Shown: piece after piece, positions 1 through 64,000 of the stretch
Numbering within the stretch: the first letter of the stretch is position 1
Layout: the number at the start of each line of letters is the position of its first letter
Assembly: GCA_025765615.1 (NCBI GenBank)
Contig: JAIVFJ010000047.1
Location: 248,001 to 312,000 of the forward strand
From: Zopfochytrium polystomum
Lineage: Eukaryota; Chytridiomycota; Chytridiomycetes; Chytridiales; Chytridiaceae
Reading direction: 5' to 3'
Length of the DNA: 64,000 nt
Translations under genes and position numbers: made by a program
The notes under the pieces: model-generated
Told to the model about the DNA's origin: nothing
What the model saw: only the letters and a program-made list of their open reading frames with translations
Database searches by the model: none

Positions 1-1056
1 ACTGAAAAAGCACCAGCTCGGAATGACTGACGCGAGAAGCAAACAGTTTACCTTGAAAGCATTGGGAGAGAGCGCCTCGACGGGTGCCAGGAAGTTTCCT
101 GCTGCGCCACATACTACAACGGGGTAAAAAGATCATTAGACGATTGATCCACTAACTCGGCGAAAGGCGAATCCCGCAAGATCGACGATCGATCCCATAC
201 CGACGAAGTCGATGCGTCCGAACTTGTCGTACGTCTTTTTCATCGCCTCGGTGACCTGCTCGAACGATCGCACGTCTGTCTGGACGGGAAGGCATTCCGT
301 TCCTGCCACGTTCAAAGAGGTGACCGACGAGTTACACCACACGCATACGCCCAACACAAAGGACTACACGGTTGCCCGTCCCTCCTCCTCCTCACTCCTC
401 TCTCACTCTTACCAAACTTGCGCTTGATCTCCGCTGCAGTGTCGACCAGCTTGTCCAAAGACCTTCCAGCGACGGCAACGTTCCCACCGTGCCGGGCGAT
501 GGCCTCCGCCATTCCGCGGCAGATGCCGGATCCGCCACCGGTGACGAAGGCGACTTTGCCCTTGAAGAGGGTCGGCTGGGTTGAGTGGGGCAGGCAGTAA
601 TCGCGGTGTGTAAGTGGTCGGTTTCCAGTACGCTCCCCTCCCTGCTTCGGTCTTCTCTTCGGGGTTATAGTCCGTTCCTTTCGACGCGCTCGGTACAGTG
701 CGCGGCAACGACGCGCGGAGGCAAGCGAATGTGCGCACCGTGGACCGCATGGCGCACAAGCGGGCAACCCGACGGACCAACGGCCGACATCCGCGCCGGT
801 TTGGGTGAGTCGCGCTACAACGTCCCGGCTTTGGCAGGCGAAACGGACTCATGAAGGAGGAGGAGGAGGAGGAGGGATGCGCGCGCCACGGGCAGCAGGT
901 TGGGTCACCGGAGCGCTGCGCGAGCGCGGCAGCAACCGGCCGCCCCTGGGGCGGCAGGCAGGCAGGCGGCATGATGACGCCCGCACTAACCAGGAAGACG
1001 TCCGAGGTGGCCGCCTGGGTGGCGTATTGGGTCAGGCGAGGGTCGGTTTTCGGCAT
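1..1056 (-). CDS. 2,4-dienoyl-CoA reductase, peroxisomal type (SDR family), 3' end cut by window
   Basis: Short-chain dehydrogenase of the DECR2/SPS19 type, which uses NADPH to reduce 2,4-dienoyl-CoA during beta-oxidation of unsaturated fatty acids. Five exons are readable on the minus strand: 1056-991, 575-413, 302-201, 113-52, and a last exon that begins at base 1 and leaves the window. All joins keep frame and use GT-AG. The start [14 protein letters not shown] was chosen because exon 1 then joins exon 2 as [14 protein letters not shown], matching the family N-terminus just before the Rossmann strand. Visible motifs are the cofactor loop TGGGSGIC, the segment [10 protein letters not shown] and the family-typical [11 protein letters not shown]. 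The catalytic Tyr-Lys region is off the window. The second Gly of the usual TGGGSGIG is Cys here. The family call is firm; peroxisomal rather than mitochondrial location is inferred from resemblance, since the C-terminus is missing. Confidence 0.85.
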
Positions 1057-2465
1057 TTCTTCGTTTCTTCGTCGAACCGAGATTTTTCTCCCGATTTTCA
1101 TTTCTCCGAAAGCTTGGCCCAGGCACACGGCCAAATAACTTCTTACGGAGACTCACGAGTTTCGACTGCTTCGCGGCTACTTCCACGAAGCAGAGCGGAT
1201 AGAACTACTCTACTTCTGCAGCACTTAGTGATTGCTCTCGAATAACGAACAACTCATTATGGCAAATGCAACTATTTTGTTTTCCGTTTGTCTGTTATGG
1301 GCGAAACACACATATGAGATCGTTGCCCTGGACAATCCTAGGTTGCAAATTTGTACCAGTCGCCCACCGGCGCCAAAGATAATTTTACTCCGTCTGAATC
1401 TCCTTCATTGACTCGACTCTTTAACAACCGTCAAAGATGGTATTTTGCTCACAGCATCCCACAGCAGCGTTGAAACTTTAACATTGCTCGACCCTCTCGG
1501 GTTGCAGCATGCACTGGTGCAACTGTTGGGAGTGTCATGGCATCAGTTTACTTCAGTGTATTAAATTTCCAGTAGTTCATTCAGATGCTGCAAAGTCATC
1601 CTTGTGCTTTCGATTTGTGATTGGCACTGTTGCAGTGGGCAGCAAGCTCATTCTTTTTTTTTTATATTGTTCCAGCCCCGAAGGGCCGACGGGAAGAGAA
1701 AGCGCCATCAGTCACCTCAGCAAACCCACCCCATGCACTACAGACTTACAGGGTCATCAGGCATCTCCACCACACCACTCCTTGTGATTCAAGACTGTAC
1801 TCTTTCTTGTTGCTTTCAACAGCTGGCATCGTGACTTGAACCCTGGGCCCTTGAGTCCAGATAGGGCAGTAAGCTCAATCGTTTTCGTGGACTCGTAGTC
1901 AAAAACAAAATGACGAGTCTCCATTCGTGTGACCAACTTGGACCAGGTCGGAAGGGTGATTAACTCAGGCCATACATTCAGCGACGGCCTCGTCGTTCAC
2001 CAAAACTAGCCTTGACCGGCTGGTTGAAGTCTGCCCTCCGTTTGTGTCCATCGCTCCCTTTTTCTCAATTAACGAGCTCACGGGGGAATGACTTCTAAGC
2101 CTAAGCCCTCCACTTTGCCTTAGCTGCCTTTCATTTTTTCCTTCACCGCGATAGCGGTCTCACGCCTTACAAACATGGGGGCTGCCCTCAGCCTACCCGT
2201 TTGAGACGCCCTCTCCCGAGTGTGAAGCAGTTAGTGCTGTGACAGATTGCCCCCTTTCAAGAATAAGGAGGATGGTCATACGGACTGCAAGAAATCGGCC
2301 GCCGATTCTGCGACCGTTTGCGTACGCGGTGGTAGCCTCACTGATGCCATGGCGGTTTTGAGCAACAGGTACGGCACTTCTCAACCCGCGCCAAAATGTC
2401 TCCTTCCGTTAACGAGATCAAGTTTTTTCGTTTTCAAGTGGAGTGCGGTCGCAAGTAGGCACTAA
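1057..2465. other. Intergenic, no supportable gene
   Basis: No reading frame longer than about 95 codons and no recognisable domain. The stretch is less GC-rich than the flanking genes. On the minus strand near 1829-1840 the string GGTTCAAGTC fits a pol III B-box core, but no paired T-stem or convincing A-box accompanies it, so I do not call a tRNA or SINE. Confidence 0.5.
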
Positions 2466-2469
2466 CTAC

Positions 2470-3487
2470 CCACTTACGAGCTCGCCACCTCCGGTCCTTC
2501 CACTGCCTGAACCGAACACGTCTTGCCCTCCCAAATTCTTGTCTACTCCTTTCTTTGATAAGCCAGCACGCACTCCTGTTCCGATCTGCCCTCCGCTATT
2601 ACCTGCCACTGTATGAATCACACGATAGTGGCGCTCGCAAAGCAGCACGCGTGGGACCTGCGGGAGCAGCCGCAGCCGCAGCTCCGCTTGACCTAGATGA
2701 CGAAACCACTGTCGCCGCCACCGCAGCGGCCACCGCCACCGCCGCAGTCCGTCCGCGAACTCAACCCCAGGCTTCCACCCACTCGCCCAGGACGCTTCGA
2801 TACGGATTTTGCCATGCGGGATGATCGACCGCATCGCACCCAACTATGACGCCGCTTCCGACGGTGCTGCTCCACATACTCCTGCCCGCTCCCGGCGTCA
2901 AAAGCCGCACCCTGCGCTCCTGCCCCCCCTTCCCCCCCCACCCCCCCCAGCAAATGGCCACAAAGCCCCGTGGCCCCAGCCGAAACCAGCCCTACAGCCG
3001 CTCCCCACAGCGGCCTCCTGACGCCTCCGACCCCAACCAGCCGGATCACCACACTCATGGGCACTCACCTGCACCCTACCAGCCCTGCTTCCAGCTCCAC
3101 TACGGCCACTCACCATAGAGTCTTCGCCAAGTATGTTAAAGCCCATCGCGGTCTATCTGCTGCGCGTCACGGCGCCATTTGGTGTTGTGGTAGGGAAGAA
3201 CGATCAGTTTTCCATGGACAGGGACAAGATGGACGACCAGAACCGCTCTGGCGACGCCGTTGGTCATGCAGCACGCCGCCCTTGTCGAGACGACCTCTCA
3301 GCCACCAGTCGCAGCAGCCACCTGCAAAGCGGCCAAAGATGGGACAGGGCGTGGAGATGGAGAGGAGGCATTGCTTGCTGCGTTGTTGAACGAGTTTGTT
3401 GAGCGATGGAAATTTAGCGTCGAGTATGTGTTAGGACATCCCAATAAGATTGATTCGGAGGAGGCTCGTCGTGAGTTTGCGGGGTAA
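2470..3487 (+). CDS. Proline-rich disordered protein, exon structure unresolved
   Basis: Codon pattern and composition suggest coding on the plus strand, but frame changes are frequent. A Pro-rich stretch starts near 2473 (SSPPPVLPLPEPN) and can be left through a GTATGA donor at about 2610. A second Pro-rich segment follows at 2698-2845 (KPLSPPPQRPPPPP) and a third at 2846-3130. A GTATGT donor at 3131 can join an acceptor at 3207, in phase, into a final exon ending at 3487. That last exon ends in a helical, charged segment with LLAALLNEFVERW and HPNKIDSEEARREF. I do not recognise the family and could not fix the start codon. Pro-rich DNA reads as Pro/Ala/Arg in several frames, so part of this may be illusory. 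Confidence 0.3.
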
Positions 3488-4418
3488 TGATTATGTGTGT
3501 GACCTTGTGAAGTATTATTTAATTATAGCGATGATTTCCCAAGTGTCGCAGACGTATAACACTTCCCGGAAAATCGTGACGAGCCCACTCAGCTCATCGG
3601 TGAAAGCGATGCACTTTCGCGAGATTCGACCTAGACACATGGGTAAGGCTACCTAAAGTTGTTTCTCAAAGAATAAGTAGGGAGGGGAGGGAGTTCTCCG
3701 AGAGTGATTACATCTTTCTCAAAAGCTCCCCGCATTATACGCCATCACGACCAACGAAGTCACTTGGAGCATCACGTGTCCTTGGGGTACCGGCCGGTTT
3801 TTTGCAGGCAGCAGGTGTAGAGTAGGTGCTCAATGGTGGAAGCGACCGGGTTCTTGCGCAAACATAATCGAAGAAAGCGTGTTCTGTGTACTGAATATTT
3901 TGGGTGATCGTAATGCGGCACGAGCGACCCGCATGATTCCTCTGAACTTCGTCCCACGGCCGAAAACACGTGCAAGGCACAGCCGGTAAGTTGAGGTCCA
4001 TTTGACCCGGATAAATTGCATCCGACGATGTAAATGTGCACCAGAATCAGTTAGCCGCTCGAAACCAACAGCGCAGTCGGGGGATTACCCAGTTTCACCA
4101 CTTCAACGTACCGACCGCGGTCGCTGGCGAATCTGTCTTAATAGCATTATATATGACCTCAAACTCTTCGCAAGAATAACGGCACGCTCGATACGAAAGT
4201 TTGCAAAAGATGGCAATTACGATGAAGGACGATGAAAAGATTGAAGCAGAAGGCGGAGGGCCCAAAAAACCCCTGCGGGTTTGCTCAACTTGGACACATG
4301 TGTTGGCGGAAAGAGGGAACCAAAAAAGGGAAAGATGGAAAAGGAGAGGATACTCCGCCGTTCCCGAGACCACCTGACAACACCCCCGCCTGTCACGCGC
4401 TTATCACCAACCCGATCT
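3488..4418. other. Intergenic, no supportable gene
   Basis: Only small overlapping frames on both strands and no domain. It probably holds the 3' flanks of the converging proline-rich locus and the membrane-protein gene. Confidence 0.5.
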
Positions 4419-5654
4419 TCAAAAGTTGACGGGGCTCGGCTTTCCATACGGACCGTACCCTGTCGCAGTGCTGGACCCAGAGCTTCCGGTTCCGGGGGGG
4501 CTCGCGGGCACAGCGCCACCGGCGCCGCCGCCGCCGAACCCGCTGCTTGGAATAAAGGGCGGGGGCGACAGCGGCTGCTGCTGCGGCAGCTGCGGGGAGG
4601 TCTTACTGACCGAAGTTGGCGGGTACGCAAAGTACCCGGAGTGCGACTTGACCGGGGTGCCCGGCACGGAGGCGGAGGAGGAGTAGTAGCCTGCCGCGTA
4701 CGGCTGGAAGTTGGGGTCACCTGACGAGAAGCCTACGGCCGCGCCAGCGCGGGGAGCCGGGTCGTTGGCGGAAGCCGCCGGGTTCGAGTCCGTTGAGGAG
4801 ACGGCCTGGACGAGGCAGATGCCGTTGAAGAGCATGAACGAGAGGAGGCACTGCTCGATGTAGATGGAGCTGACGACGTCCTGGTTCGAGATGTCCCAGA
4901 AGATGGCGGTGAGGAAGCCGAGGTAGAGGAGCAGCTCGTACGCGAGGTAGATCCAGTGGTTGTAGAAGGACCGCAGGCGACGGAAGCGTTCGCGGCTGAG
5001 CGGGTTGCGGTCGCCGAGGCGGATGAACTGGTAGTCGACGTACAGGCCGAAGAAGACGTAGTAGGAGGTGGCCACGAGGTTCGAGATGCGGTAGTAGTAC
5101 TTGAAGGTGTCAGAGCTGCGCGCGTCGGCGGAGCTCCAGGCGGCGTTATAGTAGGAGAGAAAGTGGGCTGCGGCGACAAAGGCCGAGAGGAGGAGGTACA
5201 CTCCGGTGAAGGTGAGGGCGGCGGGGGAGCTGACGAGGCCGCCGACGGCCCATCTGCTTCTGGCGGCTCTCGACGTCGAAGAGGATGAGTGGAACAGGCC
5301 CGTGACTGCCTGGAAGCGGATGAAGGTGACGTGGACGGTGACGACCGAGTGTGCCCGCTTCAGGATGGAGATGGTGACGACAGCCCGGCTGAACCACCAG
5401 ATTGTTTGGTCGGCTATCCAAGCGGAGAGGGTGACGAGCATGAGCATGTCGACGACGAGCGACACCGAGGTCGAGACCAGGACGGCGCCCTGCAGGAAAG
5501 AGCCTCTGTAGGAAGCGGCGACCGAGTTGATGATGTTGACGCCGGTCATGAAAGACGGGCCGGACGTGATGACGCCGGCCACACGGTTGAGAATCAGCAG
5601 CTGCGAGCTCGATGAAGCTGCGGCGGCGGCTGCAGCAGCTGCGACGGCGGCCAT
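4419..5654 (-). CDS. Orphan multi-pass membrane protein with Pro/Gly/Ser-rich cytosolic tail
   Basis: Single exon, 411 residues, starting MAAVAAAAAAAAASSSS. I took this Met rather than an upstream in-frame extension, because that extension is a translated GT microsatellite (His-Thr repeats). About seven hydrophobic segments are visible over residues 15-300, for example LVVDMLMLVTLSAWIA, LTFTGVYLLLSAFVAA, YYVFFGLYVDYQF and YLAYELLLYLGFLTAIFW. A tail of about 110 residues follows, with SPPPFIPSSGFGGGGAG and poly-Gln/Pro patches. The layout (seven helices, disordered tail) is like a receptor or sensor, but I see no diagnostic motif of rhodopsin, PQ-loop or Pth11 families, so no function is assigned. 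Confidence 0.7.
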   Translation of the reverse strand: MAAVAAAAAAAAASSSSQLLILNRVAGVITSGPSFMTGVNIINSVAASYRGSFLQGAVLVSTSVSLVVDMLMLVTLSAWIADQTIWWFSRAVVTISILKRAHSVVTVHVTFIRFQAVTGLFHSSSSTSRAARSRWAVGGLVSSPAALTFTGVYLLLSAFVAAAHFLSYYNAAWSSADARSSDTFKYYYRISNLVATSYYVFFGLYVDYQFIRLGDRNPLSRERFRRLRSFYNHWIYLAYELLLYLGFLTAIFWDISNQDVVSSIYIEQCLLSFMLFNGICLVQAVSSTDSNPAASANDPAPRAGAAVGFSSGDPNFQPYAAGYYSSSASVPGTPVKSHSGYFAYPPTSVSKTSPQLPQQQPLSPPPFIPSSGFGGGGAGGAVPASPPGTGSSGSSTATGYGPYGKPSPVNF

Positions 5655-5713
5655 AAGTGAGCGAGCGTGAGGCGTGAAGTGGCGGACTAGTAGGGTACGG
5701 GGGAGAATGTGAG

Positions 5714-5716
<3 letters not shown>

Positions 5717-5755
<39 letters not shown>

Positions 5756-5780
5756 TGTGAGTGAGAGAGCGAGAGAGAGA
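5717..5780. repeat. (GT)n microsatellite followed by a GA-rich tract
   Basis: About 17 GT units at 5717-5750, then GTGAGAGAGCGAGAGAG. It lies 60-130 bp upstream of the membrane-protein start codon. Confidence 0.95.
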
Positions 5781-6147
5781 ATTGGACTCTCTCTCGCTTT
5801 GTCTGTCTCTCTTTGTCTTTTTTTGACTCCTTTTGCTTCGGAAGGGACCTCCGGTCAGTCTGCGCGTGCTCTGTTCCCCCACGTAATCTCGGATTTTGGG
5901 AGGGACGACTCGCACTCGGGACGGCCGGCCACAAACGAACCAATCAATCACCGCCGTCAATAGGCGAGGCAGTTGGTTAGTTAGTTAGTTGGTTCAGTTC
6001 GACTTGCAATGCAATCACGCGCCTGCATGTTTTCTCTTATGCATTTCCACATTTCCCACGCCGATGAGTTTTCTTTGAAGGCCGTTCCCCAATTCTGTGA
6101 TGAAGAGGGCGCGTCGCGCGTTGGTTGATAGATTGCATATCGAGAAC

Positions 6148-6225
6148 GAGAAAGAGAGAGAGAGAGAGAGAGCGTGGGAGAGAAAGAGAGAGAGGGAGAC
6201 AGAAAGAGAGAGACAGACACAGAGA
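6148..6225. repeat. (GA)n-rich purine microsatellite
   Basis: Imperfect GA repeat with GGA and ACA interruptions on the plus strand. Confidence 0.95.
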
Positions 6226-7599
6226 GCAAGAGTGTGGGCCTTGTATGTGCATCTGTGCCTGCGTGTGAGTGAACAAGTTGACTCAGTAAGACTTCAGCTG
6301 CCAACCCAAAGCCAACGTGTCACGGCTGAGAAGGAACCCGTCACGGAAATGCTTCACTTGAAAAGACAACGTCAGGGCCGGGTACCACACAACTCGCGGG
6401 CCTACTTTTTGGATGCGCTTCGATCAATCAAGCGTGCGCCGCCAGCGTCTTGGTCGTTTGGCGCAATCTGGGGAATTTGGTGAAGATGACAGCCGTCCAT
6501 ACTGGCACTGCTGTTTGGTGACACGCAAGCAAAATACTCTGTCTAAAGGTAGAAAGGTAAGAAGGGGGGGACCTTGACAGTTCGGAAGGTATAGGCGCAC
6601 AGAGCCAATCTGTATTCCGCTCTACAAAAATGCCAACGACTCTCATGGTTCGATTGCGCCGGTTCGTAAGCCGAGCAGAAGGTGTTAGCACTATCTGGTG
6701 ACAAGTGCAAAATGAGCGTCAGCAGATCAGGGCCGGGAGGTTCGAGCGCGCGTTCTTTACGCCGCAGCGCGGTTACACAGGAGCTGACTGTTCTGTGAGC
6801 AGCAAAGAGCGACAGCTCGTGTTGTTGAGTTGTCGAGCTGAGTGGTGGTCGTGTACGGTAGGCGCGGCCGATTTAGCGCGATACGAGCAGTGTGTGGGAG
6901 AGCGTCTGCGTGGCATGTGGTGTGCGCGAGTTTTTTGCAGTACCTTGCCGCTGGGGAAAAAAAGAAAAAATTAAAAAAAAAAGTTTTCGCCGACAAAGGT
7001 TTGGGGGCAGCCTTGCTTCTTGCTCCTTCCCATCTGCCGCACTGCCCACGTTCACAGCGATCTGGATATATCAAGACCGGATCTCGCCTGTAGCGTGACG
7101 ATTACTGCCGACGACAATACCCGATCGTTCGATGGCGGTTTGACGGATCGTCACTGGCGTTATCACAGCAGCCGTCAGATAGGCCACCGTGACTCCACGG
7201 CCACGTGCCTCCGCTGTGCGCCGCCGATGCCTTCTGCCCCACACATCGCCAACAACTTTTTTTGCCGACACACAGCCATCAGTGCCGCTGCCACGGGTCA
7301 CTTACGTCGCATTTGCTGCAAAGGGAGTTCAATCACCCTTCTTAATCCGTCTGAATGCAGTTAAACTCAGACTCTGTCAACGCCTTGGCGACACTCCTGT
7401 ACCTTTCTGTGCTCCAATAACCAGTTGCAGAACTGAGTCCATATTAAATTTCAGCACTAACAGTCCTACTCACTCATCTTCTCCAAATCCCCTGCCCCTC
7501 CCTTCTCTCTCTCATTTTCCTTCGCCACTGGTCTAATACCCACTTGTTTTCCCAGGACATCAAAAGTTCTACTGAAAGCCATGGCAACTGCGCTGGACT

Positions 7600-10500
7600 G
7601 TGATATTCGAGTTTGGTGGAAAGAATAGGAGAATTTCTGTTCCTGCCACCACTGGCCTTGATGATTTGCTTCAGCTTGTTGCCACCCGTTGGAAAATTGC
7701 TGTTCCAATTGAGTTATTGTATGTGGACTCTGCGACTGGTGATCAGATGGTCCTTGATGTGGATGATGATCTGCCCAGCTTGCTTTCTCAGAATTTCAAG
7801 TGGAAAGTACGTCGCTTTTTTCTTGTCTGCGCTCCTCCTCAAATTTCTCACAAATTGCAAGGTTCTTGCTGCTGAAAACTCCTCAAGCTCCGCTTCAGAT
7901 GCTGCTGCTAAACCAGTTGTGAACACTGGTACAACAGCTTTTTCAAATGAAGAATCTGGCAGCAGCCACAGTCCTGTTGCTCCTGCTGTTGAGGAGGATA
8001 AGCATGATGAAACTCTTGAACGCAAGAAGGGTCAGTTAATGCTGTTCATCATTTCTCATGAGTGGCTCACTTGTTTTTAACTTGCATGGCTTCCCACAGA
8101 CAAGTGGATCGAGCTGATTCCAGACGATTGGGAATGCAAAACCTTTGTCCAGAAACATCCTTTCTTTATCAGGTCTGTCTGATACTCCTTTAGACATAGC
8201 AGTTGACTCTCTTTGCAGCTACCTGCCAGGCATCAGAGACTGGAGTTGCGATGAATTTGTTTCATGAGCTGAGGGTGGCTTTGTTCAACGACTATAGAGG
8301 CAGTGTCTTTCCTCAAGAGTCTAAACTGCTTGGTCTGCATCCATTTTGGGATGCCAAGTGCCTTGCCTTTGGGCAGAAGTGGGGGGTCAACTTCATGTCA
8401 GGACTGTTTCACTCTTCAGTGATTGTTTTGCTGTGTTCTGATGCGAGTATGGAGAGGATGCTAGAGGCAGACAGATATCCAGACAACTGCTTGCTAGAGG
8501 TATAAAACACTTTTTCCCTGATAACCACTCATCCTTGACACATTGTTCAGTGGGAGCTTGCGCTTCAGATGAAGAAAGAGAAAGGCCATGACATTTTGCC
8601 TATTTTTCTTTCAAGGCAAAGTGACTGCCACCCTTGATGATGGGAAGAAGGCCTTGTTGGTGAAAAACTTCAGCGCCTTTGATCACATGCAAATTCCCTG
8701 ACCTACCCCATGCTCACCCACTGAGCCCTGGCCTCCAAACTGTCTCTGAAACTGTGAAGATGATTATGGAGTTGAATGGGCCAAAGGCTCATCCCGAGAG
8801 TGATATTTTGAAGTGAGTGTAAAAACTTGTTGATTACTCTAATTGTTCACTTTTCACTGATTACGTTCTATTTCAGGATCGTGACAGAAGCCAGGGAAGT
8901 GTATAGCCGCCGCATGGCAGATTTGAAGACTGCAAGTCCAAGTTCAGATATTTCACTCTCCAGATCCAGCTTGGTTGAATTGGAAAAGTGGTTGACTCCA
9001 CTGTCTGCATTGATGGATCTTGAGAGGCAAGCCCTCCTAAAGAATGTGCTTTCTGGATCAAGGCAGTGGCTGCTCAAGAAAGTCTTTCAGTTTCTGTCAC
9101 CAGATGATCCTTCAGCAGCTAGCACTGACAGAGTGATTTGGTTGAAAGGTGTGGCTGGAGTGGGCAAGTCTGTGATGGCTGCCATGGTCTCCAGGGAGCT
9201 GCAGGCCCAGGGCATGCTTGGTGGCTTGTTCTTCTGCAAGCATGATGATGAGCGTCGCAGCAGTGCAAGGAACCTTGTCCTGACCCTGGTGTTTGGTCTT
9301 GCAAAGTTTAGTCTTCAGTTTGGAGAGACTCTGCTTCAAATCAAGCAAGACAATCCAGAGATTCTGTCCAGATCTGTGTTTGAGATGATGAAAGTGCTTC
9401 TTGTTCAGCCATTGGCAAAGGTTGTTGAGCTCTAAGAAGCTGTCTGTGCCTGTGGTGCTGGTTGTGGATGCCCTGGATGAGTGTGGTGCCATCAACAAGA
9501 GAAATGAGATTCTGTCAGTGTTTCAGGAGCTGAATAGGCTCCTTCCCAGCAACGTGAAGATCCTGGTGACTGGACGCCCTGAAGAGGATATTGCCAAGGC
9601 CTTTGAGAAGATTCCCAGTCGATTCAATTGAGCCAACTGCTGAAGAAAACACTCAGGACCAGATCGAATTTACAAGAGACTTCTTGAGGTCCTTGAATGC
9701 TGAATCATTCCTGGTTGATGAAGGATCCAAGACTCTTGTGTCAAAGTCGTCTGGCATTTTTGTCTGGCTTGTAGCTGCTTGCACATACCTGAGAAAATCA
9801 GAGAACGAAGAGATCACACTGGAGCAGATTGAGAACCTTCCAGAGGGCGACCAGATTGGATGGAAGCATTGACCGAATGTATGACAGAATATTCTCAGGG
9901 ATCCTTCAGCCTGCCAAGAAGGGCCATCTAGAGTCACTTCTCAATACTGTGCTGTCCCTGATTGTTCTTGCCTATGAACCTCTGACTGCTGCCACAATCG
10001 TCTCTGTGCTGGACATGGAGAACTCTGAAAATGTGAAGAGATGCATCCGCATGCTTGAGCCAATCCTTGTGCTTGATGGCGCCACCAAGAAGATCAGGAT
10101 TTTCCACAAGTCTGTCAAGGACTACCTGACTGAGCCCATCAAGGTGCACGCTGTCTGTTCAGATTGAAACAAAACTTGGCCATTCTGAATTTGCGAGCCT
10201 GTGCATGCATGTGATGAACAAGAACCTCATGTTCAACATGTGCAATCTGCCATTTTCAGATTTTCATTCAGAGATTCCAGATTTTGATGAAAGGGTGCAG
10301 AAAGGAATCCCACAACACGTTAGATATGCAGTCAAACACTTTTGGGAGCACTGTTTTGATTCAGCTGGCAAAATACCAATCTCCACCATGACACAGCCTT
10401 TGATTGAGCAAAAACTGTTGGCTCAAGTGGAAGAAGTTCTTGTTAAACAAGGACATCACTATCTGGAGGCCTGCAGCTTGCTAGGCTCTCTCGATCTGGT

Positions 10501-12655
10501 GATTCCAGCCATGAACAAGCTTCAAAACATTATTCCTGAGAATGGACAACAAACAATGCACACGCTGATGGACGACATGAAGAGGGTTATACGAAAGTTC
10601 CACATTCCTCTCAAGGCATCTGCATTGCAAGTTTATTTCACAGCCATTCCCTTTTCCCCGAGTGGCTCAGAAATTCACAAAACATTTAGTGGAAAGATCC
10701 CTGCAAACGTTTCATGCCCAAAAATAATGAAGGGTCAGCCAAAAGATTGGCCTTCTTGTATGAATGTTCTTGAAGGCCACAGTAATTGGGTTAACTCAGC
10801 AGCATTCAGTCCTGATGGGCAGTTTGTGGTCTCTGGAAGTAATGACAACACAGTCAGGATATGGAATGCAACCACTGGCGAGGAGCTTCACAAACTTGAG
10901 GGACACTCTTCTCATGTTAACTCTGCTGCCTACAGTCCAGATGGGGAGATTGTTGTGTCTGGAAGTGATGACAATACTGTAAGAATTTGGAATGCATCCA
11001 CTGGCCAGGAGATGTATAAGCTGGAGGGACATTCTAGTCATGTCTGCTCTGCATCTTTCAGCCCTGATGGACAGTTGGTTGTGTCTGGTAGTCATGATGA
11101 GACAATCAGAATTTGGAATGCTTTCACTGGCCAGGAGATACGCAGACTGGAGGGTCACACCAAAGGTGTTGAATCTGCAGCATTTAGTCCTGATGGGCAG
11201 TTTGTTGTGTCTGGTAGCAATGATACAACAGTCAGGATATGGAATACATCCACTGGCCAGGAGATGCGGAAGCTGGAAGGCCACTCGAGTGGTGTTACAG
11301 CTGTGGCTTTCAGCCCTGATGGGCTGTTTGTTTTGTCTGGGAGTACTGACAATAAAGTTCGCCTTTGGAATGCGACCAATGGCCAGGAAATGTGCCAGCT
11401 GCTGGGACACTTAGGTGCAATCAACTCTGCAGCATTCAGTCCTGATGGTCAGTTTGTTGTGTCTGCAAGTGGTGATGGATCAGTCATTCTGTGGGATAAA
11501 TCCACAGCCCAAGAGTTGTGCAAGCTGGAAGGACACACTTTTTATGTTCACTCTGCAGCATTCAGTCCTGATGGGAAGTATATTGTGTCTGGAAGTGGTG
11601 ACGGCACTGTAAGAATTTGGAATGCATCGACAAGCCAGAAACTGGCTGTTGAAGGAACACACTCTGCCCAGGTTACGTCTGCAGCAGTGAGTCCTGATGG
11701 ACAATTAGTTGTATCTGGTTGTAATGACAAGACTGTCCGGGTTTGGAGTGCAACCACTGGCCAGGAGCTGCATCAATATGACGGACATTTTGGTGGTGTT
11801 AATTTTGCAGTATTCTGCCCTGATGGGAGGTATGTTGCGTCTGGATGTCGTTCCTCCAAATTCTGGATTTGGGAGACATCTTCTGGCCAGTTGCAGCATG
11901 AGCTGGACGGACATGCTTACATGGTATTATCTGCAGCATTCAGCTCTGATGGGAAGCTTGTTGTGTCAGGAAGCTACGACGAAACAGTCAGAATTTGGAA
12001 TGCTTCCACTGGCAAGGAGCTGAAAGTGCTGAAGGGACACTCTAGTTGGGTCAACTCAGCAGCATTCAGTCCAGATGATCAGTTTGTTGTGTCTGGAAGT
12101 TATGACAATACAGTCAGAATCTGGAATGCAACCAATGGCCAGGAGCTGCACAAATTGGAGGGACACTCTCATTCTGTAAACAGCGCAGCATTTAGTCCGC
12201 ATTTGAACTTTGTTGTATCTGGAAGTGATGATGGGACAGTGAGGATTTGGAACACATACACTGGTCAGGAGCTGCACAAGCTGGATGGTTTCTCTTTCAC
12301 AATGTCCTCAGGATTCACTGCTGATGGGCAGTGTGTTGTTTTGAAAAGTGGGAATGGAGAAACAAAACTCATCCACCTTGCAACTGCACTGGAACAGCAT
12401 GAAAGTGCAGGTCCAGCTGCTTCCTACATGCCTAGACTGAAACACAATTTTGGTGCACGTAACTTGATTGGGCAGAAACTTCAGGATGGCCAAACTTTTC
12501 TTGACTCTGTTCTGGAGGATGGTGTTTGGTTTACCTCCAATGCCACAGAAGTTTGTTGCTGGCTTCCACCAGACTTCCGAGGAGAGCAGCAAGTCCTTTT
12601 GATGAATTCAATGCTCGTTCTGGGTAGTGGTATTGCTTTGCTCATTCAGTTTTGA
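7600..12655 (+). CDS. NLR-like STAND receptor: Ubl/PB1-like + TIR + NACHT + 13 WD40 repeats, with frame breaks
   Basis: Probable intracellular immune or self/non-self receptor. Exons: 7600(?)-7806, 7862-8030, 8100-8172, 8219-8499, 8551-8812, 8877-12655. The first encodes a small acidic fold (VLDVDDDLPSLL) resembling PB1/ubiquitin-like modules. A TIR domain follows: FFIS/YLPGIRDWS, HPFWDAK, GLFHSSVIVLLCSDAS, the acidic LEWELAL that aligns with the catalytic Glu helix, and ILPIF. NACHT motifs are GVAGVGKS (Walker A, about 9150), VVLVVDALDECG (Walker B, about 9455) and ILVTGRPEEDI. After a linker come 12 canonical and one degenerate WD40 repeats (about 10760-12350), each GH...SPDG...VSGS.D..VRIWN. 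One-base frame breaks occur near 8262, 8610, 8697, 9421, 9615, 9858 and 10150; the WD40 frame is open for 816 codons. The start is unclear: ATG at 7581 is in another frame. Domain calls are firm for NACHT and WD40 and good for TIR. Whether the gene is functional is open. Confidence 0.8.
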
Positions 12656-13541
12656 TTTTGTCAGTTCACAAAGAATGCCTTTTCCCCTCTCTCGAATCTC
12701 ATCTTTTCTCTATGCACCTGGATGTTTTACCATTTGATTTGAAGTGGAGAGGGAGAAGTTCTCTTTGTGTGGCTCCTTCTGTTTGTCCTCCTTTTACAGG
12801 TTGTGGGATGTGTTACTGCATCATTCAACTGCATTTTGCTTAGGGTTTTCTGCGTCTTTTTCATTAAACACAGCTGGTTTTGTCACTCTTCCTGTTTTTA
12901 CAGTGTGCAAGGTTTGACTACTTTCAGCTTTTGTTTGGCAGGCAGCCTCGCTGTTGCCACTCCTCCCACTCTGAAAAGCGCAACACTTCAAATGAGCTCC
13001 CATTAGTGAGGTTTCTTGTAGTTAAGTTAGAGAAATGAATGAACCTGCAACTACCACATCCACGTCACCTACACTACAACACCCCACTCACAGATTCAAA
13101 ATCATTTATTGATGACAGAAATCATTGTTCAACGTGTGTAATGTTGAGCATTGATACATCAACCAAAGCTGCTCGGTATGGAAGAACACCTTCACCCTGT
13201 TTCCATCAATTCACACACCATGCTGTCTGAGTGTTCTGCTGGGTCAGATGCAGAGGCGCAAACTGGGGAAATTGTTCCCAGCCTTCTTCTTGTTACTGGA
13301 ATTGCTGTCCATTCTGCAGCTTTTCCTTGTGCTTTGCAAATGCTTCAAGGTGTTGGAGTTGGCATCAAGTATGGACTATATTGCATAGATTTTGTCTGCT
13401 TGTTAATCTGCTTGTTACTTGGTATGGACTTTTGAGCTGGGTCATTCCATGATGAGATCTCCTTTTCAGACGTTCAATCCAAGTAGGTTTTTCCATTAGA
13501 TGCATTTGGTATTGCAAATCCTCTCTGCATGTGGCAGCCAC
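12656..13541. other. 3' flank of the NLR gene, no gene seen
   Basis: AT-richer DNA like the NLR gene itself, with short frames only. GC-rich coding texture begins abruptly near 13540. Confidence 0.45.
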
Positions 13542-13811
13542 GCCTGCGCGCGGTTGAGGACCTGATAATCTTCGTCTCGCCCTCGTCCGCCGTCGGCGTC
13601 GCAGAGGCTATTGTTGCCGGCGACGGCTTTAACGACCCGGAGGTCAGCAAACTTGCCGCAACGTTTAAAGACGATTATCGCGAGGAAGGCGGATGACGTG
13701 CACATCGCGGAGTACCAGCGACTCGTCGAGGCGGCTGCCGCCGCGAACGTCTCGTTGGTGTATTCGCGGAATGTGCCTGCCCCGCCAGAGGTTGTAATCG
13801 AAGCTATTTAA
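13542..13811 (+). pseudogene. GC-rich gene remnant (C-terminal end of an unidentified protein)
   Basis: After an acceptor-like gtggcag at 13535-13541 the DNA reads PRLRAVEDLIIFVSPSSAVG, then AEAIVAGDGFNDPE. A GTCAGC donor and a GAGGAAG acceptor 47 nt later join in phase to ADDVHIAEYQRLVEAAAAAN and a stop after VVIEAI at 13811. The alternating strand/helix pattern (LIIFVSPS..., VSLVYSRNVP) looks like the end of a Rossmann-type alpha/beta domain, but I cannot name the family. No upstream part is visible; the DNA before it belongs to the NLR flank. Hence remnant or partial gene. Confidence 0.35.
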
Positions 13812-14030
13812 AAAAACGAAAGGGGTGGGTGGCTTGGTCATGCAAACCTGCTGCGCGCGAGCAAGGGGGAGGAACGCAAGAAAAATGAAACAATATTATC
13901 CACCATCGAGGCGCCGAAGACCGCCTTTCCGTAGCCGTTTTTACGATCTTGGCGGTTGGTGTCTCTCTTTCGTTACTGTATCTGTAGTAGTGGTTAAGTT
14001 TGAAGATCAGTCTGCTGGGGTGGGTGGCTT

Positions 14031-14100
14031 GCTCTCTCTCTCTCTCTCTCTCCTCTCTGCTCTCTTCTCCTCATCTCTCTCTCTCTCTCTGCTCTTCTCC

Positions 14101-14132
<32 letters not shown>

Positions 14133-14230
14133 CTCTCTACTCTCTCCTCTCTCTCTCTCTCCTCTCTCGGTCTCTCTCTCTCTCTCTCTTGTCTGTCGCC
14201 TCCTCTCTGTCTTCTCGCGCTGTCTCTGGT
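14031..14230. repeat. (CT)n microsatellite, about 200 bp, interrupted
   Basis: CT/CTC/TCC-rich polypyrimidine run ending about 140 bp upstream of the ABC transporter start codon. It translates as Ser-Leu repeats in every frame and is not coding. Confidence 0.95.
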
Positions 14231-14368
14231 CCGCTGGCTGTCTCCGGTCCCTCTGGTCTCCGTCTGTGACATATTCACAACTTAAATACTCCCGGCGGCC
14301 CCAGCCCCACACGACGCGGTCGCGCAGTAAATAGTATTAACGACACAAACCCGAAACTCACCAACAAC

Positions 14369-16493
14369 ATGGCCAAGCAGCCCGAGGCCTCCGCCTTCAT
14401 CCCGTCCTCGTCGACGTCGACTCCCCTCTCGACACTCAACGCCGTCCCGACCGCCGAAAAGCCGTCGCTCACTTTTGTCGACATCGCCTTCTCGACCTCC
14501 CTCTCCAAGAAGCAGCAACGCGCTTCCGCCAAGGCCGAGGCCGACAATGCAGACCCAGAGAGCGGGCCTGCGTCGGGGACGAAAACCCTCCTCCACCCGG
14601 TCACTGGCCAGGTGCAGCCCGGCCACATGCTTGCGGTCATGGGCCCCTCCGGCGCGGGCAAGACGACGCTGCTGGACGCGCTGGCGAGGCGGCTGCGCGG
14701 GGCAAAGGGGGAGGTGTACCTCGGTGACAGGCGCATCGACACCACGGAGCAGATGGGAACCGTTGCGTCTTATGTCGAGCAGGAAGACGACCTGCTCAGC
14801 GTTTTGACCGTGCGCGAAACCATTCTGTTCGCGGCCAGGCTCAGCAACCCGGCCGACCGTGTCGAGCTGCTCCAGGGGCGCGTCGATCATGTGAGTGTAA
14901 CTGTTCGTACGTTTTCTTGACACAACGCACTCATTTCCAAACGCCAAACACGTAAACGCGTCATGATCAGATCATCACGGTCATGGGCCTCGCAAAGTGC
15001 GCCAACACCATCATCGGCAACCCCATTCAAAAGGGAATCTCGGGCGGCCAGAAGCGCCGCGTCACTATCGCGCAGTCGCTCGTCACGAACCCAAGCATCC
15101 TCTTCCTGGACGAGCCAACGTCCGGCCTGGACACCACGACCAGCCGAGAAGTGATGTCTGCCATCAAGCGCATTGCGCAGGAAACGAGCATGATCGTGGT
15201 CGCCACCATCCACCAGCCAAACTTTGAGACCCTCAGCCTGTTTGACGAGCTTCTCGTTCTGGCCGAGGGCAAGACAATGTACTTTGGCTCCATCGACGGC
15301 ATGCCCGACTACGTAAGGGCTGCCCTAGTCGCTTTTAGGTCACATCTCTAAACCAAACTCTTTGCCTCTTACCCCACCCACTCTTTGTGAATCAGTTTGA
15401 CACCTTTGGTGCGCCCATCCCGCGGTTCGCAAACCCCGCGGACCACGCCATCGACCTCATCAATGCCGACTTTGAGCTCGCGACCGAGTCGAACATCCGC
15501 CAAACGATTGCCTCGCTCTCCCACTTTTACCACAACCGCACCGCGACCCTGACCTCCGCGCTCCGCAGCTCCCTCACCAAATCCACCACTGCCCCGCTCC
15601 CGGTCTCCCGCTCGCAGCACCGCACCCACTTTGCCTCCCACACCGCCATCCTCTCGCACCGCATCTTCCTCACCTATACCCGCAACCTCATCGCTTACGG
15701 CGTCCGGCTCGGCATGTACATCGGCATGGGCATCATGATGGCCCTCATCTGGCTGCGCCTCGGCGACGCCGCGTCCACCGTCAACGACAGGCTGTCCGTG
15801 CACTTTTTCGCCGTCGCCTTCCTCTCGTTCATGTCCGTCGCAGGAATCCCCGCCTTCCTCGAAGAGCGCGCCGTCTTCCTCCGCGAGGCCCGCAACGGAC
15901 TCTACTCCGCCGCCCCCTACGCCCTCGCCAGCTCCCTCGTCACCGCGCCCTTCCTCGCGGCCTGCGCCGTCTGCTTCGCCGCCTGCGCCTACTACGCCGT
16001 CGGCCTCAACCCGCCCGCGAGCAAATTCTTCCAGTTCGTCGCCTACCTTTTCCTCGCGACCTACGCCGCCGAGTCGCAGGTCGTCCTCGTCGCATCCGCG
16101 CTGCCCATCTTCGTCGCCGCGCTCGCCATCGCGTCGTTCGCGAACGGGTTCTGGATGTGCGTCCAGGGTTACTTTATCAGGGCCATCTCGCTGCCGAGGT
16201 TTTGGCGGTACTCGTTCCACTACGCCGACTACCAAAAGTACGCGTTCGAGCTGCTGGTCAACAACGACTTTGACGGGATCGTGTTTGACTGCGGGAGGTT
16301 CGAGGACGGATCGTGCAGGCAGTGCTCGTACCCAAGCTCCGCGCCTGAGGGGTCGTGCTTGCTGTACGGCGAGGACGTGCTCGCGTACCTCGAGGTCGGC
16401 GGCGTAAAGTACTGGGAGTGGATCGTCATCTTGCTGGGGATCTCGCTGGTCCTGAGAATGACGTGGTACGTTGTGTTGGCGAGGAGCAAATGA
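14369..16493 (+). CDS. ABCG (WBC) half-transporter
   Basis: Membrane ATPase that would dimerise to export lipids or hydrophobic compounds. Three exons, 14369-14890, 14971-15312 and 15396-16493, give 653 residues, all junctions in phase zero. The N-terminal nucleotide-binding domain has Walker A GPSGAGKTTLL, Q-loop VEQEDDLLSVLTVRET, signature ISGGQKRRVTIAQ, Walker B ILFLDEPTSGLD and H-loop TIHQP. The C-terminal half has the ABCG membrane domain, with helices such as VRLGMYIGMGIMMALIWL, the stretch FLEERAVFLREARNGLYS typical of the family, a Cys-rich extracellular loop near residue 600 (FEDGSCRQCSYPSS) and a last helix. NBD-before-TMD order and length match a half-size ABCG, not a full PDR transporter. 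All ATPase motifs are intact. The substrate cannot be told from sequence. Confidence 0.93.
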
Positions 16494-16991
16494 CGGGCGA
16501 GCGAACGGCCTTGGAATCTGCTGTTGGTTTGCTGCTATATGCGTGCACGCGAATGGCCGTTTGGTTTTTCATGACTTGGTATCGACCTTAAACTGCTTCG
16601 ATGTTTCCTTACTTTCCCGCCTCTCTCTTCTTTCTTTGCAGGCGTATTATTCCGCCTGTCATTGTCTGCCGTTGCAGACCCCTCCTTTTTGCCTCCTATC
16701 CCTCGCCTCTGTGATTTGTATTTCGACCCTTTCCAAATCAAACAATCAGACATATCAGTAATACGTATCTCCAAACCCGAAGGGCCTGGCCTATCGGCCT
16801 TGATGAATTGTCGTCGGAGGAACTGTCAAATGATGAGGAACTGACAATCCATCGTGTTAGTTGGGAACAGGGTTTGTCAAAGACAATTTCGAGAATTGTC
16901 CCCCGTGAATGAGAATGCTGCCTTTTGTATTCTTTGGATGAACCCACAAAACAAGAGAAAAAAAAAAACCAACAACAACAAACACATCCTC
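16494..16991. other. Convergent 3' flanks of the ABCG and JAMM genes
   Basis: No gene seen; the region lies between two genes transcribed towards each other. Confidence 0.5.
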
Positions 16992-17284
16992 TCACCGGAA
17001 ATCCACCACCCCAATATCCTCGTCGTCCTCGCCGCCCATCCACACGACATGTCCTCCGCGCCCCGCCCTTCCCCCTCCTCCTGCTCCCCTGGCGACCGAA
17101 CCGCCATCCGCGTCGACGTAAATGGGCGGCAGCGGCGGCTCCGGCTCGTCGTGCGGGTGGAAGCCCGGCCCGCGGTCGCACGACGATATCAGGTCCACGC
17201 CCGTCGGGTCGCTCAACCGGAAAACGCCGCACGACGGCGTGTGCCGTGGAGAGAGCACGATCGCGATGGCCTCGGGCAGCATCA

Positions 17285-17315
<31 letters not shown>

Positions 17316-18752
17316 GTTGTTGTTGCAGTTTTTTGATAATGTGGAACAAGGTCAACTTGGACGCAAAAGCGGAGGGAGAGCTGGAAAAGTGCGAGACACT
17401 CAACTGGTACGAGCAGTGCGTATGCAAGTCCACCGAGCTCAAAAAGCACGTTTGCGTCGGGTGCGTGTGCACCCAGCCCATTGCAATCACTCCGCGTTCC
17501 TCCAACGCCGCAAACAGACCCTCCTCGTCCTCGGTCGTGCACGTGTCGGACGTCCCATGCTGTTTGGGCACCATGAGCGTGGTGACAAAGAATGCGTTCT
17601 GCCGCAGCACACCCGCGAGAACGGCGCACGTTTCGATGGATCTTGCCGTGTTGTGCGCCGCCAGGTCGAGGAATAGAGGAATGATCGCTCGAGGAAGGTG
17701 AAGCGGTCGAAGGGCGCTGCCGCCTTCGGTTCGGGCTGTCGCAAAGAAATCATGGGTTAGTGACGTCTCAAATCATGTGATGGGCTTACCTTGAGGATAA
17801 GCATTCGTATCGATGCTCATAACTTTTGATGCAAGAGACGGTTTCCAGGGAATCGGAGGCGCCGAGCCCGAAGGTGCAGCAGTTGGTGGAGAGGGCAGTG
17901 GTGGGGGGGACGTTGATAACCCTGGGACTTTTGGCGGGATGGCTGGTGGAGGACGGACTGGCTGCGGGGTTTGAAAAGCAGTCCTGAGGGGTGCCGCGGG
18001 TTGGCGATATTGAGGTACATATGCAGATTGGCTGGGATGCAAGCTGGATGGCGGCGGCTGCTGGTACGGGCGCAGGAACATACGGGGAAGGCGCTTTTGG
18101 ACCCGTGTTCACATAAGGGTTGAAAGAAGCAGGTGGTTGGTAGGAGGAAGGAAACTGAAGAGATCCAGGCAATGGCGTTGAGGATGTGGGTGGTTTCGGC
18201 GGAGCTACAGGGGTTGGTCGGTAATCCAACCTAGAGTACTCCGTTAGTTTATGTGCAGCAAAACAATCTCCGCGGCATTTGCCCACCCTTCGCTGCTGTT
18301 GTTTCCAAGTGTCGGATACGGATCTTTTGACGGAGAAAGCGCTTCGTATGTTGCGAGTCGGCGGGGCGGATCGGAAAAAGTAGAACTTGGGGCCTCCGTT
18401 TGTGGGACAAACGTCTCCAACAGAGACAGGGCCGAGACGGCAGCGACTACATCGTCTTCGTCTTCAGCAGCATCGCGCTGCTTTAGAGCTTCCGCTTGTA
18501 GTTGCCTGACAACTTCTGCCTGGCGCTTTCGCTCTCGCTCGATGACCCTCTGTTTCAAGCCGGGCCTGATCCTGGCCATCGAGTCCATAGCCCTGCTGCA
18601 GTTCTGGAAAGCAATCAATACGCCAGTGAAGCGGCACACTGCACGGCAGGACGCCTCACCTCGCGAAGTCGCTTGATGGCTGTTATGGTGGCGACGTCCT
18701 TGCTCGGGTATTCGGGATGCTTTGGCAGCTCCTCAATGATGAGGCTGGCCAT
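16992..18752 (-). CDS. AMSH/STAMBP-like JAMM deubiquitinase
   Basis: Zinc metalloprotease that trims Lys63-linked ubiquitin from cargo at endosomes with ESCRT-0. Six exons: 18752-18660, 18603-18287, 18230-18084, 18043-17790, 17735-17405, 17286-16992; 478 residues with every join in frame. The N-terminal third is helical and charged (VIERERKRQAEVVRQLQAEA), fitting the USP8-dimerisation/MIT-like part; a Pro-rich linker follows. The MPN+ domain has HLPRAIIPLFLDLAAHNTAR, the catalytic Glu in SIETCAVLAG, and the zinc motif HTHPTQTCFLSSVD (HxHx7SxxD). The AMSH-specific C-terminus has HTHCSYQ, LMLPEAIAIVLSP, GFHPHDEPEP and the terminal VVDFR. Two oddities: a 40-nt intron (18083-18044) explains an apparent frameshift, and the last intron ends in about 30 adenines directly before its AG. 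An internal acidic/Gly-rich insert separates the HPH motif from the C-terminus. Confidence 0.93.
17288..17315. repeat. Poly(A) on minus strand (poly(T) as printed) at a 3' splice site
   Basis: An uninterrupted T run on the plus strand. On the minus strand this poly(A) stands where a polypyrimidine tract would be expected, directly before the AG of the last JAMM-gene intron. Confidence 0.9.
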
Positions 18753-19122
18753 GGTGTTTGTTTCCCGGAAGCGTCGTCGATGAATGAACAAGAAGGGGGT
18801 GTGAGCACGGTGATGCGAGGGGAGGGTGGGCGAGGCGGGGCGGGGGCGGGGCAGCGGTTTCAGATTTGGTTTTTTGTAAGGATCCGGCAAAGCGGGGTGC
18901 CAAGACAGAGGTGGACAGTGTGGTATCAAAAAGAACGGGGGTGGATGAGCGGATGGATTCGTTCGGTGGATGAATCGTGGGAGAAATTTTTGAAAGCCCG
19001 AAAGCAGAGAAAAATCCACGACAGAACATGAACGAATGAATTAACAACACCACGCCGTGCCACATCCCACGACACCCCCCAGACATCGCACCTCGCTGCA
19101 CAAACCTTGAATACTACAATAG

Positions 19123-19923
19123 TCCGCCGTTCCGTTAAACGAGGAATAAGAGAGTCGTCAGAGATAGACAGGGTGAGGCATGAGGCTGCGCTTTGTCTCA
19201 GGCTAAACGCATTCATTACCTTAAGAAAGTAAACGTACTGCGATCGATCAGGGGAGGAGAAACAATGGGTCGGCAAACGAAGTGCATCGTTCTTAGCAGC
19301 GGGCGATCGTGAGAGCGAAATCCCTCCCCCCTTCCCACCCCGGCCAAAAGACAACTCAACTGCTTGGGCATCGTCGTGCTCCGCCAAATACTGGTCTGCC
19401 AACTGCAGCAACGTGCTGGACGACCTATAGAAAAAATGGCGCGAGTCATTAACAATGGTGCTGAGCTGCAGTGACCCAGCTGGAATGCAAGCGGGCAGGT
19501 GAAAGGGGGTGTGGTACGTCAATTGGAACGGTGGGGGGGTGATCGGCCGCGTGGAGCGAGACGGTATCGCGCAGGTGGGGGCAGCGTACTTTATGTAATG
19601 CTTCAAGACCGGCGCGGGGAAGGAAAAAGCGTTAGTTCGACCAATATCCCATTCCAAAAACCGCAACCACCCGCTATCCTTCGGCGCAATACTACCTTGA
19701 GCGGCCGTCTCTTGTCGATCTTGACGGCCGCCGCCGCGCTCAGCTTTGCGAAAAACTCGCTGACGGCCGCCGCCTCCGCCGGTGGCAGGGTGTCGTGGGG
19801 ATCCGCCGCCGCCGGCGCTGGTGCGGGTGCCGGAGCGGATCGCGAGGCTGCGGAGGACGGCGCGCCAGCTGCACGGCGAGTGGCGGCGGCGGCGCTGTTG
19901 GCGAGTGGGGGCTTGGGCGGCAT
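19123..19923 (-). CDS. Unrecognised multi-exon gene, structure incomplete
   Basis: Exon 1 is likely 19923-19696 (MPPKPPLANSAAAATRRAAG..., then AAVSEFFAKLSAAAAVKI and KRRPLK before a GTAGTA donor). A later exon, after a ttttctatag acceptor near 19431, reads SSSTLLQLADQYLAEHDDAQ and ends VELSFG. A short piece QYVYFLK follows near 19213, and a downstream piece carries SDDSLIPRLTERRTIVVFK before a GTTTGT donor at about 19121. The phases between exon 1 and the second exon do not match directly, so an exon is probably missed. The charged helical segments suggest a small structured protein, but I cannot name it. Confidence 0.35.
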
Positions 19924-20066
19924 TCGTGGGTGGAACAGACCGAGGGACGATTGCAACAACGAAAAAAGTTTTGACACGATGCGTGTGCTTGCGCCGCGCA
20001 CCGGCCATTTGGAATCTACGTTAACAGTGTTTTTACGCCTTTTTGCACAGAAACATGCAACTACGC

Positions 20067-21412
20067 TCAGTCCGACCGCCTCTGCATCATCGGACCCCCC
20101 CTTGCCGCCAGCTCCCTCAGCATCCTCATCGTCTGGTCCTCTTTAGCTCGGTACTCATTCACCCTCTCGTCCGACACAGCCCCCATCCCACCACCACCGC
20201 GGGCGCCTCTCCCCGTTCCCCCACCGCCGCCCCCCGCCGCCCCGCCCGCGGCTCCCTCCCCTGCCTCCGCGCTCCCGCCGCCTCCGCTCCCTCTCCAGCG
20301 CCTCCTGGAACGACTCCCCCGGCCCGCCCATCAGCTCCCCGTCGCCCAGCACCACGTCAACTTCCCGCTCGCGCCGGTGGAACGCCCCCGCCGCCCGCCG
20401 CTTCTCGAGCACGGCCTCGCGCCCCGTCGCCTTGGGCGCTAGCTCCTCCAGGTCGGCAGCGACCCGGCGCGTGTGCGTCCGCGCCGCGGACCGCGCGGCG
20501 AGACGCGCGCGCGTTGTCGGGGACAGCGAGCCGTCGTTGTCGTCGTCGGAGGCGGCAGTGCCAGCGGGTCGCCGTCCGCCGACGGGGAGAGAGTTCGCGC
20601 CGGACTGCGCGCCGCCCGAGGAGTCCGACTGCGGCGCTGGGCCCGCCGCCGCTGTTGGCCGCTTGCGCGGTTCGAGGAGCGGCGCGGACGAGGCCGTCAT
20701 TCCGACCTGGGGTCACAACAACAAACAAAGAAAGAAAATGAAAATGAAAACAAAGGCCGTCCACATTTTTAGCAGAAGAAGTGTAAAGCAGAAGAGAACA
20801 AGCGAGAAGCGTACCACAGAGTCCTTTGCGTCGTACAGCTTGGCCGTGTCGGCCTCGGTGACGCCCTTGAACTTCCACCGGTACGACGTCCTTTCCCTCG
20901 ACGCCATTGCCGTCATCGCAACGCCGCCCTTGTAGTAGCGCGCGTCCAGCTCGCCCCTGCGCACGGCGCGCATTCCCCGAACAATATAAAAGTAAAGTTC
21001 AACCTGCAGCGTCAGAGAATGGTCTCATTGGCAAGGTGCCGGGGATATATAAAATCACAAGCAATACGAACCGGTTCCACTGGCGCGCAAATTTTGTAAA
21101 GTACTTTTTCGCCTTCTCCATTTTGATCTCGGTGATGTACTTTCCCTTTGCGTCTTTGAGCCAGGCGATGAACTCTGCGCTGCGGAGGTAGTAGTCGGTG
21201 GCGGGGTCGATCGGCGGCGCGGCGAAGCGCTTTGCGGCGAACGTTGGAGCGCTGTAGTCGGTCGGCGAGCCGGGCGGGGCGGCGGCGGCGGCGGTGGCGG
21301 CGGCTGCCGTCGCGCGAGGCGATGGGGACCTGTCTTGGGTACGGCGACGGCGGTGTTTGTCGTTGTCGTCGCTGTCGTCGTCGTGCCGGCGGTGCTTCTT
21401 CGAGGAAGACAT
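20067..21412 (-). CDS. SCI1-like nuclear protein (Style Cell-cycle Inhibitor 1 family)
   Basis: Four exons, 21412-21072, 20956-20815, 20706-20225 and 20163-20067, 353 residues, all in phase. The N-terminus is SR/RD-rich (KKHRRHDDDSDDNDKHRRRR, DRSPSPR). The conserved core reads YYLRSAEFIAWLKDAKGKY, then AKKYFTKFARQWNRGEL and DARYYKG. This F..WL...KG...A..YF..F...WN.G.L...YY.G pattern is what I recall for SCI1 and related eukaryotic RS-rich proteins. Near the end are the family-like segments ELMGGPGESFQEALERERRR and EYRAKEDQTMRMLRELA. The last intron (20224-20164) sits in very G-rich DNA with a GTGGGG donor and a purine-rich acceptor, so that junction is the least certain. Plant members are nucleolar and linked to cell-cycle and splicing factors; a role here is not shown. 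Confidence 0.65.
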
Positions 21413-22195
21413 GTCAATAAAACGGTAACACGATTATCAAGGCCAAAATGTCTACCCGATAAAACTGACACCGAGAAACGCAAGAAAGGGCGCAAACGTA
21501 GAGAGGAAGAGGAGAGGGGTGCTGCCCAGGAGGGTGCTGCTCAGGGTGTGGGTAGAAACCGGCGGAGGCATTTTCGACATTTCAAAGAGAGAGTGTGTGT
21601 GAGAGAAGAAAGAGTGATAGAAGACTTAAATTCAGCCAGGTCAGTGCGGAGACAACAGAGAATTCAACCGCAAATCCAAATAAAGGGTCGGGAGAACAGA
21701 CAAGAGAAGCGGCAAAACATGCGCGCAACCGCCGCTCCGGAGCACCGTGCACGCGAGGGGACTAAACACAACTTCGCAAACGAAAGCACAGACCAAAAAC
21801 GCGATTGGCATTGCGGACACGACTTACGTACCAAAAAAAAAAGAAGAAAAAAAATCGTGAACGAAGGTCGGAGAAAAGAAAATAGGGATAAACGGAGTGA
21901 GAAGAAACAAAAAAAAAAAAAAGTCCAAAGAAACAATAAAAACTGCCAAACCATGCAGACAATGCGGAAGGGCCGGAAAAGGAGGAAAGCACAGCAGGCA
22001 TTAAAAATGGCAAGCAAGCAAGCGCCTCAACTATTTCGAAAAGGGGCGTTGGAAACCAGGGTGAATTAAGGCTCCAGTTAAAAAGGAGCAAAAGCTCGAG
22101 GAAAGCAATAATACCAAAAAGGACGCTTTCCATTCAACCCTCCGCCACCACGAGACACACAGGCCCATATCCGCTGCGCGGCGATGAGCAACACT
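21413..22195. other. Spacer with a strongly purine-rich plus strand
   Basis: Between two minus-strand genes. A 245-codon plus-strand frame here is almost all Lys, Arg, Glu and Gln and reflects A/G-rich DNA (AAAAAGAAG, GAGGAAGAG), so it is not called. On the minus strand this is a long C/T-rich stretch upstream of the SCI1-like gene. Confidence 0.5.
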
Positions 22196-24538
22196 TCACA
22201 TCACATAACGCGGCGCGGAGGTGCCTTCCACCTCGGGGTTACCCTCCTGTCCGTCTTCCCCATCGACGTCTTCGTCCTCCATGTCCTCACCACCCTCACG
22301 GCCAACTCCGGTCGCGCCATCGGTCATTCGAGCTTCAATCATTCTCGCTTCGGCGGCGGCCTCTCCAGCGCTCTTGCCGCCTCGAGCCATGGTTCTCCAG
22401 TTCTGACGCCGGTTCTGGAACCAAATTTGCACGGCGCGCGGGGACATGCCCAGCCTGGCCGCCAAAGACTGGCGGAGCTCCGTGGAGGGGAAAAACGTCG
22501 TAGCAAGTACCGAGTTCAGTACCGCCAGTTGCGCTGCAGTCGCTCGACGGCGCTTCGACTTTGGAGGCGGCGGGGTTAGACGAGTTGTGGATGTAACTGA
22601 GGTGGGTGAGCCTCCGGGGGTCTGCTGAGTAAATGGCGGAATCACGGCGAGGGTGTGCGAAGCAGTTCGAGGCTGATGGGTTGAGGGGAAATTGTGCGAA
22701 GGTCTGTAGTAAGGAGAGAAAGGGCGGGGGCTGTTGTGCTGTGGATGAATCACACTTCGCGACGTGGCGGACGCTGGCGGTGGGTAATACCCGTGGTTGA
22801 AGGTGGCGGGACGCGGCTGGATGAATGGCGACGAGGCGGGAGGTCCCACTGGAGGTGGTGCGGGCTCCTGTGCCGGAGCGGTGTGGACACTAGCTGCGGG
22901 ACCGGAGATCTGCGCGGAAGTTGATGCGGTGTCTCCTATGCTCATGGATGCCAGATCACTGATAGAAGTAAACCGCCGATGGGCATGAGTCTGACGAGGA
23001 CGAGCAGCCATCTCAATTGGCGCAGCGGCAGCGGCAGCCGCGACCAGAGTAGAGAGCGGCGGCTGCTGTGACGGGAGGGCGGGAACCTCATCTCTACTTG
23101 GTGACTGTGGAAGTGCCTCCGCGTCCGCAGCTGATGGCGGTGAGACTCGCGGTGCTGCAACCCGGTGGCTGGGAACGAAAGCAGGAGCTACAGGGAAGGG
23201 TGGCGGCCCAGGCGATAGCTTCGGTGGCGTCCTGCTTCGCCCAGAGGGTGAAGCACTTCGAGACGGAGGAATAGGGGGTGGAGTCATTGGCCGTGGTAAA
23301 TGTGTTCCCATCAGCTGCGGCCTCGACGATGGTGGGGAGGGAAGCGTGTCAGACATGGTGAACCCAAAGTTGTTGCGACCATTGAATCTCCCTTGTCTGT
23401 GGTGCACTGGACGGGAGGTGGGGAGGCCAGACGAAGTCGATTGAAATGAAGCCAGGGCCGTTTCGCTCACGACTCGACGGTGGTGTGGGGTCGAAGAGGT
23501 TCCCGAATGTGGTCTTGCCACTCCGTGCCCAGACGTTGCCCAAGGGGGGATGTCAGGGTGCCCAGATCTAACACTGGGTGCTTTCGGCTGAGGTGCCCAC
23601 GGTGGAATGGAAGGGTGTCCAGTGCCCACAGCAGACGGTGTTTGTATGGAGAACGCTGTGCCTGGAACAGATGCCGGCGTGTGCAGGCGGGCGGCTCCTG
23701 GCGTTCCCAAGTGTGAGCGGACTTGCACCGGCGGCTGCTCCTCCACCAAATGAACAGGGGCCTCCGCGAACGAGGACGAGCGCTGGTGACCAAGGTGACT
23801 CAGTGGTGTGTGCTGACTGTAAGGAGCCGCAGTTTGAGCTGGTGGCGCTGACTCATTCATTGAGTTGGAGTGAGTGCGGCGAAATACCGAGTCGTCAGCA
23901 GAAACGGGCGACGGTTGAGCAGGAGGGGATGAAAAGGCGAAGTTGACTGGTGCCGACGATCGCTCCCAAGAAATGGAACCATCGGCTGCCACAGGATACC
24001 TGCTCCTGCGCCGGGCAGGAGCCACAGAGAGTGGGCCAGACGGAAGAGGTGGGAGCAGGTGGCCGGCTTGCGCTGATGCATGGGGTGCGTCGAAGCGAAG
24101 TGGGCGATCCTTCATGACACTGACGTATTGAAAAGTGGCAGGTGTTGCCGAGTCTTTGGCATCGCCCCCAGCGACGTGGGTTGCGGGCGGCGACGCAGAA
24201 CGCGCTCTGCCGTAGGAAACTGATCTAGTGCTATTTTCCTCGGCGGCAGGAGCAGCATGCCCTTGAACGGGTTTTGCGTCGCCGAGACCTGGTCTGTGGT
24301 ACTCCTCGATGTTCTCCTGAATTGCTGGGTGGATGCATTCTGGCAAGATCCACTTCCATGGGGGTCGCTGGAGACATGGATGGCCTACGTTGCAGCAAAG
24401 ATTTGTTTCAACGAAGAAGACGAATACTTTGCGGCAGCGCCGGGCGGGTGGGGAGTTGGTGGTGAAAGATAACGACGTCCAAGTCCTCTGGGCGCGAGTC
24501 GAAGTCGTCGTCGGCAAGACTGCCTTAACAAGAATCAA
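22196..24538 (-). CDS. Homeodomain transcription factor (Yox1/Pho2-like homeobox), long disordered N-terminus
   Basis: Up to 780 residues in one open frame. The homeodomain lies near residues 660-722: KSKRRRATAAQLAVLNSVL, then FFPSTELRQSLAARLGMS and helix 3 RAVQIWFQNRRQNWR. It has the ordinary 60-residue spacing, not the three-residue TALE insertion. WFQNRRQ and the (S/P)-T-E-L-R loop resemble fungal Yox1/Yhp1/Pho2-type proteins. The preceding 600 residues are Pro/Ser/His-rich and disordered, and the tail is acidic (EDMEDEDVDGEDGQEG). The printed start MILVKAVLPTTTST is doubtful: an acceptor-like ctgcaacgtag lies in frame near 24381, so a first exon further upstream may replace the first 50 or so codons. 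Confidence 0.85.
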   Translation of the reverse strand: MILVKAVLPTTTSTRAQRTWTSLSFTTNSPPARRCRKVFVFFVETNLCCNVGHPCLQRPPWKWILPECIHPAIQENIEEYHRPGLGDAKPVQGHAAPAAEENSTRSVSYGRARSASPPATHVAGGDAKDSATPATFQYVSVMKDRPLRFDAPHASAQAGHLLPPLPSGPLSVAPARRRSRYPVAADGSISWERSSAPVNFAFSSPPAQPSPVSADDSVFRRTHSNSMNESAPPAQTAAPYSQHTPLSHLGHQRSSSFAEAPVHLVEEQPPVQVRSHLGTPGAARLHTPASVPGTAFSIQTPSAVGTGHPSIPPWAPQPKAPSVRSGHPDIPPWATSGHGVARPHSGTSSTPHHRRVVSETALASFQSTSSGLPTSRPVHHRQGRFNGRNNFGFTMSDTLPSPPSSRPQLMGTHLPRPMTPPPIPPSRSASPSGRSRTPPKLSPGPPPFPVAPAFVPSHRVAAPRVSPPSAADAEALPQSPSRDEVPALPSQQPPLSTLVAAAAAAAPIEMAARPRQTHAHRRFTSISDLASMSIGDTASTSAQISGPAASVHTAPAQEPAPPPVGPPASSPFIQPRPATFNHGYYPPPASATSRSVIHPQHNSPRPFSPYYRPSHNFPSTHQPRTASHTLAVIPPFTQQTPGGSPTSVTSTTRLTPPPPKSKRRRATAAQLAVLNSVLATTFFPSTELRQSLAARLGMSPRAVQIWFQNRRQNWRTMARGGKSAGEAAAEARMIEARMTDGATGVGREGGEDMEDEDVDGEDGQEGNPEVEGTSAPRYVM

Positions 24539-25486
24539 CGACGGCTTGATGCTTCACGTTGGATTGAACGACGACTCGGATGGGCGGAAGCGTGATGCGC
24601 TGCGGTCGTCGAGAGGCTGGCTTGGAAGTTGCGGAGGAGTTGGGCTGGAGCAGCTAACCAACCACCTTTGAAGGAGGAAATGGAGTGGAGGGGGAGGTGG
24701 TGGTGGCCGGGGAGTGAGGTGTGAAACAAGGGAGGGTGTCTGCAAAACGAGAGAGAGTGTGAGTGTATTGTGTGTTAGAGAGAGAGAGGGGAGAGGGGAG
24801 AGGGACCGACAGAGAGAGAGTGACCGATGGAGAGAGAGCGGTTGCGACAGAAAGCCAGTCGCGGGGAGACGGAGACTGACCGCGACTGGCCGCATTTATC
24901 TTGTTTTCTGTCTCTCTGTCTGCGCCCCTCGCATTTGAGAATTTGCTCATTTGGGCCTTTTCCATCATCGTCATCGTTCATTCGCAGTCGGTGGCTGCAA
25001 GCAAGAAAGCAAATCTCTCTGTCTCGGTCCCAATGCGCTGCCGTCGCCGTGCAATTCGGGCCCAATTCGGGTTCTTCTTCATTTCATTTGTGATGTGTTT
25101 TCGGTTTAAAAGTCGAAAGAAAAAATTTTACTCTGTGAAATGAAATTTGAAGCGAGCCAATTGCACAGTGCCCACACACACACACACACATAAATTGTCG
25201 CACAACGCACACAGTCACACCAAAAGACTAAAAGAAGAAAAAAATTTGCCCCCTTTCAATTCCATCACGGGAAATGAAAAAAGAACAAAAAAAAAAAAAA
25301 AAAGGAGCGGACAAAGACCAATCAATCAATTTTGCTGGCGGAGGAATTGATCACTCGCTGGTGGTCCTTGTTGGTTAGTGAATCCGACTGTTGTTCAGCC
25401 ACAGTGAATTTCTTGGCACCTGGATCCGCGGTGGCACTGGCTCTGTCCCTATCCCTGTCCCTGTCACACACACACACACACACACA

Positions 25487-25523
<37 letters not shown>

Positions 25524-26273
25524 TCTCTCCAGTTTCAATGAACGGACATCGGCAATGCATGGCGCCCGAAAGCGATCGAAAGCGAAACCGCACGTTTCGA
25601 GTTGTATGTTTCCCATTTTGGCCTTCCACCTGCCTGTGTACAGTCCCCATGCGTCTGGGAAGAATTAATTAAGGAAGGAGGATCGACAGAGACAAACCTC
25701 GCGGTGGGTGGAGGGCGGGTTCGGGGGGGCTTTGGTTTGGGTGGAGGAGGGTGCGAGAGTGGAGGAGGAGGGGCCGACGGGGCTGAGTGAGCGATTAATT
25801 TACACTGGTTCATTGTTGTCGCGGGCTTTTTATTCATTCATTGCATAATTGATGGGGTGGGTGGATGGATGGATGGGTGAGTGGATGGACCTTTGGGTGG
25901 AACGAATAATATTTTATAGGGGCGAGCAATTTGGGTTGTTATTTTTTGCCTCCTCTTTCGTCTTCGTCGGTGTCGGTTCCACTTCACGCGATCCCTGAAT
26001 GTTTCCTTTCGAAACCCCTCCCGTGATGACATTCGCTCGAAGACGCCCGCAAGCGCCTGCGACGCCACTGCGGGCGAGGGCTACCCGATGCTGTCAGCTT
26101 GGGAGGGTGACGAAGCAGCAGCAGTGGCGGTGTGGGCATCGGTGGCTGCCCCATTTGGCAGGACAATTGGAGTCTTGCTGGATAATTGAAACGGGGGCAA
26201 GATCCAGCACTTATGGGGGCTAGAAATAACGGATCCCAAAATCTTATTGATAAGGAGAAAATGTATCAAAATA
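24539..26273. other. Gene-poor, microsatellite-rich spacer
   Basis: GA repeats at about 24776-24845, CA at about 25173-25190 and a CA-then-CT compound repeat at about 25466-25530. A/T-rich homopolymers lie near 25290-25305 and a GGATGGATGGGT minisatellite-like patch at 25855-25890. No gene supported. Confidence 0.55.
25466..25530. repeat. (CA)n(CT)n compound microsatellite
   Basis: About 12 CA units directly followed by about 20 CT units. Confidence 0.95.
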
Positions 26274-26276
26274 CAC

Positions 26277-26326
<50 letters not shown>

Positions 26327-26360
26327 ACTCACACTCACACGGACACCCACACACACACAA
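26274..26360. repeat. (CA)n microsatellite
   Basis: About 25 CA units at 26275-26321, then CA-rich degenerate units. It abuts the broken end of the LRR pseudogene. Confidence 0.95.
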
Positions 26361-26840
26361 CGTCAGCGTGACGCTCCAAGAGGTCGAGCTCTTGCAGGGA
26401 CCGGCTCCTCGGCAGCGCGCGCGCGATCAACTGGACGCCGTCGTCCTGGAGGTCATTTCCTCGAGGCACAGCTTTCAGAGGGGCGGGTTGGACCGCAGAA
26501 AGTCGGCGATGCTGCGCGCGCCGTCCAGCGCGATGTTGTTCTTGTTCATGTCCAACTGGCACAGGCTCCCGTACGCGGCGAGGGCGGCCGTGAGCGCCTT
26601 GACACCGCGGCAGAACAGCCGAGTTTCGTCGAGCCGCAGCACGGCGAGCTTGGGACAATCCCGCAGGACGTCGGCGATGGCGCCGACCCCTTCGTCACCA
26701 ATGTTGTTGAAGCCAAGGTCCACCATGCCGAGACGCGGGAGGTGAGGGAAGGCCTGCGCCAACGATGCCGTGCCGGAAGGGCCAAACTCATTGCCGTCCG
26801 CTCCAAAGCGACGCTTTCTAAAAACTCCAGCTCCTCATCC
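26361..26840 (-). pseudogene. Decayed leucine-rich repeat gene (ribonuclease-inhibitor type LRR)
   Basis: Minus-strand reading from about 26810 gives successive 28-residue LRRs: GNEFGPSGTASLAQAFPHL, RLGMVDLGFNNIGDEGVGAI, then KLAVLRLDETRLFCRGVKAL and QLDMNKNNIALDGARSIADF. These fit the L..LDL..N.IGDEG...LA..L pattern of NLRC3/RNH1-like repeats. After FLRSNPPL the frame meets a TGA, then resumes in another frame as GNDLQDDGVQLIARALPRS and SRSLQELDLLERHADV, and then runs into the CA microsatellite. The stop plus one or two single-base losses in a row, no start and no end indicate a fragment under no constraint. An unrecognised intron is less likely because LRR text is nearly continuous across the break. 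Confidence 0.65.
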
Positions 26841-26963
26841 GCATCGGAGTCGCGGAGAGCGACCCTGGATCGTTGCCGTGTCCTTCATTGACCACATAAC
26901 TTGGGATAGAGTTGAAAGGTTGTGGGCCGCCCAATTCAAACTTGACTTGTCTTTGTTTCTTCC

Positions 26964-27707
26964 ATGGACGCAACCCCGCAGGCCCGCCCGTTCCAATCGC
27001 AAGAGTCCATCTTTGCCAAAGTCCAGCGCGACCTGTCCGCGCACGACCCGGCGCTGTCCGCGGCGCTCGTGCACGCGTCGGGCGGCCTCCCCGACGTCCA
27101 CGTCGACCACCGCGGCCGTCGGGCCGGAGGCGACGAGCCGTCCGACGTCGACATCTCCGTCGGCGACGCGCCGATGGACGTCGACGCCGCGTTCGCCGCG
27201 GTCCGCGCCGCGTACCCGACCGCAACGCTCGAGAGGGTGGTGGCGACGGCCGCTGCTGCCGACGGGGACGGCGGCGGCGGAGGCGCGGCGGAGGCGTTTG
27301 CAATGATCACGATCCCTGCGGCCTCCGAGGAGGTCACCGGCGACGGGGAGCCGAGCGGCTGCGGGTACGATCGCCCCGTCGCGATGTACCTGTCGCCGAC
27401 GGCCACGCAGACGGCGCCCGTGCACCGCGCCGTCGAGGTCGAGCTGCGGCGTCGGTTCCCCGCGCTCGCGCGCGTCGCGCTGGGGCTGAAGAAGTGTGCG
27501 GGGATGGGGACGGAGGAGGCGTGGTGGCGGGCGCTCCGCATTGGCGGCGCGGACGCCGGAAACGAGGGCAAGGGCGTAGAGCAGCGGGGGTCTTCGGCGC
27601 CGTGGTTCCGCGACATGATGGACCGGGAGTGGGCTGTCGCGACGGCGGAGAAGAGCGAACGATGGCTGTCGGACTACTTTGACGGCTTGGAAGGAGCCGT
27701 CGAGTGA
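26964..27707 (+). CDS. Orphan protein, 247 residues
   Basis: Single-exon frame starting MDATPQARPFQSQESIFAK with very strong G/C third-position bias, typical of neighbouring real genes. Composition is Ala/Asp/Val-rich with a low-complexity stretch near residue 100 (AAAADGDGGGGGAAEAF). The C-terminal 80 residues look more structured (VEVELRRRFPALARVALGLK, WFRDMMDREWAVATAEKSER, WLSDYFDGLEGAVE). No known motif, signal peptide or membrane helix. Overlapping frames on both strands are shadows of its GC bias. Confidence 0.6.
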   Translation: MDATPQARPFQSQESIFAKVQRDLSAHDPALSAALVHASGGLPDVHVDHRGRRAGGDEPSDVDISVGDAPMDVDAAFAAVRAAYPTATLERVVATAAAADGDGGGGGAAEAFAMITIPAASEEVTGDGEPSGCGYDRPVAMYLSPTATQTAPVHRAVEVELRRRFPALARVALGLKKCAGMGTEEAWWRALRIGGADAGNEGKGVEQRGSSAPWFRDMMDREWAVATAEKSERWLSDYFDGLEGAVE

Positions 27708-28255
27708 CTAGCAGCACCGGTGTTATCAGTATTAATAAATAAATATTTAATCAATAGCCTAGGCGGGTGTCCATCAACACCAGAGGCAGCGGTGCATGTG
27801 GCGTCTTCTCGGCTGTCGTCGTCATCGAGCCGGAAACCTTCATCCGCACCATCATCATCATCATGTGCCGTCGCAGAGGGTCAGGCCGTCCATGTAAAGC
27901 ACCTCATTCAGCACAGTGAGGCCCAGTGGGAATTTCACCGCCAGGTTAGCGAGCGGTCTCCACGTTGTCGACTGCGGCGTCCGAGCGGAGCTGCATGGCA
28001 GTCGTTCAAGGCTGTGTGCAATTGTCAAAACAAAAAGTAAAAGGCTCTGCACTGAACCCACCGCATTGAACCCACCTGATGAAGACAAAACCAGTCGTGT
28101 CTTGGATTAAAGAAGGAAACTAACAAAAATAAAAAAAATAAAAAAAATAAAAATTCGCGACGTGCAGTGCTAATCGTGTTCATTCTCGATCCAACAAGGC
28201 GATCGGCACCGCTTATGCGCTGTCGACTCAGTCCATTCCGGTCGTATTGTCGCAA
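27708..28255. other. Spacer, no gene called
   Basis: It contains the AATAAATAAATATTTAAT-like 3' flank of the orphan gene. A weak minus-strand open stretch around 27850-28020 could not be tied to a start or a domain. An A-rich (AAAAAAAT)n patch lies at 28125-28155. Confidence 0.4.
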
Positions 28256-29219
28256 ATGTTTGAGTCTCTTTGGCAAACTGCGGACAATGATCTGAAGCTG
28301 GCACATCAAAGGAGGAGCGGTAGGCTTATCGACGACTTGGTCGGCCGCCAGCGATCTGCACTGCACGCTTCTGTATCAAGATCTCGCGCCAGATTCGTCA
28401 ACTACTCGGACGTTTCTGCGATTCAAGTCACGCCCCCATGGAGCTTGCGGCCGGTAAGCGTTTTGCAAAAATCAATCGGGTGCAGTCAAAAATCGCACTT
28501 CAATCTCACGCCACTTCGCTTCATTCTACAACAAAGCGCCCTCCATCGCCTCCGCCATTGAAACCCATCGTTCTACCTGTCGTGGGAGACATCAAAGGCT
28601 CAAAGTCGAATGCTCCGTCAGACAGAAAGTTGAAATTGGTGAAAAGGCAAGGTCTTTCCTCATCAACCTCCGTCGACGCAGCAAACGGAAATGCGCCGAG
28701 TACGTCGACAATCCGGATTCCAGCTAGTTCCGCAAACTCAGCCGGTGGCGGGTCTGGCGCTGGCGCGCAATCAAGCCGCAACGCTGCAAGTCACAACAGC
28801 AGCGGTAGCAACGACGAGGAGCGCAGAGGCCCGCTGTCGGCAGGATCGTCGAACGGCGCACGTCCCGGGCACGAATCGAACCCAAGCGCACCAAACCGAA
28901 CAAGAGGCCCAAGTCGAACAGCAGCAACGTCCGGCCCTCGTCCAACGCCGAAGGCTCGCCGTCCTCTGGTCAGGGAGGTTCCAACCGGGGCGGCAGAGGC
29001 GGAGGGAGAGACGCGCCCTCTGCCTCCGTGGCTTCCGCGTCAGGTGGCGGTGCAACGTCGAAGCGGTGCACGAATTGCGGCACCACAACGACACCCATGT
29101 GGAGAAAAGGTCCGTTGGGTGCGGCGTCGCTGTGCAACGCGTGCGGCGTGAAGTGGCGGCAAGGGAAGATGCTGGTGGGGAAACTGCGAGACGCCGCAGG
29201 GCCACCGCCCCTGAAGTAA
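28256..29219 (+). CDS. GATA-type zinc finger transcription factor
   Basis: Three exons, 28256-28453, 28486-28751 and 28844-29219, give 279 residues with all phases consistent. The single C-terminal GATA finger reads [16 protein letters not shown] then [18 protein letters not shown], i.e. C-x2-C-x18-C-x2-C with the diagnostic WRKGP and LCNACG. It is preceded by a basic Ser/Arg-rich segment ([18 protein letters not shown]) and Gly/Arg repeats. The spacing is closer to the plant/WC-2-like finger than to the classical C-x17-C type. The 5' end is uncertain: a start at 28438 ([11 protein letters not shown]) would avoid the very short 32-nt first intron. The 92-nt second intron is needed because the coding frame changes between 28750 and 28845. 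Targets cannot be inferred. Confidence 0.75.
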
Positions 29220-29287
29220 ATTGTCGAAGTTTTGGCCCTTGAAGTAATGAAGTGAAACTTTGTCCAGTTTTTCTAACTCGTTCTCTT

Positions 29288-29448
<161 letters not shown>

Positions 29449-29795
29449 TTCTGACCAATGCTGTGCCGTCAAGTCTGTGTTCGGTGTGGAAGTGTGGATC
29501 GCTTCCTTCCTTGGTTTCTGGGTGGCGTTCTGTCTTGTTTTCCATTCCCTCCCACGCAACGCTTTTTCTTTGCCTCCACGTGGCCGCTTTTTTTTTCTTC
29601 TCTCCTCTTCTTCTTTGGTCGTTGCTTTTTTCTTCCTGCTCGTCGTTCGTTGGTTGTTAGTTTCGCGGGGGGAAGCCAATACACACACGTCCCATCGTTG
29701 CCGCTTTGTTCTTATCACCTGATTTCCATACGTGGTGTGCGATCCATCGGCCAAGGGCTCTCGAGTACGGCTCCAGCGCTCGCAAAGAAAGACCC

Positions 29796-30125
29796 GAACA
29801 ACTTGCAGTTTCTATTAGGGGTCTGCGGCTGGCCCGTGGGTTTTGTTCGCGATCGGACTATGCGGCGTGATTTTCTTTCCCGTCAGGTCGGCAGTCTTTG
29901 TCACAATGATGCCACTGTTTCAAGCACGTCTGCTTTCCAGCTTGCGTCGCTGATGAGTTGGAGACTTTGTGTGATGTCTAGTGACCTGAAAGGTCACCGA
30001 GGGCCATTCTTCTCACCAGACCGAACAACGACTCCGACAATTTCCACACTTGAAGCGCATTTGGAAGGTTTTCGACCATCATCATCCTTTCTGGGCCGGG
30101 TCTTTTTGAGGAGTACTCCAAAGAG
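29796..30125. repeat. Dispersed duplicate, copy A (inverted relative to 56.6-57.15 kb)
   Basis: The plus strand here (CAACTTGCAGTTTCTATTAG ... TTTTTGAGGAGTACTCCAAAG) aligns along its length with the reverse complement of 56822-57150, with scattered substitutions and small indels. The alignment resumes at 30597-30776, inside the 3' coding part of the amino-acid transporter gene; 30126-30596 has no counterpart in copy B. Confidence 0.85.
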
Positions 30126-30485
30126 AGAAGGGAAAAAAAACGCGATTGCGAGTTTCCCCATAGAACAAAAGGGAAAGAAACCTTGATCAGAATATAAAAG
30201 GGGTCGCGCGAAGTATCCAGAGTATCCAGCAAGTAAGAGAGAAAAAACCTTAAAAAAAAAAAAAAAAAGGAGAAAGATAAATGACCAGAGGTAAACTACT
30301 GCGTGTGCGGAGCAAAGTATCCCAACAAAAGAGACTGTCAAAGAAAAGAAACCTAGCACGGAAGAGCAAGAAAAAGTGGGACGCGGCCCGCAACGGGTTG
30401 GTGGCGAGAGATGCCTGAGGCAGATTGGTTGTGTGCTTTGCAGATGGAACTCGGGGTGAAAAGAAAAAGAGCAAAGGAGAACGGC

Positions 30486-33400
30486 TCACTCATATCCCCA
30501 CTTTGCGCGGGCCGCGATCGCAACTTCAGCGGGCTTACCAGCACCGGCACCGGCACCACCACTCAAGTGATTGGCGCCAAAGGACGCGGGCAACACAAGC
30601 GCCGGAAGCTCCCCCTCGGGTTTTACTGCCACCGCCACCGCCAGCGGCGGCAGCCACGGCGCCTGCCCCGCTCCCAAGACAACGGCTGAGCTCGTGGCGT
30701 TCAAATCCGTTGGCGACGAACCTGTGGTCGGTGCCGCCGTCTCCGGCGGGCAAGTCGAGCTTTGCGAGATGAACGAGAACGCGATCGAAATCCCAATGTT
30801 GACGACGGAGAGCAGCGACGTGACGAAAATTAGAATGACGGCGAGGGTTCGACCGCGGATACCGAGCCAGCGAGGGACGGACCGGAACGCCGGAGAGACG
30901 AAGGCGGGATTGGAGGGGAGGGTGCGGCCGCGTGAGAGGTTCGCACCAGCCACCGGGGCCGTGTAGGCGCGTTGATTGCGGTTGAGGCGGGCGCGACGCT
31001 GAAGGTTCACGGGGGACGGTCGGTCTTCGGTTGGAGGCTGAGGAGACGGTGTGGAATTCGTTGGGTGCGATTCGGAGTTTGGAGAGGAGCGCGCTGGCGC
31101 TGGAAGATGCGTTGACGGGGACAAGGCCGAGGCTGCCGCCGATTCGGGTGACAGCATTGCGTGGCTCGGAGCAGGGGCCATGGGTTGGAGATGAACGTCC
31201 GCTGGATCGCTGCCGTGGGCGTCCTCGTTGCTTCGACGGGGCGATCGGCTTCGGCTTCGGGTTCGGAAGCGCGTTGGGGATGCGCCCCCGCTGCGGCCAA
31301 TTCGGTCCATCAAAGAATTCCCGACCGTCTTGGATCGTCGAGTGAAACGATCCATGATGGTTCCATAACTTTCAAAGTCAGAGAGCCTTGACCGATGCGC
31401 AGCTTCTCGGACGCGATCTTCTTCTTCTGGATCCGGCACATCTTGGAATATCCATGGCTCCAGCTCCTCCGACGCGCCAGCAATGCTTAACGTAGGGTGT
31501 GCGTTCGGGCTCAGAGAATCATCCAGCGGCTGGAGGAGGTCGCCCTCAGAGTCTTCGCTTCGAAGTGGTATGACCAAATGTGAAACAGGCGCATCGGCGG
31601 CACTTGGTTCTTCACTCAAAATCCCTAACGAGTTCTGTCTCGGAACCGACGAACTTCTGCCTGAGGAACGGCCGAACGACACACTCAACACACCAGGCGT
31701 GGATTGGGACCGTGGTGGAGGCGATAGAGTCCGCCTTGCCACTGGATTGTCGTTCGATCGCATACTGGAGCGTGGATCAGCTTCATCTGACCTGATCGTT
31801 CCAAAACCAGGCCGATCGAGCGACACTTCGGTACGATCTCGAGATCGGGGACGTTGCGGCGTCGATGCCCGTGATGGGGACGACCGGGATGCCGGGCGTT
31901 CTCTCACCGCTTCCAAAGCTGCCATTTCCTCAGGGCCAGGCACAAGACTGGGATGGCGTGCAGAGCTCTGAAAGCTGAACCCCGTCTCGTTCGTGGCTGC
32001 CCAAAACGCTGCGGCAGCCTTGGCTGCCGCTGGCCTTGGCCTCCCACTCCTATCACCGCTTTCAAAGACTCCAGCAGAAAATTTCCGGAAGTGGTCATCA
32101 AAACCACCTGTTGGACCTCTTGGGGATCCTGGGTCGACATCAATAACAGGTACAGAAGGTCGACGAGTAAGTCCAGCAGTGTCATCGGTGCTGCGGAGAG
32201 TCTCTGATCGGACTGGGGTCCCACTTCTCTTATCAGTGCGAGGGAACGCTTGGAGTACGCTTGGTCGTCTAAGGGAGCTTTTGCGACGAAATGTGAACTC
32301 AGCAGGGACAATCAAATTGTCGCTGGATGTCATGGGTTCGTCGGGAGGGCTCGCAGTCCCTGGAGAAGATCGAACCGGACGAGCACGGGACGAATAGCCA
32401 AGAGCCAAAGGACCGGAAACTTCCACCGGCGCAGAGGCAGCCAGGGTCGCTTTATTCGCAGCAGCAGACCTCGCGTCGATGTACTTATTGATGGTTGTCG
32501 AGGCGTAGTGAATTGTTTTCAGCAGTTCGCGTTGCTTACTTGTAAGCTCTATGTAATGAAATTGTAAGTAAGTACAGAACTGCTACCATTTTCCTGATCA
32601 ATGACATCACCTCGACTCCGGTTGTACTCTCTTCGAAAGCGCAAGCATTTCAAGTATATAATGAATGGAATGATGAAGTTGACGGGGCTCAAAAGTAGCA
32701 TTCCAGTCCAGTTAATGAAGGTGGTAAGGGTGTTCCCTGACTGTAGTGGTATGACGAAGAACCATGGAAGAATATAGCAGCAAAATATAGCAGCCCAACG
32801 CGGCATCATTTTGCTCTGGGTGAGATTACTTTCGGCCACGATAAAGCTCACGGGGATGGCGGGTAGGAGCATGACGAAAGAGAACATATAAGCGGTAATC
32901 TTCGAGAGAATCAGCGGTTTTCCCGATGTCATTAGCGCTGGGAGAATGTTCGAGAGGTTGCAAAGGGGAAATCCAAGCGCAGGAAAAAGGCCGACGCAGG
33001 TGTAAAGTATGATGGCGATACCGGCGGTCGTCCAAACAACAGTCTGGGCGTTCACAGTTCTTCTCTTCAAATTGATCCATGATGGGGCGTATATGGTTGC
33101 CGAAAAGTTGAGAATGATGTTCCCGAGAATATTTTGGAATCCCGAATTCAATGCAACGGGCTGGACACGCTTCTTCACGAACCCCGCGAAAATAGACGAC
33201 GACATCCATTGGGCGATAATAACGACAGTTGTCATGAACGCGCCTGTCCGCGTAATTAAATCGGTGGTCATTGCAGTCATCAAAGGCGTAATCTCTTACC
33301 AATTTGGAGATTGATGTTGTCATCCAGATTAGACATACCGAAAGGGATGATAAAGAGGATAACAAGCTACACATAGCCATACGGTTAGAGGAAACGCGGT

Positions 33401-34220
33401 GCTGAACCTCAACGTTGCTGCATACCCCAAGGCCAAAGGTGAAGAGCATGCTCTGTGGGAACGGAGAGCCAGAGCCAGTCACATCATGCACGCACACTCC
33501 GGCGAAGCCAACGCTTTGAGTAAGTCCGTTCGCAAGCGTGTAGTTTCCCGGCAGTGTGATGCCACAAGTGGTGTGAAAAACCTCGATCAAGATGTTGTCG
33601 AAAGTCTGATTGGTAGTTAATCAGTTAGTAGTTGAAATCGGGCCAGCTACCCTCGAAAAGTCAACAAATTGTAACCAACCTGAGCAGTCAAGATGATGTT
33701 TTGGATTGCTTGACTTTGAATTGCACCGTACAAAAGTAGCTGGCCGATGCGATGCTCCCATGTGCCAAAGTAGAAATTAATTAACGTAGCGAACTCAACA
33801 GTCCCCTGGAAGTGCTTGTTTCCGGGAATCGCCTGGAGCGCCTCGACGATGAAGAGAATGGAGAACCCAGAAATAGTGCCAAAGATGAAGAAAAGGGCAA
33901 CCGGAATTATCCACCCCGCCGTTTGGAAGTTCGATGCGGTGAAGGGAATTCCGGCGCCCTGGTTTTGCACAAAGGACGGCCCCCAGACTTCATCAGACCG
34001 ATCAAGAGACTGCACTCGATAAGAGTTTTCTTACCGTCATGGCATTGATGAGAAGACATACGCCGCCTAAGAAAGAGACCGTTTTCGTCTTTTCCAGCTA
34101 AGATCAAAGAAGAAGGCCAGAATGCGACGAACGTTAGGCATGGCTACTTTTGAAGAACCGGTTCGTGTTGGGAGGCGAACGTACCCTCTTGATGGTGCCG
34201 CCGGCGATATCTCGGTTCAT
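30486..34220 (-). CDS. AVT/SLC38-like amino-acid transporter with long disordered C-terminal tail and extra membrane helix
   Basis: Seven exons: 34220-34185, 34097-34035, 33958-33680, 33605-33426, 33366-33300, 33243-32587, 32548-30486; 1114 residues, every join in phase. It starts MNRDIAGGTIKR/LEKTKTVSFLGG. The transporter core (residues about 12-425) has the typical first-helix SFLGGVCLLINAMTGAGI, FQTAGWIIPVALFFIFG, LVILFIIPFGMSNLDDNINL and LLLSPVNFIIPFIIYL, about eleven helices in all, as in eukaryotic auxin/amino-acid permeases. A 38-nt intron (32586-32549) then splices the core to a tail of about 690 residues: Ser/Pro/Arg-rich, disordered, with a single hydrophobic helix near residue 990 (LAVILIFVTSLLSVVNIGIS) and a Gly/Ala-rich end. 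Without that splice the core would stop at a TAG overlapping the acceptor. Vacuolar or plasma-membrane location is not determinable. The last 35 codons lie in DNA absent from copy B of the local duplication. Confidence 0.82.
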
Positions 34221-34544
34221 GATTGTAGCGATGGCCTCAGGCCCAGCGATCCAGAAAAGAAGATCTCCCCGATTGCCAAAGCAGTCGCTTCTGCTGGCAC
34301 ACGCCGGTGGGGTTGTGTTTGCAGATTCGGGTTTGGTGCTGCGCCGTGCGACGCCGTGGGTGGACGGTAAAAATTTCACCAAACGGCCCACGCCAATGGA
34401 TTGAGAAAGCGAGACAGGCGCAAAAATCCCGATTTGGGCCGACATCCAATAATGATGCGCTGCGCTCACAGCCACAGTCTCCTTTGAGCGCTATTTCATT
34501 AGCATTGGTGATTACCGCGATTTACTGTATTTCAGTTGGAGCTA

Positions 34545-35780
34545 TCAGTCGTCCCCAAGACGCTTCACTAGCGACCGATACTTCTTCGCCTTGTTTTTCT
34601 CCTTTATCCGCTCCAGCTCCTTCCGAGTGAGTTTCACTTTCTTCTTCTTTGTGCCATCCCCGCCACTCTGCATTAACTGCAGCTGACGTTCGCGGTTGCG
34701 CTCCTCCTGATATGCGTTCACGTCGAAGTAGTGAGACATTTGGCGCTCTGCCTTCGCTATCGGATCGAAATACGACGCATTTCGATCGACTTGAAAACGT
34801 CCAGTTTTTGCGTTGAAAGTCGCCGAAAGTGTGTGATCTAAGTGTTTCGGGTATAATGGGATTGTTTTCATTGAAGCGGCCGGAAGAGCTACATTAGAAA
34901 ATTCGCTGCTTTGCGGGGCTAATGAGGTGAACGAACAGAAGGAAGGGCACTTCGAGCGAAAGTGCGAGCGACGCGATGTCTGGCAAACATAAGACTCTCA
35001 AGTATAAGACGAGCTTATGGTCCTCCAGGATCTCCGAGTGTGGGCCGTGGTTGCGCGAACAAGGGAACGGACAAGTTTGGGAACCGGTCAGCAAAAAGCG
35101 CCAAACGAAACTGCACCTTGCATGAAATCGGCACCGACGGCTTGTTCGGACCACGCGGATGCGTACTGATAACCGGACTGCGCGTAGGCCGCAGAAGGGT
35201 CAGGCGGAACGAGTGTGACACCTGGCGGCGCAGTGACCGCTTGGGCTGCCACAGCGGTGGGGTCACCAGCAGCGGCAGAAGCAGCAGCGTACTGGGCGTA
35301 ATACCAATCGTAATACTCTTTCGAGCTGTAGTAGTCGTAATTGTTGCTGGACGATGATGATATAGAGGGTTGCGAAGCTTCAGCCGGCCCTGATGACGAG
35401 GTGGCAGATGTCATCGCACGCTGCGATATCAGAGCTGCTGGCAATATTGCTTTTGGGAGCGGCTTTGCCGTCCGACTAGATTGGTCGTTCGGAGACTTAT
35501 CGCCATCAGGTTGGCTTCGCCGGTCATCATCATCGTCGTCTTCGCTTTCCCGATCGTTATCTGGCTCCTTGTCTTGAGGCTTCTCCATCGTTGGTGTGGC
35601 TGGATCTGCTTCGACTTCGCTTCCCTTCTCAGTCTGCTCCGCGTCCAGCTTTGGGGTGTCCCACGTTGTTTCGCCAGTAACAGTGTTCCACCAGTACCAG
35701 GATTGCTCGCGCTCATCCAAGACAGCCTGCCACGGGCCTATTGTCGTCGAAGGCGGGGGAGGGGCATCTCTCGAAGTCAT
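34545..35780 (-). CDS. WW-domain protein, probable pre-mRNA splicing associated (WBP4/FBP21-like)
   Basis: Two exons, 35780-35117 and 34888-34545, 335 residues, in phase. One WW domain near residues 12-43: GPWQAVLDEREQSWYWWNT then VTGETTWDTP, both signature Trp present (the second within TTWDTP), with the Tyr-Trp-Trp aromatic core. It continues into an acidic stretch (DDDDDRRSQPDGDKSP) and a Tyr-rich segment (NNYDYYSSKEYYDWYYAQY). Exon 2 has a conserved-looking block, TFNAKTGRFQVDRNASYFDP and AERQMSHYFDVNAYQEERNR, and a Lys-rich end (KKKKVKLTRKELERIKEK). Similar tails occur in eukaryotic WW proteins of spliceosomal complexes; the exact orthologue is uncertain. It shares a spacer of about 100 bp with the divergent SH3-like gene. 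Confidence 0.75.
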
Positions 35781-35880
35781 TGTTCTTTCCTTTCCGCTTT
35801 GCTTTCTTTTTCCTTCCTCCAATGTTCAATTGATTTCGACAATCTCACACTGCTGGACGACGAGCCCGAACACCAGGAAC
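35781..35880. promoter_or_regulatory. Short divergent intergenic region, presumed bidirectional promoter
   Basis: Only 100 bp separate the start codons of the WW-domain gene (minus) and the SH3-like gene (plus). It carries CT-rich runs (TTCCTTTCCGCTTTGCTTTC). The role is inferred from position only. Confidence 0.4.
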
Positions 35881-37194
35881 ATGCACAGATCAAGGGCATC
35901 GCAAACCACCGCACTCCAGTCGCATGCGCCCCTCTCTAATCCCATCTTGGAAATTTCATCAATGTCACCGGTGTCCTCACCTGCACCATCGACAAACACA
36001 TCCCCAACCAATTCAGCACCACCAACGAACCATATCCTCAAGCAAACACCGCATGCCATCCGTTCAAGAGCTGCCGCTAATACGCCCTCCCCTCTTACTA
36101 AAGCGAAGCTGTCTTCAGCGACCATATCCGCTTCGTCTACACCTCCTCCACCAACAAGCCCCGGCAACATCTGTGACGACCCAACTGTTACCGTTCGAGA
36201 CTTCGCCTATCCGACAACGGATCTTCGGCATTGGGGCCATCCCAATGGATCGTCGGCAAAACGGTTCGCATGGAACAGCCGCCCCGCCGAAATCGCAGCA
36301 CAAGCTGCAGCCTCGGCCGCTGCAAGTGAGCTGTCGAACAGCCTGCCCAGGCACAACCACGAGTTCCGTAGCAGAAACGGTCGATTTGGAGATGGGGGAG
36401 ATGACGGGGCTTCTGACAATTTCAAGGAATCCGACAACCGCAACGCCCATGAAGACGAAGATTCAGGAACCTCGTCTGACTACAGTCCGTCAGCGAAACG
36501 TGTTTTCGACTCCGACTCCACCGACACCCCTTCCACAACTTCTTGCACAACTCCACTACCCTCCCCACCTCCTCACCACCATTCCCCTCTCACAACCGCT
36601 TTGGCTCGACCCTCTCCAAGGCAAAATCCGAGTCTCACACGATCTCAAATGAACTTTCTCTCCCAGTCTGACGCTTTCTGCTCCCGGCGCTGGTGCCTTA
36701 AATATGCCACAGCGGCGTACGCGTTTACAAAAGTTGGAGACTGGGAAGTGTGTCTGGAAGTCGGCGAATCGGTTTTGCTTGTTGGGCCGGAGCAAACTGG
36801 ATTCTTTGGACGGCTACCGCCGCTGCCGGCTGCAGTTGGGGAGGACGCTGCCAGGTCGCATCCGGCAGAAAGCAGCAAACGAAGCTCTCTCGACGGCAAC
36901 GGCAGCCAAAGCAACCGACTAGGAGACCGCTGGAGCAGCATTGACGAGCTGGACGACGAAAACAAGGATGGAGAGGCGAAACGGGTCAAGGAAATTCCTG
37001 AGGTTGAGATAGTTGAAGGAGTAGAAGGGTTTGTTGAGCGGGTGTCGCCCTTTGTCGAGTTCCAGCAGTCGGCTTACGGTGAGGGATGGGTGACGGCAGT
37101 GAAAGTGAAGGCGCTACGGGGGGATCTGGCCACGCGGCTCGAAATTGAAGCCGTTGGGCTTGTACCGAGTGGTTTTCTGCGCATCGAGTTGTGA
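35881..37194 (+). CDS. SH3-like protein with a split SH3 domain
   Basis: Single exon, 437 residues from MHRSRASQTTALQSHAPLS. The first 270 residues are Ser/Thr/Pro-rich and disordered, with one ordered-looking block (RDFAYPTTDLRHWGHPNG) and an Ala/Gln helix. Near residue 275 begins a text that fits an SH3 fold: KYATAAYAFTKVGDWEVCLE then VGESVLLVG (RT loop and distal strands). After an insertion of about 75 residues (Ser-rich, then EEGV-type acidic helices) come EGWVTAVKVKALRG and the C-terminal AVGLVPSGFLRIEL, matching the usual G(L)VPSNYV end. No start further upstream is needed, although the frame stays open to 35596. Binding partners are unknown. The SH3 call rests on the two flanking motifs and is moderate. 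Confidence 0.6.
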   Translation: MHRSRASQTTALQSHAPLSNPILEISSMSPVSSPAPSTNTSPTNSAPPTNHILKQTPHAIRSRAAANTPSPLTKAKLSSATISASSTPPPPTSPGNICDDPTVTVRDFAYPTTDLRHWGHPNGSSAKRFAWNSRPAEIAAQAAASAAASELSNSLPRHNHEFRSRNGRFGDGGDDGASDNFKESDNRNAHEDEDSGTSSDYSPSAKRVFDSDSTDTPSTTSCTTPLPSPPPHHHSPLTTALARPSPRQNPSLTRSQMNFLSQSDAFCSRRWCLKYATAAYAFTKVGDWEVCLEVGESVLLVGPEQTGFFGRLPPLPAAVGEDAARSHPAESSKRSSLDGNGSQSNRLGDRWSSIDELDDENKDGEAKRVKEIPEVEIVEGVEGFVERVSPFVEFQQSAYGEGWVTAVKVKALRGDLATRLEIEAVGLVPSGFLRIEL

Positions 37195-37492
37195 ATAGAC
37201 ATGCCCAGAATGATGAACGACAAGTAAGCGGATCTTCTCAGCAGTGAGAAGGGGCTGATCTTGTGGCTGTTTGGCCGCGGCCTTTGCAGTTGTTGCTTTT
37301 TCCTTTTTTTTTTTTTTTTTTCTTTCTTTTTTTGTTCGCTTTATTTTCCTTGCTCTGTCCTCTTTCCTTTTTCATAACCCTCCTTTTTGCACATTTTTGT
37401 TATTCCTGTTCAGCCGCAAAAACCAGCCTCCCCTTGTTCCTGTTTGGTTTGGTGGGAACGCCCCATCTCCATCCGTCCTCATCCAAATCGCC

Positions 37493-40400
37493 ATGCGGTC
37501 TTCTGCTGCCGCCGCCGGCGCCCCTTCATCACCGCCGGGAGGTTCGTTGCAGGCGTCTTCTGCTTCAATATATGTGTCAGCCTTCGCTTCTTCCACTCCA
37601 ACCTCGCAATCACAACTCACTTACTCACGTTCGCCGCTTCCGCCTTTTGCAACATCATCCGTTTTACAGCTGCCACATTGCCCAACGATCTAGTCTTGCT
37701 GAAGCACCCAGCCAACGACGATGCCGTCGTCAACACTCTCGCCCAAAGATACCAGCAGGATCTCTTTTACACCCACATCGGCTCCTCTGCCGTTGTCGCT
37801 GTGAATCCCGTGACGCAGGCAGCAAGGTCGGAAAAAGAAGAGTTGAACGAGTCGAAGGCATACGCGGACTGGGCAAAGGACACGAGCAGCGAAAAGGCCC
37901 CGCTACCAGCGCATGTGTATGACGTTGTTGCCTCGGCTTTTTACCACATGCTCCGCGACCAGCAGGACCAGTCCATTCTCTTCCTCGGGGAAACGGGTTC
38001 AGGCAAATCAGAGATCCGCAAGAAGGCCGTGAGACACCTCTGTGCGCTCAGCAAGAGCGCCAACAAAAAGTCGAAAGTGATCTCCGGTGTACTGAAGACG
38101 GAAACCATTATGAACGCCCTCGGAAACGCCGCAACAAGAGATAATCCCAACTCGTCGCGATTTGGGCAGTATGTCGAGTATCAATTTGATGAAAAGGGCA
38201 AACTGATTGGAGCGAAGCTGCTGGACTACATGCTTGAGAAGTCTCGTGTTGTGGCAGTCCCCGTCGACGAGCGCAATTTCAACGTATTCTACCAACTCCT
38301 GGCGGGTGCGACACCCGAGGAGCGTGCAACTCTTCGACTCCAGAACGATCCTGCTCAGTTCAACTATCTGTCAGGCTCAAAGGCCTCCCGCATCAATCCG
38401 CAAGATGCTGCTGACTTCTCGATTCTGCGTGATCACATGTCATCAATCGGAATTGGACGCCGGCAGCAAGCGGGTTTCGTGCAGACTCTGGCGGCCATTT
38501 TGCATCTCGGCAACATCTCTTTTTATGACGACCCGAACAAGCCCGGTGAAGCATGCGAAGTGAAAAACCATGATGTTCTGGCTTTCGTATCGTCCCTCCT
38601 TGGGGTGCTACCCGTCAATCTGGAGTATGCCCTGACGTACAAAACGAAGCTCATTCGCAAAGAGCTCTGCACGGTATACCTCACGGCCGCCGATGCTGCA
38701 AAGCAGCGCGACAACCTCGCCACCACTCTCTACACATTAATTTTCGGCTGGTTTGTTGAGCACTTGAACGCAAGGCTGGACAAGGACGATTGTGCGACGT
38801 TCATCGGAATGGTTGATCTTTCCGGCTTCCAAGATTACCGAACGAACAAGTTTGACCAACTTCTTTTCAACTACGCAAACGAACGGCTGCAGCACTTCGG
38901 TCTGAACCGTTTTTTTGCCGAAAGAAGGGATGAATACGCAGAAGAAGGAGTGCCGCACACGAAAGTGAAGTTCCCTGACAACTCTGCATCGCTCGAATTG
39001 CTAGCCGGAGACGGCGAGAAGTCAGAACCCGGTCTGTTGTCTATTATAAACGAGGCAACCAAGCATCCCAACTTGAAGAGACCTGACGGCAAACTTGTTG
39101 ACACCCTCTGCGAGAAGCTGTCCTCCAACTCGGCTTTTGTGCCATCGGCTTCAGCCTCCGCTTCGGCCAAAAAGCAGCAGCAACGATTGTCATTTGGTGT
39201 GCGGCACTACGCCGGTCTTGTCGAGTACGACGCCTCAGGCTTTACCGACCGGAACAACGACTCGCTGTCTTTGGACTTTGTGTCCATATTCCTCGGAAAT
39301 GGATCGGACATGCCACCGACCTCGAATATGTTTATTAGAATGCTGTTTAGCGGGGGATCAGTGGAGACAGAGCAGCACCCAAGGGACGGGGGAGTACTTG
39401 CATCGGCTCAAGTTGCGAAAAAGCCGTTGCGGCACCCTTCAATGAAAAGGAAAACGCAGAAAGCAACCCCAGCGCAACAAACAGAAGCTACAGTTATTGA
39501 GGCGCTGGAGGCGTCGCTGACTGAAGTGTTTGATGCTTTGACTGAGACTGTACCTTGGTTTGTCTTCTGCCTTAAGCCCAACGAAGAGCTGGTACAGTTT
39601 TTAGTTTCTCGTGGTTTCTCCTGGCTGTGATTAATTGCTCCTATTTCTAGGCGGATGATCAGTTCGACCCACGCACGGTGAAGGGCCAGATTGTGCACCT
39701 TGGACTCAGCCAGGCGACTCAGGACCGTTCGACAGCCGATTACACGGCGTCCTACCTTTTCGACGACTTTAAGACTCGCTACCGCGTGATAGTTGAACCA
39801 ATGCGTCTCGAAAGTTCACGAGGCTCGAAAGCAATGTGCCGTGAATTCGTGATTGCCTCGAAATGGACATCGAAGGAAATGGCCGTTGGGGCTACCCGAG
39901 TGTTCCTCGCCGAAGAATCGTGGCGAGCCCTGGAGGACGAACTCCGAACCATCGAGCTTGCACTCAAAGAGGAAAAACGTGCAAGGAAGAAAGCTGCCCG
40001 CCGAGCAGGGTCTGCCTCCGGTGGATCGCGCGCTGGGTCCCGAAGCGGCGGCTACGAGCCCTCCGAGTTCGAGTCGAATGCCAGTGATCTTGAAGGGGGG
40101 GGGTACTTTGACGACGGTATGACATCACATGCAGACGACGACCTCGAATCGCACTACGGCAGCGAGTTCCGTTACGTTCCCGGTGGCGGTGCCGCAGCCC
40201 CAGCATCTCCCACTCTCCCGAACCATCACATTTCGCGAGGAGTGGAGAGCGGTGGAGACATTGAAATGGGCAACATTGGAAAGACTGCTGGTGGTACGAT
40301 AACCAAATCTGGCACATTGTCGAAGAAGGTCAAGAAGCCGCGCTCCTCTCCAGCCAGGCGGAAATGGTTGTGCATGACGTGGTGTTTGACGTGGTGGATT

Positions 40401-43400
40401 CCGGACTGCTGCCTCTCGATTTGCGGCAAGATGAAGCGGCCGGATATACGCATTGCATGGCGCGAAAAAGTGGCTCTTTGCGTAATCGTCCTTTTCATGA
40501 ATCTCCTCATCCTCTTCTTCATCATCGTGTTTGGGCAGCTGCTCTGCCCAGCGCAAGCGGTCTTCTCGCGGTTCGAACTCGCCGGCTATACCGACACGAA
40601 CAACCCCTACGTTTCAGCGTACGGACGTGTGTTCAAGATCAATGACATTGTCAATACTCACGTCGGTGCTACAACTACAACGGGCTACGGAATGCAGAGG
40701 TACCAATGGAGTGACTACGTCGGAACCGATGTGAGCAAGTACTTCTTCAAGACGAACCAGTTCGGGACGTATTGCCCTGGAATATCCACGCCGCCACCTG
40801 TTGGATGGGATAATTTACCGGGAACAAGGGACTCGATCAACACAAGTGTATACCCTTACCATCACGCCATTGTGCCGTCAACTGGCACTCCGAGGCGGTA
40901 TCTGGAATACATGAATCAGTTTGCAGTTGGGAGGTTGGCTTGGCCGATGAGCTACATCAAGTCAACGGCCAGCCCGACAACAAAGTGAGCACTATTCCTG
41001 TTTGCTATTTTTGCAATCCGGAGTTCAAAGTAATAATGCACTGTTCCTTTTCCCAGGTTGATTGTCATTTACGACAATGTGTACGATGTCAGTTCCTACT
41101 CGGCATCGAACAACTTCCTCGGCAGCAACGTGCAAGACCTGTTCAATAACTTTTACGGAAGAGTATGTTTTCAATTCTGGCATTTTTTGTATCTCTAACT
41201 CGGCTGGTCCTACCCAGGATGCAACGCCGCAGTGGGAACAGATCAAAAATGGCGAAGGTGCAGCACAAGCCAAAACTTACCTCACGTGTATGAACCAAAT
41301 GTTCTACATCGGGACTGTTGACCATCGAAGCGACTTCGTTTGTCAATTTTCGAATTATATTTTGATTGCGGCCACAGTCGTCGTTGTACTTGTCATCGGA
41401 GTAAAGTTCCTTGCGGCTCTGCAGCTTGGCTCCCGAAAGGAGCCTGAGGACCATGATAAGTTTGTGATTTGCCAGGTAACTAAGCGCGGTTCTGTTGTGC
41501 TTTTAGCTGAGTTCGATGCGTAGGTTCCATGCTACACGGAAGGTGCCGAGAATTTGACACGGTCTCTGGAAAGTTTGGCAATGCTTCGATATGATGACAA
41601 GCGGAAGCTGATTCTCGTGATCGCTGATGGTACGGCTTCCCGTTGTTGAAGTTCTTCTTCGAGATCCAATTGTAATCCGGCTTTCTCCATCGCAGGAATG
41701 ATCATTGGCAGCGGCAACGATCGACCAACTCCTCGAATCGTGCTTGATATTCTCGGGGTGGACCCAACCATTGACCCTGAACCTCAGGCATTCCTATCTC
41801 TCGGCGAAGGTGACAAGCAACTGAATTACGGGAAGGTCTACTCCGGGTTGTACGAAGTACAGGGACACAATGTACCGTTTATTGTGATTGTGAAGGTTGG
41901 AAAAGCGTCCGAGCGCAACCGTCCCGGCAACCGTGGAAAGCGAGATTCTCAGCTCATCTTGATGCGATTCTTGAGCAAGGTCCACTTCAATGGTGAGATG
42001 ACTCCTCTGGAGCTCGAAATGTACCATCACATGAAAAACATCATTGGCGTCAACCCGTCGTTCTACGAATATGTTCTCATGGTGGATGCGGATACGGAAG
42101 TGTACCCAGACTCGCTCAATCGGATGATCTCCGCAATGATTCACGATTCGCGTATTATGGGTATCTGTGGCGAGACATTGATTTCAAACGAGCGCGATTC
42201 ATGGACAACAATGATGCAAGTATACGAGTACTTCATTTCCCACCATCTTGCCAAGGCATTCGAGTCTCTGTTCGGCTCCGTCACTTGTCTGCCTGGTTGC
42301 TTCTGCATGTACCGCGTCCGCACCCCTACCAAGAATGTTCCCTTGCTGATAGCTCCCGCCGTTGTCAATGACTACTCGGAAAATAATGTGAACACACTTC
42401 ATCTCAAGAACCTGCTTCATCTCGGCGAGGATCGATACCTCACAACTCTGATGATGAAGCATTTCCCGAACATGAAGTTGTCATTCACACCAGACGCTCA
42501 ATGCATGACATCCGTCCCTGACCGCTGGCCTGTGCTATTATCGCAGCGCCGTCGGTGGATCAACTCGACGGTACACAATTTGGTGGAACTCGGCATGCTA
42601 TCACAGCTTTGCGGTTTCTGCTGCTTCTCAATGCGCTTTATCGTGTTTTTGGACCTTTTCTCGACCGTTGTGCAGCCCGCCGGTATTATTTACATTGGTT
42701 ACTTGATCTACACAGTCGCGGCACACTAGTGAGTATCGATTCGGAAAAATTTGAACACCTTGCTAACATGTCTCGACAGCTCGCAATTCCCGCTGATCTC
42801 GCTGATTATGATTGCTGTCATCTATGGACTGCAAGTCATCATCTTCGTCCTGAAACGTCAGTGGGCCCAAATCGGTTGGATGTTGATCGTAAGTAACTTT
42901 TCTAATTCGGATGTGAATACCCAAAACTAATGCTTGCAAATCTGCCAGTACATTCTCTCAATGCCCGTCACCGGATTCTACGTTCCACTGTACGCATTCT
43001 GGCACTTCGATGACTTCAGTTGGGGCAACACGCGCGTTGTTACGGGCGAAGATGGGAAGCAGATCGTCACTGCTGACATCGTTCCTGTGAGTGAACGGCC
43101 TCTTCAACCTGATCAAAATGTCCTTGAATCTAAACTAGTTTTCATCCTGATTAGTTCGATACTGCAACCATCCCTGTGAAGAAGTGGGGCGATCACGAAC
43201 GGGACTTGTACGAGAAGAACTCGGACCGCTCGGATTCACGGGCATCGGACTACAGCGGTATCTCGAAGAAGTCGCAACTGCAAAACCGGCAGTCAAAGCT
43301 TTCGCTCGGCGGCCCCGGAGGATCTGTTTATGGAGGACCAACGGCGGCGTCCGGCTACGCCGGGTCGGCGTACGGTGGAGCAGGATCCGTGTATGTGCAG

Positions 43401-43769
43401 TCTGCCTACGGTGGCGTGGTGCCGGCTGCCCCAGGGTCGATGTACGGTCCCGTGGGAGGGTCAGTCTACGCCGCCTCAGTTATCAGTGGTGGTGTCGGCA
43501 TGTACCCCCCAACACACCTTGACCCGAGCGTCGCCCCATCCGGTTACGCGGTCTCCACGGTCGGAGGCGGCATGGGATACGTCGGCCGCATGCCCAGCGA
43601 CGAAGAAATCCTGCGCGAGCTGAAGCGGATTCTCGCGACCGCAAATCTCATGACCATCACAAAGAAGCAGACGCGCGACGAGTTGAGCGCGATTTTTGGC
43701 GTTGACTTGACCCCCAAGAAGGCGGTCATCAATCAGTATATCGAGGAAATTTTGCAAGGAAGGGTATAG
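37493..43769 (+). CDS. Chitin synthase with myosin-motor-like domain (class V/VII type)
   Basis: Integral membrane glycosyltransferase making chitin from UDP-GlcNAc at sites of polarised wall growth. Ten exons: 37493-37541, 37670-39591, 39651-40984, 41057-41162, 41218-41475, 41524-41629, 41696-42728, 42780-42888, 42949-43086, 43155-43769; 1889 residues with all phases consistent. Residues 20-750 form the myosin head-like domain: P-loop [15 protein letters not shown], switch-like [17 protein letters not shown], and relay-type [10 protein letters not shown]. After a Ser/Gly linker come membrane helices ([20 protein letters not shown]), a luminal cytochrome-b5-like part, and the chitin synthase core: [38 protein letters not shown] and the catalytic QRRRWINS. 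Three C-terminal helices, a Gly/Ser/Tyr-rich linker and a DEK C-terminal domain ([20 protein letters not shown]) end the protein. Catalytic motifs are intact. Class V versus VII is not settled by eye. Confidence 0.95.
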
Positions 43770-44371
43770 ATATTCTTTTTTGGGTCTGCTGTTGCCCTTC
43801 CCATCCCGGCCCCTCCCTCCTCCGTCTTTTCGTTCTTTTATTCGTTTTGAAGCGTGATTTTCGCCTTCGTTTTGCTTTCTTTTTAGCCGTCCTCTTTCAC
43901 ACCACATTCGATCCTTTCCTTTTTTTCTTCTGCTTAGTCCTGAGCCTGCTTACATTTCCTCTTTATCACACGACTATACACGCTACCGTTTTTCTTTCCT
44001 CAATTCTTTTTTATGCTGGTCTTCATGAAACATGATCATTTGGAATCTGGCCGTTGCGAACGCTGAAAGAGATAATGAAACGAGATCCTAAATGAGCTGG
44101 CAATGATTCACAATGAATGGCATAGACAATCAGATGATGTGTGGGCTGTCGTCGGTCGTCGGACTTCGCCCCGCCCGCGGTGTTCCCGCCTTATCTTTCT
44201 TGCTGCAGGATTTCAAAAACAGGTAACAGCAAATGCAAGAAGCCCCCCGACAAAGGAAATGTAACCCGTTTCCGCCCCGGAAAAAGAAACCGCTTCGCAC
44301 AAGCACTCTACGAAAACAAACACTTCTCCCACTTGCATCCTCCACCCAATGCCCAATTCCGAGGTCACCGC
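43770..44371. other. Convergent 3' flanks
   Basis: Pyrimidine-rich 3' flank of the chitin synthase gene, then AT-richer DNA. No gene supported. Confidence 0.5.
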
Positions 44372-47326
44372 CTACCGCTTTTTAAACCGGCGCTCATACT
44401 CCCCCCTCTCTCTGTCCTCGCGCCGCCGTTCCTCCCGCTTCGGCACATCAGCCGTCCCAGACGGCCGCCGCTGCCCGCCGCCGCCGCCAAACCTTTCGGC
44501 GCCCGCGTCGACGTGGCCGGAAGGCCCCCGCTTGTGCCGCTTCTCCTTGCGCCGCGCCCTGCTGCGTCCTCCGCCGCGCCTCTCGCCGTCGTCGTCGTCG
44601 TCGTCCGAGCTCACGGACGGCGAGCGAGAGGCGTCGCGGCGGCGGCCACCGTCGCGACGCTTGCGCCTGCCCGCGCCCGCCCCGTCGCGCGACGCGTGCC
44701 GCCGGCCCGACTTATCCCGCCGCCGTCGTCGACGGCGCGAAGACGGCGACGGGCGGCGGCGCGCGGTAGACGCGGTCGAATCGGTGTCGGAGTCGGAGTA
44801 GGCCGAGTCGTAGTCGTCCTCGTCGTCGTCGTCGGACGCCGTGGAAATTGAACGGTCTCTTCTAAGTGGGGATAAAAAGTTAATTATTTTTTGGCACATT
44901 TCTCGTCAAGGGGGGAAAAAACGTTCCGGCTACTAGCAAAAAGGCCGGACCTTCTAGATCGCCGACGACGGGGCGACTCCGTTCGGTCGCTCTTACGCTG
45001 GCCTGCCGACGGATTCGCATACCCATTTTCCTGCACTTGCGCCGCGTGCGGTGCCGCCGCGCTGACGATACCTGGATAGGCCACTGGTGGTGCGGGCCAG
45101 CCTTGCGGAACAGGGCCGCCGCCGCGCATGTTCAGAGGAACTGGCATGCCCATGGCACTGAACAGTCCCGGATTGCCAAAAGGTCCAAAAGAGTGCACTG
45201 GCATGCCCCCCGGCATGATTGAAAGCTGTGGTTGGGCCACTGAAAGCAATGAAGGGTCTCCTCCTCCTCCCCCTCCTCCTCCCATGGCGGGAAGACGGGA
45301 TGCCGCTGCTCCGCCGCGCGCATTGTCGTGCTGCTGGCTCTCGTCTTTTCTTACAGAATACACTTGGCTTGGGTCTCCCGTCCCACCAGCGGTTGGCGGT
45401 AGCAGCATTCCAGTTGTCATGGCATTTCTGAGAGATATGATGATGAACGGGCAGCGCCCACAAAAGAAAAACACGGCGCTGAATCAGAAACGCACCCGTA
45501 CATCTGAGAAGAAAGAATGTTGAACATGGCCATTGCGCCACCATAAAAAGAGTTCCAACTGTCGCCTGATGGGCCATTCATTGCTGGAGCGCTGGGCTCA
45601 CTTTGATTCAATGTCTCTCTGGCCATGGCGGCCGCAGCCTCTCCAGATCCTAGAGCTGCATTGCCTTCGCTGCTGTGATGTCTTGCTCTGCCTTCCGCTG
45701 TGGGCGCCTCTGGTTCTCCTCGCTCACGCAGCTGAACTTGCTTGGTTATTGGCACAAACGTGCTTCCGTCCACTCTGTGCGCTGCTCTGCCAGAACCGCG
45801 TGGTTCCGGCGAAGAAGCGATTGGCGAACGCGTCGATGAAGAAGAAGAACGGTCATAATAATGATGATTTTGAACTGAAGCCACGGGAGGCTCTGTCGCT
45901 CTACCACCCTGTTCGTTTTCGCTGTGTGCATCACTGATGTCCGCCGGACTGTTGTCTTCAGAGTCTGCGAGTCGCACTTCAAGGGGCTGGGACGCTCCTG
46001 GCAGAAAATGACCATTGAAGGCTGCGACCGCCGCGAGAGCACCCTCGCGAGTTGCCATGATGGCGTAGCCTGAGCGGCGACCGGTGTACTGCACATTATT
46101 CTGAATGATTTTCGCAAACTGTACATCGTGATCTAGCAACAGCTCAAATAAATCCTAAAACGAGGGTCGTGGGGAACAAGCAGAGAACAGAGATTAGTTG
46201 AGCGGTTGCACCAGCGCCAAGCTCTGAATGCTTTGGCTTCGTACCTTGCTTATCATGCTGGGAGGCAGGTTGCTAATGGTTATTCTGATTTGTTTATCAT
46301 AATCATGACGTTGTGGGAACGCAACACTCCATTGTGTGGCTGGCTTCTTGGGTGAACATCTTGGAATTGACTGGATAAATGGCTCAGCCGGCAGCGTTGA
46401 CGGCAAGTACCGTAAGGGAGGGGACGATCCGTCCTCCCCATCAAATCACATATGCCGCAATCCGATCTCCTGACCAAGGTCGGCACGCGCACTTTTCCTC
46501 TCACCTTTGCAAACTCAACAGTGAATCCAGCATCCATCAGGCCCTGCTTTGCGCGCTGTGCCTCAGCGGGCGTCTCAAACATAACAAAACCAGATCCAAT
46601 GCACCCTGCGCTTGCGCTGCCCATCTTGACCTTTATAGCGGTGATCCAACCATATCTTTTTTGGTATCCCCCCGCCGCCGGCGCGGTATAAGCACAAAGG
46701 GGATCTTGCATGGCAAACACAAAGAATGACGAATGATGGAAATGGGAGAGACTCAATTACCTCTTGCACATGTTGAAGAGCCACTCTCGGTGCGCGTACA
46801 CCGGCAAGCCTCTGACGTACAAGTTTGTGCCACGATCCCACGGACGAATCTCGCCTGCAACCGCCGGGGCTTCGCGTTCGTCGTGGTCGTGTCTCTGGTC
46901 CGGCGTCGTGGACGCCGTCGATGGCTCGGCCGTCGGCGGCGGTGGAGGCGGCGGCGGCATGGACGAGGGTCTGCGATCGATCGCGCCGAGGTGCTCGGGA
47001 AGCGGAGCGGCCGGCATCGACCGAAAGAGGCTCGACAGCGGGGGCGAGAAGAGGACCTTTGGCCGCTTCTGCTGGCCGCCGAGGCCTCCCGCTCCAGCCA
47101 CCACCGGTGCCGGCGGTTGGTGGTGGTGGTGGTGGTGGAGGGTTGGGTCGGGGCGCGCGCCGTTGGGCGAGGTAATAAGCGTGAAGGAGGAGGCCGAGGA
47201 GGAGGAGGAGGAGGAGGTTGCGCTGGAAGTTTCGTGGGGCGGGGGCGGGCTGGGTGCGAAGCTGCCGCGCTCCCGGATGGCGATGCCGGCGGCTGGGAAC
47301 TCGAGCAGGCGGCCGTCCGAGTACAT
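44372..47326 (-). CDS. RNA-binding protein with two RRMs and RS-rich tail (RBMS/MSSP-like)
   Basis: Exons: 47326-46761, 46655-46505, 46370-46245, 46154-45502, 45427 to about 44955, and a last exon to 44372. The first exon is Pro/Ser-rich with His runs and ends in the RNP2 of RRM1 (TNLYVRGLPVYAHREWLFNM). RRM1 continues YGWITAIKVKMG and RNP1-like CIGSGFVMFETPAEAQRAK. RRM2 reads IRITISNLPPSMISK/DLFELLL, YTGRRSGYAIMATREGA and FNGHFLPGASQPLEVRLADS. Order and RRM text resemble single-stranded nucleic-acid binding RBMS proteins. A linker with GGGGGGGGDP and a strongly basic RS/DDDD tail (SDDDDDDGERRGGGRSRARR) end it. The exon 5/6 junction could not be fixed, because two phases are possible. The start could be 47434 instead. 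The RRM1 intron ends in CAAAAAAG, again purine-rich before AG. Confidence 0.82.
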
Positions 47327-47829
47327 TTCCGGCGTTCTGGCGGCGGGAGTGTTTGGGCAGGTGGAGGTGAGATTAGCAGAAGGGCGGTGCCGTGCGTCTG
47401 ACAAGTACGAACCCACCACACAAACTTCATTCATTCATTGTCGCTCCTCCCACCACACGCACCCACGCACCCCACTCACGGAGGAGTTTGGAGTTTGGCA
47501 GCTGCCTGCTTGTTGCTTGTTGCTTGTTGCTTGTTGCTTGTTGCTTGTTGGACACGGTTGTGTTTGGTTGGTTGTTTTTTATTATATTTTTATTTTTATT
47601 TTTTATTTTTTCATTTTCTGTCTCGTTGGGGTTGGGGGGTGAAGGAAGGGGTTGGTTGGTTGTGCGGGGGGCTAGTTGTTTGTTAGTTCATCAGTGCAGC
47701 CAGCCAGCCAGCCAGCTAGCCAGTTAGCTGTTCCTGTTTGGCCATCAATCAATCAATCAATCAATCGAGTGGCAACGGCGGCGGCGGGGGCGTGAACAAC
47801 GAAGGCGAGTCTTTTCAACGACACACGGT

Positions 47830-47860
<31 letters not shown>

Positions 47861-48119
47861 GAAAGAGATCGAAATATGTAGACAGAGCCACGAGTCTCTC
47901 CCTCGGCAGTGCAACAAAAAATTAATTTAGGGGTGATACCATAAATGGAGCAAGACGAAGACAAAAAAAAGAAAATGAGGAGAAAAGAAAAGAAAAAGTG
48001 AGAAAGATGACGATTGACAGGCACACTGAGAGGTAGACAAGCCCGGAAAAATGAAAATAAACCCCCGCAAAACAACCCAAAACAAAAAAAAAAAAAAAAA
48101 ATCTGCGCTCCCTCAAACA
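47327..48119. other. Divergent spacer with simple repeats
   Basis: 5' flanks of the RRM gene and of the first GST. It has a TTGCTTG tandem repeat at 47510-47550, a CCAG run at about 47698-47715, an ATCA run at about 47745-47765, a GT microsatellite at about 47827-47853 and an A-homopolymer just before the GST start. No gene. Confidence 0.55.
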
Positions 48120-49207
48120 ATGATGGCTGCCCTCACGAACGCAAACGACCAAAAGGACCCCGTTTCCGCCATCGCGGTCGAGGCCGTCGCCGTCGCAGAG
48201 GCCGCGGGAACGACGGCGGAGTCGGCAACGGCGGCGGCGGCTGCGCCGGCGCGACCGGCAATGGTACTGCTCGGCGAGGCCACGTCGCCGTTCACGCGCA
48301 AGGTGCGCATCGTGGCCATGGAGCTGGGCATCGACGCAAGCCGCATCGAGCTCGTGCTGCCGGACCCCATGTCCATCCTGCCCGTCGTGCCCGCCAACGC
48401 CGTTTCGGACATGGCTAACCCGCTGGGAAAGGTTCGTCATCTGTCTGTCGTTCGTTGATTTTCGTTTGGACACACCCAAACGTCCTCCCAACCCTTCTGA
48501 TTTTAATGTGCTCAAAATAAATAAATAAATAAACAATAACTCTTTACTCCCTTCCACCTCCTCCTCCTACACCGCTCAAAGGTCCCTGCGCTCCTCCCGA
48601 CGCCCACCTCCCCGCGCTCCGACGCCATCTACGGCTCGCAAGTGATTGCGCAGCACCTCGACGCGGCCGTAGCTGAGCGCGTTGACCCGTCTCGGCACGT
48701 CCTTCCGCCGGCGTCCGCGCCGGCCGCGCGCGTCCGCGTGCTGACGACCGAGGCGCTCGCGGACGGCGGCACCGAGGCGGTGATCCTGACGGCATACGAG
48801 ACGCTGCTGCGGCCCGAGGAGCGGCGATGGGACGCGTGGATCGAGGGCCAGCTGTCCAAGGCGTGGCGCGCGCTCTCCGCGCTGGAGGAGCGTGTTGTTG
48901 CGGGTGACGTTGTGAGCGGAAGCGGCGACGACTATGGCGACGACGGACCGCTCGACCTCGGGACCATTGCGACTGGATGCTTTATTGGGTACTTAATTAT
49001 TTTGAGTCGTTTTTATTTTTTATTTGTTCTTTCTCACGTCAACAACAAATGCGCTACCCAAGGTACTTTGAGTTCCGGCTGCCGCACCTGATTGCGTGGC
49101 GGGACAAGCATCCGGCGCTCGCGGCCTGGTACGCAAAAATACAAGAGCGGCCGAGCTTTGTTGCTACGGCTCCCACCACCGCGGGTGCGGCGCCGGCGGC
49201 GCAGTAG
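48120..49207 (+). CDS. Glutathione S-transferase (YibF-like), copy 1
   Basis: Cytosolic detoxification enzyme. Exons 48120-48431, 48582-48988 and 49063-49207, 287 residues, in phase. An extra N-terminal Ala-rich extension of about 45 residues (AVEAVAVAEAAGTTAESATA) precedes the thioredoxin-fold domain: VLLGEATSPFTRKVRIVAME with the Ser/Pro active-site loop of YibF-type GSTs, and NPLGK/VPALLPT, where the cis-Pro after Val binds glutathione, followed by SDAIYGSQVIAQHLD. The helical C-terminal domain has RPEERRWDAWIEGQLSKAWR and ends FEFRLPHLIAWRDKHPALAA, WYAKIQERPSF. Both introns lie at exactly the same codons as in the neighbouring GST (after NPLGK, and within the Gly codon before Tyr), so the two arose by tandem duplication. 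The Ala extension is unique to this copy and may be a targeting or regulatory addition. Confidence 0.9.
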
Positions 49208-49697
49208 AACTAAGTGCGGCCTACCTTGTCTCGTACTGTCCGTCTGTCCGTCGTCTGAGAGTGACGAGGGGGCCGCGCGCGTGAGCCTCGGTGATCTAAG
49301 GGAGGCGGAGCTCTGTCTTGTTTTTCGTTTTTGCCCAACATCAGGCTGCAATAATTGTGTATGTTGTTAGCGAAACATACAGGAGTCGTATTGACAACCA
49401 TTGCTGCTTTGGGGAAAACACACGGAGGCCAAACACACACACACACACACACAGACTCACACGTACAAACGCAAACACGCGCCCCGCTCAATCATCTCCC
49501 TCTCATCCCATGCTTACTCTCTCCTCATAATGTAGTGATTCAGATTGTAGATTGATTGTTGATTCCTCTCATGCCTCTCGTTCTTTGTAGTTGCTGAGTA
49601 CTGTACCGGGGGCACTGCCACGCTACCGCGGCTTGTAGTGCTTAATCTTTCTCTCTCGCTCCCTCTCTTCCCTCTACATCTATTTTCTCTCTCTCTA

Positions 49698-49790
<93 letters not shown>

Positions 49791-49975
49791 GCTTACACAT
49801 GCCGTGCGTATCACGACAAGATGTGCTTCGGATCTGCGAACAGGGGCCGATTCGACCGAATCGCGCGATTTCGACGTGACATTTGGGAAGTATAAACAGC
49901 AGGAAAGGGAAAAAAAAAAAAAGAGAAGGGATTCCAACAGACAAACCGGCAGAGCAGCAAATCAAAAAATCAAAA
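49208..49975. other. Spacer between the GST genes with CA and CT microsatellites
   Basis: Short CA run at about 49435-49452 and a long CT run (listed separately) within 300 bp of the second GST start. No gene. Confidence 0.55.
49682..49789. repeat. (CT)n microsatellite, about 108 bp, nearly perfect
   Basis: CT repeat broken only by a TATAT near 49699; 190 bp upstream of the second GST start codon. Confidence 0.97.
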
Positions 49976-50236
49976 ATGAGCCGCCCGGTCCTCTACTTCT
50001 CGCCGACGTCGCCGTACGTGCGCAAGGTGCTCATCGCCGCAAAGGAGCTCGGCATCGACGGCACGATCGACCTTGTCGCGCCCGCCGCTGTGCTGCCCAC
50101 TTCCACCTCCAACGAGGTCTCGGACAGGGGCGCGAACCCGCTCGGAAAGGTGGGTTGAGAGCGATGACGGCGTGCACGCGCCACACAGACCCGCGTGGCA
50201 GTCCATCTAATCGCACACACCCACACCAAAACCACA

Positions 50237-50276
<40 letters not shown>

Positions 50277-50909
50277 TAGATCCCTGCGCTCCTGCCCACC
50301 CCCGACTCCCCCGCGTCCGACGCCATCATCGGCTCGTCCATCATCTCGCAGTACCTCGACCACGTCGCCAGCACCACCACGAACACCACCCGCCGCATCC
50401 TCCCCACCGACCCACTCGCGCGCATCCGCGTCCTAACAACCGAAGCCCTAGCAGACGGCGCCACCGACGCGCTGCTCCTCGCGCGCTACGAAACCGCCCT
50501 GCGCCCCGCCGACAAGCAGTGGGCGCAGTGGGAGGAGGGCCAGCTGTCAAAGACGTTTCGCGCGCTCGCGGCCCTCGACGCGCGCATCGCAAAGGACGGC
50601 GGCGCGGTGACCGCCGGCGTCAACGTGGCGGACCCGGGGAGCACGCTGGATCTGGCGAGTATTGCCGTGGGGACTTTGGTTGGGTGAGTTTTCTTTTTTT
50701 TTTTTTTTTTTTTTTTTGTTTTGCTTTTTGGAGCGTCGATGTGGAAGTGCGCGCGCCGGAGAGAGGGAAGGAGTGTATGTCGAGTGAATGAGGGAGGGAG
50801 GGAGTAAGTGAGATTCAGAGCGCGTAGCGCTCACTCAATCGGTGCCTCACGGAGCGCAGCGCTCGCACGCGTGCAGAGTTGGAGTACAAGTCTGCGCGCA
50901 GATCGCGCC

Positions 50910-50948
<39 letters not shown>

Positions 50949-51138
50949 CTCACCTCCCTCTCACTCTTAAACTTTCCAACCCCCAATCAACCACACACAC
51001 ACACACACGCACGCACGCAGGTACCTGGAGTTCCGCTTTGCGCACATCGCGTGGAAGGAAAAGTACCCGGCGTTGGCGGCGTGGTACGCGAAGCTGGCCA
51101 CGCGCCCGAGCTTTGCCTCGACGGCGCCGCCGCAGTGA
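49976..51138 (+). CDS. Glutathione S-transferase (YibF-like), copy 2
   Basis: Exons 49976-50149, 50280-50683 and 51021-51138 give 231 residues, in phase. The thioredoxin-fold N-terminus starts at once, MSRPVLYFSPTSPYVRKVLI, with the catalytic-loop Ser (SPTSPY) and NPLGK/IPALLPTPDS, then SDAIIGSSIISQYLDHV. The C-terminal domain has RPADKQWAQWEEGQLSKTFR and the end FRFAHIAWKEKYPALAAWYA. Length fits ordinary fungal GSTs, whereas its neighbour has an extra N-terminal extension. Both introns carry CA microsatellites: the first ends (CA)n-CGCACTAG (50237-50279), and the second holds a T-homopolymer, a CA tract at about 50918-50946 and another directly before CACGCACGCACGCAG. Intron positions match copy 1 exactly. 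Confidence 0.92.
50237..50272. repeat. (CA)n in first intron of GST copy 2
   Basis: About 17 CA units ending 7 bp before the 3' splice site. Confidence 0.95.
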
Positions 51139-51258
51139 ACAGAGCCGGACCACTACTTGCTTGAGTACTTAATAAAATGACGTTTACTTCGCCGCTCTGT
51201 CGGCCTTGTCAAATGACTGACGTCATAAATACACCACACTCACACTCGGAGCATCCAC

Positions 51259-52689
51259 ATGGCGGTGCAGTTCAGGACCGAGACGACCGACCTGCTCGGC
51301 TGCACCGCGCCCATCATCTGCGCGCCCATGGCCGGCGTCTCTTCGCCCGAGCTCGCAGCCGCCGTCGCGCGCCGCGGAGGCTTTCCGTTTCTCGCGGCAG
51401 GTAGGCAGAGAAGCCAGGAGGCAGTTTAGCTGGGTGCGTTTGTTTGGATTGGAAGGATTGGAAGGAGAGAGAGAGAGAGCGTGGAGAGCGAGCGAGCGAG
51501 CGCGGGCGAAGGCAGTCCAACTCAACAACCCCACTCCGCGCACCCGAATCAAATCCCAGGGTACATGACCGACCCGCTGCTGCTCCGTCAGGACATTGAG
51601 CGCTTCAAGCAGCTGGCACCCGAAGCGCCGTTCGGCGTCGGCTTTATCACCTGGACGCTGGAAAAACACCCGCAGATGCTCGACGAGGTAGAACATGTGC
51701 CCGTGCCTTCGTCGCAGCCAACAGACCTGTTGCCCTTCGAACTATCTTAACCTTACCTTCGCACGAAAAAAAAAACAACAAGGCCCTCTCCGCGTCCCCG
51801 ACCGCCCTCTGGTTCTCATTTGGCGACGCCGGTCCGCACATCGCCCGCGCCCGCGCGCACCCCTCCAACCCCAAGCTCCTCGCCCAAGTCCATACCGTCG
51901 CCGCCGCGCTCCACGCCGCCGACAGTCTGGTCCGTCGACGCCGTCGTCGCCCAAGGCCGCGGCGCCGGCGGACACGGCGCCCAGGCCGCCGCCTCCATCG
52001 ACACCCTCGCACTCGTCCCGCTCGTCGCCGACGCCGTTGGCGACCGCTGCGCCGTCGTCGCCGCAGGCGCCATCGCCGACGGCCGCGGCCTCGCCGCCGC
52101 TCTCATGCTGGGCGCCTCCGCCGCCGCCCTCGGCACCGCATTTGCCGCCGCCGTCGAGGCCCGCGGCGACGACGCTGGCAAGCGGCGGCTGGTCGCCGCC
52201 GCGCGGAGGGACGCCGCGGGACACGGGGGACCCGCGACGACGGTGCGGACGAGGGTGTTTGACGGATTGAGGAGGATCGCGTGGCCGGAGGGGTACGATA
52301 TGCGGGTGCTCGCGAACGCGGTGACGGCGGACGAGGCGAAGACGGCGGAGGAGGAGGGGGCGGGGGCGAAGGCGGTGGTCGTGACGCGGTGGCAGGCGCG
52401 GTTCGACGCAGAGGCGGAAAAGGCGGCGGCGAACGCGCGGGTGCGAGAGGAGCGCGCGCGGGCGCAGGCGGCGGAGGCGGACAGGGGTACAAGGGCCCGC
52501 GCGCCGCCGCCGCCAGCAGAGGCAAGCAGACCGAACTTTGACGTGCTGCACGTGTGCGCGGGCGAGGCCGTCGGGCTGGTGCGCGGCGTGTTCCGCGCCG
52601 AGGCGATCATGGACAGGATCATGGAGCAGGCCGAGGACGCGCTGCGCCTCGGCTGTGCGGTCGTCGACAGGCGGGCCGCACGGCTGTGA
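51259..52689 (+). CDS. Nitronate monooxygenase / 2-nitropropane dioxygenase family (FMN-dependent), one frame break
   Basis: TIM-barrel flavoenzyme oxidising alkyl nitronates such as 3-nitropropionate. Exons 51259-51400, 51560-51687 and 51783-52689. The start MAVQFRTETTDLLGCTAPII leads into the family FMN-binding loop PMAGVSSPELAAAVARRGGF. Exon 2 has LAPEAPFGVGFITWTLEKHP. Exon 3 starts ALSASPTALWFSFGDAGPHI and continues LLAQVHTVAAALHAADS. Near 51925 the frame shifts by one base (a doubled G fits); no in-phase intron explains it. Beyond it the text resumes VDAVVAQGRGAGGHGAQAAA, including the catalytic His, and ends DVLHVCAGEAVGLVRGVFRA. An Ala/Arg-rich insertion (ANARVREERARAQAAEADRG) near the C-terminus is unusual for the family. 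The frame break is either a base-call error or a mutation that removes the enzyme. Confidence 0.8.
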
Positions 52690-53236
52690 CGTGGAAGGGG
52701 GCAGGGGTAGGGGAGGAAAAATGTTGCCGATTGTTGCACGAATTGACGTTGAAATGAACTCTGTGACGAGAGGTGTATTTCCCTAAGTTTTGTTACAGCG
52801 GAGCCTTTTGAAAAGGTGTTGGAGGTAGTGGTGTCGAGAGAAACGAGTGTCGCTTTGGCGTCGAGTGGGAGATACTGTACAAACGATCGAAGAAAAGAAG
52901 AGAAGAACACAGAAGAATTGGGTGGGAGGAAATGCTACAGTTGGGATTGGGGGGTGAGGCGCTGAAGTACACACATTGGCGGAAAGTCAGTGAAGTGATG
53001 GAGCGAACCAGAGGTCAATAGAAAACAGAGGTAAAAAGAAAAAAAAATCAAGCGAAGTAACGCAATATACAGGCAAAAGTGACTATGGAGGTGCGTTGGG
53101 TAGTCGCAAGTGAGGTCGTGGTTGGCCAAGGGTAGTTGGAAGGTAAGGAGAGGAATGGAAAGGACAGCATGAAGAAAAACCATAGCAGGACATTTGGTCG
53201 AGAAAACTGTGTGGTTTCTCTGGTTTTTCTTTTGCC
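52690..53236. other. Convergent 3' flanks
   Basis: Between the monooxygenase and glucoamylase stop codons. No gene seen. Confidence 0.5.
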
Positions 53237-55186
53237 TTACGCAGTAAAGTAACCGGCGGTCACCAGGGCCTGCCTGGCCTCGTTCAGGCTAGACACGGCT
53301 GCGTAGCTCCACGTCAGGTCGTCGACACCGTGCGGGCTGCCGTCGGTGCGGCTGTACTGCTCGTTAAAGTGGTACACGTTCTTTGCATGCTTCTTGACGC
53401 GGCGGACGTACGTCTCGGCAAGATCCACCAGCCCGGCGACCACCGCCTTGAACTGCGCCGACCCGATCTGGTACGTGGTCCCAGCCGCGACGCTAACCCC
53501 GGCGGCGACGCCGGCGGGCCTCGCGCCGACAAAGAACGGCTGCGTCAGCGCGGTGGGGGTGACGGCGCCCGCGTCGAGGTACATTTTCGCAGCGCGGTAG
53601 TACACCTCCGCGACGGCCAGCGTGCACAGGTACCACGGGTTCCCCTGGCTGTTGCCAAGGCCGTCGTACGTGTCGCCGTAGTACCTCCCGATGGCGTACG
53701 AGATGGGCAGTCCAGTCGAGTCGTTCAGCGCGGCGGCGTTCAGAGCGTACTCTGTCGCGAACCCCTTTGCAAACTGGTACACGCTCGCCAGGAGCCGCTC
53801 GTCGGTCGGCGCGTAGAACCCGTCGCCGTTATACCCGTGCAGCACGCCGAGCGCCAGCGCAGAGTCCAGCTGCCGCCCGTTGACGGTCGTCACCATCAGG
53901 TTGGTCGACGACGAAAAGAAGCTGCTGGCGATCGTCGACTCGATGGTCGCGGCCTGGGTCTTGTAGTACGGGCTCGCGCCCGTGTCGCCCACGACCGCCG
54001 TCGCGAACGTCGCTCCCTCGAGCAGCGCGCGCCGCTGCGCCATCATGGTGAAAAAGTGCAACCCGCGCTGCTCCTCCCACAGGTCGCAGCCGTTCGCGTC
54101 GTTGTAGTTGCTGGCGATGTACTCGAGGTCCGGCTTGATGACCGAGTTGGTACCGTTCCACATGTCGACGACAGTCGACAGCGCGCCGCCGTTCGCGAGG
54201 TAGTTGTTGGCGAACCGCATGAAGACGCTGGCGCGGAAGGCCGCGCCGTCGTTCTGCGGGCGGCACCACCCGCCCGTGTAGTCCGTGCCGTCCACGTTGA
54301 ACTTGGCTTCGCCGAGCCCCGTGTTGGCGTTGATGTTTTGGATCTTGTGCGTCAGGTCGCGGTGGTCAAAGAAGAGCTGGAGAAGCGTTGCGTTCTTGGA
54401 CGATGCGTACCAGCCGCGGACGACTTTTGGAGGCGGGTGAGGGGTTGTTGTGGGAAGAAGGCCATTACGCCAAGTCGAGAGAAAAAAAGGCAAGCGCAAG
54501 CACAAAACAACACCGCACCTTCCATGACCAACGACGCGTCGCGGATCCAGTGGTAGAAGTAGTTTTGCCCGGTCGGTTGGTTCTTGACGGCCGCGACGAC
54601 GATCCCCGGAATCGACCCGTCGGGGTGGATGTTGGCCAGCAGGAGCTCGCGGACGTTCGGCGTCGCCGTCGCCAGCCAGCTGGTAAGGTCCGGACTCAGC
54701 GACGCGATGGGGCCGCCCGTGTACGTTCCAGTGACCGTCGCCGTGGCGCTCGCCGTGGTTGTTGTAGTCGTCGTGGGCTGCGTTACCTGGTAGTTTACTC
54801 CATAGCCTCCCTGCGAGGTGTGTCGGAGAGATTTTTTTTAGATCTTGAAAACCGCAAGGAGCGCAAGGAATGCACTTACGTTGTTGTCGTAGTACTTGGT
54901 TCCGGCCACGTCATACTGATAGTGAAATGTAGTCGTCAGTATTCGAAACAAAAAGTGGTCATAACCAAGGGTGGCATGCACTCTGGTGTCGAATTTACCT
55001 CCACGTAGAACTGAGAAATACCAGCCGAACCGATCGAGCAGCTGAAAGTCCAGTACTCGTAGTTGGTCGAGTCCGGGCCGTTGCTGTACGAGGCGGAGCA
55101 AGAGTAGGCCCAGTTTTGGGACAGGTCGGCGTAATTCACGTAAACGGTTTTTTGATAGGCAATGTTGAGCAATTTGCTGCCAAGCG

Positions 55187-55219
<33 letters not shown>

Positions 55220-55443
55220 AAAAAAGGTGAGAGTTGTTGTGTAAACTGTTAGCTTGAGCCACTGAAACAGCATGAAACTGATGCGATCACATACATGTTT
55301 CCAGAGAGCGTCTTTCCATCATAGCTGTAGGATGTGACCTTGACTTCGTTTGCGGCGAGAACCTTTCCGGGAGGTAAAGCTACTGCAAGCGCGAGGGCAG
55401 CGGCCACCAACAACCGGAGGAACTTTGCAACGATGGACTTCAT
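53237..55443 (-). CDS. Secreted glucoamylase (GH15) with N-terminal CBM21 starch-binding domain
   Basis: Releases glucose from the non-reducing ends of starch or glycogen outside the cell. Five exons, 55443-55295, 55176-54999, 54915-54880, 54810-54519 and 54423-53237; 613 residues, in phase. The signal peptide is MKSIVAKFLRLLVAAALALA ending ...GKVLAAN. CBM21 follows (SYSYDGKTLSGNI, NIAYQKTVYVNYADLSQNW, NYEYWTFSCSIG, YDVAGTKYYDNN), then a short Thr-rich linker ([18 protein letters not shown]). The GH15 (alpha/alpha)6 barrel has NYFYHWIRDASLVMEG, GWCRPQNDGAAFRA, the general acid Glu in CDLWEEQRGLHFFTMMAQRR, NPWYLCTLAVAEVYYRA, the base Glu in HFNEQYSRTDG and DLTWSYAAVSSLNEAR. Both catalytic Glu are present. 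Layout matches the Rhizopus-type enzyme. Intron 1 ends in a T-rich tract (poly(A) as printed, 55184-55214). Confidence 0.96.
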
Positions 55444-55530
55444 GAGGATTGGGGTTGACAGAACTAGCAACGAGACTGGTGGTCGGGCGATCGTTTCTTC
55501 TTGGTTCCTTCTGTCTCGGAAATGAGGCAC
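55229..55530. repeat. Glucoamylase exon 1 region, original copy of a direct duplication
   Basis: This block (first-exon coding, start of intron 1 and about 90 bp of 5' flank) is nearly identical to 59481-59784 in the same orientation. Confidence 0.9.
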
Positions 55531-56629
55531 TTGCTTTTCTTTTTCTTCTTGCCGGGGACGATGAGGACTTGAGCGGAGCTGCCGTTCGGCAGCATGCGAG
55601 GTTTTTATAGCCGGGGGGTGGGCGGCTGATCTACCAGTCGGGCGACACGTCGCTTCTTCCTTTTTCATTTTTCAGCGTCATTCCACACATCACTTTTTTT
55701 GCGTTGGTGGCAACGCGTGCGGAGAACGAAAGACTGCGAGCGAGACAGAGCGAGCGGGTGAGTGCGCAGTGCAATGCTGTGGAACAGAAAATAAAGCCCA
55801 CAGACCCGTCACGCGTACTCTGCGGGCTCATTTCCACAAACGCAACCGTACGCACACAGCTCTCTCTCTCTCTCTGTCGCTCTCTCTCTCTGTCGCTCTC
55901 TCTCTCTGTCTCTCTCTCTCTCTCGCTCTCTCTATCTATCTATCTCTCCTTTGCACACACACCCGCCCTCTTCCAACATTTCCTCTCACCTTCTCTTGTG
56001 TCCAAGTTTCCCCGTCTCCGCCTGTTTGGTGCTGACTAAGTCCCTGCCCCTGAGTTTTCTTAATCGAAGACAAACAATCCGCGCCAAGACTTGCGGGGTC
56101 CCAAAAATGGCATCATCGATTAAAAATTTCAATGGGAATGTGCGCGTGACCCGTTCAACCCCTATGATGAACACTATCTAGTGTTTGGGAGCTGTGTCAA
56201 CAGCGTCGGGAGTCAAGTCACGAGGAGGAGGAGGTTAGGAGGTGTTGTGGGCGGAGATCCGACCAAGCTTGATTCTACCAGGAATTTGGGAGAGGAGAGA
56301 GAAAGAGGGACAGGCGAGGATTTGAGACAGAGAGACAGAGACAGAGAGAGGGGTGTGAGATGTTTCACATTTGGTACACACCACACGACTCGAGACTCCG
56401 AAGATCTGGGGCGACCTCCTCCAGCCGCGCCTGGCTGTATGCTCCTGAGCCCGAACGCACACTACGTTTAAGCATTGCTGGTCTCGTCGGACGAGTGGGC
56501 TGGAAGCCAGGATATTCCAACAACGGTGCCGGATCCGGAGCAAAGAAGATTGCGTCCGGATGTAAGCTGCGCATCGTCCAAGGCATCTCTTACTTTGAAT
56601 GTTAATGAAACCACATGGATCGTTCACTC
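55531..56629. other. Upstream flank of glucoamylase, no gene
   Basis: A CT microsatellite at 55860-55945 with GTCGCT interruptions and a shorter GA run at about 56295-56350. Only short frames. Confidence 0.5.
55860..55945. repeat. (CT)n microsatellite with tandem CTCTGTCG units
   Basis: CT repeat containing regularly spaced TGTCG interruptions, ending in ATCTATCTATCT. Confidence 0.95.
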
Positions 56630-57150
56630 ACGCTCGCGACTTGCCGCCCGCGCCCACGGCGCGGCACCGACCACAGGTTCGTCCAACGGATTTTGACCGC
56701 CACGAGCTCATACAAGTCAGCGTTTGTTCATGGGAAGCGGGCGCAGGACGCCGAGGCTGGGGGCCGCCACGGCAGGTCGAGGCTGGCGTGGCAGTAAAAC
56801 CCGGGGGCGGCTTCCGGCGCTTCCCTTCTCGCTTTGAAGTACTCCTCAAAAAGACCCGTCGCAGAAAGGAGGATGATTGTTGAGATCCTTCAAAACGCAC
56901 GGAAATGGGCGGAGTCGTTGTTCGATCTCGTGAGAAGGCAGGTCACTAGACATCATTCCAACTCATCATTACTGCAAGGTGGAAATCGCAGACGTGCTTG
57001 CCAGTGGCTGCATTGTGGCAAAGACTGCCGACCTGAAGGGAAAGAAAATATCACGCCGCATAGTCGATCGCGAACAAAACCCGCGGGCCAGCCGCAGACT
57101 CCTAGAAGGAACTGCGGGCCAGCCACAGACCCCTTATAGAACTGCAAGTT
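56630..57150 (+). pseudogene. Inverted partial copy (copy B) of the 3' end of the amino-acid transporter gene and its flank
   Basis: 56630-56830 matches, in reverse orientation, 30776-30597, which is coding DNA of the transporter tail (both read VAVKP in that frame). 56822-57150 matches 30125-29796, the DNA beyond the stop codon. The 470 bp between (30126-30596), including the last 37 codons and the stop of the parent, are missing. In copy B the frame runs on to FPSRFEVLLKKTRRRKEDDC and stops. It contains a small internal tandem duplication (GGGTCTGTGGCTGGCCCG / GAGTCTGCGGCTGGCCCG on the minus strand). No start or promoter: a non-functional fragment. Confidence 0.8.
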
Positions 57151-57587
57151 GCTTGGGCCTTTCTTTCAGAGGCGAGGTTATCAAGTGATAAGAAACCATC
57201 AGTGGATTATCTGCGCTGCTCCCTCCTCCCGCACTGATGCGCGGGATGCTGCCCAGAGTGACAATTGAAGAATGTGTGGGCCTCAGTCAGGGACTGGGCT
57301 TTCACGAAACCACTTACTCCCTCCAGCGCCCAATCACCATCCAAGAGCACCATTGGGTTTTGTACTCCCCAAGGACCGACTGTCGGTGGCCTTTCCACTT
57401 GATAGTCTCTGCAAACGCCGCACGGCCAACACACAGTTCGATGTCGTAGGCCCCCCGCTGCGTGGTGGATCTGCATACTTGGCCCCGCCTGATTACGTTC
57501 CTGTTTCAAGGTTTTCTTATCTCTTCTACCTGTTGTAACCGCTTCCCACATCCCCGCCACTCTGAACAACACTTTCCGGCTCCCGTC
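57151..57587. other. Spacer, no gene
   Basis: Short frames only, between the duplicated fragment and the 3' end of the F-box gene. Confidence 0.45.
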
Positions 57588-59240
57588 TCAAACGGCATAT
57601 TCCAACAGCTCCGCCGGTTTGAACACCTCAAGCCGCGGCGTGAAGCCGTCAGGCAGAGCGGCCCTTACGACTCCGCCGGTCTCCTCCCCGGCACGCCGCA
57701 AGGCATCCAGCAGCGCGTGCTGGTATTGCGTCGTGTAGATCAGCACGCGCTCAAGAGGAGGTGTGCCGGCGTCACGCGCGGCGCGTGCAGCAACGACGAG
57801 GCCGGCCGCGTCAGCGGCGATGCCGGTGCCGTCCGAGTACGGTATCTCCAGCGACCGCAGCGCGCGGAGGCGCGCCAGCGGCAGCAGGGAGCCGACTGGC
57901 GGCGGGATTTGCAGTACTTCCACGTGCGGGCACGCATCCGCCAGGTCGGCCAGCACCCGCGAGTCGACCTCCTTGTACACCGCCGGCTGGTAGAATCCGA
58001 ACCGCCGCAGCTTCGGGAACGTCGCCAGTCCCGCGAGCGCGAGGGATTCCTTCAGCGCGAGCGTCCCGGCCCCGTGCTCGGACGATGTCACTGGCGTCAG
58101 CTGGAGGTTCTCGAGGGTTAGCGCGAGCCGGGCGACCAGCGCCACCGGCGTGCGGTAGAAGTTAGACCAGACCGAGAGCGTGGTGATCGGCGGGCACCTG
58201 GTGGGAACGGGTAGCGACAGGTCTTTGCGGAGGCTCTTGTCGATGATGTGGAGGGCTTGGAGGTTTGGAGTCGCCTCGAGGATAATGTCTAGCGGGAACG
58301 ACTCGTTCAGCTGCAGTTCCAATTTGAGAGTCACCAGCAGCTCTCCACAGCCATGGCTGACCGCTTCAATCAACGAAGGATGGTCGCTGTCGATGAGTGA
58401 GAGACTCAAGTGCTTGAGTTTCCTCTCCGCCAAGTGGGGCAGTACTTCGCCAGCGTGATCCTTTGACCCTGAAAACACCTCCAAAGTCTTGACGTTGGAG
58501 TTCACGAGAGACACAGCCGCGTCTTCCATCACACAAAAGAGCGAGAGCGCCTTCAGGCCTGAGAAGAAGCTTCCAATCTGCAAACTGTCGGGAATCCTGA
58601 CGTACACGTGGTAGCCCAGGTCCAGAAAACGTAAGCCTGTCACAAGCGGCTCCAAGGTACGGAGAAGCTCCGTCGTGATGGACAGGTTCGCCAAGTACAG
58701 GTGCGTCAGGCTGGCTCCGGCCGACGCGAGCGCGTGCACGACGTCCAGCAACTCCTTGCGCGGGGCGACAAAGGCTTTGAGGACCCGGACGTGGGCCAGC
58801 GGGTTAAACGGGTCGGCAGGAGGCCTTGCACTACACCGTGCAACGAGTGGCGGGATGTCGTCGGGCAGCGGCTCGAAGAATCCGTGCCGGTGGCGCTCAC
58901 GCCGCAGGAGGAGTTCGCGCACAGCGTCATCATCGTCGTGGACCTCCGAGTCGAACTCGGAGTCCTCGTAATCAGGGCGATCGGATGGTCTGTCGCTTGG
59001 GGTGGTCGGATTGCCGACGGCGTTCCCCGCGACGCCCCGCCGCCGGCTGAACCATTGGAGGCAGAGCTTTGCGTAGAGCACGGACATGGCTGTGGTGGCC
59101 CAGGATCGCGAAACGAGAGAGGCTGCAGCTAGAGCGGGGCGCGGCAGCTGCCGAAGGTGGCCGCGCTGTACGAGGAGGTCGCCGACGGATCGGGCCGCAG
59201 AGGACGGCTTCGGGTGCGCGTTGTGGGAGGACGATGACAT
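57588..59240 (-). CDS. F-box / leucine-rich repeat-like protein
   Basis: Probable substrate receptor of an SCF ubiquitin ligase. Single exon, 550 residues from MSSSSHNAHPKPSSAARS; an in-frame Met 44 codons upstream (59372) is the alternative. An F-box-like segment lies near residues 20-60: LLVQRGHLRQLPRPALAAAS, LVSRSWATTAMSVLYAKLCL. After an acidic linker (EDSEFDSEVHDDDDAVREL) come irregular leucine-rich repeats: LTHLYLANLSITTELLRTL, GLKALSLFCVMEDAAV, KLKHLSLSLIDSDHPSLIEA, NLQALHIIDKSL, KLRRFGFYQPAV and ALRSLEIPYSDG. The repeats are of the amino-acid-variable F-box/LRR kind found in large fungal families, with no conserved catalytic site. The first 200 bp or so of this gene are duplicated at 60.5-60.7 kb. 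The target is unknown. Confidence 0.72.
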   Translation of the reverse strand: MSSSSHNAHPKPSSAARSVGDLLVQRGHLRQLPRPALAAASLVSRSWATTAMSVLYAKLCLQWFSRRRGVAGNAVGNPTTPSDRPSDRPDYEDSEFDSEVHDDDDAVRELLLRRERHRHGFFEPLPDDIPPLVARCSARPPADPFNPLAHVRVLKAFVAPRKELLDVVHALASAGASLTHLYLANLSITTELLRTLEPLVTGLRFLDLGYHVYVRIPDSLQIGSFFSGLKALSLFCVMEDAAVSLVNSNVKTLEVFSGSKDHAGEVLPHLAERKLKHLSLSLIDSDHPSLIEAVSHGCGELLVTLKLELQLNESFPLDIILEATPNLQALHIIDKSLRKDLSLPVPTRCPPITTLSVWSNFYRTPVALVARLALTLENLQLTPVTSSEHGAGTLALKESLALAGLATFPKLRRFGFYQPAVYKEVDSRVLADLADACPHVEVLQIPPPVGSLLPLARLRALRSLEIPYSDGTGIAADAAGLVVAARAARDAGTPPLERVLIYTTQYQHALLDALRRAGEETGGVVRAALPDGFTPRLEVFKPAELLEYAV

Positions 59241-59480
59241 CACCTCCGCGATTTGTGGTTGAAAGACAACACTTCGGAACGGGTTGAGACAGACCATTGC
59301 GATCTGTTGACCCATTTTTCCCAGTGACAAGACCACGGTGTGCCGGTGGTGGTTTTCAGGCGACACCCGCAATGATGTGGGGAGGTTTCTCGTGGGAATC
59401 TTCGATGGTTTCCCTGGGTCGCTTACACCTCTGAAAACCGTACTAGCTCACGCACAAGCTCACAACACATAGTTCAATGA

Positions 59481-59784
59481 CGAGAGTTGTGGCGTAACTG
59501 TTAGCTTAAGCCATTGAAACAGCATGAAACTGAAGCGATCACAGACATGTTTCCAGAGAGCATCTTTCCATCATAGCTGTAGGATGTGACCTTGACTTCG
59601 TTTGCGGCGAGAACCTTTCCGGGAGTTAACGCTACTGCAAGCACGAGGGCAACTGCCACCAACGACCGGAGGAACTTTGCAGCGGTGGACTTCATGAGGA
59701 GTCGGGGTGGAGAGAACTAGCAACGAGACTGGTGGTCGGACGACCGTTTCTTCTTGGTTTCTTCTGTCTCGGGCAATGAGGCAC
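59481..59784 (-). pseudogene. Duplicated first exon of glucoamylase with its 5' flank
   Basis: Direct copy of 55229-55530, with fewer than about 30 differences by eye. It keeps an ATG at 59695, an intact signal peptide (MKSTAAKFLRSLVAVALVLA), the start of CBM21 (VKVTSYSYDGKMLSGNM) and part of the intron; the donor GTATGT has become GTCTGT. Read through, the frame stops after about 64 codons. No CBM21 remainder or GH15 exon follows. It could still be transcribed as a tiny secreted peptide, but the plain reading is a truncated duplicate. Confidence 0.8.
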
Positions 59785-60327
59785 GATAGCGAGATATGAG
59801 ACAGAGAGAGGCAGAGCGAGACTGTGTGTGTGTGTGCGTGTGTGTGTGTGTGAGTGTGTGACTGGCCCACCGCCGAACTCCTTTTTGCAACAACAGCAAC
59901 AAGATAAACATAAACATAAACACAGCGGTGCTCCGACAAAGCGCCCTCGCCGACGCCGTCCACTTCATCATCGACTCAGCCCACGAGGGCGTCACCGCCA
60001 TGGACGTTGCGTGCGACGTCCTCGCCACGCTAGCCCGTGGACCTCGCCCATTTCGTCGCCGCTTGCCCGGCGCCACTGAAACCCTCCGCGCGCCCGCACC
60101 GTCGTCCTCCACCGCGCTGTCGACGCCCTCGCCGCCCGCGGCGCCCGCTGCACTCTACCAGCTCGCAAAGAAGCCCAGCACGTTACCAGTTCGCCAAGAA
60201 GCACTGTATGTGCGGAATCCGACAGTAATCGTCGAGTGAACTTTCGTCCGCCCTCTTCTCTGTCCCAGAAAATAACGTCCACAAATTTGATACAAGACAA
60301 ATCTTCGCGTCGTTAAAGACAAGGTTC

Positions 60328-60330
<3 letters not shown>
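59785..60330. other. Spacer with a possible GC-rich gene remnant
   Basis: A plus-strand stretch at 59928-60060 reads ALADAVHFIIDSAHEGVTAM then DVACDVLATLAR before its frame degenerates into Pro/Arg-rich text. It may be a gene fragment; I cannot name it. A TG/GTGT run occurs at 59822-59857. Confidence 0.3.

Positions 60331-60412
<82 letters not shown>
60331..60412. repeat. (GA)n microsatellite
   Basis: About 40 GA units with one AAGAG interruption on the plus strand. Confidence 0.96.
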
Positions 60413-60413
<1 letters not shown>

Positions 60414-60532
60414 GATTGAGAGAACTTGAGCACTTTTGCGCGAGACACAAAGCATTCGTTGTTCGAGCAAGGTAACCGGTGGAACCCAGCCGAGGCAGTG
60501 TTGGAAGCAGGTGGAAGTCGGCAAAGACAGTG

Positions 60533-60722
60533 TTGGTTCGTCGCTTGGGGTCGGATCGCCGACGGCGTTCCCGCCGACGCCCGGCCGCCGGCTGAGCCAG
60601 CAGAGGCAGAGATTTGCGTAGAGCACGGAGATGGCGGCGGCGGCCCAGGATCGCGGCTACTAGAGCGGGGCGCGGCAGCTGCCGAAGGTGTCCGTGCTGT
60701 AGGAGGACGCGGATCGGTGAGA
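60533..60722 (-). pseudogene. Duplicated 5' end of the F-box gene
   Basis: Direct copy of about 58983-59205. Shared text on the plus strand includes CGGGGCGCGGCAGCTGCCGA and GCGTAGAGCACGGA. Compared with the parent it lacks a block of about 16 bp within the F-box helix and has other indels, so the frame is destroyed. It sits about 80 bp upstream of the uL6m gene start. Confidence 0.8.
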
Positions 60723-60805
60723 CGACATCTCTTGGTATTGATTTTCCCTCTTGACAAGGCGTTCTTTATTGACTTGTCGGAGAATAGTGTTGTGCCCTTT
60801 GTCAG

Positions 60806-61865
60806 ATGTTCATCCTGGCACGATCGTCCGCTGGTTCCTGCCGACTACGAGCGCCTTCGCCGCCGTTCTTGCCGCGTGCGCTTCAGCTGGAGCAGGAGAA
60901 CAAGCTGCATGACCACCCGGCCTGGTTGTCGACGACGCGCTTGCGGATGAGTCTCCCCTCGTCCTCGTCCTCTTTCGTGTCGAGCGCAGGTCGCTTCTTT
61001 TCCTCGACTCCTCCCGCCGCGTCGCGGGTGGGCTCGCGCATCCTTCGCGTCCCTCCCGAGGTCACCCTCACTCTGATCCCTCCGCTTCTGCCGTCTTCGC
61101 CTGCGATTCAGCAAGAGGCGGTCGCCGATTCTCTGACACAAGGCGCGATCGCCGCCGGCGTCGCCGTGAGCGGCCCTCTAGGCGCGCTCCAGCTCCCGCT
61201 CCCCGAATTCGCTCGCGTCACAATCACCCCGCCGAACCCGACGTCTGGCGCGCCGGAGCCGATCCTCCGCGTCGCAGTGGCGAACCCAAAGGACAAGCAG
61301 CAGCGATCCATGTGGGGCACGCTCCGCACGCTTATTGGCAACATGGTGGACGGTGTTACGGACGGGTACACGGTCCCCGTCAAACTTGTTGGCGTTGGGT
61401 ACCGCGCCACGCTCGAGATGCCCGGCAAGGGAGATGACGCGAAGGGCGCGCTGCCGCGGCTGTCGCTGAAGCTCGGCCACTCGCACCCCATCGTGCTGAC
61501 GGTGCCCGAGGGCGTGGTGGCCAAGGTGCCCGCGCCGCAACGGATCGTGCTGCAGGGAATCGATCTGAACAAGGTGACGCAGTTTGCGGCGGACATTCGG
61601 AAGTGGAGGCCCCCGGAGCCTTACAACCAAAAGGGCGTGTTTGTTGGGGATGAAACCATAAAGAAGAAGGTACGGGCGGTCGTTGGATTCTTGCTTTCCA
61701 TTGAAGTGATACGCTCTTTCTCACACACACACACACACACACACACCAACACCCAACATCCTAATAACGGCTCGACCCTCTCTGTGTTCAATCATTGAAC
61801 TGAATTCCAATGAATACCCGCCCCTTCCTTGTGATATGATTCTGCAGGAGGGCAAGAAGCGGTGA
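60806..61865 (+). CDS. Mitochondrial ribosomal protein uL6m (L6)
   Basis: Structural protein of the large mitoribosomal subunit near the factor-binding stalk base. Exons 60806-61669 and 61848-61865; 293 residues, the tiny last exon encoding only EGKKR and the stop. The N-terminus is a presequence-like stretch (Ser/Arg-rich, FVSSAGRFFSSTPPAASRVG); Met at 60947 is an alternative start. The L6 domains follow: VSGPLGALQLPL, RSMWGTLRTLIGNMVDGVTD, YTVPVKLVGVGYRATLEMPG, LKLGHSHPIVLTVPEGV, VLQGIDLNKVTQFAADIRKW and the highly conserved PPEPYNQKGVFVGDETIKKK. The intron contains a CA microsatellite (61721-61745). The duplicated F-box fragment now occupies its upstream region. Confidence 0.93.
61721..61745. 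repeat. (CA)n inside the uL6m intron
   Basis: About 12 CA units about 100 bp before the 3' splice site. Confidence 0.9.
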
Positions 61866-62102
61866 TGAGGCGACATGTGTGTGTCGTGCCAATAATACAT
61901 ATACAGTAAGCAAGCACGGAATCCTCGTCGACTTGACTTGACTTCGGGATTCGTTTTCCGATTGTTTCTCTTTTTTTTTTTTTTGTTTTCCATTTTTTGT
62001 TTTGTTGGAAGATGAAAAGAAAGAGAAAGAAAGCGAAAGAAAGAGAAAGAAAAAAGGAAAAAAAAAGAACTATTGTAAAACAGAAACTCCGAAACAAACG
62101 GC

Positions 62103-64000
62103 ATGGCCACCACCACCACCACCACTACCGCTCCCATCCCGTCCTTCATCGCCGTCCCGGCCGACTCTGACTTCCCGCCCGAGAACATCCCCTTTGGCGT
62201 CATCTCATCCACCCACGATGCGTCGCCCCGTCCCGCCACCATCGTCGGTGACCACGTCATTGACATCCGCGCCCTCGCCCTCGCCGGCCTGTTCACCGGC
62301 CCGCTCCTCGGCCCCGTCGCCGCAAAGGTCTTCTCAGAGGTACATTTCATTGAAACGACGAAAGGCGAATCGCTGCTATGTCGATCGCAACGCTGACCTT
62401 GCCAACAACAACAACAAACGAACCAAACCCCCCAACCTAATCCCAGCCCACCCTGAACGCGTTCATGGCACTGTCGCGCCCGGCGTGGCGCGAAGCGCGC
62501 ACAACCATCCAGTCGCTCCTCCACCCGTCGTCGCCGCTCGCGACCAACCCGGATCTGCGCAAGAAGGCCGTCATCCCGCGTGCCGACACAAGGAACCACT
62601 TGCCGGCGGCGATCGGCGATTACACCGACTTTTACGCGTCCAAGGAGCACGCGACGAACGTGGGCGTCATGTTCCGCGGGAAGGACAACGCCCTCCAGCC
62701 AAACTGGTGAGCGCGCCATACCACGTCGTTGCTTCCAAACTGGACATTCGAGGTTGACTTTCTCTCGCTCCGTTACCTTTTTCACAATGCAAAAGGGTGC
62801 ACCTTCCCGTCGGGTACCACGGCCGCGCTTCTTCGGTCGTCGTGTCGGGAACGGACATCCGCCGGCCGTGCGGCCTGCTGCAGGACTTTGCGACGAAGAG
62901 CGTCTCGTACGGCGCCTGCGCCAAGCTGGATTACGAGCTCGAGATGGCCTTCTTCGTCGGCGTCGGCAACAAGCTGGGCGAACCGATCGACATTGAGAAG
63001 GCGGACGAGCACATTTTCGGGATGGTTTTGATGAACGACTGGAGCGGTGAGCTCTCTTTCTTTTTTGCTTTTTCATGGTGGGGTGTGCGCGGGGTTTATC
63101 TTACATTTGGCGTCTTTGATTTGCAGCGCGCGACATCCAAGCATTCGAGTATGTGGTAAGTGAAACGGACCCCTGTCACGCACAATGTTTTGAAACCGAA
63201 CTAAAAAAATAAAAAAAATCTTTTTTTGATAATTCAAGCCGCTCGGCCCGTTCCTCGGCAAAAACTTTGGAACCGTGATTTCGCCGTGGATCGTTACGCT
63301 CGACGCGTTGGAGTCGTTCCGCGTCCCACAGCCTCCGCAGGAACCCACACCAGCCAAGTACCTTCGCGACGCCCACAGCCTTGCAGACGCGTACGACATT
63401 CACCTCACTGCGACCGTCCAACGTAAGCTTGAATCGATGTGTGTTGTTGCATCACAGTGGAATGGAATGAAAAGCAAACCATATCCACCACCTTTTTTTT
63501 TCTTTCTTTTTTTTCTTTTGCGGCCAGCCAAAGACTCGAACAAAGAGTACACTATCAGCAAAACAAACTTCAAGTACATGTACTGGACCTTCAAGCAGAT
63601 GCTGGCGCACCACACGGTGAACGGGTGCAACATGCAGCCAGGTGATCTCTGCGGCAGTGGCACAATCAGTGGGCCGGTGAGTTCGACTCGTCCGTTTTTG
63701 AGATTTCTGATGTCCTTCGATGCTCCTTGTTCTTCGCCTCATGACCACGCGCTTTCCCGTTTCACTCCCTTTCCCCCACCCCCCACTTCACACCCCCTGC
63801 AGGATGTGACCTCGGTGGGATCTCTCCTGGAGGCGAGCACGAACGGCAAGGCGCCACTCGCAATCGGCGACGGGCTGACGCGCAGCTTCTTTGCGGACGG
63901 CGACACAGTGCGCATCCGTGGCCACGCGGAGGGCACCGTGGGCGAGCGGCGGGTGCGGGTTGGGTTTGGTGTGTGCGAGAGCGGCATCGTTCCTGCCGCT
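62103..64000 (+). CDS. Fumarylacetoacetase, 3' end cut by window
   Basis: Last enzyme of tyrosine catabolism: hydrolyses fumarylacetoacetate to fumarate and acetoacetate in the cytosol. Exons 62103-62339, 62447-62706, 62796-63046, 63127-63155, 63239-63422, 63528-63676, and 63803 to beyond the window; all joins in phase. It starts [21 protein letters not shown]-terminal SH3-like domain: [13 protein letters not shown] and [17 protein letters not shown]. Catalytic domain: [39 protein letters not shown] with the catalytic His in YHGR, metal-binding-region [58 protein letters not shown] and [17 protein letters not shown]. The last visible exon covers [15 protein letters not shown] to CESGIVPA, so only a few terminal residues are off the window. 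Exon 4 is only 29 bp. The intron 2 acceptor is purine-rich (TGCAAAAG). A gene symbol is withheld because fungal naming varies. Confidence 0.96.

What the first reader, a model, noticed from the sequence alone, without database searches (positions are those of the whole stretch)
7600..12655. TIR-NACHT-WD40 NLR architecture in a fungus, with an acidic Ubl/PB1-like module in front
The gene joins an N-terminal small acidic domain, a TIR domain (FFIS-YLPG, HSSVIVLLCSDAS, catalytic-helix LEWELAL, ILPIF), a NACHT ATPase (GVAGVGKS, VLVVDALDECG) and 13 WD40 repeats. TIR-bearing NLRs are characteristic of plants, bacteria and animals; fungal NLRs mostly use HET, Goodbye, NAD1 or PNP effectors. If TIR is right, this would be a fungal NAD-consuming receptor analogous to plant TNLs or SARM1. 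TIR spans three exons, with an intron just before the predicted catalytic Trp-Glu, which may explain why automated annotation misses it.
Basis: partly seen in the sequence, partly recalled or inferred. Interest (0 to 1): 0.88.

Follow-up and report, generated by a model that had tools for sequence, protein, structure and literature searches.

The report
Chytrid PB1-TIR-NACHT-WD40 receptor gene family
A zoosporic fungus carries a large family of genes that join a TIR domain resembling that of the animal NAD-cleaving enzyme SARM1 to an NLR-type switch and a WD40 sensor, so it likely has an intracellular immune or self/non-self receptor set comparable to plant TIR receptors; the copy in this window is broken as assembled, and the enzyme activity is predicted, not tested.

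Summary

The Trp of the usual WxxxE motif is Asn throughout. This copy has about eight frame breaks, two shared with its allele. TIR-NLRs in Chytridiomycota are already mentioned in print.

New here: the PB1 front module (nearest solved relative NBR1), the expansion, and WD40 repeats whose variable positions have the spacing of the four positively selected positions of Podospora het-d/het-e. Most likely these are recognition receptors that trigger an NADase by oligomerisation. Architecture is shown; activity and trigger are inferred.

The parts
7581..7806 (+). exon 1: PB1 domain (one frame break near its start in this copy)
   Evidence: Pfam PF00564 E 1.2e-4, 22.4 bits; 26.9 bits in intact paralog L056; profile of six paralogs matches NBR1 PB1 6tgs at E 4e-4
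7862..8030 (+). exon 2: Ser/Ala-rich then acidic linker
   Evidence: read-out; same exon in paralogs
8100..8172 (+). exon 3: TIR part A, DKWIELIP..HPFFI (first strand)
   Evidence: GT-AG intron 3 at 8173-8218
8219..8499 (+). exon 4: TIR part B (frame break at its start, shared with the allele)
   Evidence: 128 matches in the genome with this exon (plus one intron codon) as query
8497..8499 (+). codon of the Glu that aligns with SARM1 E642; last codon of exon 4
   Evidence: profile alignment to SARM1; Glu in 29 of 30 loci, with GT donor and AG|TGGGAR acceptor in 29 of 30; these are the 30 best of 128 matches
8551..8812 (+). exon 5: TIR part C, WELAL..ILPIFL.. to TIR-NACHT linker (two frame breaks, one shared with the allele)
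8877..10130 (+). exon 6, first half: NACHT/NPHP3_N ATPase and winged-helix part (P-loop GVAGVGKS, Walker B VLVVDALDECG), four frame breaks in this copy
   Evidence: NPHP3_N 60 and 32.8 bits; frame jumps near 9430, 9610, 9860 and 10135
10131..12655 (+). exon 6, second half: open WD40 part with stop codon
   Evidence: 841-codon open frame; PF00400 12 stretches
10790..12285 (+). WD40 tandem array, 42-residue units; in the family, hypervariable at unit positions 4, 5, 7, 23, 25, 39
   Evidence: period 126, 11.9 copies, 67% matches; entropy and pN/pS

Best explanation
The window holds one copy, with its reading frame broken as assembled, of a large chytrid gene family that joins PB1, TIR, NACHT and WD40 domains and is predicted to act as intracellular recognition receptors whose TIR domain would cleave NAD when the receptor oligomerises. 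Proposed order of events: the hypervariable face of the WD40 propeller binds a non-self or modified-self protein (inferred); the NACHT switch exchanges nucleotide and oligomerises (inferred from the family); the PB1 domain, which has both a basic and an acidic stretch, helps stack the receptors head to tail (inferred); the clustered TIR domains then hydrolyse NAD through the conserved Glu and stop growth or kill the compartment (inferred). Because Asn replaces the Trp of WxxxE, the product would more likely be plain ADP-ribose than a cyclic ADP-ribose signal (inferred). This particular copy is probably an allele in decay, a poorly assembled one, or both; many paralogs are intact.
Against: No transcript or biochemical data. 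The Trp of WxxxE, reported as strongly conserved in cADPR-producing TIRs and weaker in non-catalytic or non-cADPR ones (PMC11374754 passages), is Asn in 30 of 30 loci and 9 of 9 related proteins, so the TIR could be a scaffold only. PDB sequence matches to SARM1 are weak. The folded protein is a relative (P0053), not the window's own TIR, and its alignment had 8 rows. pN/pS near 1 is compatible with relaxed constraint; dS is close to saturation; no likelihood test of positive selection was run, and the WD40 units passed a motif filter. This copy is frame-broken.
Confidence: 0.62

Rival explanations
1. The TIR is not an enzyme but a homotypic adaptor or scaffold, as in MyD88 or MAL, and recruits another effector after NACHT activation.
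Confidence: 0.25
2. The window copy is a pseudogene; the frame breaks are real and the family matters only through its intact members. (Compatible with the best explanation.)
For: Two breaks are shared with the allelic copy on C200. Several other TIR matches in the genome contain stops or are partial.
Against: In the NACHT half the two alleles differ by 4 indel bases but only 2 substitutions, an indel excess typical of long-read base errors; the C200 copy reads through those four places but is broken at another. The WD40 part is open.
Confidence: 0.55
3. The front part belongs to separate genes: a PB1-TIR gene next to a NACHT-WD40 gene, as the public gene models suggest.
For: 5 of 5 Zopfochytrium proteins begin at or inside the NACHT exon. 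18 of 126 TIR loci have no NACHT match downstream.
Against: 93 ordered triads with narrow spacing (median 684 bases TIR to NACHT) and matching splice sites. Public proteins P0006, P0010-P0015, P0017 and P0053 hold this TIR and NACHT in one chain. Splicing L056 gives one 1604-residue frame.
Confidence: 0.06
4. The variable WD40 positions reflect drift in a repeat array with no recognition role; the receptors have another signalling function.
For: pN/pS is about 1, not clearly above 1, at these positions.
Against: Strong variation is confined to six of 42 positions, and four of the five most variable match the spacing of the selected het-d/het-e codons; over the other positions pN/pS is 0.40.
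Confidence: 0.12

Closest known systems
Podospora anserina HNWD NLRs (HET-NACHT-WD40; het-d, het-e, het-r)
   Same: N-terminal TIR-related effector, NACHT, internally repetitive WD40 array with 42-residue units, variable positions with the same spacing, gene family
   Different: TIR_2 instead of HET domain, PB1 in front, repeats only 62% alike on average in the window, no known allorecognition in this chytrid
SARM1 / TIR-1 NADase
   Same: nearest solved TIR by sequence profile and by structure; Glu aligned with E642
   Different: no ARM or SAM match here; Trp of WxxxE is Asn; joined to NACHT-WD40
Plant TIR-NB-LRR (TNL) receptors such as RPP1, ROQ1
   Same: N-terminal TIR, STAND ATPase, C-terminal repeat sensor; RPP1 and ROQ1 TIRs among the structure matches
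   Different: NACHT/NPHP3_N rather than NB-ARC, WD40 rather than LRR, PB1 in front
Other chytrid TIR-NLRs (mentioned for Chytridiomycota in PMC9815663; P0011 Cladochytrium, P0015 Obelidium and others here)
   Same: same TIR family before NACHT-WD40
   Different: different or no recognisable front module; Podochytrium P0018 and Rhizophlyctis P0020 use a more canonical TIR
NBR1/p62-type PB1 domains
   Same: A3 profile matches NBR1-homolog PB1 6tgs/6tgn at E 4e-4 and 1e-3
   Different: placed in front of TIR in a receptor instead of an autophagy adaptor

Membership tests
TIR domain (Pfam TIR_2) | significant match to the curated family model | tested here: met
   11 of 11 rows match at E up to 1, row 1 at 32.7 bits against cut-off 28; P0053 33 bits; the window exon alone had none
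TIR domain (Pfam TIR_2) | flavodoxin-like TIR fold | tested here: met
NADase TIR | catalytic Glu in helix C | tested here: met
   aligned to what I count as SARM1 E642; Glu in 29 of 30 loci and 9 of 9 relatives
NADase TIR | Trp of the WxxxE motif | tested here: not met
   Asn in 30 of 30 loci and 9 of 9 relatives
NADase TIR | NAD hydrolysis | not testable with these tools
   needs protein and assay
NACHT/STAND NLR | NACHT/NPHP3_N ATPase with P-loop and Walker B | tested here: met
   NPHP3_N 60 bits against cut-off 24.8; GVAGVGKS and VLVVDALDECG in the read-out; PF05729 itself below cut-off in the window pieces (16.8 and 19.8 against 26.7)
Podospora HNWD family | N-terminal HET domain | tested here: not met
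   no HET model among the Pfam matches; TIR_2 instead
Podospora HNWD family | WD40 units with variable codon pairs that flank a conserved residue | tested here: met
   positions 5/7 and 23/25 around V6 and D24 against codons 7/9 and 25/27; positive selection itself not tested by likelihood
Plant TNL | NB-ARC and leucine-rich repeats | tested here: not met
   NB-ARC 14.5 bits, cut-off 23.5; WD40 repeats instead
SARM1 | ARM and SAM domains before the TIR | tested here: not met
   PB1 before, NACHT and WD40 after the TIR; no ARM or SAM model among the matches shown
PB1 domain | significant match to PF00564 | tested here: met
   L056 26.9 bits, cut-off 23.6; the window exon itself is just below at 22.4

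The most novel reading that the evidence does not exclude
Chytrid fungi independently evolved a TNL-like immune repertoire: dozens of PB1-TIR-NACHT-WD40 receptors whose PB1 domains polymerise like NBR1, switching on a SARM1-like NADase without the WxxxE Trp, and whose WD40 faces diversify at the same propeller positions as the allorecognition receptors of filamentous ascomycetes.
Probability: 0.4. Interest if true: 0.85.

Novelty: new variant of a known kind. Interest (0 to 1): 0.62.

Why it matters
Reviews describe fungal TIR-NLRs as a small group beside the many HET, patatin, HeLo and other types (PMC10197012 passages), and an early survey found no NLRs in chytrids (PMC4986451 passages). If these genes work as proposed, a phylum that branched early among fungi uses TIR-NLRs by the dozen, which makes the TIR/HET relationship and the origin of fungal NLR immunity testable. 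The alleles and many paralogs give natural variants, and the Asn in place of the WxxxE Trp gives a sharp prediction about the reaction product. The same variable WD40 positions in a chytrid and in an ascomycete suggest one recurring design for a repeat-based recognition surface.

Tried and rejected
Considered and rejected: that the TIR call was wishful; that TIR and NACHT lie in separate genes (spacing, single frame, public fused proteins); HET in place of TIR (no HET model among Pfam matches); that the window copy is intact.

Led nowhere: Pfam on the single window TIR exon (no match) and on the 157-residue paralog piece of L060 (no match); protein search with the Cladochytrium TIR region found only itself among 125 candidates; protein search with PB1-TIR of a full-length paralog found one protein, P0053, with only the 7,991 best candidates scored (one search likewise scored 7,992); the Nowakowskiella P0010 front part matched no Pfam family; PB1 in P0053 and Rhizophlyctis P0020 stays below cut-off (19.3 and 14.9 bits); PADLOC matched only 1 or 2 of 11 members per model, mostly TIR-bearing models. 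That PB1-TIR-NACHT is not in print rests on searches of the held library only. The one paper that holds 'PB1 domain', 'NACHT' and 'TIR domain' concerns a plant resistance gene (listing only). Of the three papers with 'TIR domain' and 'Chytridiomycota', two were then seen in passages that do not describe TIR-NLRs of chytrids (PMC4102429, PMC10853773). The book chapter and other works that PMC9815663 cites for Chytridiomycota were not looked up, except PMC7075850 (passages).

Counts and rows dropped: one search found 154 NACHT matches and listed 150; one search used those 150 plus 130 PB1 and 128 TIR matches, typed. TIR exons were spliced in the 30 best of the 128 places; L009, L010 and L017 were dropped from the dN/dS set for frame reasons and L019 for a stop, leaving 26 loci; of 325 pairs, 312 had pS above 0.05 and 286 a finite dS. 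The 30 loci fall into 22 clusters at 97% identity, so genome-wide counts include both haplotypes and recent copies. WD40 units passed a motif filter, so divergent units are missing; the two frames with one unit each (of 84) were left out of the 82 units. One search used segment borders a few bases off the final exon borders.
Full report
What was checked. The window is part of contig C47 of an 80 Mb assembly. Three public Zopfochytrium polystomum proteins (P0002, P0003, P0004) lie on contigs whose lengths equal those of C60, C344 and C19, so the genome is that chytrid (Chytridiomycota, Chytridiales). The finding's 'fungus' is right.

Gene model. Intact paralogs on other contigs give six exons, which map to the window at 7581-7806, 7862-8030, 8100-8172, 8219-8499, 8551-8812 and 8877-12655. 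Splicing the paralog L056 gives one frame of 1604 residues: PB1, linker, TIR, NACHT, winged-helix part, WD40 array.

The copy in the window. It is not open. Judged by the canonical splice sites, the reading frame breaks in exon 1, at the start of exon 4, twice in exon 5 and four times in the NACHT half of exon 6. Contig C200 is colinear with window 1-24929 in five pieces of 94-99% identity and so is most simply the other haplotype. Its copy reads through exon 1, through the four NACHT breaks and through one of the exon 5 breaks; it shares the exon 4 break and the other exon 5 break, and has one break of its own in the NACHT half. The shared exon 4 break could be bypassed by another GT-AG pair that keeps the frame but drops residues of the first TIR block (L010). 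In the NACHT half the two copies differ by 4 indel bases and 2 substitutions, in the WD40 half by 1 and 11, in the upstream flank by 18 and 23, in the downstream flank by 2 and 8. The first pattern looks like base-call errors, the shared breaks like real decay. I cannot separate these.

PB1. PF00564 scores 26.9 bits in L056 (cut-off 23.6) and 22.4 in the window. Two of the three PDB matches of the profile at E up to 1 are NBR1-homolog PB1 domains, 6tgs and 6tgn (E 4e-4 and 1e-3). In L056 the exon carries a basic stretch (GKNRK) and an acidic stretch (DSATGDEMVLDVDDD), which fits a PB1 that can polymerise; that NBR1 PB1 domains polymerise is recalled, not looked up.

Family. Placing the TIR, NACHT and PB1 matches on the contigs gives 126 TIR loci, 108 with NACHT 250-1800 bases downstream, 102 with PB1 250-1500 upstream, 93 with both, 9 with neither. 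On the opposite strand the counts are 0 and 0, and NACHT lies upstream in 1. The assembly holds both haplotypes, and the 30 loci fetched fall into 22 clusters at 97%, so gene numbers are lower, probably some dozens (inference). The TIR exons of 26 loci have a median dN/dS of 0.16 over 286 usable pairs of 325, so the domain is kept by selection.

WD40 sensor. In 84 units from 11 frames, aligned on the Trp at position 30, entropy is highest at positions 5, 23, 7, 4, 25 and 39. Within genes (82 units, 348 pairs) pN/pS is 1.01 at these six and 0.40 over the other 36. In Podospora het-d/het-e, codons 7, 9, 25 and 27 are under positive selection, each pair flanking a conserved codon, and lie on the top face of the propeller (PMC1805685 passages; PMC2873952 passages). 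The pairs 5/7 and 23/25 here have exactly that spacing and flank V6 and D24. The offset of two is my reading; the papers' own unit consensus was not seen. Positions 4 and 39 are variable here without such a counterpart among those four.

Distribution. A search with the NACHT part returned 52 proteins. My TIR profile finds the window-type TIR in 8 of those 52: one each from Cladochytrium replicatum, Entophlyctis, Obelidium and Siphonaria and four from Nowakowskiella sp. JEL0407. Podochytrium P0018 and Rhizophlyctis P0020 carry a more canonical TIR_2 (69.4 and 68.3 bits). The five Zopfochytrium proteins in that list have no TIR part, consistent with mis-annotation.

Prior art. [quoted passage not shown] of the works cited I saw only PMC7075850 (passages), which says that TIRs occur in fungi. 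PMC4986451 (passages) found no NLRs in chytrids. PMC10197012 and PMC12881547 (passages) describe a small group of fungal TIR-NLRs and the HET-TIR relation. PMC12258605 has no mention of TIR. My searches of the held library found no paper on a fungal PB1-TIR-NACHT receptor.

Verdict. A real chytrid TIR-NLR family, a new variant of the fungal NLR kind, seen here through a damaged copy. Shown: domains, order, exon structure, expansion, TIR fold of a relative, conserved Glu, WD40 variability. Inferred: oligomerisation, NAD hydrolysis, ligand recognition, cell death.

Noticed in passing
window 1-24929 against contig C200 (L063, L051, L064): The assembly holds both haplotypes: C200 is colinear with the window at 94-99% identity, so all family counts are inflated.
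   Followed up: partly
G000, 85 places (loci L039-L050): A second set of TIR_2 matches (best E 2e-22), of which 1 of 85 overlaps the window's TIR family; 16 lie upstream of a NACHT match, that one included.
   Followed up: partly
P0053 (DFJ73DRAFT_851612, Zopfochytrium): PB1-like stretch, TIR and NACHT joined to a Cys-rich stretch with below-cut-off C1 and ZZ matches; no WD40 match.
   Followed up: no
P0010, P0012, P0013, P0014 (Nowakowskiella sp. JEL0407): By eye, several ubiquitin-like or PB1-like modules precede the TIR; the P0010 stretch matched no Pfam family.
   Followed up: partly
G000 places C144:78441, C257:56025, C63:260165, C182:42340, C9:617697, C79:62485: Six PB1 matches are followed by the family NACHT with no TIR match between them, so the TIR may be lost or too diverged there.
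   Followed up: no
window 55229-55530 and 59482-59784: A 300-base direct repeat at 92% identity.
   Followed up: no
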